In this document: in pieces, positions 1 to 64,000 of the stretch
How the letters are laid out: every line of letters starts with the position of its first letter
Numbering within the stretch: position 1 is the first letter of the stretch
DNA from: Bacilli bacterium
Lineage (GTDB): Bacteria; Bacillota_I; Bacilli_A; RF39; UBA660
NCBI GenBank assembly: GCA_017428495.1
Contig: JAFRQS010000031.1
Span: 1-64,000, forward strand
Length of the DNA stretch: 64,000 nt
Reading direction: 5' to 3'
Notes under the pieces: model-generated
What the model was told of the DNA's origin: nothing
Databases searched by the model: none
The model's input: only the letters and a program-made list of their open reading frames with translations
Translations under genes and position numbers: made by a program

Positions 1-335
1 TCAAACTTACCACCTGATGTACCTTTTAATTTTACTGTTGCTATTCCATTACTATCATATGTAATGCTACAACTTGAATAATCATCACTTAGTTTTGCTA
101 CATCAGAACATGGTATACTTGTTGCATTATAACTTGAATTTATTGCCTGTTGTGCAAGATAATCTTTATCTGCATTTGTTGCTATTAATCTTGCACTACC
201 TTCTATACTCTTTAATTTAGCTGTTTTTATTGTTTTCATTATCTGTGGTACTGCTATTATTAATATTACTGCTAATATTAAAATAACTGCTAATAATTCT
301 ACTAATGTAAATGCTTTCTTCTTATTCTTTTTCAT
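1..335 (-). CDS. type IV pilin-like (pseudopilin) protein, C-terminus cut by window edge
   Basis: Reads leftward off the window; about 111 codons are visible. It begins MKKNKKKAFTLVELLAVI, the class III prepilin signal: a lysine-rich leader, cleavage before Phe (here Ala rather than the usual Gly at -1), Glu at mature position 5, then a hydrophobic helix. Such proteins are cut by a prepilin peptidase and assemble into type IV pili, competence or secretion pseudopili. The start is supported by an upstream GGAGTAAGAT-like ribosome site. Two more pilin-like genes lie at 61.8-63.0 kb, but no pilin ATPase or peptidase is in the window, so the apparatus is unknown. Confidence 0.75.
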   Translation of the reverse strand, partial: MKKNKKKAFTLVELLAVILILAVILIIAVPQIMKTIKTAKLKSIEGSARLIATNADKDYLAQQAINSSYNATSIPCSDVAKLSDDYSSCSITYDSNGIATVKLKGTSGGKF

Positions 336-428
336 ATCTTACTCCTATCATATAATTATTATACCATAATAATTTGACAAGTAATAGTTCTAATGTTATA
401 TGAAAATGGATACATTTGCTTTTGTAAA

Positions 429-2162
429 TTAATTATTTTCAACCATATATATTGTTCTATATGTCTTTGAATTTTTTAATAATTCTCTATGTGTACCTAT
501 TGCTTCTACTTCACCATTTTCTAATACGCATATTACATCTGAATCTATTATTGTAGATAATCTATGTGCAATTACAATTACAGTATGATCTAATATAAGA
601 TTATCTATTGTTTGTTTTATATATTCTTGACTTTCATTATCAAGTGCACTTGTAGCTTCATCAAATAGTATTACTTTTGTATTTATAAGTAATGTTCTTG
701 CTATTGCTATTCGTTGTTTCTGACCACCAGATAAATTAACTCCACCTTCACCTATTATAGTATCATATTTGTTTGGTAAACCCATAATATAGTCATCTAT
801 ATATGCTTTTTTACATACTTTTCTTATTTCATCTAATGTAGCATCTTTTTTTACTAATTTAAAATTATCTAATATACTTAAATTAAATAAGAATGGTGTT
901 TGTCTTATTATAGATATATTATTTCTTAAAGATTTTTCTGTTAGATCTTTTATATCAATACCATCTAATGTTATATTTCCTTTATTAGTATCAAAATATC
1001 TAAGCAACAAATTAAATATTGTACTTTTACCATTGCCACTTCTTCCTACTATTGCTATTTTTTTATTTGGTTCAATTTTTAAATTTAAGCCTTTTAATGT
1101 GTAGTCCTCAGTATCACTATATTTAAATTTTACATTATTAAATTCTATTATTCCTTTTGCATTTTCTATATTAATATTTCCAAATTTCTCATCTTCATAT
1201 AACCTATTATTTACTATTTCATCTATTCTTTTTAAAGATACTCTTACTTTGTTATAATTTATACCAAAATCACTTATACTTTCTACCACATCATCTATTC
1301 TCCAAATATATGATTCAATAACTATAAATAAAGCATATGTAATTTTATTAGTTACAACTAAATATCCACTTGTACCTAATATTAATGCTTGTAACAAGAA
1401 ATATATAAAAGCATTTAGATTGTAATATGCTACTTCATATTTAGCTATCTTTCTTTGATTAAAAAATAATCTATCTATGTTTTCAAACAGTCTATCTTCA
1501 ATATTCTTTTTAATACCTAATGCCTTTATTTCTCTTATACCAGTTAAATTTTCAGTAGCACTCTTTACTTCTGCATCACTTTCTTTTTTAATTTGTTCTT
1601 GAGTTTTCTTTATTTTTGGAAAAAATTTATATGATATGAATCCCATTACTATACTAAATAATATTATTTCAAGTCCTAGAATAAATGATGATTTTAATGC
1701 TATTACAAGGATTACTATTATTACTATTGCTCTACAAGACATCTTTATTAATTTTCCAAGTAATTCCATTACTCTTTCTGGATCTGTAGTCATCCTATTT
1801 ATAAATTCACCTACTCCTATGTCTTCAAATGCTCTTGTAGGCATATCAGTTATTTTCCTATATAAATCTTTTAATACATTTTTTGAAAATTTTATTTCAA
1901 GCTTATTATATATGAGATCTCTTGGAATTGATAATAATGAATAAAACAATATGTGAGTTCCTTCTCTTAATAATAAGAATATTAAAAATTTCTTAAACAA
2001 ATTAGTTATTAATGCTTGTATTGCAAATCCCCAAAAAAATGATGATAAAAGGGCTGGAATATAAGTCATTATAACCAAGAATATATACATAAATAATCTT
2101 GGCTTTTCATCTTTTAAATATGAAAATATTAATTTAAATGTATTGTATTTTTTCTTTTCCAT
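429..2162 (-). CDS. ABC exporter, fused permease and ATP-binding domains
   Basis: A 577-residue half-transporter of the MsbA/MdlB/multidrug exporter type. The first ~310 residues contain about six membrane helices, followed by a nucleotide-binding domain: Walker A GRSGNGKST near residue 372, signature LSGGQKQR near 478, Walker B VILFDEATSALD near 500 and an H-loop in VIVIAHRLST. It should work as a dimer exporting lipid, drug or peptide substrates; the substrate cannot be read from sequence. A strong AGGAGG-like site precedes the start. It stands alone, 27 bases downstream of mscL and its terminator. Confidence 0.88.
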   Translation of the reverse strand: MEKKKYNTFKLIFSYLKDEKPRLFMYIFLVIMTYIPALLSSFFWGFAIQALITNLFKKFLIFLLLREGTHILFYSLLSIPRDLIYNKLEIKFSKNVLKDLYRKITDMPTRAFEDIGVGEFINRMTTDPERVMELLGKLIKMSCRAIVIIVILVIALKSSFILGLEIILFSIVMGFISYKFFPKIKKTQEQIKKESDAEVKSATENLTGIREIKALGIKKNIEDRLFENIDRLFFNQRKIAKYEVAYYNLNAFIYFLLQALILGTSGYLVVTNKITYALFIVIESYIWRIDDVVESISDFGINYNKVRVSLKRIDEIVNNRLYEDEKFGNINIENAKGIIEFNNVKFKYSDTEDYTLKGLNLKIEPNKKIAIVGRSGNGKSTIFNLLLRYFDTNKGNITLDGIDIKDLTEKSLRNNISIIRQTPFLFNLSILDNFKLVKKDATLDEIRKVCKKAYIDDYIMGLPNKYDTIIGEGGVNLSGGQKQRIAIARTLLINTKVILFDEATSALDNESQEYIKQTIDNLILDHTVIVIAHRLSTIIDSDVICVLENGEVEAIGTHRELLKNSKTYRTIYMVENN

Positions 2163-2175
2163 ATTTTCCTCCTAT

Positions 2176-2220
2176 AAAAAAGAGATTTATTATTTTTTCT
2201 TTTTTAATAAATCTCTTATT
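2176..2220 (-). terminator. rho-independent terminator of mscL
   Basis: Arms 2181-2192 and 2205-2216 form a 12-bp perfect stem, read on the minus strand and followed by a T run (2176-2180). The mscL stop codon lies inside the structure. Confidence 0.8.
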
Positions 2221-2582
2221 TCTTTTAATAATTTTACTTCATCTGAGTCTTCTTTTGGTGCTTCAACCACCTCAGGTTTTTTCTTTTTTAATTTTTCAAA
2301 TGTTTTAACCATAAAGAATATACATATTGCAACTATCAAGAAATCGATAACCGCTTGTATAAATGCACCATATAAAATTGAAGCGTCTCCAACTTTTATT
2401 GCAAGAGTCGAAAAATCATGTCCGCCAATTAATATTCCTACTAATGGCATTAATATATCATTAACTAAACTTGTAACAATTTTGCCAAAAGCACCACCAA
2501 TTATTACACCTACAGCCATATCTACAACGTTACCACGAGATATAAAATTTTTAAATTCATCGATCATTTTAACTTTCTTCAT
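2190..2582 (-). CDS. mscL: large-conductance mechanosensitive channel MscL
   Basis: 130 residues, normal for MscL. The N-terminus [20 protein letters not shown] and the following helix with GGAFGKIV and NDILMPLVG are the family signature (TM1), followed by a periplasmic-type loop, TM2 near residues 70-95 and a charged C-terminal helix ending in KKKK. MscL forms a homopentameric emergency valve released by membrane tension during osmotic downshock. A GGTGGG-like ribosome site precedes the start. It is flanked by terminators on both sides, so it is probably transcribed alone. Confidence 0.95.
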
Positions 2583-2620
2583 TAAAATCCCACCTTCTGT
2601 TTGTATTATAACATTATTAA

Positions 2621-2648
2621 TAAAAAAAGCAATAATTATATTGCTTTT
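2621..2648 (-). terminator. terminator downstream of the DUF1015 gene
   Basis: Arms 2625-2634 (AAAAGCAATA) and 2639-2648 pair perfectly; on the minus strand the stem is followed by a T run. Confidence 0.75.
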
Positions 2649-2655
2649 AATTAAT

Positions 2656-3912
2656 CTATTTTATTTTTCTTGCTTCTAAATAAAATCTTTTATCATGACT
2701 ATGCCCCATAGAAAAAGTCTTTCTAGGTAATGCACCATCTAAAATTACAGTCTTAAATAGTTCACTTTTAGCCATGGCATCAAATATTATTCCTATATTA
2801 CCTTCTTTAGATCCTAAATCTTTTGTAACATCTTCACCATGTATATAATCTATTTTTCCCTTATGATTTTTCAAATATTCATCTATAAATATTTGAATAG
2901 ATCCAACTGCAATATTTGATTTTGGATTTGAAATATATAATACTTTATCATAATCTTTTGTTACTAATTCAAATCTTTGACCATTACCATTTTCATTTAT
3001 ACTATAATATGCATATAAATTTTCTATAAAATTTTCTACATCTACATCAAACAAAACTCTATGTATAGCTTCAAATTCTAATGCATCACTATGAAGATTT
3101 ACTAATTCTACTAAAGCATATCTAGCTGGATGATTTAATGCATCATTACCAATACTTTCTTTTAATTTTTCATAGCAGGCTTTTGCTGTTGCAAGTGAGT
3201 GATTTCCATCTCCCATTGCAAATAGCAATACATCCTTATCTTTGATATTATACCTATTTTCAAAATTATTTTTATCAGCAAGTTGTTCTAATTTGCTAAT
3301 AACTTCTTCAATTGTTTTATTATTTAACTTATATCCTTTAATGTGTCCACCTTTTTGCATTAAATCAAAGTCATAAACAATATCAGAATCCGTTACTGTA
3401 TTTTTTAATGATTCAATAATATCTCTTTTTTCATCATCAATTAAAATCATTATATGTGGAAGTTCTAATAGTGCATTCTCTCTTACCTTCATTCTTGGTG
3501 GAATTCTTTCAATTACTGTTTTTTCAGTAGCTCTAATTAATGTTTGAGAACCTTTTTCATATGAATAATCTTCTAAATCAACTATTCCCATTAAACCTTC
3601 CCTAATTCTACCATCATTTTGAGTTCTTTCTAAGTAAATCATAGAATCTTTATATTCAACAAACATATCTTTATCTAACATTTCTTTCATATTTTCATTG
3701 ATTTTTTTTATTCTATCTTCCACATTAGAATCTTCCAAGTATATTTCTGGAAGTGTAAGATTTAATGTTGAAGGACTATCTCCAACAATATTAGATACTT
3801 CATTCCAATAATCTGGTTCAGAAGTATATTGATCACACGCAACAACACTCCACTTGCTCATATCAATATTTTTTGGAATTAATATATTCCCAGCTTTAAA
3901 TGGTATTTTCAT
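2656..3912 (-). CDS. DUF1015 family protein
   Basis: 418 residues matching the DUF1015 family: the N-terminal stretch with [22 protein letters not shown] and the later [18 protein letters not shown] and [10 protein letters not shown] segments are characteristic. Members are widespread in Firmicutes and thermophiles. An archaeal serine kinase, SerK, is described from a related ParB/Srx-like fold, so a nucleotide-dependent kinase activity is possible but not shown here. No signal peptide or membrane segment. It is a single gene between two terminators. Confidence 0.8.
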
Positions 3913-3951
3913 TTCCTCATCTCCCGTTTTTAATTATAGCATATATTATAT

Positions 3952-3977
3952 AAAAAAAGATTGCATTTTAGCAATCA
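3952..3977 (-). terminator. terminator after ftsEX
   Basis: GATTGC (3959-3964) pairs with GCAATC (3971-3976); the minus-strand read runs into a T run. It overlaps the space directly after the ftsX stop. Confidence 0.65.
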
Positions 3978-3979
3978 TT

Positions 3980-4879
3980 TTAAATCTTTAAATATTTTCT
4001 TACTGAACCTGCACTACCAAACATACCAACTATTGTACCTATTAATAATAATATTAATGATATTATGTATATAAATGGTGATGGTGTGGCAAGTTGTAAA
4101 AATGGTGATATGTTCTCTAAATGTACAAAATTATATAAAGCACTATATCCATATATAGTAGCCAAAATTGGAATTAATGAACCAAGTAATCCTAAGAATA
4201 ATCCCTCTATAACAAAAGGCATTTTAATATTCGAATTAGAAGCTCCAACTAATCTCATAATTTCAATTTCTTTTCTTCTAGAGAATATAGTTATTTTAAT
4301 AGTATTACTTACCAAGAATATTGTAACAAGCACAAGAGCAAGTACCATTCCTATTAAAAATTTTTCTATGACTTTAAGTACAGATAACAACTGTTCTACT
4401 ATTCCTTCTCCATACCTTACTAAAGATATTTTATTTATTTTTTTAATTTGTTTTGCTGTATTATTAATATCCTCTAAATTTTTAACTTTTATTGAAAATG
4501 TGTCTGCAAGTGGATTTTCTTCTTTATCCCAACTTTCTATAATTGCTTTAAATGTATCTGAACTTTTTTTCCATGATTCAGCTACTTGTTCCTTTGTTTC
4601 ATAAATATATGAATCAACATTGTCCATATTTTTTATTTTATCTTCTATCTCTTCTATTTCTTCAGCAGTAGCATCATTTTCTACAAATACCACTATTGAA
4701 AAATCTTTCTTAATAAGAGTAGATATATTTTCTATGTTATATGATAGTACCATCGAAACAGCTACTATTAAAAGAGTAATTGTAACACTTGATATTGATG
4801 CTAATGAAAGAGAAAAATTTCTAAATACACTTTTAAATGCATCTCTTACACTTCTACCTAGTAATCTAAACAATTTCAT
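3980..4879 (-). CDS. ftsX: cell division ABC permease FtsX
   Basis: FtsX is the membrane half of the FtsEX complex, which couples ATP hydrolysis to activation of peptidoglycan hydrolases at the division site (or along the wall in Bacillus). One N-terminal helix (about residues 20-42 after the chosen start), an extracytoplasmic domain, then three helices with the FtsX signature SNTIKITIFSRRKEIEIMRLVGAS. I start at MKLFRLLGRS rather than seven codons earlier because AAAGGAAC lies at the right distance and this gives the usual 14-base ftsE/ftsX overlap. Total about 299 residues. Confidence 0.93.
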   Translation of the reverse strand: MKLFRLLGRSVRDAFKSVFRNFSLSLASISSVTITLLIVAVSMVLSYNIENISTLIKKDFSIVVFVENDATAEEIEEIEDKIKNMDNVDSYIYETKEQVAESWKKSSDTFKAIIESWDKEENPLADTFSIKVKNLEDINNTAKQIKKINKISLVRYGEGIVEQLLSVLKVIEKFLIGMVLALVLVTIFLVSNTIKITIFSRRKEIEIMRLVGASNSNIKMPFVIEGLFLGLLGSLIPILATIYGYSALYNFVHLENISPFLQLATPSPFIYIISLILLLIGTIVGMFGSAGSVRKYLKI

Positions 4880-5561
4880 GAGTATATGTTCCTTTCGCAT
4901 AATCTTCTTTTAATCTACCAGCATCAATTAGTATTACTCTTTTCTTCATTCTATTAACCATTTCTTTATCATGTGTAGCCATTATAATAGTTGTTCCTAA
5001 TTTATTTATATCTTCTAATACTTGCATTATTTCCCAACTTGTATCTGGGTCTAAGTTACCAGTTGGCTCATCACATAATAATATTTTTGGTTCATTAACA
5101 ATTGCTCTTGCTATTGCTACTCTTTGCTGCTCTCCACCAGATAATTGATCCGGATAATTTTTAGCTTTATTCTTCAATCCAACTAGTTCTAAGGCTTTCA
5201 TTGTTTTTTTCCTTATTTCATCTCTTGGAAGTCCAAGTATTTCAAGTGCAAATGCCACATTTTCATATACTGTTAACTTAGGTAACAATTTAAAATCTTG
5301 GAATACTATTCCTAATTTTCTCCTAAGTTTATATACTTTTCTATTTCTTAATTTTGCTACATCAACTCCACCAATTATTATGCTTCCTTTTGTAGGTTTT
5401 TCTTCCCTATATAGCATCCTTATCAAAGTAGATTTTCCACTACCAGATGCTCCTATAACAAATATGAAATCCCCTTTTTTCACCTTTAGATCGAAGTCAT
5501 ATATTGCTGTTACTCCAGTTTTATACTTTTTCTCTAAATCTTTTATTCTTATAATTTCCAT
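4866..5561 (-). CDS. ftsE: cell division ATP-binding protein FtsE
   Basis: 231 residues, full length. Walker A GASGSGKSTLIRMLYREE, Q-loop in GIVFQDFKLL, signature LSGGEQQRVAIARA, Walker B ILLCDEPTGNLDP, H-loop MATHD. The sequence around FQDFKLLP and the GNLDPDTSWEIM stretch are FtsE-specific rather than generic ABC. It overlaps ftsX by 14 bases, giving coupled translation. The partner hydrolase or PcsB-like protein is not in this window. Confidence 0.95.
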   Translation of the reverse strand: MEIIRIKDLEKKYKTGVTAIYDFDLKVKKGDFIFVIGASGSGKSTLIRMLYREEKPTKGSIIIGGVDVAKLRNRKVYKLRRKLGIVFQDFKLLPKLTVYENVAFALEILGLPRDEIRKKTMKALELVGLKNKAKNYPDQLSGGEQQRVAIARAIVNEPKILLCDEPTGNLDPDTSWEIMQVLEDINKLGTTIIMATHDKEMVNRMKKRVILIDAGRLKEDYAKGTYTHEIV

Positions 5562-5570
5562 ATTTCACCT

Positions 5571-6419
5571 CTATTCATGATAATACATATAATAAGAATC
5601 TGTAACTATAAAAAATGCATTCATATCAATTTTATTTATAAGTTTTTTTAATTTTATATAATCCCTAGTAGGAATTACACACATAAGCATATTATGTCTC
5701 TTTTCCTTATATCCACCAATTGCATCTATTTCTGTAATTCCACAATTTAAATTTTTTCTTACGGAATCTCTTATTTCATCTGGTTTATCAGTCATAATAT
5801 AAAACATTTTTTTGTTTGATATACCTAGCATTATTCTATCTATTATTTTACTAGATACATACAATATTATTATAGCATACAATATATTATTTAGTCCAAA
5901 AATAAATCCACCCAATAATATTAATATACCATCGAATATACGTATTGCTGTACTCATAGGCATCTTTAATTTATCACTCATTATTTTCTTAGGCACATCA
6001 GTACCCCCAGTTAGAAAATTATTTTTATAAGTAAATCCACCACCTATACCACAAAAGATTGCACCAATGATACACAATAATAATCTATTATTATCATAAT
6101 CAAGCACTATTATTTTTGGTAAAAATCCAAATAAATTTATTGATAATGGGTAAAGAATAGAACCAAGTATTAATGTTTTTGTATCTTTAAAACCATATAC
6201 TAATAAATTTAAAAGTACCATTAATACATAAAATATTGTTATAAATGTAGATTTATCTATACCAACTACTTTGTTAAAAAGAATTGCCAAACCACTAGAA
6301 CCACCAATTACTATATTCAATGGTGATATAAATAGATTGAACTCTATGCCAAATGCAATTACACCAATTGCAATTTCTATATATTTTATTATATTTTTAC
6401 GCTCCACCTTTAACTTCAT
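5571..6419 (-). CDS. YitT family membrane protein (second of a tandem pair)
   Basis: About 282 residues: five to six membrane helices of the YitT type (PF02588), with GGSSGLAILFNK and FKNNFLTGGTDVPKKIM-like loops, followed by a C-terminal cytoplasmic DUF2179 domain with GGYKEKRHNMLMCVIPTRDY and FIVTDSYYMYYHE. Function of the family is not established. It starts inside the end of its paralog (23-base overlap). No ATG, GTG or TTG follows the AAAGGTGGAG that precedes the next possible site, so the overlapping ATG is the best start. Confidence 0.85.
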   Translation of the reverse strand: MKLKVERKNIIKYIEIAIGVIAFGIEFNLFISPLNIVIGGSSGLAILFNKVVGIDKSTFITIFYVLMVLLNLLVYGFKDTKTLILGSILYPLSINLFGFLPKIIVLDYDNNRLLLCIIGAIFCGIGGGFTYKNNFLTGGTDVPKKIMSDKLKMPMSTAIRIFDGILILLGGFIFGLNNILYAIIILYVSSKIIDRIMLGISNKKMFYIMTDKPDEIRDSVRKNLNCGITEIDAIGGYKEKRHNMLMCVIPTRDYIKLKKLINKIDMNAFFIVTDSYYMYYHE

Positions 6420-7233
6420 ATGAATCCGTAATAACAAAGAATGAATCTTTGTCTATATTACTTATTCCCTCCTTAAGTCTATAATATTCTCTAGTTGGTA
6501 TTACACACATTATCATCTTTTGTCTTTCTTTTGTATATCCTCCTTTTACTGGTATTATAGTAACACCATGTCCAAGTTCATTCATTATGTAATCTTTTAC
6601 TTTCTCTTCTTCATCAGTAATAATATAGAACGCTTTACTCCTTGATATTCCTAACATTATTCTATCAGTCAATAAACTTAATATATATAATACTACAAGA
6701 GCATAAAACATTTTAGTAAATCCATACTTAAAACCACCTGCTACTACTATACTTCCATCTACAATCATCATTGCTGTTCCTATAGATGTATGAAGATACT
6801 TTGCAACTATTTGATTTAATATATCAGTTCCTCCAGTAGTAAATCCCATTTTAAACGTAAGACCATATCCAATTCCCCTTATCACTCCTGCTGTTATTGT
6901 TATTAAAAGCATATCAGATGCATCTATAGTCATATATTCTGATATATTACTAGTTAATGTTACAAATAAAGGGAATAATATCGTACCTATCACAGAACCA
7001 ATTGAGGTTTTTACCCCTAATAACGGAAAACTTATTAGCAATAAAAATACACACAATATAGCAATTAATAAATTAGGATCTATTACACTTTTAAATATAT
7101 TAGCAATACCATCTACATCTCCTGCAACTATATCATTTGGTTTTAAAAACATATTATATGCCAAAGCATATAATAGCAATCCAATTGCTAATGTACCATA
7201 CCTTTTTATAATTCCTATTATTCTACTATTCAC
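6397..7233 (-). CDS. YitT family membrane protein (first of a tandem pair)
   Basis: 278 residues with the same architecture as its downstream neighbour: N-terminal membrane domain with TGGTDILNQIVAKY and LTDRIMLGISRSKAFYIITDE, then the DUF2179 domain GGYTKERQKMIMCVIPTREYYRLKEGI. The pair evidently arose by tandem duplication and may form a heteromer. Its start codon overlaps the prfB stop region (shared base 7233), so it is probably co-transcribed with prfB. Confidence 0.85.
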   Translation of the reverse strand: MNSRIIGIIKRYGTLAIGLLLYALAYNMFLKPNDIVAGDVDGIANIFKSVIDPNLLIAILCVFLLLISFPLLGVKTSIGSVIGTILFPLFVTLTSNISEYMTIDASDMLLITITAGVIRGIGYGLTFKMGFTTGGTDILNQIVAKYLHTSIGTAMMIVDGSIVVAGGFKYGFTKMFYALVVLYILSLLTDRIMLGISRSKAFYIITDEEEKVKDYIMNELGHGVTIIPVKGGYTKERQKMIMCVIPTREYYRLKEGISNIDKDSFFVITDSYEVKGGA

Positions 7234-8331
7234 TATACCACTTCCTTTAAATAAGCCTCAATAAACATATCTATATCTCCATCCATAACTGCACTTACAT
7301 TTGTATTTTCTACATTTGTTCTATGATCCTTAACCATAGAATATGGATGCATAACATAACTTCTTATTTGAGATCCAAAATTTATATCCATCTTTTGGCC
7401 TCTAGCAACTCTCATTGCATTTTCTTGTTCTTCTAATTTCATCATATATAATTTGTTTTTTAACAATTGCATTGCCTTTTCTTTATTTTTTATCTGACTT
7501 CTTTCATTTTGACAAGTTACTACTGTTTTAGTAGGAATATGAGTAATTCTTACTGCACTATCTGTTGTATTAACACCTTGTCCTCCTGCACCACTACTTC
7601 TGTATACATCTACTCTAATATCTTCTTCTTTAATTTCTATTTCTATCTTATCATCAAATTCTGGTGTAACTTCTACAGATGCAAAAGTAGTATGTCTTCT
7701 TTTATTTGAATCAAAAGGGGATATTCTTACCAATCTATGAACACCTTTTTCACATTTTAGATATCCATAAGCATAAGAACCTTTAATTAATAAAGACACA
7801 GATTTTAATCCCACTTCTTCACCCGGTTCCTTATCTAACAATTCATATTTATAACCTTTTTTATCACACCACCTAGAATACATTCTAAGAAGCATATTAA
7901 CCCAATCATTACTTTCAGTTCCACCAGCACCACTATGTATTTCTAATACACAATTATTTATATCATATTCATTATTTAATAATGTTAGTATCTCAAAAGA
8001 TTCAATATCGCTTTCTAATTCACTTATTTCTACTTCTATTAATTTTAATAATTCAGAATCATTATCTAATTTATATAATTCAAAATCATCATTTAAACTA
8101 TTAATTCTTTTATCTAAATTATCATATCTTTCTTTATATGATTTTAAATTATTTAATTTATCTATTACCTCATTAGCTTCTTTTTGATTATTCCAAAAAT
8201 TTAAATCCTCAGTTTTTTTAGTTAACTTATCTATTTCTATTAACTTATTATCTAAGTCAAAGTAACCTCCAAAAATCTTTTAATTTATCTTTAAAATTAT
8301 TTATTATATTTTGTATTTCATTTGATTCCAT
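7233..8331 (-). CDS. prfB: peptide chain release factor 2, expressed through programmed +1 frameshift
   Basis: RF2 recognises UAA and UGA stops and releases the peptide through its GGQ loop. Zero frame runs from ATG at 8331 (GAGGATGATAAT upstream) for 24 codons to an in-frame TGA at 8257-8259. Shifting +1 on CTT TGA C gives ...GGYFDLDNK, the classical RF2 sequence, and continues to the stop at 7233; the joined product is 365 residues, the length of E. coli RF2. An internal Shine-Dalgarno GGAGG (8266-8270) sits just before the slippery CTT. Downstream, FWNNQKEANEVIDKL, GAGGQGVNTTDSAVRITH and the SRW region are conserved. Confidence 0.95.
8256..8270 (-). promoter_or_regulatory. RF2 programmed frameshift site
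   Basis: On the minus strand: GGAGG, TTA, CTT, TGA, C. The stop TGA is read slowly when RF2 is scarce, and the upstream Shine-Dalgarno-like GGAGG promotes slippage of the CTT codon by +1. This sets RF2 level by autoregulation. Confidence 0.95.
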
Positions 8332-8363
8332 ATTATCATCCTCATAATAATTATATCACAATA

Positions 8364-8386
8364 AAAGTAGATATTAAATCTACTTT
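8364..8386 (-). terminator. terminator after the Y-family polymerase gene
   Basis: AAAGTAGAT (8364-8372) pairs with ATCTACTTT (8378-8386), a 9-bp perfect stem overlapping the polymerase stop at 8380. Confidence 0.7.
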
Positions 8387-9543
8387 ATTATATTATTACC
8401 ATATTTTTCTTTCAAATAATCGATTGTTTTATTTAATTTATCACTTTCTATTTTATCTTCGGCATTTTCAAACAAAGATATTTGATAATCATTTTTTTCT
8501 GTTAAAGAATCTAATCTAATACCTATTAATCTTACTGGGGTAGAATCCCAATTATCTTTAAATAATTTTGTACTTACTTCATATATAGTATCCTCATTAT
8601 TCGTACTATTTTTTAATTTAGTTTGTCTTGTAGTTGTTTTAAAATACATATCTTTAATAATTATTGCTATTGTATAACAATATTTATTCTTTTTCTTTAA
8701 TTCTTTACTTAATCTAGAAGATATTTCTTTTAATTCTTTATTTATTTCATTAATATCATCATAATCATAAATCAATGTTTCAGTAGTACTTATACTTGTT
8801 CTATCAGATTCTTCACTAATAACCAAAGAATCATCTATACCATTTGCTATATTAATTATGTGATCTGTTTGATTCTTAAAGTATGGTCTTAATAATTTAG
8901 AATCTGCTAAAGCAAGATCTTCTATAGTATTTATTTTTAAATTTTTCAATTTTATTTCACTACTCTTACCTATACCATATAAATCTCCTATAGGTAATGG
9001 CCACATCTTTTCCTTTACTTCATTCATATATAAAGTATGTACTTTATTTGGTTTAGAAAAATCAGAAGCCATCTTTGCGCACAATTTATTATTTGCTATA
9101 CCTACATTAACTGTAAAACCAAGTGTATTATATATTTCATCTTTAATTTTATATGCAAATGACACTTCGTCACCATATATTTTTTTTACTTTTCCATAAT
9201 CTAAAAAACACTCATCTATAGATACTACTTCTATGTCATTTGTATACTTAGATAATAATTCAAATAACTTATTTGACATTTCTTTATATAATTTATGATT
9301 TGGTGGATATACTTTTAAATTAGGGCATTTTTTTCTTGCTTGATAAATAGTTTCAGCAGTTTTAACACCCTTCTTTTTAGCAGGAGTAGATTTTGATAAT
9401 ACTATTCCTCTTCTTTTACTTTCATCTCCACCTATTACTGAATATTCATTTCTTATATCTTTATGCCCATGCTTTAATAAATCAACAGCAGTCCATGATA
9501 AAAATGCATTATTGACATCAATATGCATTATTATCCTTTCCAT
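8380..9543 (-). CDS. dinB: Y-family DNA polymerase (DinB/Pol IV type)
   Basis: 387 residues. N-terminal catalytic motif HIDVNNAFLSW supplies the first metal-binding Asp, and VVSIDECFLDY (about residues 104-114) supplies the SxDE pair of the palm. Helix-hairpin-helix thumb and a C-terminal little-finger domain follow. Such polymerases copy past DNA lesions. The enlarged N-terminal form with RRGIVLSKSTPAKKKGV resembles the Firmicutes UvrX/ImpB-like branch as much as classical DinB, so the symbol is at family level. It lies 10 bases downstream of the F420-ligase-like gene. Confidence 0.88.
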   Translation of the reverse strand: MERIIMHIDVNNAFLSWTAVDLLKHGHKDIRNEYSVIGGDESKRRGIVLSKSTPAKKKGVKTAETIYQARKKCPNLKVYPPNHKLYKEMSNKLFELLSKYTNDIEVVSIDECFLDYGKVKKIYGDEVSFAYKIKDEIYNTLGFTVNVGIANNKLCAKMASDFSKPNKVHTLYMNEVKEKMWPLPIGDLYGIGKSSEIKLKNLKINTIEDLALADSKLLRPYFKNQTDHIINIANGIDDSLVISEESDRTSISTTETLIYDYDDINEINKELKEISSRLSKELKKKNKYCYTIAIIIKDMYFKTTTRQTKLKNSTNNEDTIYEVSTKLFKDNWDSTPVRLIGIRLDSLTEKNDYQISLFENAEDKIESDKLNKTIDYLKEKYGNNIIK

Positions 9544-9553
9544 ACTATCACCT

Positions 9554-10738
9554 CTAATCAGAGTAATTATTAAAGTAACGTTGAATTAATACTACTGGTG
9601 TTCCTTTATCACCACTACCACTAGTTAAATCACATAATGATCCAAGTAAATCAGTATATCTTCTTGGAGTAGTTCCTTGAGAAGCCATTTTACCTTTCAA
9701 ATCATTATCTTTATTTTTAATCTCTTCTCTAATTGCATTATTTAAATCTTCACCACTTAAATTCTTAAATTTATTTTCTGATAAATATTTAAGTTTCAAT
9801 TCATTTGGACTACCTTCTAATCCTTTAGTATATGCTGGTGATACAACTGGGTCAGCAAGTTCCCAAATATGTCCTACTGGATCTTTAAATGCACCATCCC
9901 CATATACCATAACTTCTATATTTTTACCTGTTTCTTCTTTTAATCTCTTTTGTACATTTTCTACTAAAGTTTGACCTGTTCTTGGAAATAACTTAACCCT
10001 TTCTTCAGTAGCTCTATTAGTACCTAATAAACCATACTTTTCATTATATCCAGAACCATTATAACTCTTATTTAATATATCAGACATAGATATAACATTA
10101 GCACCATTATTTTTTAATAATTCTTTTGTTTCTTCTCTTGTATGAATATCACAATTAATTACATCATTTGTATATTTTAGTATATCTAAAGCATTATTAC
10201 TTAATACTATTTCTGCTACACATCCTTCTTTTTCTATTAATTCCTTATATACATCTACCATATTTACACCAGTAAATGGATGCAAAAATCTATGGTATTT
10301 TTCCATATAATCTTCATAAGTAATAATATCACTATATGGATTAACATTATATTTCTTTAAATCCTCTTTATATAGAATATCATTACCAACTTCATCAGAT
10401 GGGTAACTTAATAATAATGTTAATTTTTTTGCACTTCTTGCCATAGCACTTAATAATACTGCAAATCTATTTCTACTTAATATTGGAAATACTATACCAA
10501 TATGATCTGATTTTAATTTTGATTTAATATCACCTGCAATATCATCTAATGTTGCAAAATTACGTTCTGATATACCTACTACTGCTTCTGTAATAGCAAC
10601 TACATCCTTATCATTAAATTCAAATCCTTCACTTTGACTTGCCTTTAATAATGAAGACACTACTATATCTTCTAAATTATCTCCCTCTTTAATTATTGGG
10701 GTTCTTATTCCCCTAACTATTGTTCCTACATTTCGCAT
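9554..10738 (-). CDS. coenzyme F420-0:L-glutamate ligase-like protein (CofE family)
   Basis: 394 residues with the CofE-family N-terminus [23 protein letters not shown] and the [16 protein letters not shown] stretch. True CofE adds glutamate to F420-0 in archaea and actinobacteria. Firmicutes carry a longer homolog, without other F420 genes, whose substrate is unknown; this one fits that form ([28 protein letters not shown]-like region near residue 275). No F420 gene is nearby, so a different amidoligase role is likely. An AGGAGGAT-like ribosome site precedes the start. Confidence 0.75.
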
Positions 10739-10792
10739 AATATCCTCCTACATATATATTTTAAATCAATGACTTTGTATTATCAACAAAAA

Positions 10793-10818
10793 AAAATATT
10801 AGTTTACACTAATATTTT
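10793..10818 (-). terminator. terminator after the thioredoxin-like gene
   Basis: An 11-bp perfect stem (10793-10803 with 10808-10818, four-base loop) followed by a long T run on the minus strand. Confidence 0.8.
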
Positions 10819-11530
10819 ATTTCTTTTTTGCTTTTTTTACTGGTTTCTTAGTTTCTACTTTTTTAGGTGCTTCACTTTGTGCTTGTTGTACATAATTTTT
10901 AATTTTTATTTTTGAATCAATTAATTCTGCCATTTTTTTATTACTCATGTAAAGCATTAATCCAACTGCACATATTGTAACTACTGAAAATACAGCATTC
11001 CATAAAATTATTTTATTTACATTGGCATTTTCTGCTTTTTTAGCATCTAATTCTGCTTTTTCCATTGCTTCAAATACATCATATCTTTCTTCAGAATCAT
11101 AAAGCTTTTTCAATTCTGCTTTGAATTCTTCACCATAATATTCCTCAGTAAAACCATCAAATACTTTTTCACCAACTACTATATATGGTACTCCTTGTGC
11201 TGCTACTCCTGTAAAATTTGCAACTTCTTGCATTAAATCAGCATTATCAGCATCATTCCATACTTCATAAGATACTAAGTTGAAATATTTTCCTAATTCA
11301 TCAATATTATCATTTAAAAAATTAATAAATCCTCTACAATATCCGCAACCTTTTCCTCTAAATAAATAAACTGTAGCTTTTTCATCACTTTCTTTGTAAT
11401 TTCCTAATTTAGATTCAATTTCTTCTTCTTTTAGTACCTCCTCTAAATTAAGGCTTTTATTTTCAGCTGCAAAAGTAACCACTGGTAAAAGCACTAATAA
11501 AGCACATAATAATCTTACTACTCTTTTCAT
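10817..11530 (-). CDS. secreted, membrane-anchored thioredoxin-fold protein
   Basis: 237 residues. A signal peptide (MKRVVRLLCALLVLLPVVTFA) is followed by an extracytoplasmic domain with the redox motif GKGCGYCRGF (CGYC) near residue 61 and a cis-Pro segment AAQGVPYIVVG, both thioredoxin/glutaredoxin hallmarks. A second hydrophobic helix (about residues 173-196) anchors it, leaving a short lysine-rich cytoplasmic tail. It probably acts as an extracellular disulfide reductase or oxidase. Its start overlaps the end of the metallo-hydrolase gene by four bases (ATGA). Confidence 0.8.
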   Translation of the reverse strand: MKRVVRLLCALLVLLPVVTFAAENKSLNLEEVLKEEEIESKLGNYKESDEKATVYLFRGKGCGYCRGFINFLNDNIDELGKYFNLVSYEVWNDADNADLMQEVANFTGVAAQGVPYIVVGEKVFDGFTEEYYGEEFKAELKKLYDSEERYDVFEAMEKAELDAKKAENANVNKIILWNAVFSVVTICAVGLMLYMSNKKMAELIDSKIKIKNYVQQAQSEAPKKVETKKPVKKAKKK

Positions 11531-12057
11531 AATTCCTCCTTAAAATAAATATTGCACACTTTTTCATAACCGATTGTAGTATTATCGTTATGACCAGGAT
11601 ACACTTTAATTATATCATAATATTTCTTTATTTTACTAATACTTTTTTGCATTTTTTTCATATTTCCCGTTTCTAAATCAGTTCTTCCTATCGATCCTTT
11701 AAATAGAAAATCACCGGTAAACATGATTTGATCATCTTTAAAATAATATGTAACCGAATCATCTGTATGTCCAGGTGTATATATTACTTCTATATTAAAC
11801 TTTCCTATACCTAAGTTACCTTCTTTTAAATTACTATATTCATATATAGGAATATTATACTTATTACTTATGTATTCTAATGCTCCTATATGATCAAAAT
11901 GCCTATGTGTTATTAATATTGCTATTGGTTTTAATGTAATATTATTAACAATTTTATTTGGATCATCTCCTGGGTCAATTATTATACATTCATTATTTTT
12001 TTCAACTATATAACAATTTTCCTCTAAAAATCCTACTACTACTTTCTTAATGTTCAT
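11527..12057 (-). CDS. MBL-fold metallo-hydrolase (glyoxalase II-like)
   Basis: 176 residues. The zinc-binding motif is ITHRHFDHIGAL (HxHxDH, about residues 60-71), followed by TPGHTDDSV (third His), GDFLFKGSIGRTDL (bridging Asp) and VYPGHNDNTTIGYE (last His). This small form is the YcbL/GloB-like branch; hydrolysis of S-lactoylglutathione or another thioester is typical of the family but unproven here. Overlaps of 11 bases with the acetyltransferase and 4 with the thioredoxin-like gene indicate one operon. Confidence 0.85.
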   Translation of the reverse strand: MNIKKVVVGFLEENCYIVEKNNECIIIDPGDDPNKIVNNITLKPIAILITHRHFDHIGALEYISNKYNIPIYEYSNLKEGNLGIGKFNIEVIYTPGHTDDSVTYYFKDDQIMFTGDFLFKGSIGRTDLETGNMKKMQKSISKIKKYYDIIKVYPGHNDNTTIGYEKVCNIYFKEEL

Positions 12058-12613
12058 TAAAATATTCCTCTTTAGTTATTGAATATGATGCAAGATCATT
12101 TCTAATATTATCATTATCTACTATTCTAGATCTTTGAACCCCTTCAAATTTCATTCCTGACTTTTGCATAACTTTACCACTACCAGGATTTAAAGTACTA
12201 TGTTCAGCGTATATAACTTCTGCATCAGCCTCTTCAAATAAAAACTTAATTACGGCTTTTAATGCTTCTGTTGCATAACCATTATTCCAATATTTATCTC
12301 CATAGCAGTATCCTATTTCACATGATCCAAACTTCAAATATTTCTTGGATACTACATCTATTGTACCTATAACTTCATGAGTATCTTTTAATTCAACAAT
12401 CCATCTATATGTATCTAAATTATCATAATCTTTTACCCACATCTTATACAATTCTTTTGTCTCTTCAACATTCTTATGCTTATTCCATAAAGTATATTTA
12501 CATACCTTATCATGACTACACCAATTATTGTAAGCAGCCTCTGCATCTTCTAACTTCATTTTTCTTAATATCAATCTTTCAGTTTCTAACCTTTTTGTAC
12601 CTATATATTTCAT
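12047..12613 (-). CDS. GNAT N-acetyltransferase (RimJ/RimL-like)
   Basis: 188 residues. The start IGTKRLETERLILRKMKLEDAEAAYNNW is the RimJ/RimL-type GNAT N-terminus; EIGYCYGDKYWNNGYATEALKAV carries the acetyl-CoA binding region and AEHSTLNPGSGKVMQKSGMKFEG the C-terminal conserved block. Family members acetylate ribosomal protein N-termini, antibiotics or small amines; the substrate here is unknown. It follows the acyltransferase gene with a one-base overlap. Confidence 0.85.
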   Translation of the reverse strand: MKYIGTKRLETERLILRKMKLEDAEAAYNNWCSHDKVCKYTLWNKHKNVEETKELYKMWVKDYDNLDTYRWIVELKDTHEVIGTIDVVSKKYLKFGSCEIGYCYGDKYWNNGYATEALKAVIKFLFEEADAEVIYAEHSTLNPGSGKVMQKSGMKFEGVQRSRIVDNDNIRNDLASYSITKEEYFNEH

Positions 12614-14775
12614 TATTCCACCTTAATACTTTCTTTTAAAACATTACTCAATGCTTTATTACCTTCATCTGTTAAATGTACTTTATCAGCCATATAGTAA
12701 TTATCTATATTATCAAATTTTATAGATATTGCACCTTTAAAATCCATATTAGATAATATGTATATATTATGATCTTTGCATAGTTTAATTAACTCATTAT
12801 ATTCATCATTATTTATTTTAAATGATGAATCAAAAACTAATACTATATTATAATCTAATGTTTTATTATCAATTGCTTCTTTTAATTCTTGTTTCAATAA
12901 TTCATAATTAAAATCTTTATTCATTACATATTTTGCATTATTAAATTCTTTTTCAATATAATCAAAAGCATTTAATAATAAATCATTCCCATAAAAACTT
13001 ATTTTCTTTTTATTTTCATCATCACGTGCTTTAATAATTGCATCTTTCTTATTATTATATTCATCAATATACGCTTCTTTTATTGAATCATATATTGCTT
13101 TACTATAAGATTCTCTACCTATTTCAGTAAGGTGTATTCCATCTGCTATAAAATATTCATCATGACCTTTTGAAATAGATTCCCAATCTATAACATATAC
13201 ATTATCATGTTTGGATGCAAAATCTTTTATATTTTTATTTACATAATCACCTTTATTCCATGTTGTAGTTAACCAAAAAATATTTCTATCTTCTATAGTA
13301 TTTAAAATTTCTAGTTTGCACCATTCTGGGCAATCACCATTAGCACCTAATCCAAATACTACTGGATTCCCTAACATATTGTTTGCCTTTAAATCTTTTA
13401 ATATGTTATTTACTACCCAAGCAGTTCTAGATTCTTTAGCATCAAAATAGCCCTTTGGAAACTCTCTATATAAATCTGTAACAGCGCCTAGCATTACAGA
13501 ATCCCCTACACCTACTAAATGTAGTTTATGTACTACCTCATCTAAATCTGCTACACCATCTTCCAATTTTTTAAGTTCCAATTCCCAAGCTTCTTTTTCT
13601 TCTTCTAATTGCTTTGCATATTCTTCTTGCTTTAATTTCATCATTTCTGCATTTTTATTTAATTGTTTTTCTAATTCCTTCATTTCTGCAGTATGATCTT
13701 TTGCAACAACATATTGATATAATCCAAATAATGAAATTAAAATAATTATTAATCTTATAATCCAATTAAATAATTTATTTTCTTTAAATTTAATACCTAA
13801 ATGTATTATATATGATAATAATATTGTAAGAACTATAGTAATTATTATTTTAATATAATTATCTATTTTAATATCTTGTAATATAAATATTATAGGATAT
13901 TGTATCAAATATATTTCATAACTAATACTAGATAAAAATTTAATAAACTTATCAAATACTGTTAATTTATCAGTTATTACTAAACTACCATATTCTATTA
14001 ATCTACAAGATATTAATGTAACAATTAGTATGCTTATAACAAAATAATTAGATGATGCTTCTATAATAAATGTTGGTATTATTAAAAGTATTAAATAAAT
14101 ACAAAATATTATTTTTGAAATATTTTTAAATGTAAATGAGTCATAATATATTTTTATAAAACCAATTGACATACCAAATAATAATGAGAATGATCTTGCA
14201 AATGTATCATAATATGCAATCATTATATTCTTATCACATAAATTATAAAAATATAAATAACTTATTACTCCTAGCATTAATGTAATAAATACAGGAATAA
14301 ATTTATGAAGTTTATCTCCTATTTTTTTTAGTAAAATATATATTATTGGAAATACTAATTCAAATTGCAATAATATTGCAATATACCACAAATGCATAAA
14401 TGGTGAATCAATGTGTCTAGTAAAATAATCTAAATTAGTATTTAATTGCCAATAATTGTTATATCCAAATAATACTGATGTTGTTTCTGGTTTTAAATTT
14501 AACCAATTTATATTAATAATTGATATTAATGCAATAGATATAAATGAAACTATGAGTACTGGTAAATATAAATTTATAAATTTATTTTTGTAGTATTCTT
14601 TAAATGAAAATTTTTCTTTATTAGAAGCAGATAATACTGATAAATATCCACTCAATACAAAAAACGTACATACTACTAGATATCCACCTTTTAATATATT
14701 TAAATGATAAAATAAAATTATTAAACAAGATACTACTCTTATTAAATCAATATTTTTATAATACTTCTTTTCCAT
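12613..14775 (-). CDS. OatA-like membrane O-acyltransferase with SGNH domain and a degenerate second SGNH-like domain
   Basis: 720 residues. Residues 1-350 form an acyltransferase-3 domain with about ten membrane helices and the signature FYHLNILKGGYLVVCTFFVLSGYLS. After a charged coiled segment (about 360-405) comes an SGNH esterase/transferase domain: GVGDSVMLG (Ser near 424), GLGANGDCPEW and DGIHLTEIGRESY (Asp/His). This matches OatA-type enzymes that O-acetylate peptidoglycan or other wall glycans outside the cell. The remaining ~130 residues look like a second SGNH domain lacking the nucleophile: FYGNDLLLN in place of GDS, but DKVHLTDEGNKAL retained. Confidence 0.85.
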   Translation of the reverse strand: MEKKYYKNIDLIRVVSCLIILFYHLNILKGGYLVVCTFFVLSGYLSVLSASNKEKFSFKEYYKNKFINLYLPVLIVSFISIALISIININWLNLKPETTSVLFGYNNYWQLNTNLDYFTRHIDSPFMHLWYIAILLQFELVFPIIYILLKKIGDKLHKFIPVFITLMLGVISYLYFYNLCDKNIMIAYYDTFARSFSLLFGMSIGFIKIYYDSFTFKNISKIIFCIYLILLIIPTFIIEASSNYFVISILIVTLISCRLIEYGSLVITDKLTVFDKFIKFLSSISYEIYLIQYPIIFILQDIKIDNYIKIIITIVLTILLSYIIHLGIKFKENKLFNWIIRLIIILISLFGLYQYVVAKDHTAEMKELEKQLNKNAEMMKLKQEEYAKQLEEEKEAWELELKKLEDGVADLDEVVHKLHLVGVGDSVMLGAVTDLYREFPKGYFDAKESRTAWVVNNILKDLKANNMLGNPVVFGLGANGDCPEWCKLEILNTIEDRNIFWLTTTWNKGDYVNKNIKDFASKHDNVYVIDWESISKGHDEYFIADGIHLTEIGRESYSKAIYDSIKEAYIDEYNNKKDAIIKARDDENKKKISFYGNDLLLNAFDYIEKEFNNAKYVMNKDFNYELLKQELKEAIDNKTLDYNIVLVFDSSFKINNDEYNELIKLCKDHNIYILSNMDFKGAISIKFDNIDNYYMADKVHLTDEGNKALSNVLKESIKVE

Positions 14776-14832
14776 TTAATTCACCACTATCATATACTTA
14801 AATTATAGTTAAATTAAACAATTATGTAAAGA

Positions 14833-14857
14833 AAAAGAATTGAAATACAATTCTTTT
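14833..14857 (-). terminator. terminator after the lipoprotein gene
   Basis: AAAAGAATTG (14833-14842) pairs with CAATTCTTTT (14848-14857); a T-rich tail follows on the minus strand. Confidence 0.7.
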
Positions 14858-15579
14858 TAATTTAATATTTTTACTTTATCCTTATTTTCTAAATTTGGCC
14901 CAGTAAATACATCAAAATCTTCTGGTGATAAATATGGTAATTCTTTTTTATCAAAATAAAATTCTTCATATACAATAGTAGAACAATCTTCATTAAAATA
15001 TGGATAATCATCCATTATATCTCTTATATCATCTACTTGATTACTTTTTTCTAATCTATATTTTCCATTTTTATATGTAATTCTATATCCATAAAATCTA
15101 TGATGATTAAGTCGTACTCTACCAGTATTATTTCCACTATTTGGATCTTCATGCCATCCTGTATGTACTTCTGTTTTTAATTCTGTATGTGGATTTCCTT
15201 TATCATCAATGGTTTTTACTGGTACTACTGTTTCATACCTATAATAAAATTCTAAATAATCATGAGAATTTGCCATTCTATAGTATAAGTAATCCCAATT
15301 ATCAGTTCCTACAAACAATCCGTTTTTACCGATAATTTTATATAATTCTTCATCATCTTTAGTGATTTCAATATAATTATCATTCCAATTATATTTACCT
15401 ACTGTCAAATGTTCATTGTCAATATATCTTTCTATAGTAATATCTTCTGTTATTTCTCTTGTATATCTATGTACATGCCTTGTAGGTATTTCACAATCTG
15501 ATTTTTCCCCACAACTAATTAACGTTAATGATGCGAGAGTGCTTGCTAATGCTATTTGTAATTTTCCATTTTTTTTCAT
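14857..15579 (-). CDS. predicted lipoprotein of unknown function
   Basis: 240 residues. The N-terminus has a basic start, a hydrophobic stretch and a lipobox ending LISC with Cys23, so it should be lipid-anchored on the outer face of the membrane. The rest is rich in Tyr, Asp and Glu (for example YRITYKNGKYRLEKSNQVDD), and I recognise no family. It is transcribed divergently from the 532-residue membrane protein, sharing a palindromic promoter region with it, which suggests a common regulation and possibly a joint function. Confidence 0.7.
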   Translation of the reverse strand: MKKNGKLQIALASTLASLTLISCGEKSDCEIPTRHVHRYTREITEDITIERYIDNEHLTVGKYNWNDNYIEITKDDEELYKIIGKNGLFVGTDNWDYLYYRMANSHDYLEFYYRYETVVPVKTIDDKGNPHTELKTEVHTGWHEDPNSGNNTGRVRLNHHRFYGYRITYKNGKYRLEKSNQVDDIRDIMDDYPYFNEDCSTIVYEEFYFDKKELPYLSPEDFDVFTGPNLENKDKVKILN

Positions 15580-15603
15580 ATTATCACCACTTTCAAGTCT
15601 ACT

Positions 15604-15665
15604 ATTTTAAATTATAATTTTAAATATGTCAAATATTTGACATGTAGAAGATAAAAAGGTATTAT
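15604..15665. promoter_or_regulatory. symmetric divergent promoter with 18-bp palindromic operator
   Basis: ATGTCAAATATTTGACAT (15626-15643) is a perfect palindrome. It contains a -35 TTGACA on each strand: plus-strand TTGACA (15637-15642), 17-base spacer, TATTAT (15660-15665); minus-strand TTGACA (15632-15627), 17-base spacer, TAAAAT (15609-15604). Both downstream genes start within 20-30 bases of the predicted start points. A dimeric regulator bound here would control both genes. Confidence 0.75.
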
Positions 15666-15689
15666 ATTAAATACTTATGGGGGTGTTTT

Positions 15690-17288
15690 ATGGTTCAATA
15701 TCAAAGTATAGAACTTACAAGTGGTAATAAAGAATATGATGCTAAAGTTAAAAACTTAATTGGTATTTTTAATAAACTTAGACCTTTGTTTAATATTACT
15801 GAATATGAAAATAAATTAGAATCAATACAACATGATTTAAAAGATAATCCAAGTTTTAAAAATAAAATGACAACTGAAAACATCCAACTAACATATGAAG
15901 CATTTATATATGGTCCATATATTAAAAGGGTAGAAGAATTAACCGAAAAGGTTGAAAGAGATTTATTGCCATTCTATGAAATTCATATGTTGACATCAAA
16001 GATAAATATGCAGCTTTCAAATATAGATGTTGATTCTGTTGGTGAAATATTAAACAATGCTAAATTATTAGTAGATGACATTAACGCTATAAATACTCAC
16101 GCTGATTCAAATAAAGAAATGATTATTCAAAATGCTTATAAAACTATATATGCTGTTATAATGTATGAAGAAATATTTGAGCGAAGTGATATATTATCAT
16201 ATATTAATTACTTAAATATTGAAGCTAATAAAGAAAATATAGGCAGATTATTAGCAGAAGACATTAAACACTTAGATAAACAATTTTTAATAGATGAAGA
16301 TTTGAGAACTTTAAGAACTGATGGATTAGGTTATGATTATTTAAATCAAGATTTTATTAGAACAATTTCTAGAAAAACTGTTGGAGAAAATAATTCTGAA
16401 TATCAAAGAAGGAAGCAAGAATCTATTGATAGTTTAGATTATAAAATATCATCACTTAAAGATGAACGTTTAAAATTGTTAGATGCTTTAAATAAAAATA
16501 AAAAGAACAAACAACGCATTTATGGAAAAGGTGCAATTCTTGCTACAAAAGCTATATCTATCTTTTTAATTCCATTTGTTACAATAAGTGTAGGTAGTTT
16601 AATTGGAAAAAATACTTCAAGTAAGATAACAGAATATAAAACAATTACAAGAACCGTAGACTTTGAATCAGGTAAAGTTATAAGTGAACCTAAAATTGTT
16701 TATGATGAAAAAGAAACAACTTACGTTGCCACTATAATGAAGTATTCTCCATGGAAAAAGAATCCTACTGGAATTGGATATATTAGAAATGTAACAGCTT
16801 TTGAGTTTACGCCAGATACTCAGGCTGAAAAATATAATATAACAAGTGATGATTTAAATAATAATTTGACTGAAAAATATACATTTGTTGAATCTAAAGA
16901 TTCATTAAATAATGATGATAGTACTACCAATACTACTATACTTATAACTGAAACTTATCAAGATAAAAATGATACACAAAAAAGCACAAAATATATAATA
17001 CCATTCACTATAACTGGTGTAATTCTTGGATTGATAATAGATATAATTCTTATTTGTACTCATATATATGATAAATATGAAATTCAAGAAAAATTTAATG
17101 ATTTAGGAAAAATAATAAAACGTAATAATTTAAGTATTAGTGAAATTCAAGATAGATTATTACAAATGAAAGAAGAAGTATTAGAATTAGAAAAAGAATA
17201 TAAAGAGACTGTTAAGAAATATGGTGATATAGGCAAAACTTTTGAATTTCCAGAAATGAAAGTTAAAATTAAAAAGTCAGGTAAATAA
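15690..17288 (+). CDS. two-helix membrane protein with coiled-coil ends, unknown function
   Basis: 532 residues, and the only plus-strand gene in the first 42 kb. Residues 1-230 are helical and acidic; 230-275 form a coiled coil (SIDSLDYKISSLKDERLKLLDAL); a membrane helix follows near 287-308, then an extracytoplasmic domain of about 130 residues (DFESGKVISEPKIVYDEKE region), a second helix near 440-460 and a C-terminal coiled coil (LLQMKEEVLELEKEYKETV). I recognise no family. GGGGGTG precedes the ATG. It is controlled from the divergent promoter shared with the lipoprotein gene. Confidence 0.75.
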   Translation: MVQYQSIELTSGNKEYDAKVKNLIGIFNKLRPLFNITEYENKLESIQHDLKDNPSFKNKMTTENIQLTYEAFIYGPYIKRVEELTEKVERDLLPFYEIHMLTSKINMQLSNIDVDSVGEILNNAKLLVDDINAINTHADSNKEMIIQNAYKTIYAVIMYEEIFERSDILSYINYLNIEANKENIGRLLAEDIKHLDKQFLIDEDLRTLRTDGLGYDYLNQDFIRTISRKTVGENNSEYQRRKQESIDSLDYKISSLKDERLKLLDALNKNKKNKQRIYGKGAILATKAISIFLIPFVTISVGSLIGKNTSSKITEYKTITRTVDFESGKVISEPKIVYDEKETTYVATIMKYSPWKKNPTGIGYIRNVTAFEFTPDTQAEKYNITSDDLNNNLTEKYTFVESKDSLNNDDSTTNTTILITETYQDKNDTQKSTKYIIPFTITGVILGLIIDIILICTHIYDKYEIQEKFNDLGKIIKRNNLSISEIQDRLLQMKEEVLELEKEYKETVKKYGDIGKTFEFPEMKVKIKKSGK

Positions 17289-17299
17289 TCCTGACTTTT
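17272..17299. terminator. bidirectional terminator
   Basis: AAAAGTCAGG (17272-17281) pairs with CCTGACTTTT (17290-17299) between two convergent genes; A and T runs flank it on both sides. Confidence 0.75.
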
Positions 17300-18041
17300 A
17301 TTTTATTAATTTTTCAAATGCATTAGCGTTCAAAATTGTATTTGAAACAAACTTACCCTTATAAAAATTTGCCCAATTATTAATAATACATGGTGCATTT
17401 TTGGCTTTTTCTAATGAATCTATTTTTATAAAATCCAATTTAATATTATTCTTTCTTGCATATTCACTTAATTCTTTTACTTCATATTCAACATAAGGAC
17501 ATTCATTACTATAATAAATAGTAAAGTTTTTACTATTAATTTCCATTTTTCTAGCAGTATCACAAAATTTAGGTGTTTCTTTATTATCAAAAGAAAGTAC
17601 CATTAATTCATAGTCATTAATATTATCTACTACTTTAAAACCAAAATGTTCAAAAAACTTCTTTTCACCAAGAAATGGTTTTTTCTTTTGTGATACAAGT
17701 GTACATATTCCGCTCTTTTTCTTTTCTTTAGCATCATTTATTGCATATTCTAATAATTCTTTTGCTATACCTTTTCCTTTAAAACTACCTGCTACCCATA
17801 AACAATAAATATATTCATAATTTTCACCTTCAATAGGAACCCACGCAGTTTCAACTGGTTCATATTCAATAAAGATTTTTCCTCTTGCATTTAGTTTCCT
17901 AAATACATGACCATCTTTTAATTTATTTTTAATCCATTCTTTCTTCTTATCTACACCATCTTGATGCTTTGGATCACCTATTGCACAACATATATGTTCA
18001 TTTTCAATATTATTTAAATCTAAATTAATATAATCATTCAT
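17298..18041 (-). CDS. GNAT acetyltransferase with C-terminal YoaP-like domain
   Basis: 247 residues. Residues 1-150 are a GNAT domain: YIYCLWVAGSFKGKGIAKELLEYAI is the acetyl-CoA binding motif and KKFFEHFGFKVVD the final block. Residues 165-247 match the YoaP-like domain, a thioredoxin-like module with YYSNECPYVEYEVKEL and APCIINNWANFYKGKFVSN. B. subtilis YoaP has this two-domain plan; its substrate is not known to me. The start follows GAGGAGTATTT. Confidence 0.82.
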   Translation of the reverse strand: MNDYINLDLNNIENEHICCAIGDPKHQDGVDKKKEWIKNKLKDGHVFRKLNARGKIFIEYEPVETAWVPIEGENYEYIYCLWVAGSFKGKGIAKELLEYAINDAKEKKKSGICTLVSQKKKPFLGEKKFFEHFGFKVVDNINDYELMVLSFDNKETPKFCDTARKMEINSKNFTIYYSNECPYVEYEVKELSEYARKNNIKLDFIKIDSLEKAKNAPCIINNWANFYKGKFVSNTILNANAFEKLIK

Positions 18042-18064
18042 AAATACTCCTCATATAATGCAAA

Positions 18065-18499
18065 TTATTTCATCCACCTTTTTAATGTAGGAAATAATTT
18101 AGTACAATATTCTTTCATTTGTTCATTAGTCATTCCTGCTTGACTTCCATACTTAGAACACATTTCTATATATTCTTCCATTGTAACTTTATCTATAAAT
18201 TCACCATCTTCATAGCAATATTTACAATAATCATTATTAATACTTCCATCCTTATTTTTACCTAACATATTATTTGATTCTATAGGCATACCACAGCTTT
18301 GACATATTTTCATATTTTTCTTCTCCTTAACATTATTTGTAATTTCTTTTAAAATTACTGTATTTTGCTCTTTATCAAAGTAGTATTCAAATGAATACAT
18401 ATCTTCTATTCCATCACCAATTGTAAATGTATATTTACCACCTTTTCTACCCATTAGTTTTACATTATATGAATCTTCAAATTTAATCAATTTCACCAA
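18065..18499 (-). CDS. zinc-ribbon domain protein
   Basis: The C-terminal 82 residues, from MKICQSCGMPIESNN, are a putative zinc-ribbon (zf-ribbon type) with CxxC pairs CQSC and CKYC, ending LFPTLKRWMK; this is normally a stand-alone protein. A strong AAGGAG site lies just before that internal Met (ATG at 18313), so it may be the real start. I give the longer frame because it stays open for 61 more codons (from a TTG at 18499) in very AT-rich DNA and encodes a plausible small domain (YTFTIGDGIEDMYSFEYYF). Either a fusion or a remnant read into the ribbon gene. Confidence 0.65.
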   Translation of the reverse strand: MVKLIKFEDSYNVKLMGRKGGKYTFTIGDGIEDMYSFEYYFDKEQNTVILKEITNNVKEKKNMKICQSCGMPIESNNMLGKNKDGSINNDYCKYCYEDGEFIDKVTMEEYIEMCSKYGSQAGMTNEQMKEYCTKLFPTLKRWMK

Positions 18500-18606
18500 A
18501 TATTTTTTTCATAACATCAAATCACTTTCTTATATAAAAAGTATACCATATAATTACTTATTATTTAAATTTTTATATATGTATTGTAGAAACAATTATA
18601 ACATAT

Positions 18607-18631
18607 AAAAAAAAGATTTTTTAATCTTTTT
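18607..18631 (-). terminator. terminator after the XRE regulator gene
   Basis: A-rich arm ending GATT and AATC with a T-rich arm form a short hairpin immediately before the regulator's stop, with a T run on the minus strand. Confidence 0.55.
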
Positions 18632-18632
18632 T

Positions 18633-19223
18633 CTATTTTTCAACAGGTTTAGCTTCTGTCTTATTACATGTTCCACCATTATTTCTAACGTAAGCATCAA
18701 TAACATCTAATGCCTGATATGCAATATCATATTTTTCAATATCAGTTATATTAGATAAGTAACCATCTCCACCTGCTTCTTTTATTTGACCGGTTGTTTC
18801 ATAATAATTAAATTCATAACTATAAGTTTTATCATGTAATATACAAGTAATACTTGTATTTAATAATCTACCAGAATTTTTAATTCTAATATTCTTAACA
18901 ATTATTTTAGCTCCTATTAAAAGTATAGGTGCTAGTACTATAAATATAAGTGCAAACTTATTGAGTTTTAAAATTAATCCTGCTAATTTTTCAGTATTAG
19001 ATGTTTTCTCAATTAATATATCTTTTATATCATTTGATACTAATTCATCTAAACTTACTTTAAATATTCTAGATAATTCTTTTGATTGTTTTAAATCAGG
19101 TGATGTTTCACCAAGTTCCCACTTTGAAATTGTTTGCCTAGCTACACCTATTTTTTCTGCTAGTTCTTCTTGAGATAGTCCATTCTTTTTTCTTAATTCC
19201 ATTATCTTATTTCCAATTTCCAT
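18633..19223 (-). CDS. XRE-family transcriptional regulator with membrane helix
   Basis: About 196 residues. The N-terminal helix-turn-helix is textbook: MELRKKNGLSQEELAEKIGVARQTISKWELGETSPDLKQ. A linker and one membrane helix (KFALIFIVLAPILLIGAKIIV, about residues 90-112) follow, then an extracytoplasmic domain of ~80 residues with single Cys residues (TCILHDKTYSYEF and GGTCNKTEA). A membrane-tethered regulator sensing something outside is the simple inference. The start is the ATG after AAGGATGATT; two earlier in-frame starts lack a site. Confidence 0.8.
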   Translation of the reverse strand: MEIGNKIMELRKKNGLSQEELAEKIGVARQTISKWELGETSPDLKQSKELSRIFKVSLDELVSNDIKDILIEKTSNTEKLAGLILKLNKFALIFIVLAPILLIGAKIIVKNIRIKNSGRLLNTSITCILHDKTYSYEFNYYETTGQIKEAGGDGYLSNITDIEKYDIAYQALDVIDAYVRNNGGTCNKTEAKPVEK

Positions 19224-19349
19224 AATCATCCTTCTTTCAAGTACAATCATATAATTTTTATTATTTATATTCTATCAATTTCAACTGGAATATCCGCACT
19301 TTTTAATAACATTTCATATTTATTATATAATTATTAAATAAAAAAGTAA

Positions 19350-19374
19350 AAAAACTTTCTATAAGAAAGTTTTT
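19350..19374 (-). terminator. terminator of the nrdD-nrdG operon
   Basis: AAAAACTTTC (19350-19359) pairs with GAAAGTTTTT (19365-19374); the nrdG stop lies in the right arm. Confidence 0.8.
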
Positions 19375-19939
19375 ATACATAAGTTTTTTCTCTTTTAAAT
19401 TTATTAATTTCACTATACTCTTCTTCATCAAATAATACAATATTACCTTCTTTAAGAGTTTTCTTCATATCTATTAATCTCTGATTTTTACTACCTCTAA
19501 ATAGTAAACTTAAATCTCTTTCTTTTAATATAAATCTACCATCTACAAGTACATCAATTTTACTTAAAAATTCTTTATATATTTTATTCTTTTTAGATAA
19601 TTCTAATATCTCTTCATATGTAAATCCTGTATATACCCAGATATTTAATCCTTTTTTTATTGCATAATCTGCAATTATATTGCAAGCTTCAACTTGATAC
19701 ATAGGATCTCCACCACTAAAAGTTATACCATCTTGATATTCAAGCTCATCTATTGCTTCTTTAACCATATCTATTGGTACTAACCCTCCACCATTAAAAT
19801 CCCATGTTTGAGGATTTTGACATCCTTTACAATGATGATTACAACCCTGAGTCCATAATACTGCTCTTAAACCTGGTCCATCTACTATACTATCCGTTTG
19901 AAGATCAGCAGCTAATCTAATATATTTAGTTTGTTCCAT
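19373..19939 (-). CDS. nrdG: anaerobic ribonucleotide reductase activating protein
   Basis: 188 residues. Radical SAM enzyme that installs the glycyl radical on NrdD. The cluster-binding motif is TQGCNHHCKGCQNPQTWDF (CxxxCxxC, residues ~32-39), preceded by SIVDGPGLRAVLW and followed by GGDPMYQ and VYTGFTYEEI, all typical of NrdG. Its start codon lies within the end of the small NrdD-tail gene (14-base overlap), so translation is coupled. It functions only under anoxic or low-oxygen conditions. Confidence 0.95.
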   Translation of the reverse strand: MEQTKYIRLAADLQTDSIVDGPGLRAVLWTQGCNHHCKGCQNPQTWDFNGGGLVPIDMVKEAIDELEYQDGITFSGGDPMYQVEACNIIADYAIKKGLNIWVYTGFTYEEILELSKKNKIYKEFLSKIDVLVDGRFILKERDLSLLFRGSKNQRLIDMKKTLKEGNIVLFDEEEYSEINKFKREKTYV

Positions 19940-20078
19940 GAGTAACTCTATCTGATACTTCTGCTTTTTTAGCGTTGTTAAATCTGTCTAAAGTACCTAC
20001 TAAATATCCAGTAATTCTTCTTATTCTATCAAATTTAACTCCTTCTCCAACCATTTTAACTTTCTTTTCCTTATCCAT
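19926..20078 (-). CDS. small protein resembling a detached NrdD C-terminal segment
   Basis: 50 residues from MDKEKKVKMVGEGVK. The stretch RIRRITGYLVGTLDRFNNAKKAEVSDRVTH resembles the segment that in many NrdD proteins follows the C-terminal zinc site (pattern RVTGYxxPxxxWNxGKxxEFxxR). Here NrdD itself stops right after its zinc site, and this segment follows as its own gene, 15 bases on, with an AAAGGAGAATAATT ribosome site. It is squeezed between nrdD and nrdG with a 14-base overlap into nrdG, so it is surely co-translated. Role inferred: accessory to NrdD activation or stability. Confidence 0.75.
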   Translation of the reverse strand: MDKEKKVKMVGEGVKFDRIRRITGYLVGTLDRFNNAKKAEVSDRVTHGTN

Positions 20079-20092
20079 AATTATTCTCCTTT

Positions 20093-22366
20093 CTAACATC
20101 CACAACAATCATATGAATTAACTTTTTCCATTGGGACACCTTCGCCCTCTTTACGTCCACATCTTGGACAAACATCTTTTATTACCCCTACATATCCACA
20201 TACTGGATCTCTATCTACAGGGTGATTAATTGCACCATAACCAACATCGTTATCATGCATTATTCTAACAACTTTTTCAAACGCATCAACATTATTTACT
20301 GTATCACCATCTAGTTCTACATAAGAAATATGTCCTGCATTTGTATACTTATGATATTTTCCTTCAACTTCCATTTTATGCTTAGCAGTTGTCTTATAAT
20401 AAACTGGTACATGGAAGGAATTTGTATAATAATCTCTATCTGTAATTCCTTTTAATTTACCATATATAGATCTATCTATAGCAACAAATCTACCTGATAA
20501 TCCTTCAGCAGGAGTTGCTAAACATGTAAAGTTTAAATTATATTCATTTGTATATTCATCACATTTTTCTCTCATATGTTTTACTATTTCAAGACCTAGT
20601 TTTTGAGCTTTTTCACTTTCACCATGATGCTCTCCAATTAATGCTTTTAATGTTTCAGCAAGACCTATAAAACCTATTGATAATGTTCCATGCTTTAATA
20701 CTGTTCTAATCTTGCTTCCTGGTTCTAATTTTTCACTATTTATCCATACATGAGATCCTAATAAGAATTTAAAATTAGATACAGATTTAGAACATTGACA
20801 TTCAAACCTTTGAAGTAATTGTCCTTTTACTAAATCCATAGTTTCATCTAATTCTTTATAAAAACCTTTCATATCTGCTTTTTCTCTTTCGCCTAGTGCA
20901 ATACCATACTTAATACCTATTCTTGGCAAATTAACTGAAGTAAAACTTAAATTACCTCTTCCTGGTGTAACAGAAGGACCACATACGTTTGCTAATACTC
21001 TTGTTCTACAACCCATATATCCTACTTCAGTATTATAATCACCTGCTACATAGAATGGCTTATTAAAACTTGAATCTAAGAAAGAAAAGTTAGGAAACAA
21101 TCTTTTAGCAGATACTTTACATGCTAATCTAAACAAATCATAACTTGGATCTTCCTTATTATAATTAATTCCTTCTTTTACTTTAAATATTGATATAGGG
21201 AATATTGGAGTTTCTCCATGACCTAATCCCTCATCAGTTGCAAGTAAATAATTTTTAATTACCATTCTTCCTTCAGGTGAAGTATCAGTCCCAAAATTAA
21301 CTGAACTAAATGGTACTTGTGCACCTGCTCTACTATGCATAGTATTTAAATTATGTATAAATGCTTCCATTGCTTGAAATGTTGCTCTATCTGTCTTTCT
21401 TATTGCATTATCATATCCATATTTAAATAATTCATTTACTCTCTCACTCTTAGAAGTAATATCTTTAAATATATCAAAATCAAATTCTATACTATTTAAT
21501 TTATCAATATTTTCTATAACTTTATCAAAATTAATAAATCCATCAAAACCTTCAATTTTTAATAATTCACTTAATTCTTGTTTAAATTCCTTTTTAAAAG
21601 TTTTAAGTACTCCTGGTGCCATATAATAATCAAATGCTGGAATACTTTGACCACCATGCTGTTCATTTTGATTAGATTGAATTGCAATAGCAGCAAGTGC
21701 AGAATAAGATGCTATTGAATTTGGTGTTCTTAAATATCCATGTCCAGTTGAAAATCCATTTTTAAATAACTTATTTAAATCAATTTGTGTACATGTAGTA
21801 GTACCCATTGCCCAAAAATCTAAATCATGAATATGAATTGCACCTTCATCATGTGCTCTTGCATATTTATTATCCATTAAATATGCTTTAGCAAATTCCT
21901 TTGATACAGTAGATCCAAAATGAAGCATAGTTCCCATTGGACCATCACCATCTACATTTGCATTTTCTCTTTTTGCATTTTCTTCAGCAGCACTCTTAAG
22001 ACCTAGAGATTCAATAGCTTTAACAAATTTATGCTGTTGTTTTACAACAAATGCCTCTCTTGAAGCTGTTCTTCTTTCTCTATAATTTTTATAAGAATTA
22101 TAAACATCTTCATGTTTCATCTTCTTTAATGTTTCTTCTATAATATCTTGGATATCTTCAACTCCAATAGTTTTTCTATCTTTATATTCCTTTTCAATAT
22201 GACTAAGAACTTTTTCTTTTACACTATTTACTATCTTCTCATCATAATCATCATAAACACTATCAAAGCCCTTTTTAATTGCAAGAGCAATTTTAGTATC
22301 ATTAAAATTAACTCTTTGTCCACTTCTTTTTACAACAATTATGTCATTAAAAATATTTTTTTCCAT
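20093..22366 (-). CDS. nrdD: anaerobic ribonucleoside-triphosphate reductase (class III)
   Basis: 757 residues. Reduces NTPs to dNTPs with a glycyl radical. An N-terminal ATP-cone (VVKRSGQRVNFNDTKIALAIKKGFDSV) gives allosteric control. The catalytic barrel contains HDLDFWAMGTTTCTQIDL and RVLANVCGPSVTPGRGNLSFTSVNLPRIG. The glycyl radical site is in DRDPVCGYVGVIKD, and the zinc site uses the CPRC and CCGC pairs at the extreme C-terminus. Followed by the small tail-like gene and nrdG in one operon. I see no clear NrdR box in the ~180 bases upstream. Confidence 0.95.
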   Translation of the reverse strand: MEKNIFNDIIVVKRSGQRVNFNDTKIALAIKKGFDSVYDDYDEKIVNSVKEKVLSHIEKEYKDRKTIGVEDIQDIIEETLKKMKHEDVYNSYKNYRERRTASREAFVVKQQHKFVKAIESLGLKSAAEENAKRENANVDGDGPMGTMLHFGSTVSKEFAKAYLMDNKYARAHDEGAIHIHDLDFWAMGTTTCTQIDLNKLFKNGFSTGHGYLRTPNSIASYSALAAIAIQSNQNEQHGGQSIPAFDYYMAPGVLKTFKKEFKQELSELLKIEGFDGFINFDKVIENIDKLNSIEFDFDIFKDITSKSERVNELFKYGYDNAIRKTDRATFQAMEAFIHNLNTMHSRAGAQVPFSSVNFGTDTSPEGRMVIKNYLLATDEGLGHGETPIFPISIFKVKEGINYNKEDPSYDLFRLACKVSAKRLFPNFSFLDSSFNKPFYVAGDYNTEVGYMGCRTRVLANVCGPSVTPGRGNLSFTSVNLPRIGIKYGIALGEREKADMKGFYKELDETMDLVKGQLLQRFECQCSKSVSNFKFLLGSHVWINSEKLEPGSKIRTVLKHGTLSIGFIGLAETLKALIGEHHGESEKAQKLGLEIVKHMREKCDEYTNEYNLNFTCLATPAEGLSGRFVAIDRSIYGKLKGITDRDYYTNSFHVPVYYKTTAKHKMEVEGKYHKYTNAGHISYVELDGDTVNNVDAFEKVVRIMHDNDVGYGAINHPVDRDPVCGYVGVIKDVCPRCGRKEGEGVPMEKVNSYDCCGC

Positions 22367-22525
22367 TGTATACTCCCTCCATTATCAATGCAATAACATT
22401 GTATAACATTTTATTATTTTTGTATATGTTTTTTCTAAAACTTTTTTGAATTTTCCAAAACTTTACATTTTTTATTTTTTTATTTTTTTAAGTAAAAAAA
22501 CATTTATATATATTAAACAATAAAA

Positions 22526-22546
22526 AAACAAGTTTTAAACTTGTTT
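22526..22546 (-). terminator. terminator after the 262-residue gene
   Basis: AAACAAGTTT (22526-22535) pairs with AAACTTGTTT (22537-22546); a T run follows on the minus strand. Confidence 0.75.
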
Positions 22547-23334
22547 CACATTTCAATACTCTTATTAGTACTCTTTAAATTAATGTATTCCTTTATTGGT
22601 ATTTCAATTAATTCATATTTATCTTTTAATGTTCGAAATTCATTATCATTATCGGAATAATATTTTATAAATTTCCTCATAGTATCCTGTACAGCATATC
22701 TATCATCATTAATACCTATAGTATTACAATATTCAGCCATCAAATCTTCTGATGGTATATTAGCCATAAAATAATTAATTATTTCCCTTTTATCATCAAT
22801 CATTTCACCAGTTTCACTATTTTTTAACATAACAACATTTATATCTTCAGGCGCTATTTTATCTTCTACCCAACAATTATGAAGATCTGGATGATTATAT
22901 TTAACATTTGAAACATTATCCACGCTTAAATATACACCTTCACCCCAATAATCTTCAAACGTTGGGTATCTTCTCATATTTTTAATTTGATTTAACATAT
23001 CTAATGCTTCTTCTCTACCTTTTTCTAACTCATCAATGCTTCTTGAAAATAAACTAAATTTTTTATTTTGTTTTTTTGCTATTAATTTATCATAATATCT
23101 AACACTTTCTTCTGCAGTTTTCAAACATTCATAACCTTTTTCACCACTATTATTTTCATAAAACCATTTCATAGTAAAAAACATTAACACAGCAGATATT
23201 TTACCTTTTGATAAGAATACTACTTGCTTTTTATCATTTACGCTTTGACTACGCTCACCTATTTTAGGAATTAAACCCAATTCACTAATATCATTTAAAT
23301 ACTCATACTTTGTAGTATGATAGTATTTCTCCAT
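22546..23334 (-). CDS. uncharacterised protein, possibly ADP-ribosyltransferase-like fold
   Basis: 262 residues without signal or membrane helix. The N-terminus YYHTTKYEYLNDISELGLIPK followed by VVFLSKGK resembles the HxT...I...GL.P...V(Y/F)LS pattern found at the start of ART-fold proteins such as RNA 2'-phosphotransferases and DarT-like or DUF4433 enzymes. The later GEGVYLSVDNV could be a further strand of that fold. This is a pattern resemblance only; the rest is not recognised. It sits 11 bases downstream of the broken glutathione peroxidase gene. Confidence 0.55.
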   Translation of the reverse strand: MEKYYHTTKYEYLNDISELGLIPKIGERSQSVNDKKQVVFLSKGKISAVLMFFTMKWFYENNSGEKGYECLKTAEESVRYYDKLIAKKQNKKFSLFSRSIDELEKGREEALDMLNQIKNMRRYPTFEDYWGEGVYLSVDNVSNVKYNHPDLHNCWVEDKIAPEDINVVMLKNSETGEMIDDKREIINYFMANIPSEDLMAEYCNTIGINDDRYAVQDTMRKFIKYYSDNDNEFRTLKDKYELIEIPIKEYINLKSTNKSIEM

Positions 23335-23345
23335 AAAATCATCCT

Positions 23346-23888
23346 CTATTTAATTAATTCTTTAATTTTATCTTCCATATCTTCTGGCTTATATGTTGGT
23401 GAATATCTTCCAACCACATTACCATCTCTATCAACTAAGAATTTAGTAAAATTCCATTTAATATCTTTTTCATCTTTAGCTGTTTTGCTTATCTTTTCAA
23501 TTGCCTTCATAGCCATTTTATTTTTTAATCCTTCAATAGTATCAACAGATATTTTATTTTTTAAAAACGTATATAATGGTAATTCATTTTCACCATTAAC
23601 ATCAACCTTAGAATATTGATCAAATGATGTATTATATTTTAATGCACAAAATTCATGAATTTCATCATCCGTACCAGGTGCTTGATTCCCAAATTGATTA
23701 CATGGAAAATCTAATATCTCTAATCCTTTATCATGATATTCCTTATACAATTTTTCTAATCCCTAATATTGAGGTGTAAAACCACAACCTGTAGCTGTGT
23801 TTACAATTATTAACACTTTTCCTTTAAACTCACTCAATGACACTTTGTCATTATTTCTATTTTTTACCTTATAATCATATATAGACAT
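23346..23888 (-). pseudogene. glutathione peroxidase interrupted by one in-frame amber codon
   Basis: A complete 180-codon frame of the GPx/BtuE family except for TAG at codon 42 (23763-23765). Before it: [18 protein letters not shown] and [17 protein letters not shown] with the peroxidatic Cys35 encoded by TGT. After it: GLEKLYKEYHDKGLEILDFP, CNQFGNQAPG, and WNFTKFLVDRDG, all in the same frame with conserved active-site residues. The usual residue at codon 42 is Glu or Lys, one base from TAG. No other damage is seen, so the lesion is recent, a sequencing error, or read through. A fragment starting at Met (23750) could still be translated but would lack the catalytic Cys. Confidence 0.85.
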
Positions 23889-23932
23889 ATAATCACCAAC
23901 TTTCTTTTAATATTATAACACATAAAATATAA

Positions 23933-24820
23933 TTAATGATGATGCGAATGTTTATACCTATTATTGTCAAAATGTATAGTACATTCTTTATCATTACAAC
24001 CTTCTTCCTCGGTTTCTAATATTGCATGACATATATTATGTTCTTCCAATTCTTCTCTTATTTTTTTCTTTACGTCTGCTATATTTTTAGATTTAGATAC
24101 TATATGCATAGTTGCATAATTATTATATCCATCAATACTCCAAATATGAATGTGATGTATATCTTCTACACCTTTTATTTCTAATAAATGTATTTTCAAT
24201 TTTTCTATATCTATATCATTTGGAGTTTTTTCTAAAAATAAATCTAATACTTTTTTTAAATTATTTAATGAATTAAATAATATAAACAACGCTACACAAA
24301 TACTCATAACAGAATCTAATATTATAATATTAGTAAAATGCATTACTATTGCACCAATCAATACTACTGCCCATCCTAGTACATCTTCAAGCATATGTAA
24401 ATTAACTGACTTTTGATTAATTGAATCTCCATCTTTTGTAACATAAGCAGCTATAAAATTTAATATTACACCAACAATTGCAAATATAATCATTCCACTA
24501 TAATTCACTTCAACTGGAGTAATTAACCTTTTTATAGCACTTATTATTACTAAAATAGAACCAACCAATAAAATTGTTGTAGTTATTACCCCACCTAATA
24601 CAGAATATCTAACATAACCATAAGTATACTTATTGTCAGCATGTTTCATACTTTTTCTTTCCATAAAATAAGAAATACCAATCGATATTGCATCTCCTAA
24701 ATCATGAATTGAATCAGATAAAATTGCAACCGAATTAGTGAACAATCCACCAAAAAATTCAAATATAGAAAATAATAGATTTAATAAAAATGCAATTAAA
24801 ATATTTTTTTCGGTTTTCAT
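23933..24820 (-). CDS. cation diffusion facilitator metal transporter
   Basis: 295 residues. CDF/CzcD-type divalent metal/proton antiporter in the plasma membrane: six helices, with the zinc-site motif SDSIHDLGDAISIG in helix 2 (DxxHD) and NLHMLEDVLGW in helix 5 (HxxxD), a cytoplasmic C-terminal domain with DIHHIHIWSIDGYN, and a His-rich end (KHSHHH). Exports Zn or related metals. Translation starts inside the stop of a 32-codon frame (ATGA), with AAGGAGTTGATATTAA as ribosome site. Confidence 0.9.
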   Translation of the reverse strand: MKTEKNILIAFLLNLLFSIFEFFGGLFTNSVAILSDSIHDLGDAISIGISYFMERKSMKHADNKYTYGYVRYSVLGGVITTTILLVGSILVIISAIKRLITPVEVNYSGMIIFAIVGVILNFIAAYVTKDGDSINQKSVNLHMLEDVLGWAVVLIGAIVMHFTNIIILDSVMSICVALFILFNSLNNLKKVLDLFLEKTPNDIDIEKLKIHLLEIKGVEDIHHIHIWSIDGYNNYATMHIVSKSKNIADVKKKIREELEEHNICHAILETEEEGCNDKECTIHFDNNRYKHSHHH

Positions 24821-24915
24821 TTAATATCAACTCCTTCTGCTACATCATTAACATCATCTAAACGATATTGTCTTAAAATTAATCTTTCTGTTCCAATTAT
24901 TACTTTATCATCCAT
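24817..24915 (-). pseudogene. short N-terminal remnant of a GNAT acetyltransferase, coupled to the CDF gene
   Basis: 32 codons: MDDKVIIGTERLILRQYRLDDVNDVAEGVDIK. TERLILRQYRLDDVNDV is the standard N-terminus of RimJ/RimL-like GNAT enzymes, cut off after one helix. Its stop overlaps the CDF start (ATGA). It is probably a deletion scar; it may now serve as a translated leader. It lies at the outer edge of the secA cassette array. Confidence 0.6.
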
Positions 24916-25041
24916 AAGTATTAACTCCCAATAATATTATATCATGAATTTTTATAGCATTTGTAAAGAACTAAAATGACATGGATCACTTTACTTGTAA
25001 TTCCTTATAAATAAAGGCTTTGTTTATCTTGAAATATTGGT

Positions 25042-25340
25042 TACATACGTTTTATATGCGTATGTAAAACGTATGTAGAGGCTATTTTTGAAGAAAAATT
25101 ACAAATTTTTAGAAAAATAAAAAGCCCACAGTTCCTTTATTTATGGGCTTTTGTGAGCTATTTGCCACAACATTGCTTATATTTTTTACCACTCCCACAT
25201 AGGCATGTGAATTGGGGGTTTTGGAGATATTGTAACTGCCCAATTTGGCTTAAATTCGCACTTTGTAGCACTTGGCAGCACTCTAGATCACTCGGCTAAC
25301 CTACTAAAACTTATCTAAAAACTTATCAAAATTTAGTAGT
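25042..25340. repeat. secA-tail junction 1 (outermost, oldest?)
   Basis: Orphan SecA tail at 25158-25202 (minus strand: L-C-G-S-G-K-K-Y-K-Q-C-C-G-K-stop; the Pro codon has become Leu), followed on the minus strand by a terminator (GCTCACAAAAGCCC ... GGGCTTTTT). Left arm 25042-25078: one inverted and two direct copies of a CGTATGTAAA-type repeat, a family with no partner elsewhere in the window. Right arm 25309-25330: two direct copies of ACTTATC(T/A)AAAA, the family found again at the far end of the neighbouring cassette. The 25-kb side holds no gene between 24916 and 25366. Confidence 0.8.
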
Positions 25341-25366
25341 TGTAATTTTTTGCAATTTTTAAGTAA

Positions 25367-26449
25367 TTATAATTTATCTATTTTTTCTATAAATTCATTT
25401 GAAAATTTATACCACTTAAATATTGCTTTCTTTCTCTCCATATATTTTTCTAATTCTTCATCCGTATAATTTGGATTATTGTCTTTAAATCTACTTATAG
25501 TTCTACTATAGCAAGTGTCAATGCAAGTTCTAATTATAATTATTTTCCCTTTTAAAAGATTTATATCTTTAAGGCAATGAAACTGTGCACAATCAATAAC
25601 AATTGTTTTATTATATTTTTTACAATAATCTAATATCTCAAAATATATTAAATCAAAATCATCCCCACAATTAGGTAACTCCTTATATTTGCTTCTAAGA
25701 TGTTCTCCTAATTCTTTATTTATACCACTACTATTTTCAAATCTATGTTCAGATAAAATTTCATCAGTATCAACAATCAAGTATTCATCACTATTAAAAT
25801 GTTTACTTGCATAAGTGGATTTACCTGATCCACTCTGACCTGTTAAGTTAATAATTTTATCATTTGTTAATTCCTTAATATAAGGTTCTTTATCTACATA
25901 TAAACTAATATCAATTGAACTTTGAATTTCTTTTAAAATATTATAAATTTCTTGAGTGCTTTCATAAGCTAAATTATTGCCACCAGCATAATTTACAAAT
26001 TCTTCTAATATTTCATTTACATTATCTAAATTTACTCTATCTTTAATTATATATTTAGATATTTCTATTCTGTTTTTCCATATTAATGTTAATAGGCACT
26101 GTGCAATTATTTTATTTGATAAAGTGCTTTTTTTGTATAATTCTAAAACCACATCATCAGTTACTTTTCTTGGATTAGTAACAATAATCTTATTCGATCT
26201 ATAAATACCTTTTTCATCATCTACTTTTATAACCTCTGCATCATCAGGAATTATTACATCATAGATAGTATCTCCCCTATGTAACCATCTTAATATTTTA
26301 TCCTCAGTACCAAAATTAAATCCACCCATTTCTTCTGCTTCTAAACTGTTGGGATTCCAATTATTAGCAATATTGACTTCATCAATTTTATATTCAAAAC
26401 CACCAGCATTTGATTTTAATCCATCCATTACCCTGACATACTTAGTCAT
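25367..26449 (-). CDS. cassette 1: P-loop kinase-like protein with N-terminal DUF
   Basis: About 360 residues. The N-terminal ~110 residues (VRVMDGLKSNAGGFEYKIDEVN, GGFNFGTEDKILRWLHRGDTIYDVIIPDD) form a domain I have seen only as an uncharacterised module (DUF7666-like). The C-terminal ~170 residues are a P-loop kinase/phosphatase-like domain: Walker A LTGQSGSGKSTYASKHF, then LIVDTDEIL, a lid rich in Arg and KDINLLKGKIIIIRTC. The start follows GGGGAGTGATATT. It is alone in its cassette; a toxin-inactivating or nucleotide/RNA kinase role is speculation. Confidence 0.7.
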   Translation of the reverse strand: MTKYVRVMDGLKSNAGGFEYKIDEVNIANNWNPNSLEAEEMGGFNFGTEDKILRWLHRGDTIYDVIIPDDAEVIKVDDEKGIYRSNKIIVTNPRKVTDDVVLELYKKSTLSNKIIAQCLLTLIWKNRIEISKYIIKDRVNLDNVNEILEEFVNYAGGNNLAYESTQEIYNILKEIQSSIDISLYVDKEPYIKELTNDKIINLTGQSGSGKSTYASKHFNSDEYLIVDTDEILSEHRFENSSGINKELGEHLRSKYKELPNCGDDFDLIYFEILDYCKKYNKTIVIDCAQFHCLKDINLLKGKIIIIRTCIDTCYSRTISRFKDNNPNYTDEELEKYMERKKAIFKWYKFSNEFIEKIDKL

Positions 26450-26560
26450 AATATCACTCCCCATGTCAATTATACCATAAAATGTCCACTGTCATTGTGG
26501 AATGTGACACTTTGCTATTATTTCCTTATAAATCAAGAAATTGCGAACATAAATTTGATT

Positions 26561-26828
26561 TTAGATAAGCAAAAAAACCTATCTAAATACTTATCTAATG
26601 ATATTTGATATAATTTTGGGTATGAAAAAAGCCTTATTTTATAAGGCTTTAATTAACGCCCACAGCAATTTTTGTATTTCTTACCACTGCCACATGGGCT
26701 AATCATTGTGCCTTTACTGTTTCCCTTGACTCGTTAAAAGTCCTTTTTTTCTTGCTAATAAGCTTTACTGCTTCCCTCCAGTTCCCTCGGCATTGTCATC
26801 AAACTGTATCTAAAACTGTATCTAAAAA
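26561..26828. repeat. secA-tail junction 2
   Basis: Orphan SecA tail 26653-26697 (minus strand P-C-G-S-G-K-K-Y-K-N-C-C-G-R-stop) with terminator AAAGCCTTATAAAATAAGGC plus T run. Left arm 26561-26598: inverted TTAGATAAG then direct CTATCTAAATACTTATCTAA, matching the ACTTATCTAA family at junction 1 and so closing cassette 1. Right arm 26802-26828: two 12-bp direct copies of ACTGTATCTAAA. No gene in 26465-26907. Confidence 0.8.
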
Positions 26829-26907
26829 CTTATTTGAATGCGTTTATGAAATCCAAAAAATGTTATAAAAAAGACATAGTTTTGTTTAAAACCATGACCA
26901 TAAACTA

Positions 26908-27376
26908 TTATTTTCTTATACCTAATATAAGTCCTTTACCTTTTTCAGATTCTGCTAAACATGCTGGTTCATTAGGATATATTCTGTAGCATGTATCTTT
27001 TCCTAAAAATTTTTTAGAATAGTCAAAACTACTTCTATGAAAACAATGTGAAAAACTGTTATCACTACTAAATGATTCTATTCCATATCAACTATAATCT
27101 TTGATTACTCCAATCTCACTATTTTGCATTTTTTCATAATTTTCTAATTTATTAAATAGTGTTGGGGTATGTAGCATAGATCCTAAATGACGTGTATGTG
27201 CTTTCTGATCTTCATCTAGTATTTCATCAGAATTAAGAACATATATACTTGTTCCATCTGTTAATAAAATTCTATTATCATCTTTTTTTCTCTTCTTCCA
27301 AATAAAGTCTTAACTCTTTTAATTTATTGTTATTTAAGTACTCTATTACTTTGTTATAAGATTCATAATCAATCAT
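26908..27376 (-). pseudogene. cassette 2: decayed gene with frameshift and internal TGA
   Basis: Reading from ATG at 27376: MIDYESYNKVIEYLNNNKLKELRLYLEEEKK, then a frameshift in a run of seven A, continuing DDNRILLTDGTSIYVLNSDE ... HTRHLGSMLHTPTLFNKLENYEKM, an in-frame TGA (27088-27090) and YGIESFSSDNSFSHCFHRSS ... YRIYPNEPACLAESEKGKGL to a stop at 26908. TGA is a stop in this genome (see prfB), so this is a genuine pseudogene. I recognise no family. Confidence 0.7.
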
Positions 27377-27431
27377 ATAGAGCTACCTTATGTCCTTATA
27401 ATATATACAATACCTTTATTTATTTCAACAA

Positions 27432-27833
27432 CTATCTTTTTAACTCTCTTGTCTTAATTTTTTCTTTCACTCTATTAGCAAGATAAATTCTTGATGTTGT
27501 TTCAAAATCACGCTGAAATGAATATTTTAATGATTCTGATTTCTCAAACTGTTCTTTAATAGTTTCCGTACTAATATGATTATCAATAAATTCAATATTA
27601 CTATTCTTCAATAATTCTATTAATTCATCATATATAAAGTATCTCATATCATGATGATATTGACTATTTTGATTTCCATAATTAATATACCAACCAAATA
27701 AATGATACAGATTTAAATCACGTACAAAACCAGTGTATTCAATAACAAGTATTCCTTCTTCATCTAATTTTTCATACTCTCCTAATATCATACTGTATAT
27801 TTCTTTTGTTTTTGCTAAATATGAATAATCCAT
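27432..27833 (-). CDS. cassette 2: uncharacterised 133-residue protein
   Basis: Begins MDYSYLAKTKEIYSMILGEYEKL and ends KEKIKTRELKR; acidic, aromatic-rich, no membrane helix or signal. No family recognised. The ATG at 27833 is preferred over a GTG three codons earlier because AAAGG lies at a workable distance only for the ATG. It is upstream of the decayed gene on the same strand, so the two once formed one operon, possibly a pair. Confidence 0.55.
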   Translation of the reverse strand: MDYSYLAKTKEIYSMILGEYEKLDEEGILVIEYTGFVRDLNLYHLFGWYINYGNQNSQYHHDMRYFIYDELIELLKNSNIEFIDNHISTETIKEQFEKSESLKYSFQRDFETTSRIYLANRVKEKIKTRELKR

Positions 27834-28054
27834 AATATCCACAGCCTTTCAATAACACTATAATAGCACAAACAATTTAATACACAAAATATTTTATAAT
27901 TGTTTCGCTTTTTAAAAGTCCATAGCTTTATACAGCAGGTATTTTAATACTTTATTTTAAGAATGCACATTATCATCGGGACAGTGGTAATTTTTTTTAT
28001 TAAATGCCCATAAAATAAGAGGGTCAATTACGAAAAAACCGTAAAATATTGAAG

Positions 28055-28330
28055 TTAGATACAGTTTAGATACAGTTTATCCGTAAAAAAATTGTATCTA
28101 AATTTGTATCTAATTATAAAATATTGAAGTTTTCTAATTTAAAGAAAAACTCGCAATCCCTTTATTTTATGGGCTTTGCGAGCTATTTGCCACAACATTG
28201 CTTATATTTTTTACCACTGCCACATGGTGTAGAATCTGCAATTTTTCTGCAATTTCTACATTTTTTTGCCCTTTTTTGCCTTTGGAAGCGTCCGAGAGCA
28301 CTCGGGAATCCTAGTAGAAGGTATCTAAAA
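28055..28330. repeat. secA-tail junction 3
   Basis: Orphan tail 28183-28227 (P-C-G-S-G-K-K-Y-K-Q-C-C-G-K-stop), terminator with CTCGCAA/TTGCGAG arms and T run. Left arm 28055-28113: two inverted copies of AGATACAGTTT plus two direct TTGTATCTAA copies, matching junction 2 and closing cassette 2. Right arm 28318-28330: AAGGTATCTAAAA, preceded by the block GCGTCCGAGAGCACTCGGGA (28288-28307) that also precedes the right arms of junctions 5 and 7. Confidence 0.85.
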
Positions 28331-28367
28331 TTCAAAAATTGGCTTTTTTCCAGAAAAATTAGTACGA

Positions 28368-29291
28368 TTAAATTTGTCCATTATATTTATACAATTTTTT
28401 TACTATTGGTGAGTATTCTACTTTTGATAAATCTTTTGCTTTTTTCTCAGCAATATACTTTGTTAGATACATACTTTGTATAAGCATCTGATAATCATCT
28501 AGTATTTGATCTTCAAATTTTGAATCAATAGTGACAATTCTACTATAGTATTGTTTTAGTTCCTCTAACATCATTCTATCAAACTCAGTATTCCTATTAT
28601 AATAAATTGCCATTCCATTATAATTAATACCAAATGTACTTCTTCCATGGCAATAAGAATACTTATCATGAACTACTGGTATTCCTATTCCAGATTCAAC
28701 CATAGTTGATTCTAAGTATTTTGATGCTGTGCTTGTATCATAGCCACTAAATATTTCATAGACGTCACTTTCTAAATCAAAATTGAATGGCAATTCTTCT
28801 ATACAATCTAACATTAGACTATTTTGTCCATTCAAATAATAATCCATTAATATACTTACTGGAATTAATGTTGCACCAAGTGATATAAAACTTCTTTCTT
28901 TATCGATAGTAGTAACATATTTTAAATAAGTCACATTTCCATCTTCAAATGAATTATTGGATAATAAGTATTTTCTCAAATCTTTTAAAAAAGATAATTC
29001 TACTCCATAATTATTTCCACTATAACTACATGCTACTACATTTCTAAATGCACCATTATTTCGATATAAAAAATCTCTTGGTTCACTATTTACTGAAACT
29101 ATACCATTTTTAGCATTAATAACCTTAGCTCCAAATTCACTTACTACACTTGATCCTCCAACACCACTAAATAATGTTGGGGCAGTTAATTTAGATAATT
29201 CATTTCTAATAAATTCTAAATCAGTATTATCTAATGAATCTACTACCCTTTCTTTTAAAAATTCAAAATTTGTTTTCATGTTCTTTTCCAT
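28368..29291 (-). CDS. cassette 3: SIS (sugar isomerase)-like protein
   Basis: About 307 residues. FSGVGGSSVVSEFGAKVINA and VVACSYSGNNYGVELSFL resemble the two phosphosugar-binding motifs of SIS domains (GxGxS and SxSG), so binding of a phosphorylated sugar or sugar-nucleotide is likely. C-terminal half is less clear, with HDKYSYCHGRST. Start chosen at the ATG after AAAGGAGATTTTTTT. Last gene of a three-gene cassette behind a Schlafen-like protein and a WYL regulator. Confidence 0.6.
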   Translation of the reverse strand: MEKNMKTNFEFLKERVVDSLDNTDLEFIRNELSKLTAPTLFSGVGGSSVVSEFGAKVINAKNGIVSVNSEPRDFLYRNNGAFRNVVACSYSGNNYGVELSFLKDLRKYLLSNNSFEDGNVTYLKYVTTIDKERSFISLGATLIPVSILMDYYLNGQNSLMLDCIEELPFNFDLESDVYEIFSGYDTSTASKYLESTMVESGIGIPVVHDKYSYCHGRSTFGINYNGMAIYYNRNTEFDRMMLEELKQYYSRIVTIDSKFEDQILDDYQMLIQSMYLTKYIAEKKAKDLSKVEYSPIVKKLYKYNGQI

Positions 29292-29343
29292 AAAAAAATC
29301 TCCTTTCAAGTTGAATATAACTCAAAAGGAGGAAGTATTTCGT

Positions 29344-29946
29344 CTACTCATATTTTTCATCTAATAATTCATATTTTATTATTCTTTTTAATTCAAAATG
29401 CCTAATATCTTGCTTCTTTTCACAAAAAGCAGCACAGTACCAACCATCTTGAAATAAAAACATTTCTGCGGGATCAATTACTCTTTCATTTTCGCCCTTA
29501 CCATAAGAATAATATAATATTTTAACTTTTCTTTTTTCTTTTATTGCTCTTGTTAATAAATTATACTTCTTGCCATTTTCATCTTTCAAATTTAGTTCTT
29601 TTTCTTCTTGTTTACTTCCTATGTATACACCTTTAATTTTATCTTGAAGTAATATTAGTTCATCTTTTATATCTTTATCTTTTTCATTAGCAATATACCT
29701 ATCTAATAATTTGGCATCTTTCATTTTAAACTTTCTAATAGGCATACAAACCGATTGATTTAATACATATCCACCATATGGGCCCATTATTGTATCAATG
29801 TAAATACCAGCCTTTTCTAAGTCTTCTTTATATACTCTAATCATTCTTTCTGATACTTCAAGTTTATTAGAAAGTTCATTAATGCTGTATTTCCTTCCTG
29901 ATTGTAGTAACTCTAACATGGTTATAACATTAGAAACTTTAGACAT
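29344..29946 (-). CDS. cassette 3: WYL-domain transcriptional regulator
   Basis: About 200 residues. N-terminal helix-turn-helix (MLELLQSGRKYSINELSNKLEVSERMIRVYKEDLEKAGI) and a C-terminal WYL domain (KVKILYYSYGKGENERVIDPAEMFLFQDGWYCAAFCEKK ... FELKRI). WYL domains sense ligands, often nucleic-acid derived, and regulate phage-defence loci such as BREX and CBASS islands. Its position between the AlbA_2 and SIS genes suggests it controls this cassette. Start follows CAGGTGGTTTT. Confidence 0.85.
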   Translation of the reverse strand: MSKVSNVITMLELLQSGRKYSINELSNKLEVSERMIRVYKEDLEKAGIYIDTIMGPYGGYVLNQSVCMPIRKFKMKDAKLLDRYIANEKDKDIKDELILLQDKIKGVYIGSKQEEKELNLKDENGKKYNLLTRAIKEKRKVKILYYSYGKGENERVIDPAEMFLFQDGWYCAAFCEKKQDIRHFELKRIIKYELLDEKYE

Positions 29947-29991
29947 AAAACCACCTGCATTCATTATATCATATATAAATATTTGATTATT

Positions 29992-30987
29992 TTATTTTTT
30001 TCTTCCTTGAAATTCTTTTGAAAGCTTATCAAAAAAATCTTTTCTATTTTCAACTCTTGATAATTCATCTTTTATCACATCAAAAGCCAATTTTGAGTAT
30101 TTTGTTATCTTACTTTTTGAAGATGTAATAATTACTTGATTAAATCTTGGATCTCCGTAAAGATGAAAATGATGTATCACTGTTTGTGCCTGATAATTTG
30201 TTATATTATTTTCTTTAGCGATATCTTTTGTAAAATATGGATAATCTATATTTATATTGGTCTTTTCCTTTACTTTTACAATATTGCTTGAATTTAACGA
30301 GCCAATTACTTTTAATGTAGGATCTCCATTTGTTTCATCAAACTTACCACTTTCAATAAACTTTACTTCTTTTTTTAAATCCATTAAAAGTTCCTCACTT
30401 ATTAATACTGGAACTTTACCCCATTGTATTTTCCCTGTATTTGTATTTATTAGTTGAATATTTTCAGGTCCTTCTTTTATTATTGCATTAAAATTATTCA
30501 TAATAGCTTTTCGCTCAATTGATTTTATATCTTCAATTATATTTCTTAAATCGGCATAATTTATTAATTCGCTTCTTCCCGAATACCTATAATAAATACT
30601 ACCCTCTTTTAATATGTCATTTTCATTTTTCTTGCATATTACAGGTTTATATTTTAACTGATCAACCTTTATAAATCCGAGTTCTTTTCCATCTACAGAA
30701 ATTGTATCCATTTCAAAATCAAGTATAACTGACATATCTTCTTTCATGTATTTTACAATTTTTTCTGGATCTATATTATAAAACTGTGAGTTTTTATCTA
30801 AACCTTTTATAATTCTTGGTGAATTAGTAACTCCAAATACTATAATGCCACCTCTATTATTTGCAAAAGCCATCATTGTTTTAAAATATTTTGCTAAACT
30901 TCCGAAATTAAAAGTTTCTTTGTATTCTATTGTTAACCCTTCATTCCTTAATTTTTTACCATTTTTAGTAAATATTTCATATTCCAT
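29992..30987 (-). CDS. cassette 3: AlbA_2 (Schlafen-like) domain protein
   Basis: About 331 residues. The N-terminal third is an AlbA_2/divergent AAA-4 domain: EYKETFNFGSLAKYFKTMMAFANNRGGIIVFGVTN with the ExKE and ANxxGGxIxxGV signature, ending YYRYSGRSELINYADLRNII. Schlafen-group proteins bind or cleave RNA/DNA and occur in phage defence. The C-terminal part (residues ~200-330) is not recognised but contains a winged-helix-like segment (ITNYQAQTVIHHFHLYGDPRFNQV). First gene of its cassette. Confidence 0.8.
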   Translation of the reverse strand: MEYEIFTKNGKKLRNEGLTIEYKETFNFGSLAKYFKTMMAFANNRGGIIVFGVTNSPRIIKGLDKNSQFYNIDPEKIVKYMKEDMSVILDFEMDTISVDGKELGFIKVDQLKYKPVICKKNENDILKEGSIYYRYSGRSELINYADLRNIIEDIKSIERKAIMNNFNAIIKEGPENIQLINTNTGKIQWGKVPVLISEELLMDLKKEVKFIESGKFDETNGDPTLKVIGSLNSSNIVKVKEKTNINIDYPYFTKDIAKENNITNYQAQTVIHHFHLYGDPRFNQVIITSSKSKITKYSKLAFDVIKDELSRVENRKDFFDKLSKEFQGRKK

Positions 30988-31068
30988 AATAATCACCCGC
31001 ATGAAAATATAATTTTTGCTTTTTATTATATCACAATTTTTAATAATTATAATTTAAAAACTACTGAA

Positions 31069-31340
31069 AAAAGGTATCTAAAATCAATTTTAGGCCTTTT
31101 CGTACTAATTTTTAGTACGGTAGAAAAAACTCGCAAACCCTTATAAATACTGGGCTTACGAGCATTATTTACCACAACATTGCTTATATTTCTTACCACT
31201 GCCACATGGAACCGATGGGGAGTGGTCATTTTCACAACAAATGTTGTTAATTTTCTTTATTTATGGGCTATTTCTTACTTCTAGATTTCTTATTTTCCCT
31301 CTAGATTTCTCTGTTTATTGATCTAAAAACTGATCTAAAA
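31069..31340. repeat. secA-tail junction 4
   Basis: Orphan tail 31165-31209 (P-C-G-S-G-K-K-Y-K-Q-C-C-G-K-stop), terminator with CTCGTAAGCCC/GGGTTTGCGAG arms and T run. Left arm 31069-31084 AAAGGTATCTAAAA matches junction 3, closing cassette 3; a CGTACTAA..TTAGTACG hairpin follows. Right arm 31320-31340: two GATCTAAAA copies, the retron cassette's own family. No gene between 31003 and 31466. Confidence 0.85.
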
Positions 31341-31466
31341 TGCCGAATTTTCCAATATACTTATCTTTCTTTATCTACTCACAGTATACCTTTATATCTA
31401 ATAAGAGTGATTAATAACACAAGGAAAGTAGACAAGTAAATATATGTAAAAAAAGCAACTTATCAT

Positions 31467-32420
31467 CTAAGACAAATCGCTCTTTATTTTATTTATTATT
31501 TTTTTATATGATATAAATTCTTTATCGTTTTTATTAATTTGTAAAACATACAATATTCTTCCATACAAGCTATTTAAATATTTATTTTTATCTTTTATAT
31601 TTATCTTTTTTAAGTGGGATTGTAAACCATATTTATTTATATAATATACTTCTTTTCTTATTTCTTTACGATATTTTATTCCAACTTGTACCTTATTATT
31701 TACCACTAATCCTGTAACAGTTTGACAGGCATTTTTAGTGACCACATGAATTTTATCGCTATTTAATTGTAATCCTAAACTATACAACATTTTTCTAACT
31801 TTTTTTATTATATCACTTGGATTAAAAGAACCTGAAAAAGTCATATCATCAGAATATCTTGTATATGATATACTATTTTCTTTACACCAAGATCCTAATT
31901 CTTCATCAAAGTCTTTCATAACTAAATTTGAGATATAAGCAGATGTTGGTGATCCTTGAGTCAAATGATCATCATATGTACATAATGTTGTTAATAACAT
32001 ACCTACTGACTTAGGAAAATATTCTATCTGAAAGCAAGAATTATAAATATTTAAAAATGAAATGTTTTCAAAAAAGTCTTTTATATCAAGTTTTAATATT
32101 ATATCTTTATTAATATGAGGATTAGCATTATCTTTCAATGAAATTCCTTTGTGATATGCTTTAGCATATTCTGATATGGTTTTATTATTAAGTATATTAA
32201 TTAAAATTTGCTTTTGAATATGTTTTAATAAAGGATTTGGTTCATATATTGTTCTATATTTTCCATTTCTTTTTTTTATTTTATAAATTCTATAATTATT
32301 CTCAATATTATTGCTTATAGAATACAAAGTCTTTATGTAATGGTTTTCATCTTTACAATTAAATAAATTGAGAGATAGTAAAAAGTCATTACATTCTTTT
32401 GTACCTATGTATTTCCACAT
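31467..32420 (-). CDS. cassette 4: retron reverse transcriptase
   Basis: 317 residues, retron size. RT motifs in order: YEPNPLLKHIQKQIL (motif 1), LKLDIKDFFENISF (catalytic Asp), LTQGSPTSAYISNLVMKDFDEELG, the catalytic YSDDMTFSG (YxDD), and LGLQLNSDKIHVVTKNACQTVTGLVVN, where NAxxx and VTG are the retron-specific X and Y region motifs. It copies part of its cognate RNA, encoded directly upstream at 32441-32611, into multicopy single-stranded DNA. Retrons guard against phage, with the effector here likely the upstream ATPase. Confidence 0.93.
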   Translation of the reverse strand: MWKYIGTKECNDFLLSLNLFNCKDENHYIKTLYSISNNIENNYRIYKIKKRNGKYRTIYEPNPLLKHIQKQILINILNNKTISEYAKAYHKGISLKDNANPHINKDIILKLDIKDFFENISFLNIYNSCFQIEYFPKSVGMLLTTLCTYDDHLTQGSPTSAYISNLVMKDFDEELGSWCKENSISYTRYSDDMTFSGSFNPSDIIKKVRKMLYSLGLQLNSDKIHVVTKNACQTVTGLVVNNKVQVGIKYRKEIRKEVYYINKYGLQSHLKKINIKDKNKYLNSLYGRILYVLQINKNDKEFISYKKIINKIKSDLS

Positions 32421-32440
32421 TTTTACTACCTCCCAACTTT

Positions 32441-32611
32441 TATGCAGTGCTAATGATATTATAATTTGGAAATGGACTTAAAGCGTAGTGCAACGAAGCG
32501 TCTACATGAAATGTAGTTTAGTCCTTTGGAGAATTATAATTTAATCATCTTAATTAATATTGTCCCTTAACGACTCGTTAAAGTAGAAATAAATCCAATC
32601 GCCACTGCACA
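32441..32611 (-). ncRNA. cassette 4: retron msr-msd RNA
   Basis: Located between effector and RT genes. End repeats a1 (32603-32611) and a2 (32441-32449) pair over nine positions including one G-U. Downstream of a1 is a small msr hairpin, TTAACG-ACT-CGTTAA (32567-32581). The msd part is a long hairpin: outer arms 32458-32466 and 32532-32540 (ATTATAATT), middle arms GGACT/AGTCC (32474-32478, 32520-32524), with an inner perfect hairpin CTACAT-GAA-ATGTAG (32502-32516). This is the standard msr-msd arrangement; exact ends are inferred. Confidence 0.85.
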
Positions 32612-32630
32612 GGTATTATATCACACAATC

Positions 32631-33497
32631 TTATTTTTTATTAAATTCATCTTCATATTCTTTAAAAAAGTTATAATATACTAATACATTAGATAATTCA
32701 GTCCAATCCTTTGTTTTTACAGGAGTTTCATCTAAATCGTATATTTTTGCATCCATTAATTTTAATAAAAATGGCGAGTGTGTAGAAATTATAAATTGGC
32801 AATTATAAAATCTAACAGAATCTTCAATAAATTTCTTAAGTTTTAATTGATTTTCAGCTGATAAACTATTTTCTGGCTCATCTAATAAATATATACTATC
32901 TTCTTTTATTTCTCGTTCCCAAAACATAAGTGCTGATTCGCCATTAGACCATTCAATAATATTGTTATTACCCAATCTTTCTCTAACAAACTTTGACATT
33001 GATTTTCTCTTTGTGTCATAGTTCATTTTTAATTCATCATAATTATCAAACGAATTACCATCCTTATTGAATTTGTAATCTAAATACGATTTACTTAATC
33101 TTTCCTTTTCTCTATTAACATTCGAATTTATTGAACGAACATCCAAAAGATAATCAAAAACATCATCGCTTGTTATCAATTTTATTTCTGTAGGTTGTTC
33201 AAAAGACATTTCATAATTACAGTGATCCACATATAAATCAAAATATGATCCCTTATTTACTTTAGACTTTCTAGAAGCATTTAACTTTCCTGAAATCATA
33301 TTTATTAAAGTGGTTTTACCAGAACCATTGCCACCATAAAAAATTGTAATTCTATCAAAATCTATATTTTTAAATTCTTTGGTTGAAAACAAATGCAAAG
33401 GATAATAGTTATTAAATATTCTTCTTGTTTCTTCATAGCAAACAATACTATGCTCTTGCATTTCATCCAATAGTTCAAAATTTCTTAGATACACCAT
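32631..33497 (-). CDS. cassette 4: AAA ATPase, probable retron effector
   Basis: 288 residues of the SMC/ABC-like AAA_21 group. Walker A FYGGNGSGKTTLINMISGK (near residue 50), a signature-like EWSNGESALMFWE, Walker B SIYLLDEPENSLSAENQ and the switch His in FIISTHSPFLL. Related ATPases are effectors in Septu, OLD-type and retron systems. There is no HNH, TOPRIM or other nuclease domain in it or beside it, so it is either a stand-alone effector or works with a distant partner. It precedes the msr-msd RNA and RT on the same strand. Confidence 0.85.
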   Translation of the reverse strand: MVYLRNFELLDEMQEHSIVCYEETRRIFNNYYPLHLFSTKEFKNIDFDRITIFYGGNGSGKTTLINMISGKLNASRKSKVNKGSYFDLYVDHCNYEMSFEQPTEIKLITSDDVFDYLLDVRSINSNVNREKERLSKSYLDYKFNKDGNSFDNYDELKMNYDTKRKSMSKFVRERLGNNNIIEWSNGESALMFWEREIKEDSIYLLDEPENSLSAENQLKLKKFIEDSVRFYNCQFIISTHSPFLLKLMDAKIYDLDETPVKTKDWTELSNVLVYYNFFKEYEDEFNKK

Positions 33498-33606
33498 ATA
33501 ACTACTCCTCCCAAGTTCTCTTTTAATTCATTATTATATCATATAAAACCACAATTATAGCATTTACCTTTAAATCTTCCCTTATTTTACCTTTTAAAAA
33601 TATAAT

Positions 33607-33874
33607 GATCTAAAACTGATCTAAAGCCTTTTTTTGAATAATTTTTAAAAAAAGAAAAACTCGTGTTTTCCCTTTATTTATGGGACTTTACGAGTTATTT
33701 ACCACAACATTGCTTATACTTTTTGCCACTGCCACATGGTTTTTAGATTAGGGGCTTTTGAGCTCATTTGAAAGCATTTGAGCCCACTTTTTTGCCCTTT
33801 TTTGCCTTTGGAAGCGTCCGAGAGCACTCGGGAATCCTAGCAGAAGGTATCTGTATCTAAAAAGGTATCTAAAA
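33607..33874. repeat. secA-tail junction 5
   Basis: Orphan tail 33695-33739 (P-C-G-S-G-K-K-Y-K-Q-C-C-G-K-stop), terminator with CTCGT/ACGAG arms and T run. Left arm 33607-33625: two GATCTAAA copies, matching junction 4 and closing the retron cassette. Right arm 33845-33874: GGTATCT, GTATCTAAA and GGTATCTAAAA, preceded by the GCGTCCGAGAGCACTCGGGA block. Confidence 0.85.
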
Positions 33875-33963
33875 TTCAAAAATTACACTTTTTCGAGAAA
33901 AATTAGTATTAAAAAATATTGACAATTAATATGTGCAAAAATCATTAATCATTTATTTGTACT

Positions 33964-34746
33964 TTAGTTTCTACTTTTAATTAGTATTCTATATTCTTCT
34001 CCCAAATCTATTCCTTTTTTCGCTAAATCAAATAATCCCTTAACCTTTTCAAATCGCTCTAAATATGAACTGCTAATATCCGAAATTGCATCTAGATATT
34101 TAACAACAAATTCAGGTTCTGGTATTTCATATCCCGAATATGATTCTCTATATTGTTCATCGGTATAAACTCTATATACTTTTGATGTTTGTACTTGTGC
34201 TAGACCGTTCACATCATGATAAAACTTTCTTATTTTTTCAATAGTAAGGTGATATAAATGAATAAAGTTTGGAGAATTATCGGCAGCACATTTTTCTAGT
34301 TTTTCCATTCTATTATTAATTATAGAAACATATTCTTTAGCTGTTTCACTATCAAGTCTTGGTAAAGGTGCTTTATACTTACCAATTGCATACTGCTGTA
34401 ACTCATTTAATTGCCCTGTTTTATCAAATATAATCCTTGATGTTCCAATAATGGATAACCAGGCAGCATTCCTAGAATTGTACCCATTATCTATTGATAA
34501 ATATAAATCTGATATTGGTTTTTCAAAATATTCTATTTTAATCCCAGACTTATATTTTACACCTCGGACTAAATGTTCACTATCGTAATCATCAAATACT
34601 ATGTGTAAATCTATGTCTGAATTTCTATGATTTAATCCAGTTAGATAACTACCATAGAAATAGCAACCTAAAACATGATTATTTTCAAGATATTTCATTT
34701 CTGATATAAAATCAATTATGACTTTATTAGCATCAATAATTTCCAT
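33964..34746 (-). CDS. cassette 5: nucleotidyltransferase (aminoglycoside adenylyltransferase-like)
   Basis: 260 residues. The N-terminal nucleotidyltransferase core carries GCYFYGSYLTGLNHRNSDIDLHIVF, the GS(x10)DxD metal-binding motif, with a further acidic residue in KIEYFE. The helical C-terminal half (residues 130-255) resembles DUF4111-type or AadA-like substrate domains. Such enzymes adenylylate drugs, tRNA ends or proteins; MNT-type members are antitoxins that AMPylate HEPN toxins, but no HEPN partner is here. It is the only gene in its cassette. Confidence 0.75.
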   Translation of the reverse strand: MEIIDANKVIIDFISEMKYLENNHVLGCYFYGSYLTGLNHRNSDIDLHIVFDDYDSEHLVRGVKYKSGIKIEYFEKPISDLYLSIDNGYNSRNAAWLSIIGTSRIIFDKTGQLNELQQYAIGKYKAPLPRLDSETAKEYVSIINNRMEKLEKCAADNSPNFIHLYHLTIEKIRKFYHDVNGLAQVQTSKVYRVYTDEQYRESYSGYEIPEPEFVVKYLDAISDISSSYLERFEKVKGLFDLAKKGIDLGEEYRILIKSRN

Positions 34747-34850
34747 AGTCGTTATCCCTCCAAATTGGGTAGTATTATAGCATAAAGATTCTATAATTGC
34801 AATTGAACTACTAAATGCTTAAACAAGCAAATATTTAAAATCATTTATCA

Positions 34851-35283
34851 ATGTCATTTTGGCAATGGACACAATTTCATCATTTTTTCTTAAGTAAATC
34901 TCTGCAATTCCTTATAAATAAAGGAAATATTTTGATTTTTAATCGTACAAAAATTTTGGATTTTTACCCCTTTTTTTGGGTATCTAGATACCTTTTAGAT
35001 ACTCAGCGGAAGGTATCTAAAAAGGTATCCAAAGTAAATTACGAAGTTTTCGGAGCATTGAAAAAGCCCGTATTTACAGGCTTTGTGCTATCTTCCACAA
35101 CAATTTTTATACTTTTTCCCAGATCCACATGTACAATGATACTCAGTATTATCGTTATTTATAGTATTTATGGTACTTATGGTATTTGTTTATTTTATTA
35201 GACAATGCAGATTTGGTATATATAGTATTTGTGGTATTTATAGTACATATAGTATTTATCATCGGATGACAAATGGATGACAT
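34851..35283. repeat. secA-tail junction 6
   Basis: Orphan tail 35088-35132 (T-C-G-S-G-K-K-Y-K-N-C-C-G-R-stop), terminator AAAGCCTGTAAATACGGGC with T run. The stretch 34851-35087 is a near-copy of 38838-39075 beside secA: shared elements are TGTCATTTTGGC, a TTCCTTATAAATAAAGG-like box, the left arm (34978-35034) with inverted GATACC/TTAGATAC and direct GGTATCTAAA copies, and an ACTTCG hairpin. Right arm 35264-35283: two GGATGACAAAT-type copies, preceded by iterated GTATTTATGGTA-like words. No gene in 34747-35346. Confidence 0.85.
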
Positions 35284-35346
35284 TGTCAACATTTTATTTA
35301 CCATAAATATTATAAATCATATCTAACAATACCACAAATGTATAAA

Positions 35347-36369
35347 TTAATTATCTTCTATTTTTTTAGTTTCTATTAACAACTTATCAAAATCTGAAAC
35401 ATAATTATTATCTTGAATAACTTTATATTTTTCATATTCATTTAAAGCTTTATCTTTAGCTTGTTCATGTGATATTTTGCCTTTATTCTCTAATACTTCA
35501 TAATGAAAAACTTTTAATGCATTTTCTACTTCATTTTTCCAGTCATTCATATACATCGTGATATTTCTTTCAGCATTATTTTCGGCAATATCTAAAAATA
35601 AGTTTACTAAATTATTTAAGTTTCTTATTTCTTTTTCATCCAAATAATTTTTAGCAATAATTACATCTGACTTTAATATTTTACCATCAGGTGATTTTTC
35701 CCAATTAGTTAGTCCCATATTTTCTTTTTTTGAGTCTACTCTATTATAAACTATTTCTGCTGCTGTTTGTCCAGTAATGGCAAAATGAAATTTATTTTGA
35801 ATTGTTTTATAAAATTCTATGGCTGTATCGCTGTTTTTATCATAATCTACGGAACATTCTGCAAATATATCAGTAATTTTTTGATAAAACATTCTCTCAC
35901 TTGTACGAATTAATTTAATTCTTTCAAGCAATCTCTTAAAGTATTCTTGATCTGATTTTCTTGCTTTCATAAATCTTTCATCATTTAGTGCAAATCCTTG
36001 AACCATATAATCTTTAATTATCTTGTTTGCCCAAGTTCTAAACTTAATTGCCTTTTTAGAATTTACTCTAAATCCAATAGAAATAATCATATCAAGATTG
36101 TATATTTTTACATTTCTTTTAACACTTCTGCTACCTTCAGTTTGAACTAGTAAGGAATCCTTACTAGTTAAATTTTCTTCAAGTTCTTCTTCTTTATATA
36201 TATTTCCAATATGAAGGGTAATATTATTTCTTGTTGTATCAAATAATCTTGCTAAAGCATTTTGGGTTAACCATACATCTTCATTTTCAAGCAATACTTC
36301 AACTTTAATATTATTATCTTCATCTGTATAAAAAATTATATTGTGTTCATCGCCTATTTGCTTATTCAA
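35347..36369 (-). CDS. cassette 6: RhuM family protein
   Basis: 340 residues, whole-length match to the RhuM family: ENEDVWLTQNALARLFDTTRNNITLHIGNIYKEEEL at the N-terminus (a KilA-like helix-turn-helix region), RSVKRNVKIYNLDMIISIGFRVNS and FRTWANKIIKDYMVQGFALNDERF, then the C-terminal AAEIVYNRVDSKKENMGLTNW block. Originally named from a Salmonella pathogenicity island; common on mobile elements and in defence islands, molecular role not settled. It starts with TTG after a perfect GGAGGTGA site. Confidence 0.88.
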   Translation of the reverse strand: MNKQIGDEHNIIFYTDEDNNIKVEVLLENEDVWLTQNALARLFDTTRNNITLHIGNIYKEEELEENLTSKDSLLVQTEGSRSVKRNVKIYNLDMIISIGFRVNSKKAIKFRTWANKIIKDYMVQGFALNDERFMKARKSDQEYFKRLLERIKLIRTSERMFYQKITDIFAECSVDYDKNSDTAIEFYKTIQNKFHFAITGQTAAEIVYNRVDSKKENMGLTNWEKSPDGKILKSDVIIAKNYLDEKEIRNLNNLVNLFLDIAENNAERNITMYMNDWKNEVENALKVFHYEVLENKGKISHEQAKDKALNEYEKYKVIQDNNYVSDFDKLLIETKKIEDN

Positions 36370-36402
36370 AATATCACCTCCTTGTATATTTTTTTGAATA
36401 AT

Positions 36403-37545
36403 CTATTTTTTAGTTTTTATTAACTTCTTTTCATTATCAGCATAAGTAACACTAAATTTTATACCATTAGCATTATTTTCCATTGCTTCTTTTTCAAAGT
36501 CTATCATATCTTCTGGCAAATTAGCAGGATTAGACCATACTAATTCAGAACATTTTTCTGGTTCAGCTATTCTTATCTCTCCTAAATATTTTGATATTTC
36601 AAAATATACATCATAATATGGTGGTAATGATTTGTTTTTTCTATTAGCAACAAAAGTATCTATAATATCTTCAACTTGTATTTCTATTCCTAATTCTTCC
36701 TTTGCTTCTCTAATTGCTGCTTCGTAGGCATTTTCCCCTTCATCAATATGTCCTGCAGGCAAAGCAAGATATCCTGGCCACAATTTTGTTCCTTGTCTTC
36801 TTTGTAGTAAAACTTCTCCATTTTCATTTTTAATAATTAAATATATTGATGATAAAAATTTTTCTCTTTCTGGTTTTTTACTTACTTCTTTTCCAAAATA
36901 TTTCTTTAAACTTGTATCTTTTGAAATCAAACTTAATTCTGCTTTTATAAATTCATTTTTATCAGAAAATAATTCATTCATTCTTTCTAAAAAAACTTCA
37001 TATTTAGCATCTTGAAAATACATTTTAGCATAACCGCCATTACCATATTTGCTAGATAGTTTTTTAAATGAATATTCAATAATTTCTTCGATAGTAGGAT
37101 TTTCATTTTTATGTTTTTCAGCTTGAAACGCAATTGATCTTCTTAACATATTATCAACATCAATAGCTCTATCAGCAGATGATACCAATTTTCCATAAAC
37201 ACTTCTTGCTTCGTATTCTAGACTTGCTCGATGATCAACTATTGCTTCAGCAATTATTTTTCTTTCTTCTTCATTAAAATACTTTTTCATTTCTTCATCT
37301 TGCATAAACATTTCACTAGATACTTGTTCATGATTATCTGGGTCTTGTCTGTAGCCAATATCATGATAAGCTGCTACTACATAAACCATATTAGGATTAA
37401 TCTTCAAATTAAAATAACCCATTAATTCGAAACTACGATAAATTACATCTTGAATATGTTCCCAGCCATGACCTCCATAATTATTATTTATATATTGTGG
37501 TTTAATGGTATCTTCAATATATTTTTTTAATTCTTTATTTATCAT
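36403..37545 (-). CDS. cassette 6: HD-domain phosphohydrolase fused to Nudix hydrolase
   Basis: 380 residues. N-terminal HD domain: GHGWEHIQDVIYRSF (His), VVAAYHDIGYRQDPDNHEQVS (HD) and IAEAIVDHRASLEY, SSADRAIDVD. C-terminal Nudix domain: GHIDEGENAYEAAIREAKEELGIEI matches Gx5Ex7REUxEExGU. Either half could remove phosphates from nucleotides or signal nucleotides; fused they could channel a substrate in two steps. ATG chosen over a GTG three codons upstream for spacing to AAAGAGAG. It precedes rhuM on the same strand in its cassette. Confidence 0.85.
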   Translation of the reverse strand: MINKELKKYIEDTIKPQYINNNYGGHGWEHIQDVIYRSFELMGYFNLKINPNMVYVVAAYHDIGYRQDPDNHEQVSSEMFMQDEEMKKYFNEEERKIIAEAIVDHRASLEYEARSVYGKLVSSADRAIDVDNMLRRSIAFQAEKHKNENPTIEEIIEYSFKKLSSKYGNGGYAKMYFQDAKYEVFLERMNELFSDKNEFIKAELSLISKDTSLKKYFGKEVSKKPEREKFLSSIYLIIKNENGEVLLQRRQGTKLWPGYLALPAGHIDEGENAYEAAIREAKEELGIEIQVEDIIDTFVANRKNKSLPPYYDVYFEISKYLGEIRIAEPEKCSELVWSNPANLPEDMIDFEKEAMENNANGIKFSVTYADNEKKLIKTKK

Positions 37546-37569
37546 GTTATACACTCTCTTTCATATAAA

Positions 37570-37822
37570 TTTGTCATCCATTTTTTTTCTTAGGATGACA
37601 AATGGATGACAATTTGTTATTTTTTTATCTATAATTGCTTGTTTTTTCTTATTTTCCGTGGCATTGTTTGTATTTCTTCCCTGACCCACATGGATTTTAG
37701 TTATTGAGCTTTTGACGGCGCTTTCGGGCTTTTGGCGGCGTCTGGGAGCCCCTTTTTGCCCTTTTTAGCTTCCGAGAGCACTCGAGAATCCTAGCTGAGG
37801 GTATCTAAAAAGGTATCTAAAA
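37570..37822. repeat. secA-tail junction 7
   Basis: Orphan tail 37649-37693 (P-C-G-S-G-K-K-Y-K-Q-C-H-G-K-stop; note CH in place of CC, a SecA variant found in other bacteria). Left arm 37570-37614: one inverted TTTGTCATCCA and two direct GGATGACAAAT-type copies, matching junction 6 and closing cassette 6. Right arm 37799-37822: two GGTATCTAAA copies, preceded by TTCCGAGAGCACTCGAGAAT (37770-37789). Confidence 0.85.
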
Positions 37823-37939
37823 TTCAAAAATAGACGTTTTTCGAATATTTTTTGCATTTCACTTTTTTATGCCTATTTGATAAGCGTAATATTTTAATAT
37901 TGTAATACTTTTACAATGCAAAACAATATTGCGCATGTC

Positions 37940-38761
37940 TTATCTTTTTATAGGTCCATTCTTTTCAAGAACAATTCTAGGTGCATTCATTACCGGAGTT
38001 CCATAAGTTGCTAAAATTTCTGATAGTGTTGTGTTAGATAAATGTCCCATATTTATTCTATCCATATCTGAATATTGTCCCATTCCTTCACTTGTGATAA
38101 ATCCGGTAGATGTTATATACATATTATCTATAACCATATAATATTCTCCATCTTTACAATATCTTAATTGATCTAATTTATAATTGAAATCTTTACCTAT
38201 TGTAGCAAAACCGGTTTTATAAATATCTTCATCGTCAACATCTTTTTCTGTTATTTTTATGCCTCTTGCATATTTTTTATAATTATCCCTAACTTCTTTT
38301 GATATAGGATAATGAAATCTGTCAATTGAAAAAGTAATTCTTGCATGTTCATCTGTATTATCTTGTATTATACTATTTAATGCATCTTTACCTAATTCAT
38401 TATAATGTGCTGTTAATTGTTTTTTGATTCTTTGATTTCGATACTCATTAAACCTGTTAAACGCTTCTACTAAATCTTTATTAAAAATTTGTCCATTAGT
38501 AACCATAACAATTTCTAAAACATCAATATTTTCTGTGATGATTTTATTTATTGCATAAATTATTATATTTGGATTTAATGTTGGTTCACCACCACTAAAG
38601 CAAATATGATCTATTCGTTTTATTTCATCATTATTTAAAATCATATCAATTATTTCCTTAGAAGCATCAATATTCTGAGATTCGCCTCTCATACAATGTT
38701 CACATCTTAAATTGCATCGCCTTGTCGTTTCAATTGCTAAATCGTGTAATATAAATTTCAT
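37940..38761 (-). CDS. cassette 7: radical SAM enzyme
   Basis: 273 residues. AIETTRRCNLRCEHCMRGE carries the CxxxCxxC [4Fe-4S] motif (Cys16, 20, 23), followed by HICFSGGEPTLNPNII (SAM-binding GGE) and VMVTNG. The middle ITFSIDRFHYPIS and C-terminal EKNGPIKR blocks are shared with small stand-alone radical SAM proteins of Firmicutes. There is no SPASM-type Cys cluster and no peptide substrate gene nearby. It is not clearly a viperin-type enzyme. Only gene of the cassette adjacent to secA. Confidence 0.82.
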   Translation of the reverse strand: MKFILHDLAIETTRRCNLRCEHCMRGESQNIDASKEIIDMILNNDEIKRIDHICFSGGEPTLNPNIIIYAINKIITENIDVLEIVMVTNGQIFNKDLVEAFNRFNEYRNQRIKKQLTAHYNELGKDALNSIIQDNTDEHARITFSIDRFHYPISKEVRDNYKKYARGIKITEKDVDDEDIYKTGFATIGKDFNYKLDQLRYCKDGEYYMVIDNMYITSTGFITSEGMGQYSDMDRINMGHLSNTTLSEILATYGTPVMNAPRIVLEKNGPIKR

Positions 38762-38837
38762 TTAAATCACCATAAATATTATATCATTAATTTTGGTGCT
38801 TTTTTATCAAATAATTACAATAATAAATATCAATGTT

Positions 38838-39120
38838 CTATGTCATTTTGGCAGTGGACACAATTTTATCTTTATTTCTTGATTAATTCTTTGTAAAGCC
38901 TTACAAATAAAGGAAATATTGTGATTTTTAGTCGTACAAAATTTTTGTGTTTTTATCCCTTTTTTGGGTATCTAGATACCTTTTAGATACTCATCGGAAT
39001 GTATCAAAAAAGGTATCTAAAGTATATTCCGAAGTTTTCGGAGCATGAAAAAAGCCCGTAATTACTGGGCTTTTACTACTTTCCACAACATTGCTTATAC
39101 TTCTTACCACTGCCACATGG
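38838..39120. repeat. secA-tail junction 8 (true secA 3' end)
   Basis: The authentic secA tail and stop (39076-39120) followed on the minus strand by terminator AAAGCCCAGTAATTACGGGC with T run, a CTCCGAAAACTTCGGA hairpin, then the left arm 38966-39022: inverted GATACC and TTAGATAC plus direct GTATCAAAA and GGTATCTAAA. The arm matches the right arm of junction 7, closing cassette 7. The whole block is a near-copy of junction 6 (34851-35090). No other gene in 38762-39075. Confidence 0.85.
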
Positions 39121-41559
39121 ACATGGATCATTTCTACCTACTTTTTCTTTCTTTCTTGTACCACCTTTTATTGTTTTTTCATCTCTGTTGTTTATTATTG
39201 GTTTTGCTACTTCTTTTCTTTCTGTATTTTGTCTTACTTCAGCTTTTAATAAATAATTAGATGTTTCTTCAGATATTTTTGCCATCATATCATCAAATAT
39301 TTCATATCCTTCTTTTATATATGCTTGTAATGGATCTTCATTAGCATATCCTCTTAATCCTACACCTTCTTTTAAATGTTCCATATTATTAATATGATTC
39401 ATCCAATTTTGATCTATTACTCTTAATGATATTGCTTTTTCAAATTCATTTACTATTTCCCATGGTAATTCACTTATTTTTGTTTCATATTCATCATTTA
39501 ATAGTAAATAAATATGTTCTGTAACTTCTTCTATGTCTTTATTATCAATGTCTTTCAATTTTATTTTTTTCTTTTTTAAAATATTTTTATTAGTAAATTC
39601 TACTAATTTTTCATATTTATCAGGCTCTTCTGTATTTAAATATTTAAATACATCATTTCTTACATAGTCTTTAATGTTTAATAATACATTTTCATGTATT
39701 GATTCCTGATCTAATATTTCATTTCTTCTTCTATATATTATTTCTCTTTGTTCATTCATTACATTATCATATTGTAATAAATGTTTTCTCATATCGAAGT
39801 TATTACCTTCAACTCTTTTTTGGGCACTTTCTATTGAACTTGTAAATATTTTACTTCTTATTGCTCTTTCATCAAATCCTGCTGTTTTCATTAATGTTTT
39901 AACTCTATCAGTACCAAATCTTGTCATTAATTCATCTTCTAATGATACAAAGAATTGTGATACACCTGGATCTCCTTGTCTTCCAGAACGTCCTCTTAAC
40001 TGATTATCTATACGTCTTGATTCATGTCTTTCTGTACCTATTACGCATAAACCACCTAGTTCTTTAACACCTTCTCCTAATTTAATATCGGTACCACGAC
40101 CAGCCATATTAGTTGCTATTGTTACAGAACCTTTTTCACCAGCTTTTGCAATTATTTCTGCTTCTCTAGCATGATTTTTAGCATTTAATACTTCATGTTT
40201 TATTCCCTTTTTTGTTAACATTCTACTTACTAATTCACTTGTTTCAATAGCAATAGTACCTACTAGTATAGGTTGTCCCAATTTATGTCTTCTATCAATT
40301 TCTTCAACTATTGCATTAAATTTAGCTTGTTGTGTTGCAAATACTAAATCCGGCAAATCTTCTCTTATTACCTCTTTATTAGTAGGTATTTCTATTACAT
40401 ACATATTATATATATTTCTAAATTCTTCTTCTTCTGTTTTAGCAGTACCTGTCATACCAGATAATTTATTATACATTCTAAATAAATTTTGGAATGTAAT
40501 AGTTGCAAGTGTTGTTGTTTCTTCTTGAATTGTAACTCCTTCTTTAGCTTCTATTGCTTGATGAAGACCATCTGAAAATGCTCTTCCTTTCATAAGTCTA
40601 CCTGTAAATTGGTCTACTATTATTACCTCATCATCTTGCACAACATAATCTACGTCTCTAGCCATACCATAGTTTGCTTTTAAAGATTGATCTATATGGT
40701 GTACAAGTGCTGAATTAGATATGTCATACAAATTATCTAATTTAAAGAATGCACATGCTTTATCACTACCTTCATCAGTAAGTGCTACTGACTTAGTTTT
40801 TTCTTCTATTGTATAATCTTTATCTTTCTTTAATGTTTTAACAAATGTATCTGCACTATTATATAAGTTCTTTGACTCCATATGACCACCAGAAATAATA
40901 AGTGGTGTTCTAGCTTCATCTATAAGCATAGAGTCAACTTCATCTAGTATTGCATAATTAAGTCCTCTTTGAACTCTATTTTCTTTTTTGATTACCATAT
41001 TATCTCTTAAATAATCAAATCCTAATTCATTATTTGTTGTATAAAGAATATCTTTTTCATATTCTTTTCTTTTTTCTGATGCTGTTAATTCTCTTAAATT
41101 AACACCTACTGTTATTCCTAGAAAATCAAATACTTTTCCCATCCATTCAGCATTTCTTAAAGTAAGATATTCATTAACTGTTATTACATGTACACCTTTA
41201 CCCTCTAATGCATTTAAATATGCAGGTAATACAGTAACTAATGTTTTTCCTTCACCTGTTTTCATTTCAGCTATATTACCATAGTGGGTAGCTATACCAC
41301 CTAATAATTGCACATAGAATGGAGTCATACCTAATGTTCTTGTACATGCTTCTCTTATAGTTGCAAAGGCCTCTACTAATATATCATCTAACGTTTCACC
41401 ATTTGATAACCTATCTTTAAATTCATCTGTCTTTGCCCTTAATTCTTTATCACTTAATTTTGAATATTCATCCTTTAATGCTTCTATCTTATCTGCTAAT
41501 AATCTAAACTTTTTCATTTCTTTATATTCATGATCGAATAATTTTTTTAATATACCCAT
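39076..41559 (-). CDS. secA: preprotein translocase motor SecA
   Basis: 827 residues. ATPase that drives secretory proteins through SecYEG. Walker A EMKTGEGKTLVT near residue 103, DEVDSMLIDEARTPLIISG (Walker B), preprotein cross-linking domain, NBD2 with ATNMAGRGTDIKLGEG and RGRSGRQGDPG, helical scaffold, and the C-terminal zinc-binding tail RNDPCPCGSGKKYKQCCGK, which contacts SecB or lipids in other species. The tail's last 14 codons are the sequence repeated seven times downstream. Confidence 0.97.
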   Translation of the reverse strand: MGILKKLFDHEYKEMKKFRLLADKIEALKDEYSKLSDKELRAKTDEFKDRLSNGETLDDILVEAFATIREACTRTLGMTPFYVQLLGGIATHYGNIAEMKTGEGKTLVTVLPAYLNALEGKGVHVITVNEYLTLRNAEWMGKVFDFLGITVGVNLRELTASEKRKEYEKDILYTTNNELGFDYLRDNMVIKKENRVQRGLNYAILDEVDSMLIDEARTPLIISGGHMESKNLYNSADTFVKTLKKDKDYTIEEKTKSVALTDEGSDKACAFFKLDNLYDISNSALVHHIDQSLKANYGMARDVDYVVQDDEVIIVDQFTGRLMKGRAFSDGLHQAIEAKEGVTIQEETTTLATITFQNLFRMYNKLSGMTGTAKTEEEEFRNIYNMYVIEIPTNKEVIREDLPDLVFATQQAKFNAIVEEIDRRHKLGQPILVGTIAIETSELVSRMLTKKGIKHEVLNAKNHAREAEIIAKAGEKGSVTIATNMAGRGTDIKLGEGVKELGGLCVIGTERHESRRIDNQLRGRSGRQGDPGVSQFFVSLEDELMTRFGTDRVKTLMKTAGFDERAIRSKIFTSSIESAQKRVEGNNFDMRKHLLQYDNVMNEQREIIYRRRNEILDQESIHENVLLNIKDYVRNDVFKYLNTEEPDKYEKLVEFTNKNILKKKKIKLKDIDNKDIEEVTEHIYLLLNDEYETKISELPWEIVNEFEKAISLRVIDQNWMNHINNMEHLKEGVGLRGYANEDPLQAYIKEGYEIFDDMMAKISEETSNYLLKAEVRQNTERKEVAKPIINNRDEKTIKGGTRKKEKVGRNDPCPCGSGKKYKQCCGK

Positions 41560-41590
41560 TTTATCACCTCAAATAATATTGTATCAAAAA

Positions 41591-41617
41591 AAACAGAATA
41601 GATAAACTATTCTGTTT
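41591..41617 (-). terminator. terminator after hpf
   Basis: AAACAGAATAG (41591-41601) pairs with CTATTCTGTTT (41607-41617); T run on the minus strand. Confidence 0.8.
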
Positions 41618-42137
41618 CAATTAAACCATAATTATTATCTTTTCTTTTATATAAGATGCATATTTTTCTTGTTTCACTATCTTTAAATACAAAGAAATCA
41701 TGTCCAAGCATCTCCATTTGAAGAATAGCCTCCTCTTCACTCATTGGCTTTGTATTTAATTTTTTTCTTCTAACTATGTCTTTATCTTCTTCTACTTCTT
41801 CTTCCTCAATAAAAGTAAGATTTAATTTTTTAGCTGAATCCTTCTCTATTTTATTAATCTTTGTTTTATTTTTCCTTATTTGTCTTTCTATCTTGTCACT
41901 TACAAGATCAATAGCTGCATATAAATCCTCTGCAGATTCTTCATTCCTAATTGTAAAATTTGTGGTTGGAATTGTAACTTCTATGGTTTGTTCAAAACCT
42001 TTTACTTTAACTAATATATTAGCAGTTATTTCTTTTGGATTATCAAAGTACTTATTTAACTTATCTAATTTATCAGTTATATACTCCTTTATAGCTTTAG
42101 TTACCAATATTTTGTCTCCTCTAATATTGTATATCAT
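41607..42137 (-). CDS. hpf: ribosome hibernation promoting factor, long form
   Basis: 176 residues, the long HPF type. N-terminal ribosome-binding domain (MIYNIRGDKILVTKAIKEYITDKLDKLNKYF ... ESAEDLYAAIDLVSDKIERQIRKNKTK) and C-terminal dimerisation domain (KPMSEEEAILQMEMLGHDFFVFKDSETRKICILYKRKDNNYGLIE). It pairs 70S ribosomes into inactive 100S dimers in stationary phase. It lies directly upstream of secA, as in many Firmicutes. Confidence 0.95.
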   Translation of the reverse strand: MIYNIRGDKILVTKAIKEYITDKLDKLNKYFDNPKEITANILVKVKGFEQTIEVTIPTTNFTIRNEESAEDLYAAIDLVSDKIERQIRKNKTKINKIEKDSAKKLNLTFIEEEEVEEDKDIVRRKKLNTKPMSEEEAILQMEMLGHDFFVFKDSETRKICILYKRKDNNYGLIETE

Positions 42138-42176
42138 ATTATCCCTCCTAACTTAATTATATCATATTGTTTTAAA

Positions 42177-42200
42177 AAAAACTACTTAAACAGTAGTTTC
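42177..42200 (-). terminator. terminator after the cold-shock gene
   Basis: AAACTACT pairs with AGTAGTTT around a short loop at 42177-42200, overlapping the csp stop, with a T run on the minus strand. Confidence 0.65.
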
Positions 42201-42398
42201 TACAACAGCAGTTACATTTATTGCTTGTAACCCTTTTTCGGTCTCAATTAAATCAAATTCAACTAATTGACCTTCTGTAAGTGTTTTGTAACCTTGCTTT
42301 TTAATAGCTGAATAATGTACGAAGATATCTTCACCTTCTAAATACTCAATAAAACCATAGCCTTTATCGTTATTAAACCACTTAACGTTGCCTCTCAC
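42186..42398 (-). CDS. cold-shock domain protein
   Basis: 70 residues: [28 protein letters not shown] contains RNP1 (KGYGFIEY) and RNP2 (DIFVHY), the single-stranded RNA/DNA-binding motifs of CspA-type chaperones. It starts with GTG, with GGAGAGG upstream. The ~75 bases before it hold a strong hairpin that could influence expression. Confidence 0.92.
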
Positions 42399-42428
42399 TT
42401 CTGCACCTCTCCTTCTTATGTTTTATAT

Positions 42429-42458
42429 ATTAAATATACCTCGCGATGTATATTTAAT
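42429..42458 (-). promoter_or_regulatory. hairpin in the cold-shock gene leader
   Basis: ATTAAATATAC (42429-42439) pairs with GTATATTTAAT (42448-42458), 11 bp with an eight-base loop containing CGCG, about 30 bases before the start. No T run follows, so it is more likely a leader structure or operator than a terminator. Confidence 0.55.
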
Positions 42459-42696
42459 TCAATAAAATGCGTTCGATAAAATACTACAACTTTCGCGCTC
42501 ATTTATAATATCAATTATTACTATTTCAAATATTATTTTTTGTATGAAATGTAGTTTTTTATGTATAAATGGTAAAACCTATTTTTTAATTTCATAATAC
42601 TTGATTTTATAATCTATAAATTTTTATTTATATATAATTTTTTACAAATTTATTTTTTTTAAAATTATAATGACTTTGATAATAAAAGGGGTATAT

Positions 42697-43299
42697 ATGA
42701 AAGAAATATTTTTAAATAAATCTATTAATTTATTAATGAAGCAATATAACTATGATGAAGATACATTAGATAGAGTTAAATATGGATTAGAGCTAATATA
42801 TGTTACTCTTTCTAAAATAATAGTAATACTTATAATATCTTTAATTTTTAATTTATTTAAAGAAACTTTATTAACTCTTATATTTACCAATTTTATTAGA
42901 ATGTTTGCATATGGATTACATGCGAAGAAAAGTTGGCATTGCTATATATCCAGTATTATTAGTTTTGTTTTTTTACCATACTTATTTGTAAATATATCTT
43001 TTAGCATTATTCAAAAAGTAATTATATGCTTTTGTATATTATTATCAATGATTTTATATGCACCAGCTGATACTTATAAAAGACCTTTGGTGAATGAAAA
43101 TCATAGAAAAAAACTAAAACAAAATTCTATATTAATAACAAGTATATATATTATACTTATATTTAAAATCAAATTTTATTTTATTACAAATCTTATGTTG
43201 TTATCACTAATAATCCAATCATTTCTAATTAACCCATTTATATATAAATTATTTGACTTGCCATATAATAATTACAAGTCATACAAAAAAGACTGCTAA
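42697..43299 (+). CDS. agrB: AgrB-type peptide-processing membrane endopeptidase
   Basis: About 200 residues with several membrane helices. The catalytic pair lies in FAYGLHAKKSWHCYISS (His and Cys seven apart, as in AgrB). AgrB cuts the AgrD C-terminus, cyclises the peptide as a thiolactone and helps export it. Start set at MKEIFLNKS, nine codons after the first Met, because AAAAGGGG lies seven bases before it. TTTACA (42641) and TATAAT (42666) upstream could be a weak promoter with a 19-base spacer. agrD follows 33 bases on. Confidence 0.92.
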   Translation: MKEIFLNKSINLLMKQYNYDEDTLDRVKYGLELIYVTLSKIIVILIISLIFNLFKETLLTLIFTNFIRMFAYGLHAKKSWHCYISSIISFVFLPYLFVNISFSIIQKVIICFCILLSMILYAPADTYKRPLVNENHRKKLKQNSILITSIYIILIFKIKFYFITNLMLLSLIIQSFLINPFIYKLFDLPYNNYKSYKKDC

Positions 43300-43332
43300 A
43301 TTGCAGAAATAGAATAAAATGGAGGTGAAATA

Positions 43333-43452
43333 ATGAATTTAGTAACTAAAATATTAAATAGTGCTGCTTTAGCTTCTGCTAAAAGTAGTGAAAGTACTTG
43401 CCCTGCTATTGCATTTGATGAACCAAAAATGCCAAGTAGTATGATTAAGTAA
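43333..43452 (+). CDS. agrD: AgrD-type autoinducing peptide precursor
   Basis: 39 residues: an amphipathic leader MNLVTKILNSAALASAKSSE, the core STCPAIAF and the acidic recognition tail DEPKMPSSMIK. The tail matches the DExxxP pattern of AgrD proteins needed by AgrB. The predicted signal is a thiolactone joining Cys23 to Phe28 (or a neighbour), with Ser-Thr as possible exocyclic residues. A strong GGAGGTGAAATA site precedes the ATG. Confidence 0.88.
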   Translation: MNLVTKILNSAALASAKSSESTCPAIAFDEPKMPSSMIK

Positions 43453-43465
43453 TAATTTTTAAAAT

Positions 43466-43495
43466 AAAAATCTACACATTTGTGTAGATTTTTTT
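43466..43495. terminator. bidirectional terminator between agrD and agrC
   Basis: AAATCTACAC (43468-43477) pairs with GTGTAGATTT (43482-43491), flanked by A and T runs between convergent genes. Confidence 0.8.
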
Positions 43496-44780
43496 AGATT
43501 TTTACTTTCAAATTTGATATAAATTCAGCATCTATTAACTCTATATCTAATGTAATGTCTTTTTGATGCTTTAATATATCTTTTATTAATGACATACCAT
43601 ATCCTCTGTTTTTAGACTTTGTTGAAAATCCATCATTCATAATATTATTTATATTTATATCTTTAGTACAATAATTTTTCATATTCATGTAAAATACATT
43701 TTTATTTATAGAAAATTGTATGTCAATATATTTCTCTTTTTCACTATCTTCTGCTTCGATAGCATTATCTATCAAAATACCAATTATTTTTAAAACTTCT
43801 TTATTAACTTTTGGAGATAATTTATCAAATCTTTTAAGACTACTTAATACTTGAAGATTTACATTTATTTTGTCATTAATATGTGAAAATTTATAATATA
43901 TTAATCCTTTTAAACCCCTAGGCAATTTATCAATGTTTTTAATAATTGAATTTTCTGAAACATTTCTTTGTTCATTAATAATTTCATCAACGTATTCTTT
44001 AAGTTTTTTATTATCACCTATATATCCATTTATTATAATTAATTGATTATTATAGTCATGAATTATTTTTCTTTTTTCAACCAACTCTTTTTCATATTTT
44101 TCTAAATACTTAAATAATTCATTATAATTTTCGGATAATTCATTAACCTTATTATTTTCTTTATAATATAAAGAAAAAATTGCAATAAATGTAATTAAAA
44201 CAGTAATATTAACAAAAATATTAACTATGTTATTAATTCCTGTTGTATTTTTATATGCTAGTGCTGCAATTATTAATAAAAATAAAAATGTAATAAATAT
44301 TTTCCCATTCTCATCAATTTTATTTACTATTTTATATACAATTTTATTTAAAATATTTATTAACAATAATAAAAGGGTAAAAATTCCAACAATTAATGCA
44401 CCTATTGTGGTTCCTAGTATATTATTAAAAATAAATGTATAATCAAATGGTAATAATGAACATATTATTGCAGTCATTATTTCACCTATAAACATATAAA
44501 AAGTTGCTGCTATTACATATAAGAATGTCTTTCTATAGTTTATATTAAAAATATTTTTTATACATATTAATATGAATGGAAATGTTAACAATATTTTAAA
44601 TAAGTCTTTATTAAATATATTAATTATACTTAAAGCTAAAGATGAAATAAAAATATTTAATAAAATTATTCTTTTATTATTTGTTATTTTAGTCTTAAAT
44701 ATTATTTTGACAACATATAAATATAAAATCATATTTATTGCTGCACCTACAAACAAATCTATATACTTAATCCATTGCAT
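43494..44780 (-). CDS. agrC: AgrC-type sensor histidine kinase
   Basis: 428 residues. N-terminal half has six to seven membrane helices that would bind the cyclic peptide. The cytoplasmic part begins with EKRKIIHDYNNQLIIINGYIGD (phospho-acceptor His in the HDYxN motif typical of AgrC), then a GHKL ATPase domain with IGILIDNAIEAEDSEKEKYI (N box) and KSKNRGYGMSLIKDIL (G box). It is transcribed toward agrBD and overlaps agrA by 14 bases. Confidence 0.9.
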   Translation of the reverse strand: MQWIKYIDLFVGAAINMILYLYVVKIIFKTKITNNKRIILLNIFISSLALSIINIFNKDLFKILLTFPFILICIKNIFNINYRKTFLYVIAATFYMFIGEIMTAIICSLLPFDYTFIFNNILGTTIGALIVGIFTLLLLLINILNKIVYKIVNKIDENGKIFITFLFLLIIAALAYKNTTGINNIVNIFVNITVLITFIAIFSLYYKENNKVNELSENYNELFKYLEKYEKELVEKRKIIHDYNNQLIIINGYIGDNKKLKEYVDEIINEQRNVSENSIIKNIDKLPRGLKGLIYYKFSHINDKINVNLQVLSSLKRFDKLSPKVNKEVLKIIGILIDNAIEAEDSEKEKYIDIQFSINKNVFYMNMKNYCTKDININNIMNDGFSTKSKNRGYGMSLIKDILKHQKDITLDIELIDAEFISNLKVKI

Positions 44781-45483
44781 ATTCTTTCACATCCTTTATA
44801 TACCTTCTTGATAATAAATCTATCTTAGTATTATTGATAAATGTTATATTTTTATTTATTGTATCAATACTTTTTATATTATTTAGATTAACTATACATG
44901 ATCTATGTGTAAATATAAAATTACCCTTTAGTTTTTCTTTTATATTTTTTAAAGTTGAATTTATATCATATTCTTTTGTTTTAGTTACTATTTTTAATTT
45001 TCTATTATAACTATCATAAGTTATATATAATATATCTGCATAATTTATCTTTTCATATTTTCTGCCACATTTAATACTTAATTTATCATTTTTTAATATA
45101 CCCTGTACACATGTATTTATAGTTTCATACATTTGTTTATCATATAAATCAAATTTAGATATAAAATCAAATAACAATATTTTTGATTTATATGCTACAT
45201 ATTCTAATTCATAATGTGCTGTTAAAATTAGAATTATACTATTCCAATCTTTTTTTCTTATGTTTTTTGCTACTTCTATTCCTGAATATTTACCAACTTC
45301 AATATCTAAAATATATATTTTATTTTCTAAATCAGACTTTACTATGTTTTTAAATTTTGAATCATAATCATTAAAGGTATATATTTTATAATCAATACTT
45401 GTTTTAAACATTACTTTAGTAATTATACTTTTTACTAAATCTGTAATTTCTTTTTCATCATCACATACTATAAAATTTATCAT
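44767..45483 (-). CDS. agrA: AgrA-type LytTR response regulator
   Basis: 238 residues. Receiver domain with the acidic pair (NFIVCDDEKEI), phosphorylation Asp in YILDIEVGKYSGIEVAK, and a C-terminal LytTR DNA-binding domain (KYEKINYADILYITYDSYNRKLKIVTKTKEYDI ... FIFTHRSCIVNLNNIKSID). It would activate agrBD and target genes when AgrC senses enough peptide. First gene of the agrA-agrC pair. Confidence 0.92.
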   Translation of the reverse strand: MINFIVCDDEKEITDLVKSIITKVMFKTSIDYKIYTFNDYDSKFKNIVKSDLENKIYILDIEVGKYSGIEVAKNIRKKDWNSIILILTAHYELEYVAYKSKILLFDFISKFDLYDKQMYETINTCVQGILKNDKLSIKCGRKYEKINYADILYITYDSYNRKLKIVTKTKEYDINSTLKNIKEKLKGNFIFTHRSCIVNLNNIKSIDTINKNITFINNTKIDLLSRRYIKDVKEYAMD

Positions 45484-45581
45484 TATATCACTAATCCATT
45501 CAAATTAATACTAGATAATTATATATAAATAATGTATTCTATTCAATAAAAAAATGGTAAATTTTACCAATTTTTATTAAA

Positions 45582-45640
45582 GTTAATTAATTGTTAATTT
45601 TATTATTCTTTACTACTAATAATAATTTTTGTGATAAAAT
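45582..45640 (+). promoter_or_regulatory. possible AgrA-controlled promoter
   Basis: GTTAAT repeats 11 bases apart (within 45581-45599) resemble LytTR-type direct repeats. Extended -10 TGATAAAAT at 45632-45640, without a good -35, suits an activator-dependent promoter. Just upstream is the palindrome TGGTAAATTTTACCA (45555-45569); a related TGGTAAAACC occurs before agrB (42569-42578). Confidence 0.45.
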
Positions 45641-45662
45641 AACACTTAGAGGTGTTATTTTA

Positions 45663-46205
45663 ATGAGTTTAATTATTCCTTATGAAGACAAATTAGATAC
45701 TTGTAATGGTGCTGTGATAAAACCAAATGGTAGTATTATTTATACATATGGAGAACATGAATCTTTTGCAAAAAATTATTGTAGAGGAAAAGACTATAGT
45801 TTATTAACAAGTTCTATGATAGAAGGTGTTGATATTTATAGTTCATCTAAATTAACAAAACAACAATTAGAATTATATAAATTATGGTTAAAAAGTGAGA
45901 AGTTCCCATCTAATATAGATTTTATGGTATATTTACTAAGATTTGATAAAGTTGGTACTCTTTTGGGTAATGCTATTACTACTACTAATAATAAACCTCA
46001 TATTAGATTTTATAATTATTATTTAATGGATTGGTACATAGATAAATTATCACCTATGAGATTTAATAAGAAAACAGGCACTTTTGAGTATAATGTAGAA
46101 GAATCATATATTCAATTTGATGATGATGAAGATGCTGCTGAAGAAATAAAAAAAATTAAATCAACTGTATTATGTAAGAAAGATAGACGTGCATTTTTTA
46201 GATAA
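45663..46205 (+). CDS. uncharacterised protein beside the agr locus
   Basis: 180 residues from MSLIIPYEDKLDTCNGAVIKPNG; the ATG follows AGAGGTGTTATTTTA, while an earlier in-frame ATG has no site. Soluble, with no signal or membrane helix; aromatic-rich centre (IRFYNYYLMDWYIDKLSPM) and an acidic patch (FDDDEDAAEEI). No family recognised. It is divergent from agrA and has LytTR-like repeats upstream, so it may be an agr target. Confidence 0.65.
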   Translation: MSLIIPYEDKLDTCNGAVIKPNGSIIYTYGEHESFAKNYCRGKDYSLLTSSMIEGVDIYSSSKLTKQQLELYKLWLKSEKFPSNIDFMVYLLRFDKVGTLLGNAITTTNNKPHIRFYNYYLMDWYIDKLSPMRFNKKTGTFEYNVEESYIQFDDDEDAAEEIKKIKSTVLCKKDRRAFFR

Positions 46206-46236
46206 AAAAAGAAAGTACAATTACTTTCTATTTTTT
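46205..46236 (+). terminator. terminator after the 180-residue gene
   Basis: AGAAAGTA (46210-46217) pairs with TACTTTCT (46222-46229), followed by a T run. Confidence 0.75.
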
Positions 46237-46241
46237 TATTT

Positions 46242-46326
46242 TGGTGCGGGTAAAGGGACTTGAACCCCCATGGATCACTCCGCTAGATCCTAAGTCTAGT
46301 GCGTCTACCAATTCCGCCATACCCGC
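46242..46326 (-). tRNA. tRNA-Leu (anticodon TAG)
   Basis: 85 bases including encoded CCA. Acceptor GCGGGTA pairs with TACCCGC; anticodon stem-loop CTAGACTTAGGATCTAG places TAG; long class II variable arm; T-loop GTTCAAG. Two bases after the gene end a terminator serves the convergent gene. Confidence 0.95.
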
Positions 46327-46337
46327 ATATATAAAAA

Positions 46338-46414
46338 TGGTGGACCCTATAGGACTCGAACCTATGACCGCCCGGTTATGAGCCGGATGCTCTAACCAAC
46401 TGAGCTAAGGGTCC
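46338..46414 (-). tRNA. tRNA with CAT anticodon (Ile2 after lysidine modification, or elongator Met)
   Basis: 77 bases including encoded CCA; acceptor GGACCCT pairs with AGGGTCC; anticodon loop CTCATAA. Position 1 pairs normally and the anticodon stem lacks the three G-C pairs of initiators, so it is not initiator Met. The acceptor and D-arm (TTAGCTCAGTTGGTTAGAGC) resemble Bacillus tRNA-Ile2 more than elongator Met. Confidence 0.9.
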
Positions 46415-46466
46415 ACATACCAATGATATTACCACAAGTTTTTTTGTTTTTCAATAATTTTCTATT

Positions 46467-46505
46467 AAAAAATGGCATTTTTTAATAAAAAAAACACCAT
46501 TTTTA
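46467..46505 (-). terminator. terminator after mbl
   Basis: Arms ending AAAATGG and CCATTTT with an A/T-rich extension form a hairpin next to the mbl stop; T run on the minus strand. Confidence 0.6.
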
Positions 46506-47492
46506 ATAATCTTGAACTAAATTTAATTTTTCTAGCATTTTTCCTGTGCCTTCTGCTACACTTGTTAATGGATTTTCTGCAACATATATAGGAACTTTTA
46601 TTTCCTTTTCTAAAAGAATATCCAATCCTTCTATCATTGAACCTCCACCTGTTAAAACTATACCATTATTTATAATATCTGCTGATAATTCTGGTGGAGT
46701 TTTTTCTAATACTTGTTTAACTGTTTTTATTATTTCATACATACATGGTTTTAGTGCTTCTTCTATTTCTTCACTAGTGACAGTTATTATTTCTGGTAAA
46801 CCATTAATTCCTCTTCCTTTTACTTTTATTTTACCCTTTTTATTACTTTCATATAATGTTCCTATTTGTATCTTTATATCTTCTGCTGTTCTTTCTCCAA
46901 TAATAAGTTTATAATGAGTTTTAATATATTCTATTATAGCCTTATCAAAAGTGTTACCTGCAATTTTTATAGATGCTGATGTTACTATATCTCCTAATGA
47001 TAGTACTGCTATATCTGTAGTTCCTCCACCAATGTCTATAATCATTGAGCCATTAGGTTCAGATATATTTAATCCTACACCAAGTGCCGCTACTTTTGGT
47101 TCCTCCTCAATAAATACTTTTTTAGCTCCTGTTCTTTCCGCAGCTTCTTTTATAGCATTTTTTTCAATAGCAGTAACATTAGTAGGACAGCATATTAATA
47201 TTCTTGGTTTTATAAATATGCTTTTTGCTTTTACTTTTTTTATAAAATAATTTAACATTGCTTCAGTTAATTCAAAATCTGCTATAACTCCATCTTTCAT
47301 TGGCTTTACTGCACGTATATTTCCAGGAGTTCTTCCTAGCATTTTATGTGCTTCTATTCCAATTGCAAGTATTTTTTTTGTTTCTTCATCTATTGCTACT
47401 ACAGATGGTTCATTTAATACAATTCCTTCTCCTTTTACATTTATTAAAATATTTGCTGTACCCAAGTCAATTCCTATATCTTTATAAAACAT
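46503..47492 (-). CDS. mbl: MreB-family actin-like protein, Mbl type
   Basis: 329 residues. Bacterial actin that guides cell-wall elongation. Phosphate 1 motif IGIDLGTANILINVKG, phosphate 2 SMIIDIGGGTTDIAVLSLG, adenosine motif NNGIVLTGGGSMIEGLD, and MLGRTPGNIRAVKPMKDGVIADF are all MreB/Mbl. The assignment to Mbl rests on context: it follows spoIID and spoIIQ as mbl does in B. subtilis (spoIIID is missing between them here). Its start overlaps the previous gene's stop. Confidence 0.88.
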   Translation of the reverse strand: MFYKDIGIDLGTANILINVKGEGIVLNEPSVVAIDEETKKILAIGIEAHKMLGRTPGNIRAVKPMKDGVIADFELTEAMLNYFIKKVKAKSIFIKPRILICCPTNVTAIEKNAIKEAAERTGAKKVFIEEEPKVAALGVGLNISEPNGSMIIDIGGGTTDIAVLSLGDIVTSASIKIAGNTFDKAIIEYIKTHYKLIIGERTAEDIKIQIGTLYESNKKGKIKVKGRGINGLPEIITVTSEEIEEALKPCMYEIIKTVKQVLEKTPPELSADIINNGIVLTGGGSMIEGLDILLEKEIKVPIYVAENPLTSVAEGTGKMLEKLNLVQDY

Positions 47493-48118
47493 TAATTTAT
47501 TTCTTCTATTGTTTTTTTATAAATTGACTCGGGATTTAATATTTTACCATCTTTTGCTATTTCAATATGTATATGATTACCTATGTTTTTTGAAATATTA
47601 CATGTGCCTGATGTACCTATTATTTGACCTTGTGACACTACATCATCTTTTTTTACTTTAGTATTTCCTAAACATTGATAATATGCAATTAGATTATTTG
47701 AATGTTGTATTTCTATTGTTTTACCTAATATATTATCATTTATTACATCTAATACTGTACCATCATACATTGCAATAACATCAAACACACTATTTTTTCC
47801 GTAATCTACTCCTGAATTTTGTAGATATGTATTTTCATATAATATTAATGATTTTTCTTGATTTTCTTTATTATCTTTATAATCATAATAATTTTGTAAT
47901 ATTTCTATATCCTCATCTAAATATGGTTTTATAAATTCCTTTTTTTCACTTATTACTGGTTTAACATCTTCTGCTATAGTCCATGGTGTTACATAAGTTA
48001 ATCTATCTACTTTAAATATTTTATTTCCTACTATCATTATACCTATTACAAAAGAAATTGTTAGTATACTATATATTAAAGTTATAGATATTGGTTTTAA
48101 TCTGATTTTTTTTTGCAT
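47492..48118 (-). CDS. SpoIIQ-like M23 (LytM) family protein
   Basis: 208 residues: short cytoplasmic start, one membrane helix (about residues 11-31), then an extracytoplasmic M23 domain. The HxH zinc motif is kept (GNHIHIEIAKDG), but the first motif, normally HxGxD, reads NSGVDYG, with Asn in place of His. Loss of that His is known in B. subtilis SpoIIQ, which is a non-enzymatic scaffold of the forespore-mother cell channel. Together with its place between spoIID and mbl this supports a SpoIIQ role. Confidence 0.82.
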   Translation of the reverse strand: MQKKIRLKPISITLIYSILTISFVIGIMIVGNKIFKVDRLTYVTPWTIAEDVKPVISEKKEFIKPYLDEDIEILQNYYDYKDNKENQEKSLILYENTYLQNSGVDYGKNSVFDVIAMYDGTVLDVINDNILGKTIEIQHSNNLIAYYQCLGNTKVKKDDVVSQGQIIGTSGTCNISKNIGNHIHIEIAKDGKILNPESIYKKTIEEIN

Positions 48119-48158
48119 AATTTCACCTCATTTAAAGTTTTAACTTTTTAAGTGAATA

Positions 48159-49097
48159 TTATACGTATAAATTTTTTATTGTTGTTCCTTTATAATAATG
48201 TTCTAATATTTCTTTATATAAATATCCGTTATTTGCCATTCCTTCAGCACCATATTGACTCATACCTACTCCATGTCCAAAACCTCTTGTTAATACAATT
48301 ACATTATTGTTTTCAATATATATATTAAAATAATTTGATCTTACTCCAAGAGAATATGCAACTTGTGAACCTGTAAATCTTTTATTATTGATTTCTATTG
48401 TTTTTATTCTGCCTGTACTTGTTTCACTAATTATATTTACGTATATTTTGGAACAATCAGTTAAATTTAATTTTTTACAAAAATTTTCTCTTGTAAATAC
48501 ATTTTTTTCTTCAAAAACTGGTGATACCTCACTATCCCATTCAGATGATACACTTTGTAAATATGCTACTTTTGTTCCAAATATTTCTTCACTATTTTCA
48601 GTATTACCTACACTTGTAGAAAAAAACAATGTATCAGCATAATAACCATTATAATCTACATATTCTCCTCTTGTATCCATTACTGCTTTATTAATTTTTG
48701 AAATATATTTATCATAATTACTATTCCATCTGCTTTTTAGCGTATTATCATCTAAATATACTTGATTCATTACTGTATCTACAACATCATATTTATTGTT
48801 TTTATTTACTCTTTTTAGAGCATAAGTTCTTGCTGCAACTGCTTGTGCTTTTAATGCTTCTAAATTAAAAGATACAGGCATTTCTCCTGCTATTACTCCT
48901 CTTACATAATCTTCTAAATCTAATTCTATTATTTTATTTTTTTGAGTTTGATTTACACGTATTGATACTTTTTTTTCTTCTTTTTTTATAATTGGTTCTT
49001 CTTTCAATACTTTAGTAATTGGTTCTTTATAATATAAAAGTATGAAAAAAGAAGGTACTGCAATAATTATAATTGTTAAATACAGCATCTTCTTCAT
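48159..49097 (-). CDS. spoIID: stage II sporulation protein D
   Basis: 312 residues. Membrane-anchored lytic transglycosylase that thins septal peptidoglycan during engulfment. An N-terminal helix (about 4-22) is followed by EDYVRGVIAGEMPVSFNLEALKAQAVAARTYALK, the SpoIID signature with catalytic Glu, and ends with GFGHGVGMSQYGAEGMANNGYLYKEILEHYYKGTTI. It precedes the SpoIIQ-like gene, the usual partner in engulfment. Confidence 0.95.
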   Translation of the reverse strand: MKKMLYLTIIIIAVPSFFILLYYKEPITKVLKEEPIIKKEEKKVSIRVNQTQKNKIIELDLEDYVRGVIAGEMPVSFNLEALKAQAVAARTYALKRVNKNNKYDVVDTVMNQVYLDDNTLKSRWNSNYDKYISKINKAVMDTRGEYVDYNGYYADTLFFSTSVGNTENSEEIFGTKVAYLQSVSSEWDSEVSPVFEEKNVFTRENFCKKLNLTDCSKIYVNIISETSTGRIKTIEINNKRFTGSQVAYSLGVRSNYFNIYIENNNVIVLTRGFGHGVGMSQYGAEGMANNGYLYKEILEHYYKGTTIKNLYV

Positions 49098-49115
49098 TTT
49101 TATCCCTCTCTTGTA

Positions 49116-49316
49116 TTAAAATTTTGATACTAAATAAAAATCATATAAAAAATTTACTACTAGATAAGATATTGCAAAAGTTATTAGAATGTAAAATACT
49201 TTTATTTGGTTTACATGTCCTTTTTTAAAATACTTTTCTAAGTTTAAAGATAGTAAAGACCATATAGTAAGTGGAACAATTAAAAAATATAAATAAAATC
49301 TAATATTCATTTTCAT
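49116..49316 (-). CDS. DUF1146 family small membrane protein (YwzB-like)
   Basis: 66 residues with two membrane helices (about 6-22 and 40-58) separated by a basic loop (EKYFKKGHVNQIK). Pattern and location upstream of spoIID match B. subtilis YwzB, of unknown function. It overlaps the end of rpiB by 17 bases. Confidence 0.75.
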   Translation of the reverse strand: MKMNIRFYLYFLIVPLTIWSLLSLNLEKYFKKGHVNQIKVFYILITFAISYLVVNFLYDFYLVSKF

Positions 49317-49740
49317 ATTCCTTTATCATATTTAATCTATCTAAATGTCTACCACCTTCAAATTCATTAGATATATATATATCTATTAAATTTAATATTT
49401 CTTCTAATGATTTATTAGCTGATATAGCTATTACATTTGCATTATTGTGACGTTTAGAATATTCTGCATCTATTTCATTATCTATTTTTGCACATCTAAT
49501 ACCTTTTACTTTATTACATGCAATTGACATACCTATTCCTGTTTTACATATAGCTATTCCAAAATCTATATTTTTAGATATGACACCTTGACACAATTTA
49601 AATGCATATACTGGATAATCCACTCGTTCATTATTATCAGAGCCATAATTAATTATTTCATATCCCTTTTCTTCTAATTTGTTTATTAATTGAAATTTTA
49701 ATTCATACCCACCATGATCATTTGCTATTCCTATTTTCAT
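49300..49740 (-). CDS. rpiB: ribose-5-phosphate isomerase B
   Basis: 146 residues of the RpiB/LacAB family. MKIGIANDHGGYELK carries the substrate-binding DHGG; the catalytic Cys lies in FGIAICKTGIGMSIACNKVKGIRCA, and RHNNANVIAIS is a conserved phosphate-binding block. Interconverts ribose 5-phosphate and ribulose 5-phosphate in the pentose phosphate pathway. Confidence 0.92.
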   Translation of the reverse strand: MKIGIANDHGGYELKFQLINKLEEKGYEIINYGSDNNERVDYPVYAFKLCQGVISKNIDFGIAICKTGIGMSIACNKVKGIRCAKIDNEIDAEYSKRHNNANVIAISANKSLEEILNLIDIYISNEFEGGRHLDRLNMIKEYENEY

Positions 49741-49805
49741 TTTATACCTCGATTCTTATTAATATCATTAAATTTTATGATACATATACTATTATTATAA
49801 CAAAA

Positions 49806-49827
49806 AAATATAGGAACTCCTATATTT
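49806..49827 (-). terminator. terminator after rpmE
   Basis: AAATATAGG (49806-49814) pairs with CCTATATTT (49819-49827); T run on the minus strand. Confidence 0.75.
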
Positions 49828-50029
49828 ATTCTGTAAATCCATATTTTTTATTAAATTGTTCAACCTTACCTCTTCTAGCTGTATTTTTTTGATGTTGTCC
49901 TGTATAGAAAGGATGACATTCTGAACATTGTTCAACATGTATTTTTTCTTTTGTTGATTTAGTTGTAAATGTAGCACCACATGCACATGTAGCAACACTA
50001 TCTACATAATTAGATTGATATTTACTCAT
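49826..50029 (-). CDS. rpmE: 50S ribosomal protein L31, zinc-binding form
   Basis: 67 residues: [13 protein letters not shown] and [15 protein letters not shown] provide the zinc Cys pairs (CxC and CxxC) of the C+ form, followed by [14 protein letters not shown]. Part of the intersubunit bridge. The Cys-rich form is used when zinc is plentiful. GGAAGGAGAG precedes the start. Confidence 0.95.
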
Positions 50030-50047
50030 GATTACTCTCCTTCCGCC

Positions 50048-50066
50048 ATGACTAATTATTAGTCAT
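50048..50066 (-). promoter_or_regulatory. leader hairpin of rpmE (L31)
   Basis: ATGACTAAT and ATTAGTCAT form a 9-bp perfect hairpin just before the ribosome site of rpmE. Ribosomal protein L31 genes in Firmicutes are known to carry autoregulatory leaders; this may be one, or an operator. Confidence 0.5.
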
Positions 50067-50123
50067 AGAAATTTAAAAGTCTTACATATTATAACAACTA
50101 TTTTTATATTTATCAACTATTAT

Positions 50124-50792
50124 TTACATATTTTTTAATATTTCATTAGCTATTAATTGATATCCATCTTTATTTGGATAAATGCTATTGTATATTAAAT
50201 GTGTATTATTTTTGAATATATTATATAAATCTATATATTTTATATTATGATTATTACTTATATTTATTAGTTTATTATTAGCATATTTTATATATTTATC
50301 TAGTTTGATATCATTAATAGGATTATAATATCCAAGAATATATATTTTTTTATTATTAAATTTATTTATTAAACTAAATAAATAGTCAATATTGCATATT
50401 ATTTCATCTATATAATTATATATATCACTCTCATTATTATTAATCATATAATTATTGTATATTTCATTTAAACCAATTGATATAGTTATTAAATTAGATT
50501 TTTTTAATGCATATTGTATTGATATATTTTTTTCTTCATTATTTTCTATCTTATTTATTAAATCTATAATTCTTATATTAGTATCTGAAAATTCTTTTGT
50601 ATATTTTTTTATTTTTAATTTTTCTTTTATTAAATCACTATATCCAATATCTTCATAACCATTTGAATTAATTCCTTTACTTAATTCATCACCTAATGAT
50701 AAATAATATATTTTATTATCTTTTGTGATATTTAGTATTAATATTGTTATTATTATTATCATAGGTAATATTAATATTTTTAATATTTTCAT
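50124..50792 (-). CDS. SGNH/GDSL hydrolase-like protein lacking catalytic Ser and His
   Basis: About 222 residues with an N-terminal membrane helix (MKILKILILPMIIIITILIL). The fold is that of lipase/acylhydrolase SGNH proteins: YLSLGDELSKGINSNGYEDIGYSDL aligns with the GDSLTxG block and GLNEIYNN with block III. But the nucleophile Ser is Glu (GDE) and the final block reads YPNKDGYQLIANEIL, with Tyr for the catalytic His. It is thus probably a non-enzymatic homolog. Start at the ATG five bases after GGAGG. It is between murA and rpmE. Confidence 0.7.
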   Translation of the reverse strand: MKILKILILPMIIIITILILNITKDNKIYYLSLGDELSKGINSNGYEDIGYSDLIKEKLKIKKYTKEFSDTNIRIIDLINKIENNEEKNISIQYALKKSNLITISIGLNEIYNNYMINNNESDIYNYIDEIICNIDYLFSLINKFNNKKIYILGYYNPINDIKLDKYIKYANNKLINISNNHNIKYIDLYNIFKNNTHLIYNSIYPNKDGYQLIANEILKNM

Positions 50793-50807
50793 TTTTACCT
50801 CCAAAAA

Positions 50808-50837
50808 AAGAAATATAACTATTAAATTATATTTCTT
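50808..50837 (-). terminator. terminator after murA
   Basis: AAGAAATATA pairs with TATATTTCTT around a ten-base loop, overlapping the murA stop, followed by a T run. Confidence 0.65.
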
Positions 50838-52080
50838 CTTTTGTTATTTTAGCACCAACATTTGATAACTTTTCTATTATATTCTCATATCCCCTTAATA
50901 CATGATCTATATCTTCAATAGTTGTTTTCCCGTCTGCAATTAAACCTGCTATTACCATACATGCTCCTGCTCTTAGATCTGTTGCCTTTACTATTTCTCC
51001 GTGTAATTTAGTTTTACCCTTTATATTTATTGTCCTTTCATTTATTTCTATATTTGCACCCATCTTATTTAGGTATTCTACATTATTAAACCTATTTTCA
51101 TATATAGTTTCTGTTAAATGTGATATTCCTTTACAATTAGTAAGTAATGCTGTTAAAGGTTGTTGTAAATCTGTTGCAAAACCTGGATATCCTTTAGTAA
51201 TAACATCTATTGCTTTTAAATTACTAGATTTATTTGTAATTATATAGTTGTCAAATACCTCTATTTTTGCGTTAGCTTCCTTTAGTTTATCCAATAATGA
51301 TTTAATATGTTCTGGTATTACATTATCTATTTTCAAATCTTTACCCAGTAATGTACCAATTATTACATATGTGCCTGCTTCTATTCTATCTGGTATTACT
51401 TCTACATTAGCTTTATGCAAATGATCTACTCCTGTTATAGTAATTGTACTTGTTCCTACACCTTCTATTTTTGCACCCATTTTATTTAAAAATTCTGCTA
51501 TATTACTTATTTCTGGTTCTTTTGCTGCATTATTTATTGTAGTTACTCCTTTAGCTCTTACTGATGCAAATATTGCATTTACTGTTGCTCCAACACTTGG
51601 CATATCAAGGTTTATTTCTGCACCTATTAATTCTTCTGCATCAATTTTATATTTATTATTTTCTTCTATTACTGTTGCCCCTAATGCTCTAAAACCTTTC
51701 AATGTTTGATCTATTGGTCTTTTACCAATATTACATCCTCCAGGAAAATACATTTCTACATGTTTATATTTACCTAATAATGCGGACATAAAATAATATG
51801 ATGCTCTTAATTTTTTAGATATTTCTTCTGGTATTTCTTTATTGTTAATATTACTTGCATCTATTATCATTTTATTATCTTTTCTTTCTATTTTAGCATC
51901 AAGATAATCTAGTATCTCTACTAATGCTTCAATATCTGAAATATTTGGAATATTATTAATATCTACCTCTTCATCACAAAGAATAGATGCTGGAATAAGT
52001 GCTACTGCACTATTTTTAGCTCCACTTATTTTTATTGTCCCCTTTAGTTCTCTACTTCCATCAATTATAATTCTTTTCAT
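50827..52080 (-). CDS. murA: UDP-N-acetylglucosamine 1-carboxyvinyltransferase
   Basis: 417 residues, full length. First committed step of peptidoglycan synthesis: adds enolpyruvate from PEP to UDP-GlcNAc. The catalytic Cys sits in FPGGCNIGKRPIDQTLKG (near residue 114), so the enzyme should be fosfomycin-sensitive. Also ISGAKNSAVALIPASILC (substrate-binding Lys-Asn) and GYPGFATDLQQPL. Its position upstream of the spoIID block matches B. subtilis murAA. Confidence 0.96.
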   Translation of the reverse strand: MKRIIIDGSRELKGTIKISGAKNSAVALIPASILCDEEVDINNIPNISDIEALVEILDYLDAKIERKDNKMIIDASNINNKEIPEEISKKLRASYYFMSALLGKYKHVEMYFPGGCNIGKRPIDQTLKGFRALGATVIEENNKYKIDAEELIGAEINLDMPSVGATVNAIFASVRAKGVTTINNAAKEPEISNIAEFLNKMGAKIEGVGTSTITITGVDHLHKANVEVIPDRIEAGTYVIIGTLLGKDLKIDNVIPEHIKSLLDKLKEANAKIEVFDNYIITNKSSNLKAIDVITKGYPGFATDLQQPLTALLTNCKGISHLTETIYENRFNNVEYLNKMGANIEINERTINIKGKTKLHGEIVKATDLRAGACMVIAGLIADGKTTIEDIDHVLRGYENIIEKLSNVGAKITKEEI

Positions 52081-52150
52081 ACTTCCTCCAATATATATTA
52101 TACATTTGCCTAATATATGTGTCTAATTATATATTATCATATACAAAAAA

Positions 52151-52174
52151 AAAGTACTAGATATCTAGTACTTT
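52151..52174. terminator. perfect palindrome, terminator of the lipoprotein gene
   Basis: AAAGTACTAGAT and ATCTAGTACTTT form a 24-base perfect palindrome directly after the lipoprotein stop, with A run on one side and T run on the other. Confidence 0.75.
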
Positions 52175-52178
52175 ATTT

Positions 52179-53324
52179 TTATCTTATTACATAAGTTTTT
52201 TGTGCTGCATATAATTCTGCTGTAGCATCATCAACTCTGTTATCAACTTCTGTTTGAATACCTAATTGATGAACATTAGGATTTGCTACTATTCCAAGAT
52301 TTCTTTGTTCTTCTACTGTAGATAATCCTGCTAAAGCAAACATTTCATCTAGTGTATAAACTTCTCTTTCTATACAATTTTCATCAGTCCATACATATTC
52401 AACAGTACCATTTACGCCTGGTCTTGGTAAATATACTTTCTTTTCAACATCATTTGTAAAATATCTATAATACAAATCATATTCTCTTGGAGTTGCTTCA
52501 GATGATCTTCTAGTAATATAACTCCATTGAGGTATAGTATTATTTACTTGTTGGAATGTAGTTGCTACAATCCATCTAGCACCAGCATTCATTTCTAAGA
52601 AATCTGAATCATTTATTGTACCAAATTCATAGTGTAATAATTGATCAACAGCTCCTTTATATTCATCAGAAAATTTGTTTACCATAGCCCAATCAGATTC
52701 TTCTAAGATTTGTCCATTCATTGGTTCTCCAACTGATTCATTCATAGCATTTCTTGCAACTACCATTGAATTATGTATTAATACTCTATCTTTGCTATTT
52801 AATACATATTTTGATAAATCAATCATATTTTCTTGTGTAGTTTCAGGATTTAAATTTCCTGTTATTAATAAACTTGTTGCTTGTAATACTTCAGTCATTT
52901 CAGCTTGAGCATCTTCTGGACTCATTTCTCTCATTCTTGTTGGGTATACACCATTCATTGATTCTATTACTTCTAAAGCTAAATCTTCATTCCAATTTAT
53001 GTTTACTATTTGTTGATATCTTAAAACATATGAATTCTTATCAATTGTTTCTTGATATAATTCTTTAGCTGCATCAGTAAAATCATAATTTACTCTTTCT
53101 GTTTGTCCAACTTCACTAATAGAATTATCATCATAGTTATATCCTAATTGACCATCTTTTGCTAAAAGATCCTCTAATTCTGCTACTCTTTCCTCTAATT
53201 CTGCTACTCTTGTATCTTGTGGATCACTAGAACTATTGTCAGTACCACATCCAGCAAGAGCTGTTACTGATATTATACCAGCACTAACTAATGCTCCTAT
53301 TCTTCTTTTTAAATTCATATCCAT
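52179..53324 (-). CDS. predicted lipoprotein with coiled-coil start, paralog of the next gene
   Basis: 381 residues. A signal peptide ends in lipobox ALAGC (Cys26); a short coiled coil (RVAELEERVAELEDLLA) follows and then a ~300-residue domain of unknown family. That domain is shared with the adjacent upstream gene: DKNSYVLRYQQIVNINWNEDLALEVIE, LLITGNLNPETTQENMIDLSKY, YKGAVDQLLHYEF and DEMFALAGLS all have close counterparts. It is presumably anchored on the outer membrane face. Function unknown. Confidence 0.8.
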   Translation of the reverse strand: MDMNLKRRIGALVSAGIISVTALAGCGTDNSSSDPQDTRVAELEERVAELEDLLAKDGQLGYNYDDNSISEVGQTERVNYDFTDAAKELYQETIDKNSYVLRYQQIVNINWNEDLALEVIESMNGVYPTRMREMSPEDAQAEMTEVLQATSLLITGNLNPETTQENMIDLSKYVLNSKDRVLIHNSMVVARNAMNESVGEPMNGQILEESDWAMVNKFSDEYKGAVDQLLHYEFGTINDSDFLEMNAGARWIVATTFQQVNNTIPQWSYITRRSSEATPREYDLYYRYFTNDVEKKVYLPRPGVNGTVEYVWTDENCIEREVYTLDEMFALAGLSTVEEQRNLGIVANPNVHQLGIQTEVDNRVDDATAELYAAQKTYVIR

Positions 53325-53407
53325 AAAAAATCCCCTTCCTTTTTTTCGATATGCCGCATATTATACACATTTTTTTTATTTTGTCAAGTTTTTGTAAAAA
53401 TAAATAA

Positions 53408-53427
53408 AAAGACTTCAAAGAGTCTTT
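53408..53427 (-). terminator. terminator after the cytosolic paralog
   Basis: AAAGACT (53408-53414) pairs with AGTCTTT (53421-53427) with T run on the minus strand. Confidence 0.7.
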
Positions 53428-54796
53428 AATTATTTATATTAAATATTTCTTCACTTATTATATTAAATTTTTCTTCTACTCCAATAGAAATTCCTAACTC
53501 ATTAATATTAGGATTTGGTTCTATATTATTTTCTTCTAACAATGATAATCCTGCTAAAGCAAACATTTCATCTTTTGAATATAATGTATTTGTTGATATT
53601 TCACAATACATTATATTTCCATTTTTATCTATTTTTGGTATATAAGTTTTATTTTCAACAAAATCTGAAAAATATCTATAATACATTTTTTGAATCTTTC
53701 CAGAAACTTCAACATCTATTGAACTTTCTTCTGAAATTATATTATTTGCTTGTTCGAATATTAATATTATTAACCATTTACAACTATTATCTAATTCTAA
53801 AAATTCTTTATCATTAAGTGTTTTAAATTCATAGTTCAATAATTGATCAACTGCGCCTTTATATTCAATTGGAAGTTTGTTAACTGAAGAATATTTTGTT
53901 TCATCTAAAATTTGATAATTAGTTGGTTCACCAATAAGTTCATTCACTGCATTTTTTGTAATAATCATAGCATTATGTACTAATACTTTATTTTTTTCTA
54001 TATCAAAATATTTTGATAAATCAACCATATTTTCTTTTGTAGTTTCAGGATTTAAATTTCCTGTTATTAATAAAACTAGTGATTGTAATATCTTTCTTAT
54101 TTCATTTTTAGAATTTTCAAAATTCATATTCTTAATTGAATTAGGATATTTATTATTTAATAATTCCACAATTTCTAATGCTAACTTTTCATTCCAATTT
54201 ATATCTATTATTTCTTGATATTTTAATAAAAATGAATTTTTATTTATAATTTCTTGATATAAATCTTTAGAATTATTTACATATTCATTACTTATTAATT
54301 CTTCATTGGATTGTTTCTTATCTTTATTATTCTTTATATTACTATCAATTATAGACAAGTTTGCCAAAATTGATACAAATCCTTTTTTCAATTTTTCTGT
54401 AATATCAGCCCTTCTTCTATTCTTTTCTTCTATTGAAAGATTACTTGAAATTGCAAGAATTTCTTCTGATATTAACTTTTTCTGTGCTTCAAAATTACTT
54501 TTTATTACTTCTTCATTTGATAAATCAAATAAAACTTTTGTATTGTCTGTATATAGTACTTCTATTCCATCACTTACTTTTTCATATTTTTGAATTTTTT
54601 TCATATGTTTTATTACTTGTTTTTCATATTCATTCTTGTATGGAACTATAATTATAGGGGCATCTTTTGGATTATTAGTATATTTATATTTATCTAAGTT
54701 TTCAGTATCATTTACTATCATAATAATTTCATTATTATTATGATTATATAATATGACATCATAAAAATTAAATTCTTTTCCTTGAATTGTCTTCAT
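53426..54796 (-). CDS. signal-less paralog of the neighbouring lipoprotein
   Basis: 456 residues. Residues ~185-450 match the neighbouring lipoprotein (DINWNEKLALEIVELLNN, LLITGNLNPETTKENMVDLSKY, YKGAVDQLLNYEFKTLND, DEMFALAGLSLLEEN). The N-terminal ~180 residues differ: no signal peptide, but TIQGKEFNFYDVILYNHNNNEIIMIVND and a coiled, charged stretch. So one copy of the domain is exported and the other apparently cytoplasmic. GAAAGGGG precedes the ATG. Function unknown. Confidence 0.75.
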   Translation of the reverse strand: MKTIQGKEFNFYDVILYNHNNNEIIMIVNDTENLDKYKYTNNPKDAPIIIVPYKNEYEKQVIKHMKKIQKYEKVSDGIEVLYTDNTKVLFDLSNEEVIKSNFEAQKKLISEEILAISSNLSIEEKNRRRADITEKLKKGFVSILANLSIIDSNIKNNKDKKQSNEELISNEYVNNSKDLYQEIINKNSFLLKYQEIIDINWNEKLALEIVELLNNKYPNSIKNMNFENSKNEIRKILQSLVLLITGNLNPETTKENMVDLSKYFDIEKNKVLVHNAMIITKNAVNELIGEPTNYQILDETKYSSVNKLPIEYKGAVDQLLNYEFKTLNDKEFLELDNSCKWLIILIFEQANNIISEESSIDVEVSGKIQKMYYRYFSDFVENKTYIPKIDKNGNIMYCEISTNTLYSKDEMFALAGLSLLEENNIEPNPNINELGISIGVEEKFNIISEEIFNINN

Positions 54797-54887
54797 AAAT
54801 TGTCCCCTTTCTTCTTTTTGTAAAAATATACATAACGTACTATATTACAAATATATTATATCAAATAAATACTATTTTGTATATTTA

Positions 54888-55388
54888 TTAATGAAAAATC
54901 TTATTTATAAAATCAAATATAAAAAAATTGTATTCTACTTCTTCACTTTCTTCAGCCTCTAATAAACATACTGGTGGAAATAATATACACCACCAATTAT
55001 TTCCTTTGCCTTCTCCTAAAGTTATTAATAATGATTCATAATTTCCTGCACTATATTTCTTATTTTTATATTTTTTTTCAGGAAAATAATTTAAACCATA
55101 ATTAATTGAAAAAGAATAATTTTCATCTTTTAAATTATCTTTTACTATTTCCTCTACATTATAAATATTTTCTTTTATAATTTTTCTAGCATTTTCTATA
55201 TTATTTTCATTTTTTAAAAGTTCATACAATTTTGACTTTAAATTATTACTTATAACTTCTTTTATACTTTGATCATGCTTACTATTACTATTTGCTAGTA
55301 CTCTTATTCTTATTAAATCATCACTATTATTAAAATTTATTGAATAATACAATAATGGTATAGTAAAAAGTATTAATATTTTTTTCAT
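54888..55388 (-). CDS. spoIIR: stage II sporulation protein R
   Basis: 166 residues. Secreted forespore signal that triggers SpoIIGA to process pro-sigma-E in the mother cell. Signal-like helix at the start, then LIRIRVLANSNSKHDQSIKEVI and the hallmark YESLLITLGEGKGNNWWCILFPPVC. Start chosen at the ATG after AAAGGTGGATTTTTT. Its place after prfA-prmC matches B. subtilis. Confidence 0.95.
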   Translation of the reverse strand: MKKILILFTIPLLYYSINFNNSDDLIRIRVLANSNSKHDQSIKEVISNNLKSKLYELLKNENNIENARKIIKENIYNVEEIVKDNLKDENYSFSINYGLNYFPEKKYKNKKYSAGNYESLLITLGEGKGNNWWCILFPPVCLLEAEESEEVEYNFFIFDFINKIFH

Positions 55389-55426
55389 AAAAAATCCACC
55401 TTTCATATTATTGATGGGTGGATAAA

Positions 55427-56212
55427 TTATTTTTTATTCACTATAAAGATCATTCTATCTCTATTTTGAAGATCTTTTTTACAATTTATTTCTATATTAT
55501 CAAGATATTTATTAGCAATATCTATTATTTTTTCTTTTTGTGTTTCTCCTATTTCAAATGCTATTAAAAATTCTTTATTTAAATGATCTTTTATATTTTT
55601 CAATATTTTTTCATAATAATATAATCCATTATTAGTAGCATATAACGCTATTTTAGGTTCATTATTTTTTACAATATCCATTATTTTTTCATCATATGAG
55701 ATATATGGTGGATTACTAATTATTACATCATATTTATCTTTTATATTTTTAAATATATCACTTTGAATTATTTTTATATTTAATCCTTTACTATTAATTT
55801 TTGCTACTTTAAGTGCTTTTTTTGATATATCAGATATAGTAACATTTGCATTTATTTCACGTTTTAATGTTATTCCAATACATCCAGAACCTGTACATAA
55901 ATCTAGTATTGATATAGTATTATTAAATTTTTTCTTAATTATTTGTATTGTATTTTCTACTAATTCTTCTGTTTCAAATCTAGGAATTAATACATTTTTA
56001 TTTACATTATACAAATATCCATAGAAATTAACATTACCAACTATATATTGTACAGGAATATTTCTAGCCTTAATAACCAATTTTTTTAATTTTGATATAT
56101 CTTTTTTAGGTATAAAATCATTAGTATTCAAATTAAATTTATATTTTAGTAAGTAATTAAAATTAGATATATCTTCTTTTTCTATTTCTTTTAATAAATC
56201 ATTATAATACAT
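55427..56212 (-). CDS. prmC: release factor glutamine methyltransferase
   Basis: 261 residues. Methylates the Gln of the GGQ loop in RF1 and RF2. SAM-binding ILDLCTGSGCIGITL and the catalytic NPPY in VIISNPPYISYDEKI; an N-terminal helical domain with RNIPVQYIVGNVNFYG contacts the release factor. It overlaps prfA by 11 bases; its other substrate gene prfB is also in this window. Confidence 0.95.
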   Translation of the reverse strand: MYYNDLLKEIEKEDISNFNYLLKYKFNLNTNDFIPKKDISKLKKLVIKARNIPVQYIVGNVNFYGYLYNVNKNVLIPRFETEELVENTIQIIKKKFNNTISILDLCTGSGCIGITLKREINANVTISDISKKALKVAKINSKGLNIKIIQSDIFKNIKDKYDVIISNPPYISYDEKIMDIVKNNEPKIALYATNNGLYYYEKILKNIKDHLNKEFLIAFEIGETQKEKIIDIANKYLDNIEINCKKDLQNRDRMIFIVNKK

Positions 56213-57263
56213 CTTTTTCTAATTTTCTCTTCTGATCTTCTAATATAAGTGCTTCAATAACTTCATCTAATTTACCTAACATTACTCTATCTAGTTGCAT
56301 TAATGTAAAATTAATTCTATGATCTGTTAATCTATTTTGAGGAAAATTATATGTTCTTATCTTTTCAGATCTATCTCCTGTACCTATTTTACTTCTTCTT
56401 TCTGCCCCTTCTTTTTCTTCTTTTTCTCTTAGTTTCATGTCATATAATCTTGTTTTTAATATTTTGATTGCTTTTTCTTTATTTTTAATTTGACTTCTTT
56501 CAGTTTGTGAATAAACAATTATACCTGTTGGTATATGTGTAAGTCTTACTGCAGAGTCAGTTGTATTTACACCTTGTCCACCACTACCACTACTTCTAGT
56601 TATATCTACTCTTACTTCATTCATATCTAATTCAAAATCAAATTCTTCTGCTTCTGGCATTACTACTACTGTTGCTGTAGATGTATGAACTCTTCCTTGA
56701 GTTTCTGTTACTGGTACCCTTTGTACTCTATGTGCACCACTTTCATATTTTAATCTTGAATATGCACCTGCACCCTTAATCATAAATTCAACTTGTGCAT
56801 ATCCACCACTTGTACCTCTTACTTCATTTATAATTTCATGACTCCAGCCTTTTGATTCTGCATATTTTATATACATATCATAAAGATCTCCAGCAAATAT
56901 ATTTGCTTCATCTCCTCCAGCTGCACCACGAATTTCCATTATTACATTTTTATCATCATTTGGATCTTTTGGTATTAATAAGATTTCTAATTTCTGCTCA
57001 TATTCTAATTTTGATTGTTCTAACTTTGCAAGTTCTTCTTTAGCAAATTCTCCTAAATCTTTGTCATTTAACATTTCTTTTGCATCTTTAATACCATTCA
57101 AAATATTATTATATTCTTTATATGTATTTACAATTTCCTCTAGTGAGCTCATTTCTTTAGAAAGTTCTGTAGTCTTTTTTATGTCACCTAATACTTCATC
57201 AGTAGATAATTTTTGCTTAATTTCTTCATATCTTGCTACAATTTGATCTAATCTTTCTATCAT
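56202..57263 (-). CDS. prfA: peptide chain release factor 1
   Basis: 353 residues; reads UAA and UAG. GGQ loop in SSGSGGQGVNTTDSAVRLTHIPTG; anticodon-like PxT region in VTETQGRVHTSTATV. No frameshift, as expected for RF1. Its activity at UAG bears on whether the amber codon in the glutathione peroxidase gene could be read through. Confidence 0.97.
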   Translation of the reverse strand: MIERLDQIVARYEEIKQKLSTDEVLGDIKKTTELSKEMSSLEEIVNTYKEYNNILNGIKDAKEMLNDKDLGEFAKEELAKLEQSKLEYEQKLEILLIPKDPNDDKNVIMEIRGAAGGDEANIFAGDLYDMYIKYAESKGWSHEIINEVRGTSGGYAQVEFMIKGAGAYSRLKYESGAHRVQRVPVTETQGRVHTSTATVVVMPEAEEFDFELDMNEVRVDITRSSGSGGQGVNTTDSAVRLTHIPTGIIVYSQTERSQIKNKEKAIKILKTRLYDMKLREKEEKEGAERRSKIGTGDRSEKIRTYNFPQNRLTDHRINFTLMQLDRVMLGKLDEVIEALILEDQKRKLEKDVL

Positions 57264-57274
57264 TTTTAACTCCT

Positions 57275-57730
57275 TTAAAGAATTTCTTCTTCATCCATTT
57301 CTTCTTCAGTAAGTATTGTTAAATCATCAATATCATCATCTAAATCATCATCTACATCTTCTAGAGCTTCTGCATCATCTAATACTGCTTCATCTTCTAT
57401 TTCAGTTGCTTCTTCATCAGTTTCATCTATGTCTTCATATGAATCAATATCATCATCACCTTCATCATCAACTATCATTTTTACTGAGTGATTTTCTGTT
57501 AAATCCCATTTTCCATCTACAAGTAAAAATCTTTTATCTAAATTAAGTGATGTATAAAAATCTCCTATTAAATTTTCAAATGCATTTTCTTCATATTCTA
57601 ATAGTTCACATACCTTTTTTAATAAATCAATTGTTCCATATTTTTTATTACTATTTTTAATAATATAATATGCAATATCCAAATGTGATAATTTTTCTAT
57701 TTCATCACGTGTCATTTTTTTTAAGTTCAT
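57275..57730 (-). CDS. rpoE: RNA polymerase delta subunit
   Basis: 151 residues. Folded N-terminal winged-helix (RDEIEKLSHLDIAYYIIKNSNKKYGTIDLLKKVCELL ... FLLVDGKWDLTEN) and a long unstructured acidic tail of Asp/Glu, typical of the Firmicutes delta subunit that speeds RNA polymerase recycling. Located after argS as in Bacillus. Confidence 0.93.
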   Translation of the reverse strand: MNLKKMTRDEIEKLSHLDIAYYIIKNSNKKYGTIDLLKKVCELLEYEENAFENLIGDFYTSLNLDKRFLLVDGKWDLTENHSVKMIVDDEGDDDIDSYEDIDETDEEATEIEDEAVLDDAEALEDVDDDLDDDIDDLTILTEEEMDEEEIL

Positions 57731-57739
57731 AATTTCCTC

Positions 57740-59356
57740 CTACATTTTTTCTAATGCTTCAACACCAATTAAATTTAAAGCATTCTTTATTGTTATTTTT
57801 ACAGTTTTTATTAAATTTATTCTTTCACTAGTATAAATTGTATCATCTGAAACAATTTTCTCATGTGCATAATATGAGTGAAATAAAGTTGCTAATTCAT
57901 AAACATAATTTGTTATTAAATGTGGCATTTGTTTAACTGCTGCTGTTTCTACAATATTTTTAAATTCATATACTTTATTTAATAATTCAAATGCATATGA
58001 TGAATTTAATGTCTTATATTCTTCTATTTTTTCAATTTTAGAAACATTATTTAATATTGAACATATTCTTGCATGAGCATATTCTACATAATATACTGGA
58101 TTCTCATTACTTTGCTTTGTTGCTAGCGTAATATCAAAATTCATTTGTGTATCTAAACTTTTATTTGCAAAAAAGTATCTTGAAGCATTTACTCCCACTT
58201 CTTCTAACAACTCTGTTATAGTAATTGTTTTACCAGTTCTCTTACTCATTTTTATTTCTTCACCATCTTTGATGAGTTTTACCATTTGAAGAAGTTTTAC
58301 ATCTAATTTATTTTTATCATATCCAAGAGCTTCAATTGATGCTTTAAGTCTTGATACATAACCATGATGATCTGCACCAAATACATTTATTAATTTATCA
58401 TATCCTCTATCTAATTTATCTAAATGATATGCGATATCAGGCGTAAAATAAGTATATGTTTTATCATTTTTTACAATTACTCTATCTTTATCATCACCAT
58501 ATTTTGAAGTTTTTAACCATAAAGCTCCTTCTGCTTCATATGTATTACCTTGTTCATTTAATATTCTTAGACATTCTTCTATTCTTCCTGATTCTCTTAT
58601 TTTTTTCTCACTTGTCCATACATCAAATTCAACTCTAAAGTCTTTTAAGTCTTTTTTTATTCTATCTAATAAAATTTTTACACCTAAATCTGTAAAATAT
58701 TCTATTTTTTCATTTATTTTACTATCTTTATTTTCTTTATATATATTTTTTGCAATTTCTATTATTTCCTCACCATGATAACCATCTTCTGGCATTTCAG
58801 TATTGATTCCACATATATTATCATATCTAGCTTTAATTGATTTACCTAAATTATTTATTTGATTTCCACCATCATTTATATAATATTCTCTTGTTACATC
58901 ATATCCTGCAAATGACATTATTCTTGATATATTATCACCGTATGAAGCTCCTCTTGCTGTTCCTACATGAAGTATCCCTGTAGGATTTGCACTTACATAT
59001 TCTATATTAATTCTTTTATGATTTCCAATTGTACTTTTGCCATAATTAGAATCTAATTTAATTATTTCATTTATTCCATTTAATAAATATGCTTTATTTA
59101 AATAAAAATTAATAAATCCTGGACCTGCTATATCTATCCTATCTATTATATTATTTTTATTTATATTTGCTACTAATTCCTCAGCTATAATTCTTGGATT
59201 TTTTTTCAATATTTTAGTTAATTCCATAGCAACATTTGTAGAAAAATCACCATTTTTTTTATCATTTGGCACTTCAATAATATACTCTATTTTTTCAATA
59301 TTAGATAATTTTAATGCTTCATCAATTATACTTGCTAATTTTTCTTTTGTATTCAT
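57740..59356 (-). CDS. argS: arginyl-tRNA synthetase
   Basis: 538 residues. Class I synthetase: N-terminal Add-1 domain, HIGH variant HVGT in SANPTGILHVGTARGASYGD, KMSKS variant KMSKRTG near residue 370, and the C-terminal anticodon-binding DALR domain (YAHARICSILN). Charges tRNA-Arg. Shares the ywiB-argS-rpoE order with Bacillus. Confidence 0.97.
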   Translation of the reverse strand: MNTKEKLASIIDEALKLSNIEKIEYIIEVPNDKKNGDFSTNVAMELTKILKKNPRIIAEELVANINKNNIIDRIDIAGPGFINFYLNKAYLLNGINEIIKLDSNYGKSTIGNHKRINIEYVSANPTGILHVGTARGASYGDNISRIMSFAGYDVTREYYINDGGNQINNLGKSIKARYDNICGINTEMPEDGYHGEEIIEIAKNIYKENKDSKINEKIEYFTDLGVKILLDRIKKDLKDFRVEFDVWTSEKKIRESGRIEECLRILNEQGNTYEAEGALWLKTSKYGDDKDRVIVKNDKTYTYFTPDIAYHLDKLDRGYDKLINVFGADHHGYVSRLKASIEALGYDKNKLDVKLLQMVKLIKDGEEIKMSKRTGKTITITELLEEVGVNASRYFFANKSLDTQMNFDITLATKQSNENPVYYVEYAHARICSILNNVSKIEKIEEYKTLNSSYAFELLNKVYEFKNIVETAAVKQMPHLITNYVYELATLFHSYYAHEKIVSDDTIYTSERINLIKTVKITIKNALNLIGVEALEKM

Positions 59357-59360
59357 AATT

Positions 59361-59738
59361 TCACTCCATTAACAATAGTTTATATTCAAATATTCCTATT
59401 ATTTTATTATCATTATACATTTCATAATTTATATATATTCGATTATCTTCTATTTCTAATTTCTTAGTATATACAACTATATCTAATGTTAATCCTATTG
59501 AATTTACTTGATATTTACACTTTATTTTTTCATTTAATTCAAATATAAGATTTAAATCATATTCATCATTTTTTCTATTCATTAATATTCTATTATTTTG
59601 AATTTTAATTTCTACTTTTAAATCTTCTTCAACATATTTTATTATTTTTTCCTTTTTATCATAGTCTGCAAGGGCTTCTACTGTGGTTGTTTCATTATCA
59701 CTATTAGACAAAACTGAGTATATTTTTATTTTTTTCAT
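59361..59738 (-). CDS. DUF1934 family protein (YwiB-like)
   Basis: 125 residues, a small beta-barrel protein of the lipocalin-like DUF1934 family; EIKIQNNRILMNRKNDEYDLNLIFE and TLDIVVYTKKLEIEDNRIYINYEMY fit. B. subtilis ywiB sits beside argS in the same way. Function unknown. Confidence 0.8.
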   Translation of the reverse strand: MKKIKIYSVLSNSDNETTTVEALADYDKKEKIIKYVEEDLKVEIKIQNNRILMNRKNDEYDLNLIFELNEKIKCKYQVNSIGLTLDIVVYTKKLEIEDNRIYINYEMYNDNKIIGIFEYKLLLME

Positions 59739-59899
59739 AATATCACCTAAATAACTACGCTACATTATAGCATATTTTATATAAATTTACACAAAAAGTT
59801 TAAATTTTAACTTTTTTTCATTGAAAGTATAACACATTTTTTTAATATTGTTATATTTTTTTTCTTTTTTTTCATAATAAGATTGATGAGGTGACTTAA

Positions 59900-61810
59900 A
59901 TGAAATTATTAAAAAATAGTTTAAATCTTTTATTTATGTTTTTTATTGCTGTAACAATATTCTTTATTTCTATGTATATATATGCAATTAGCTTACCAAA
60001 AATTGATTTAAATAATATTAATAATGTAACTATATATGACAATAAAAATGAAGTTGTTTTTAATGGTAATGGTAATAAAGAATGGGTATCATTAAGTAAT
60101 ATTTCTCCATATTTAATTAATGCAACTATAAGTACAGAAGATAAAAGATTTTATACACATCCTGGTTTTGATTTTTTAAGAATTATTAAGTCTATTTATG
60201 TAAATATTACAAATAAAAGTTTATCACAAGGTGCATCTACAATTACTCAACAATTAGCAAGAAATTTATTTTCTAATTTTGATAAAACTTGGAAAAGAAA
60301 AATTAAAGAAGCTTGGTATGCATTTAGATTAGAAATTAATTATTCAAAAGATGAAATATTAGAAGCTTATTTAAATACCATAAATTATGGTAATGGTGTT
60401 TATGGAATTGAAAATGCATCTTATTATTATTTTAATAAAAGTTCTAAAGATTTAAATCTTGCTGAAGCATCTATGCTTGCAGGTATACCAAAAGCTCCTA
60501 ATGCATATTCACCTTTAAATAATTTAGAAAATGCTAAAGAAAGACAAAAAATTATTTTATATAATATGTTAAAAAATAAAATTATTAGTGAAGATGATAT
60601 GAATAATTCTTTAAATACTGATTTAGTATATGTTGGAAAAAAACAAAAATTAAATTTATCAACTTTAATGTATTATAAAGATGCTGTAATAAATGAATTA
60701 TATAGTATAACTAATATTCCTGAATCTTATATAGATAGTGGTTTAAAAATATATACATCTTTAGATATTAATGCACAAACAATACTAGAAAAGAATATGA
60801 TTAATAATTTAAATGATGATAATTTACAAGTTGCTAGTGTAATGATGAATCCAAATAATGGGGATATTATTGCACTTATTGGTGGTACAAATTATATTAA
60901 ATCTGAATATAATCGTGCTATAAGTTCTAAAAGACAAGTTGGATCTACTATGAAACCTTTTTTATATTATGCTGCATTAGAAAATGGTTTTACTGCATCT
61001 ACAGCATTTTTATCAGAATCTACTACTTTTACTTTTAGTAATAATGATACTTATTCACCTCAAAATTATGGTAATTTATATCCAAATAATAAAATTTCAA
61101 TGGCTGCTGCTATTGCATATTCAGATAATATTTATGCTGTTAAAACACATTTGTTTTTAGGTGAAAATGTTCTTGTAGATATAGTTAAAAGAGTTGGAAT
61201 TAAAGAAAAATTACAAGAAATTCCATCATTACCTCTTGGAACAATAGAGATAAATATAATTGATTATTTAGGAGGTTATGCTTCTTTTGCAAATGGTGGA
61301 TATAAGATAGAACCTCATTTAATAGAAAAAATTGAAGATAATTATGGAAATATATTATATGAGACTAAACATACTAAAGAAAACGTTTTAAATAAAAGCT
61401 TAGTATATATTTTAAATGAATTGTTAACTGGTACATATGATTTAAATATGATTAGTTATAATTATCCAACTTGTTCTTCTTTAACAAATATGCTTACTAA
61501 TAAATATGCTTTAAAAACTGGAACAACTGATACAGATTCATGGACTATTGGTTATAATAAAAATATATTAATAGGAGTATGGTGTGGATATGATGATTCT
61601 AAAGAAATCGATATGAATGCAGTTAAAACATCAAAAAATATATGGGCTAATTCGATTGAAGAATTCTTAAAAGATAAAAATGTAGAATGGTATAAAATGC
61701 CTGATAATGTTGTTGGTGTTGTAGTAAATCCAATTGATGGAACAATAGCTAATAAAAAAAGTAAAAATAAAAAAGTTCTGTACTTTATTAAAGGTACAGA
61801 ACCTAATTAA
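59900..61810 (+). CDS. class A penicillin-binding protein
   Basis: 636 residues. An N-terminal membrane helix (about 9-30), glycosyltransferase domain with catalytic Glu in ISTEDKRFYTHPGFDFLRI and GASTITQQLARNLF, then transpeptidase domain: SxxK in KRQVGSTMKPFLYY, SxN in AYSDNIYAV and KTG in LKTGTTDTDSW. Polymerises and cross-links peptidoglycan. Its location near spoIIR and ywiB/argS resembles B. subtilis pbpG, a forespore-expressed PBP, but the symbol is not certain. It ends 8 bases inside the convergent pilin gene. Confidence 0.9.
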   Translation: MKLLKNSLNLLFMFFIAVTIFFISMYIYAISLPKIDLNNINNVTIYDNKNEVVFNGNGNKEWVSLSNISPYLINATISTEDKRFYTHPGFDFLRIIKSIYVNITNKSLSQGASTITQQLARNLFSNFDKTWKRKIKEAWYAFRLEINYSKDEILEAYLNTINYGNGVYGIENASYYYFNKSSKDLNLAEASMLAGIPKAPNAYSPLNNLENAKERQKIILYNMLKNKIISEDDMNNSLNTDLVYVGKKQKLNLSTLMYYKDAVINELYSITNIPESYIDSGLKIYTSLDINAQTILEKNMINNLNDDNLQVASVMMNPNNGDIIALIGGTNYIKSEYNRAISSKRQVGSTMKPFLYYAALENGFTASTAFLSESTTFTFSNNDTYSPQNYGNLYPNNKISMAAAIAYSDNIYAVKTHLFLGENVLVDIVKRVGIKEKLQEIPSLPLGTIEINIIDYLGGYASFANGGYKIEPHLIEKIEDNYGNILYETKHTKENVLNKSLVYILNELLTGTYDLNMISYNYPTCSSLTNMLTNKYALKTGTTDTDSWTIGYNKNILIGVWCGYDDSKEIDMNAVKTSKNIWANSIEEFLKDKNVEWYKMPDNVVGVVVNPIDGTIANKKSKNKKVLYFIKGTEPN

Positions 61811-62372
61811 TAACATATATTTCTCTTATTACATTAGTTGCAGAAGTATAACTATATGTTTTTTCATATTTTCCTACAGTACTTGTATTGATACTATTTG
61901 AACTTATATAATTATTTTCCAATACTTTAACTTCTGTTTCTGGTATTGCAACATATGCACCATATTCTACATAAGTTTCTCCTTTTTTTAAAGAAATTTG
62001 AGAAGGTCCATTTAAAAAAATTACAGGTTTTGATGTTTTTATATATTTTGACTTTATTGTGCCATTTACTTCAGCTACTAATACTACATTTGTTAATGAA
62101 TCTTTAATTATTTTTTGATCAATTAATCCTTTATTTATAAGTTGATTAATTCTTATGAGATCTACTTTTTTTGTACTAAAATTTGTTAATTCATTTTTAT
62201 AATTTTCAACAAATAGTATTGCTGCATCTTCTAAAGTTTCTGCTAATCTTTCATTACTAAATTTAGTAGTATCTTTTATATTTTTATCAATTCTAACAAT
62301 TACAATTGTAACTGTTATTGATAAAATAACAATTACTGCTAATAATTCTATTAATGTAAATCCCTTCTTCAT
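61803..62372 (-). CDS. pilin-like protein with C-terminal Ig-like (DUF5011-type) domain
   Basis: 189 residues. MKKGFTLIELLAVIVIL is a canonical prepilin signal (G/F cleavage, Glu5). A pilin helix runs to about residue 70; the last ~70 residues (ILNGPSQISLKKGETYVEYGAYVAIPETEV) match the DUF5011/HYR-like beta-sandwich seen in surface proteins. Second gene of a two-gene unit, 9 bases after the other pilin gene. Confidence 0.82.
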   Translation of the reverse strand: MKKGFTLIELLAVIVILSITVTIVIVRIDKNIKDTTKFSNERLAETLEDAAILFVENYKNELTNFSTKKVDLIRINQLINKGLIDQKIIKDSLTNVVLVAEVNGTIKSKYIKTSKPVIFLNGPSQISLKKGETYVEYGAYVAIPETEVKVLENNYISSNSINTSTVGKYEKTYSYTSATNVIREIYVIN

Positions 62373-62381
62373 AAGTTCTCC

Positions 62382-62966
62382 TTATCTATATATTATTACA
62401 TTTCTTGTAATTGAATTTCCACCATGTGTATATGTAATTATATAATTTGTTTCTATATTAGTATTCACTGTTCCCGTTACTGTAGGAGTTACACTAGCAC
62501 CAGTTTTTGAAGTTGCTACTACTCCTGGATCAGTAAATTGTGATCCAATTTTAACATACATATTATATGAACCATTTAATACTATTTTTGTCTTACTTTT
62601 TTGATTAATATCATAATATGCTGTTACTTTTCCATTATATGATCTTGTTACATAAACTGTATCTGATAGAGGTAATGGTTGTTTTGTTGTTGGATTTATT
62701 AATGAATTATTAAATTTTTCTGCTTGTACTAATGTTTCTAATGTTACATATACAAAATCATTTTGTTTAAAAGATTCAATGCTTTCATTATTTTCAACTA
62801 CATAACTTTTTGCTGATAATTCAATTGATTTAATTAATGTTTCTAATCCTTTTTCTTTTGTTTCATTTATTTTTCTTACTGATATATTTATAGTTATTGT
62901 TGCTAATATTGCCAATAATGTTATTGCTGCTAATATTTCTATTAATGTAAATCCTTTTTTATTCAT
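62382..62966 (-). CDS. pilin-like protein with C-terminal Ig-like (DUF5011-type) domain
   Basis: 194 residues. MNKKGFTLIEILAAITLLAI is a prepilin signal; the helix is followed by SYVVENNESIESFKQNDFVYVTLETL and a C-terminal DUF5011-type domain with LNGSYNMYVKIGSQFTDPGVVATSKTGASV. Same plan as the downstream gene, so the two are paralogs and likely subunits of one filament or pseudopilus. Confidence 0.82.
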   Translation of the reverse strand: MNKKGFTLIEILAAITLLAILATITINISVRKINETKEKGLETLIKSIELSAKSYVVENNESIESFKQNDFVYVTLETLVQAEKFNNSLINPTTKQPLPLSDTVYVTRSYNGKVTAYYDINQKSKTKIVLNGSYNMYVKIGSQFTDPGVVATSKTGASVTPTVTGTVNTNIETNYIITYTHGGNSITRNVIIYR

Positions 62967-63010
62967 TATTTACACCTCTTATCATATAAAATATTATATA
63001 ACAAAAAAAA

Positions 63011-63036
63011 AGAATAGACAACTATTTATCTATTCT
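63011..63036 (-). terminator. terminator after the ParB/Noc-type gene
   Basis: AGAATAGA (63011-63018) pairs with TCTATTCT (63029-63036), with a long T run on the minus strand. Confidence 0.75.
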
Positions 63037-64000
63037 AATAACTATCTCATAAGTATTACCTAAATCTTTTTCTTCTTTTATTATATGTGTTCCTTGTAAT
63101 TTAATATCCTCTACTCGTCTATTTATTGAATCAATTGCACTTTGTACTTTAAAAGGCAATTGTTCTTTTTTTATCATCATATCATCAGGAATATCTAAAT
63201 CTACAAAAAATTTATTTTCAGGTTTAGAACTATCTGTAGACATTAAATTTGGAACATTTATAGGTTTTTCTTCCTTTGGCATTATATCTTGTGCCATATT
63301 CTTTACTCTATTAACATCAACATTCATACCATTATTATATGATACTTCTTGAGTAGGAGTACTTAATACTGATGGATTTATTACACTTTGAATATCTGGT
63401 TTATTTATTTCATTATTATCAATACTATGACTTACAATAGTATTTGTTTTAAAAATATCATTTGTTTGTTGGATAATAGGTTGGTTACTATTATCATTTG
63501 AGTTTTCAAGATTATTTAATATTTTCATTTGAGGATTCATATCTACGTTACTATTAGTTGGTAATATTACTTGAGGAGTACTTGCATATGGATCATTATT
63601 TATTATATTATTATCGACTTGTTTTTCTTCTACTACAGGTGATTTAAATATACTATTTTCTGAATTTACAGAATTATTCATATTAACATTCATATTTTCT
63701 CTTTCTACTCCTATACCAAATTTTTCTTTTATTAACTCATCTGTTTGTCTAACTGTAAGTCTTTTCTCAATAATTTCACTTAGTATATTTCTTTGTTCTT
63801 GTTTTGATTCAACTTTTAATAAACTTCTAGCATGTCTTTCTGATATTTTTCCATTTAATATTGCTTCTTGAACTACATCATCTAAATTTAATAATCTTAA
63901 CTTATTAGCAATATTTGATTGACTCTTACCCATTTTTCTTGCAAGTTCTTCTTGAGTTAAATATCCTTTATCTAATATTTTTTTATAAGATTTTGCTTCT
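63022..64000 (-). CDS. ParB/Noc family DNA-binding protein, N-terminus cut by window edge
   Basis: About 326 visible codons; the frame stays open to the window end. The visible start YKKILDKGYLTQEELARKMGKSQSNIANKLRLLNL is the ParB-type helix-turn-helix, followed by KISERHARSLLKVESKQEQRNILSEIIEKRLTVRQTDELIKE. The CTP-binding N-terminal domain lies outside. A long Asn/Gln/Ser-rich low-complexity linker (about 170 residues) replaces the usual short linker, ending in a conserved C-terminal segment (PFKVQSAIDSINRRVEDIKL). Chromosome segregation (ParB/Spo0J) or nucleoid occlusion (Noc) cannot be separated here. Confidence 0.82.
   Translation of the reverse strand, partial: EAKSYKKILDKGYLTQEELARKMGKSQSNIANKLRLLNLDDVVQEAILNGKISERHARSLLKVESKQEQRNILSEIIEKRLTVRQTDELIKEKFGIGVERENMNVNMNNSVNSENSIFKSPVVEEKQVDNNIINNDPYASTPQVILPTNSNVDMNPQMKILNNLENSNDNSNQPIIQQTNDIFKTNTIVSHSIDNNEINKPDIQSVINPSVLSTPTQEVSYNNGMNVDVNRVKNMAQDIMPKEEKPINVPNLMSTDSSKPENKFFVDLDIPDDMMIKKEQLPFKVQSAIDSINRRVEDIKLQGTHIIKEEKDLGNTYEIVIRIDK

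Follow-up and report, generated by a model that had tools for sequence, protein, structure and literature searches.

A convergent, two-unit agr locus in RF39 with a predicted six-residue ring and a predicted feedback on signal production

The stretch of 64,000 nucleotides analyzed here (the window) carries four agr open reading frames arranged as two facing pairs, agrB-agrD on the plus strand (42697-43452) and agrA-agrC on the minus strand (45483-43494). A first-pass annotation had described a split, convergent agr locus at this place, and its coordinates, gene families and strands all agree with ours. The product of agrB (42697-43299, +), the membrane peptidase that processes AgrD, matched PF04647 (E = 2.6e-35) and contains the active-site His and Cys in the sequence HAKKSWHC; this H-x6-C pattern was present in all 117 AgrBs compared in the order. 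agrD (43333-43452, +; ribosome-binding site GGAGG) encodes the 39-aa signal precursor MNLVTKILNSAALASAKSSESTCPAIAFDEPKMPSSMIK, which scored 24.6 bits against NCBIfam TIGR04223, above the cut-off of 19, and in an alignment with 112 distinct relatives it exhibited a leader, a nucleophile, a hydrophobic ring and an acidic C-terminal tail. agrC (43494-44780, -) encodes a sensor kinase with a hydrophobic N-terminal half, HDYNN (His241), an N-box, GYG and a GHKL domain. It matched the staphylococcal AgrC model NF046015 across its full length (E = 3.6e-23) and scored below the NCBIfam equivalog cut-off of that model (500), as expected outside Staphylococcus. agrA (44767-45483, -), the first gene of its pair, lies upstream of agrC with a 14-nt overlap and encodes a response regulator with a C-terminal LytTR domain; its Response_reg and LytTR domains both exceeded their cut-offs, and the phospho-acceptor Asp59 is in place. 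Judged by sequence, each feature compared (AgrB, AgrD, AgrC, AgrA and a direct repeat described below) assigns the locus to the agr family, and the canonical agrBDCA operon, with four co-directional genes on one transcript, was not found in the window. The locus is internal to a 153.6-kb contig of a 1.24-Mb assembly (33 contigs, 93% complete) and contains the only AgrB of the genome; small single-contig genomes occur in the class. Elsewhere in the window, a 180-aa open reading frame that has no Pfam or NCBIfam match and is absent from the other 119 loci of our set adjoins agrA (45663-46205, +), and a ribosomal protein L31 leader (RF03156, 37.5 bits) was found at 50037-50068 (-).

AgrB was found in 188 of the 288 genomes of the order, representing 75 of 102 genera, and 120 loci were retrieved for comparison. 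Among the 100 loci in which agrC or agrA was visible within 700 nt downstream, agrC was on the strand opposite to agrB in 99, and in the lone exception agrA follows a distant AgrB on the same strand. The convergent layout first noticed at one locus is thus order-wide and not a local oddity. The usual arrangement is secA-hpf-csp<-agrBD>-<agrCA. In the window, csp (42186-42398, -; PF00313, E = 1.7e-27), a cold-shock protein gene, is divergent from agrB, as it is in 99 of the 120 loci, and represents a conserved neighbor, not an agr component. Most of the retrieved regions are short, and hpf and secA were seen in 92 and 73 of the 120, respectively; in the 20 loci where 4.2 kb or more of upstream sequence was available, the corresponding numbers were 18 and 17. 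All agrC genes recognized in the other families of the class are co-directional with agrB (L034, L046, L049, L065, L068, L203, L207, L208, L209 and L211). Because the opposite orientation prevails in the order and the co-directional one elsewhere in the class, the layout is taken to be inherited within the order. Three of the outside loci (L049, L068 and L203) have the co-directional order agrA-agrC-agrB, and inversion of an agrB-agrD segment after agrC would give the present arrangement. We rejected an origin from BDCA by simple inversion of its CA part, since agrA, not agrC, would then come to lie beside agrD. Our search of the open-access literature found no paper on a convergent agr locus. 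Several loci vary in gene content. A tandem pair of agrC genes lies beside a single agrBD in L060, L076 and L143, where multiple receptors are possible; L047 and L048 have distant short AgrB matches beside csp with no agrC and no recognized AgrD, the former with agrA downstream; and L127 has about 1.7 kb between agrB and agrC, within which an open reading frame located between agrD and agrC resembles the DNA-binding part of a transposase.

Between the stop codons of agrD and agrC lies a 28-bp hairpin, AAAAATCTACACATTTGTGTAGATTTTT (43466-43493), at the site where a shared terminator had been proposed. It is the sole terminator-like site in 4.5 kb, where 0.3 would be expected, and its flanking tracts suit termination on both strands; it is probably bidirectional. 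The first-pass annotation had also suggested that transcription of the two strands might interfere, and the layout itself could be regulatory if colliding transcripts or antisense RNA set expression of the signal-making genes against that of the signal-sensing genes. The two pairs are indeed separated by a short gap of conserved length (median 31 nt from stop to stop in the 98 loci with both stops placed), and the convergent layout persists throughout the order's AgrB-bearing genera. Against this, the hairpin between the pairs scored above all 20 of its own shuffles, which preserved base composition but not dinucleotides, in 78 of the 98 loci, and A/T tracts fit for termination on both strands were present in 60. 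Moreover, the hairpin sequence varies between loci while the hairpin itself is kept, which fits insulation. These features in the relatives favor termination over read-through, and we regard interference as a minor and rather improbable rival to an insulating terminator.

We next consider the signal peptide. Of the 112 distinct AgrDs aligned, 103 have D at +1 after the predicted cleavage site, 110 have E at +2 and 97 have P at +3. At position -6, 82 sequences carry Cys, 20 carry Thr and 6 carry Ser (108 of 112, 96%), while positions -5 to -1 are variable and almost never C, S or T. Because the nucleophile stays at -6 while the following positions vary, the ring length seems to hold even where Cys is missing. 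For the window AgrD, a six-residue ring, CPAIAF (codons 43399-43416, +), with cleavage before DEP is most likely, given the aligned cleavage site; by that alignment its Cys lies at -6 and not five residues before the cut as in a canonical five-residue AIP. The peptide STCPAIAF suggested earlier therefore stands as far as CPAIAF forms the ring, but the ST would be a two-residue tail, and the real tail length is not predictable. That the peptide is new held up, as the reviewed list of known signals does not contain it, whereas the claim of a ring poor in aromatic residues applies to this species and not to the family, most of whose rings abound in W, F, I, L and V. The AgrD of the congener L055 is largely kept outside the ring, which reads CPIFVI instead of CPAIAF; all ring residues after Cys-Pro differ, as expected of diverging signals. 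Two further observations concern this region in relatives. In L039, about 490 nt past agrB, a second AgrD-like open reading frame (ending in ACMLLWLDESECPKSL) follows the first (ending in ACIVLWIDEPECPKSLIK). An inverted repeat just 3' of agrB, often GTTTAAA..TTTAAAC, occurs in 44 of 114 agrB-agrD gaps (shuffled, 8.4; largest shuffle, 14) and was not found in the window.

Eighteen of the 20 Thr-type AgrDs lack a Cys at any position from which a ring could start (L033, L064, L106, L112, L118, L122, L130, L134, L136, L140, L144, L146, L153, L154, L168, L169, L170 and L176), and these relatives, unlike the window with its Cys, are predicted to make Thr-lactones. The other two, L058 and L105, have Thr at -6 but Cys at -5 and may make five-residue thiolactones. 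Ser stands at the nucleophile position in L071, L120, L147, L150 and L179. Five changes are required to place the Thr group on the AgrB tree, at least two of which are forced by well-supported branches, and the His-Cys pair is retained in all 117 AgrBs. The reviewed AIP list holds only Cys and Ser as ring nucleophiles (PMC12312760). The Ser-lactone AIPs of S. pseudintermedius and E. faecalis (GBAP) resemble some of the relatives in using an oxygen nucleophile in place of Cys, but that nucleophile is Ser and not the Thr of the 18.

A motif search of agrB-proximal regions yielded TGTCTAAAA-type half-sites arranged as a direct repeat. At the loci of the order, 39 half-site pairs had a pitch of 21, compared with a shuffled mean of 7.3 (maximum of 13 in 20 shuffles) and at most 20 pairs at any other pitch; the reverse strand showed no pitch-21 excess (19 vs 20.3). 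In the window, the predicted AgrA (LytTR) site is the direct repeat TGTATGAAA-N12-TGTATAAAT with a pitch of 21 bp (42541-42570, +). Scored with a model from which the window and its congener had been withheld, this site ranked first of all window positions on both strands, at 20.3 bits against 13.4 for the next, and in G032 the refined pattern matches with zero mismatches at the agrB promoter only. The agrBD promoter, as read from the sequence, is predicted to be TTTAAT, 17 nt and TATAAT (42585-42613, +), and its -10 element at 42608-42613 would place the center of the proximal repeat near -54 relative to the implied start. In S. aureus, the AgrA repeats are of 9 bp with a spacer of 12-13 bp. 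Two such direct repeats, bound by AgrA, are centered near -60 of P2 and of P3 (PMC4227749). The half-site found here has no obvious resemblance to the staphylococcal one; position and pitch are what make binding of AgrA to 42541-42570 likely. Upstream of agrA, we found no pitch-21 excess (7 vs a mean of 6.8 at other pitches), a comparison whose power may be weak, and a motif search there returned only adjacent coding sequence and poly-T. With such a repeat ahead of agrB but none ahead of agrA, AgrA is predicted to amplify only the signal-making half.

This asymmetry and the position of the nucleophile bear on a plainer reading, that of an ordinary agr system with a five-residue ring, or with a neutral layout that was fixed once in the ancestor of the order and has no regulatory consequence. 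Vertical inheritance at one chromosomal position would keep even a neutral layout, the single inversion from the agrA-agrC-agrB order outlined above suffices to create it, and five-residue rings are commoner than six-residue ones among known AIPs (PMC12312760). However, a potential nucleophile is nearly always at -6 and almost never at -5, and a repeat upstream of agrB alone gives the split a predicted consequence. We thus consider an ordinary system of this kind unlikely, and prefer a six-residue ring with feedback on agrBD.

No output gene beyond agrBD was identified by a whole-genome scan for the repeat. The scan gave one high-scoring AgrA-type site besides that of agrB (G000:C2:40-69, L251; 20.0 bits), near a contig end and with no forward open reading frame for about 340 nt downstream, which possibly marks an untranslated RNA or is a relic. 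A regulon scan that allowed two mismatches was discarded as too unspecific (8 hits in the window vs 7.0 expected; genome-wide, 154 vs 97 with the pattern reversed). Sporulation is a plausible output of AgrA if clostridia are taken as the analogy (PMC8534292), and the genome carries Spo0A and SpoIVB-type genes, but co-occurrence gave no support: Spo0A is present in 273 of 288 genomes, and AgrB in 7 of the 15 that lack Spo0A. Spo0A-like boxes (TTCGACA) do occur on the csp side of the csp-agrB gap, paired at a 10-bp pitch in 21 loci (0-5 at other pitches), and the window has one with one mismatch (TTCGATA, 42472-42478). They lie at a median of 83 nt from the csp start, so they were assigned to csp and rejected as a link between agr and sporulation.

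Taking these results together, the locus quite probably encodes a complete agr system in which the signal-making pair agrB-agrD and the signal-sensing pair agrA-agrC converge, with a six-residue thiolactone as the signal and feedback on agrBD alone. We infer that each pair has its own promoter and is transcribed toward the other, and that the hairpin at 43466-43493 insulates them. AgrB would cut AgrD before Asp29 and close Cys23 onto Phe28 to give the thiolactone ring CPAIAF with a short tail. The secreted peptide would then activate AgrC, which would phosphorylate AgrA at Asp59, and AgrA bound to the 21-bp-pitch repeat upstream of agrB would raise agrBD transcription. Feedback would thereby act on signal production only, and receptor and regulator would be expressed independently, whereas in the staphylococcal agrBDCA operon one autoinduced promoter drives all four genes. 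It is very improbable that the locus is instead a decaying remnant in a reduced genome that no longer signals. AgrB was found in no more than 188 of the 288 genomes of the order, and of three congeners searched, one lacks AgrB and another has an orphan AgrB with no recognizable agrD or agrC, indicating that the agr system is dispensable. Nevertheless, four intact reading frames with their key residues, a ribosome-binding site, a predicted promoter and a terminator argue against decay in the window.

Compared with known systems, the locus shares with S. aureus the four protein families, the DE after the ring, the AgrB His-Cys pair and direct repeats near the promoter. S. aureus AgrD is likewise cut before DE. 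The staphylococcal genes form one operon from P2 with a divergent RNAIII and a five-residue AIP ring (PMC12312760), whereas two convergent pairs and a predicted six-residue ring occur here; no RNAIII family match was found in the 64-kb window. For C. acetobutylicum, separate agrBD and agrCA operons (PMC10301443) and a predicted six-residue ring, CVLVTL (PMC10301443, PMC12312760), are described, so that six-residue AIP rings as such are already reported. The present locus resembles it in the division into two transcription units and in the predicted ring size, but agrA comes first here (agrCA is written there), the ring sequence differs, and a LanM-like gene follows in C. acetobutylicum. The nearest listed relative of the window peptide is C. 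difficile Agr1, ANST[CPWII] (PMC12312760); the two start alike, but the Agr1 ring has five residues. Agr1 consists of agrB1-agrD1 only, with kinase and regulator presumed to be elsewhere (PMC8534292).

The agr system is familiar mainly from a few pathogens. RF39 is described as known from environmental sequence surveys only and is predicted to be spore-forming (PMC10868615). For the order as a whole, we tentatively propose, at slightly less than even weight, that AgrA amplifies the signal only, that the pairs face each other over a two-way terminator, and that Thr-closed six-residue rings occur in at least two AgrB lineages. If true, the Thr-lactone would be a type absent from the reviewed AIP list (PMC12312760). 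The AgrD set supplies more than 100 rings from nature, some of them predicted Thr-lactones, with which to probe the tolerance of AgrB and AgrC, and the convergent layout yields a simple, testable prediction of feedback wiring on the signal half only. In this uncultured gut lineage, whose genomes are near 1.2 Mb, agr has been kept for a long time.
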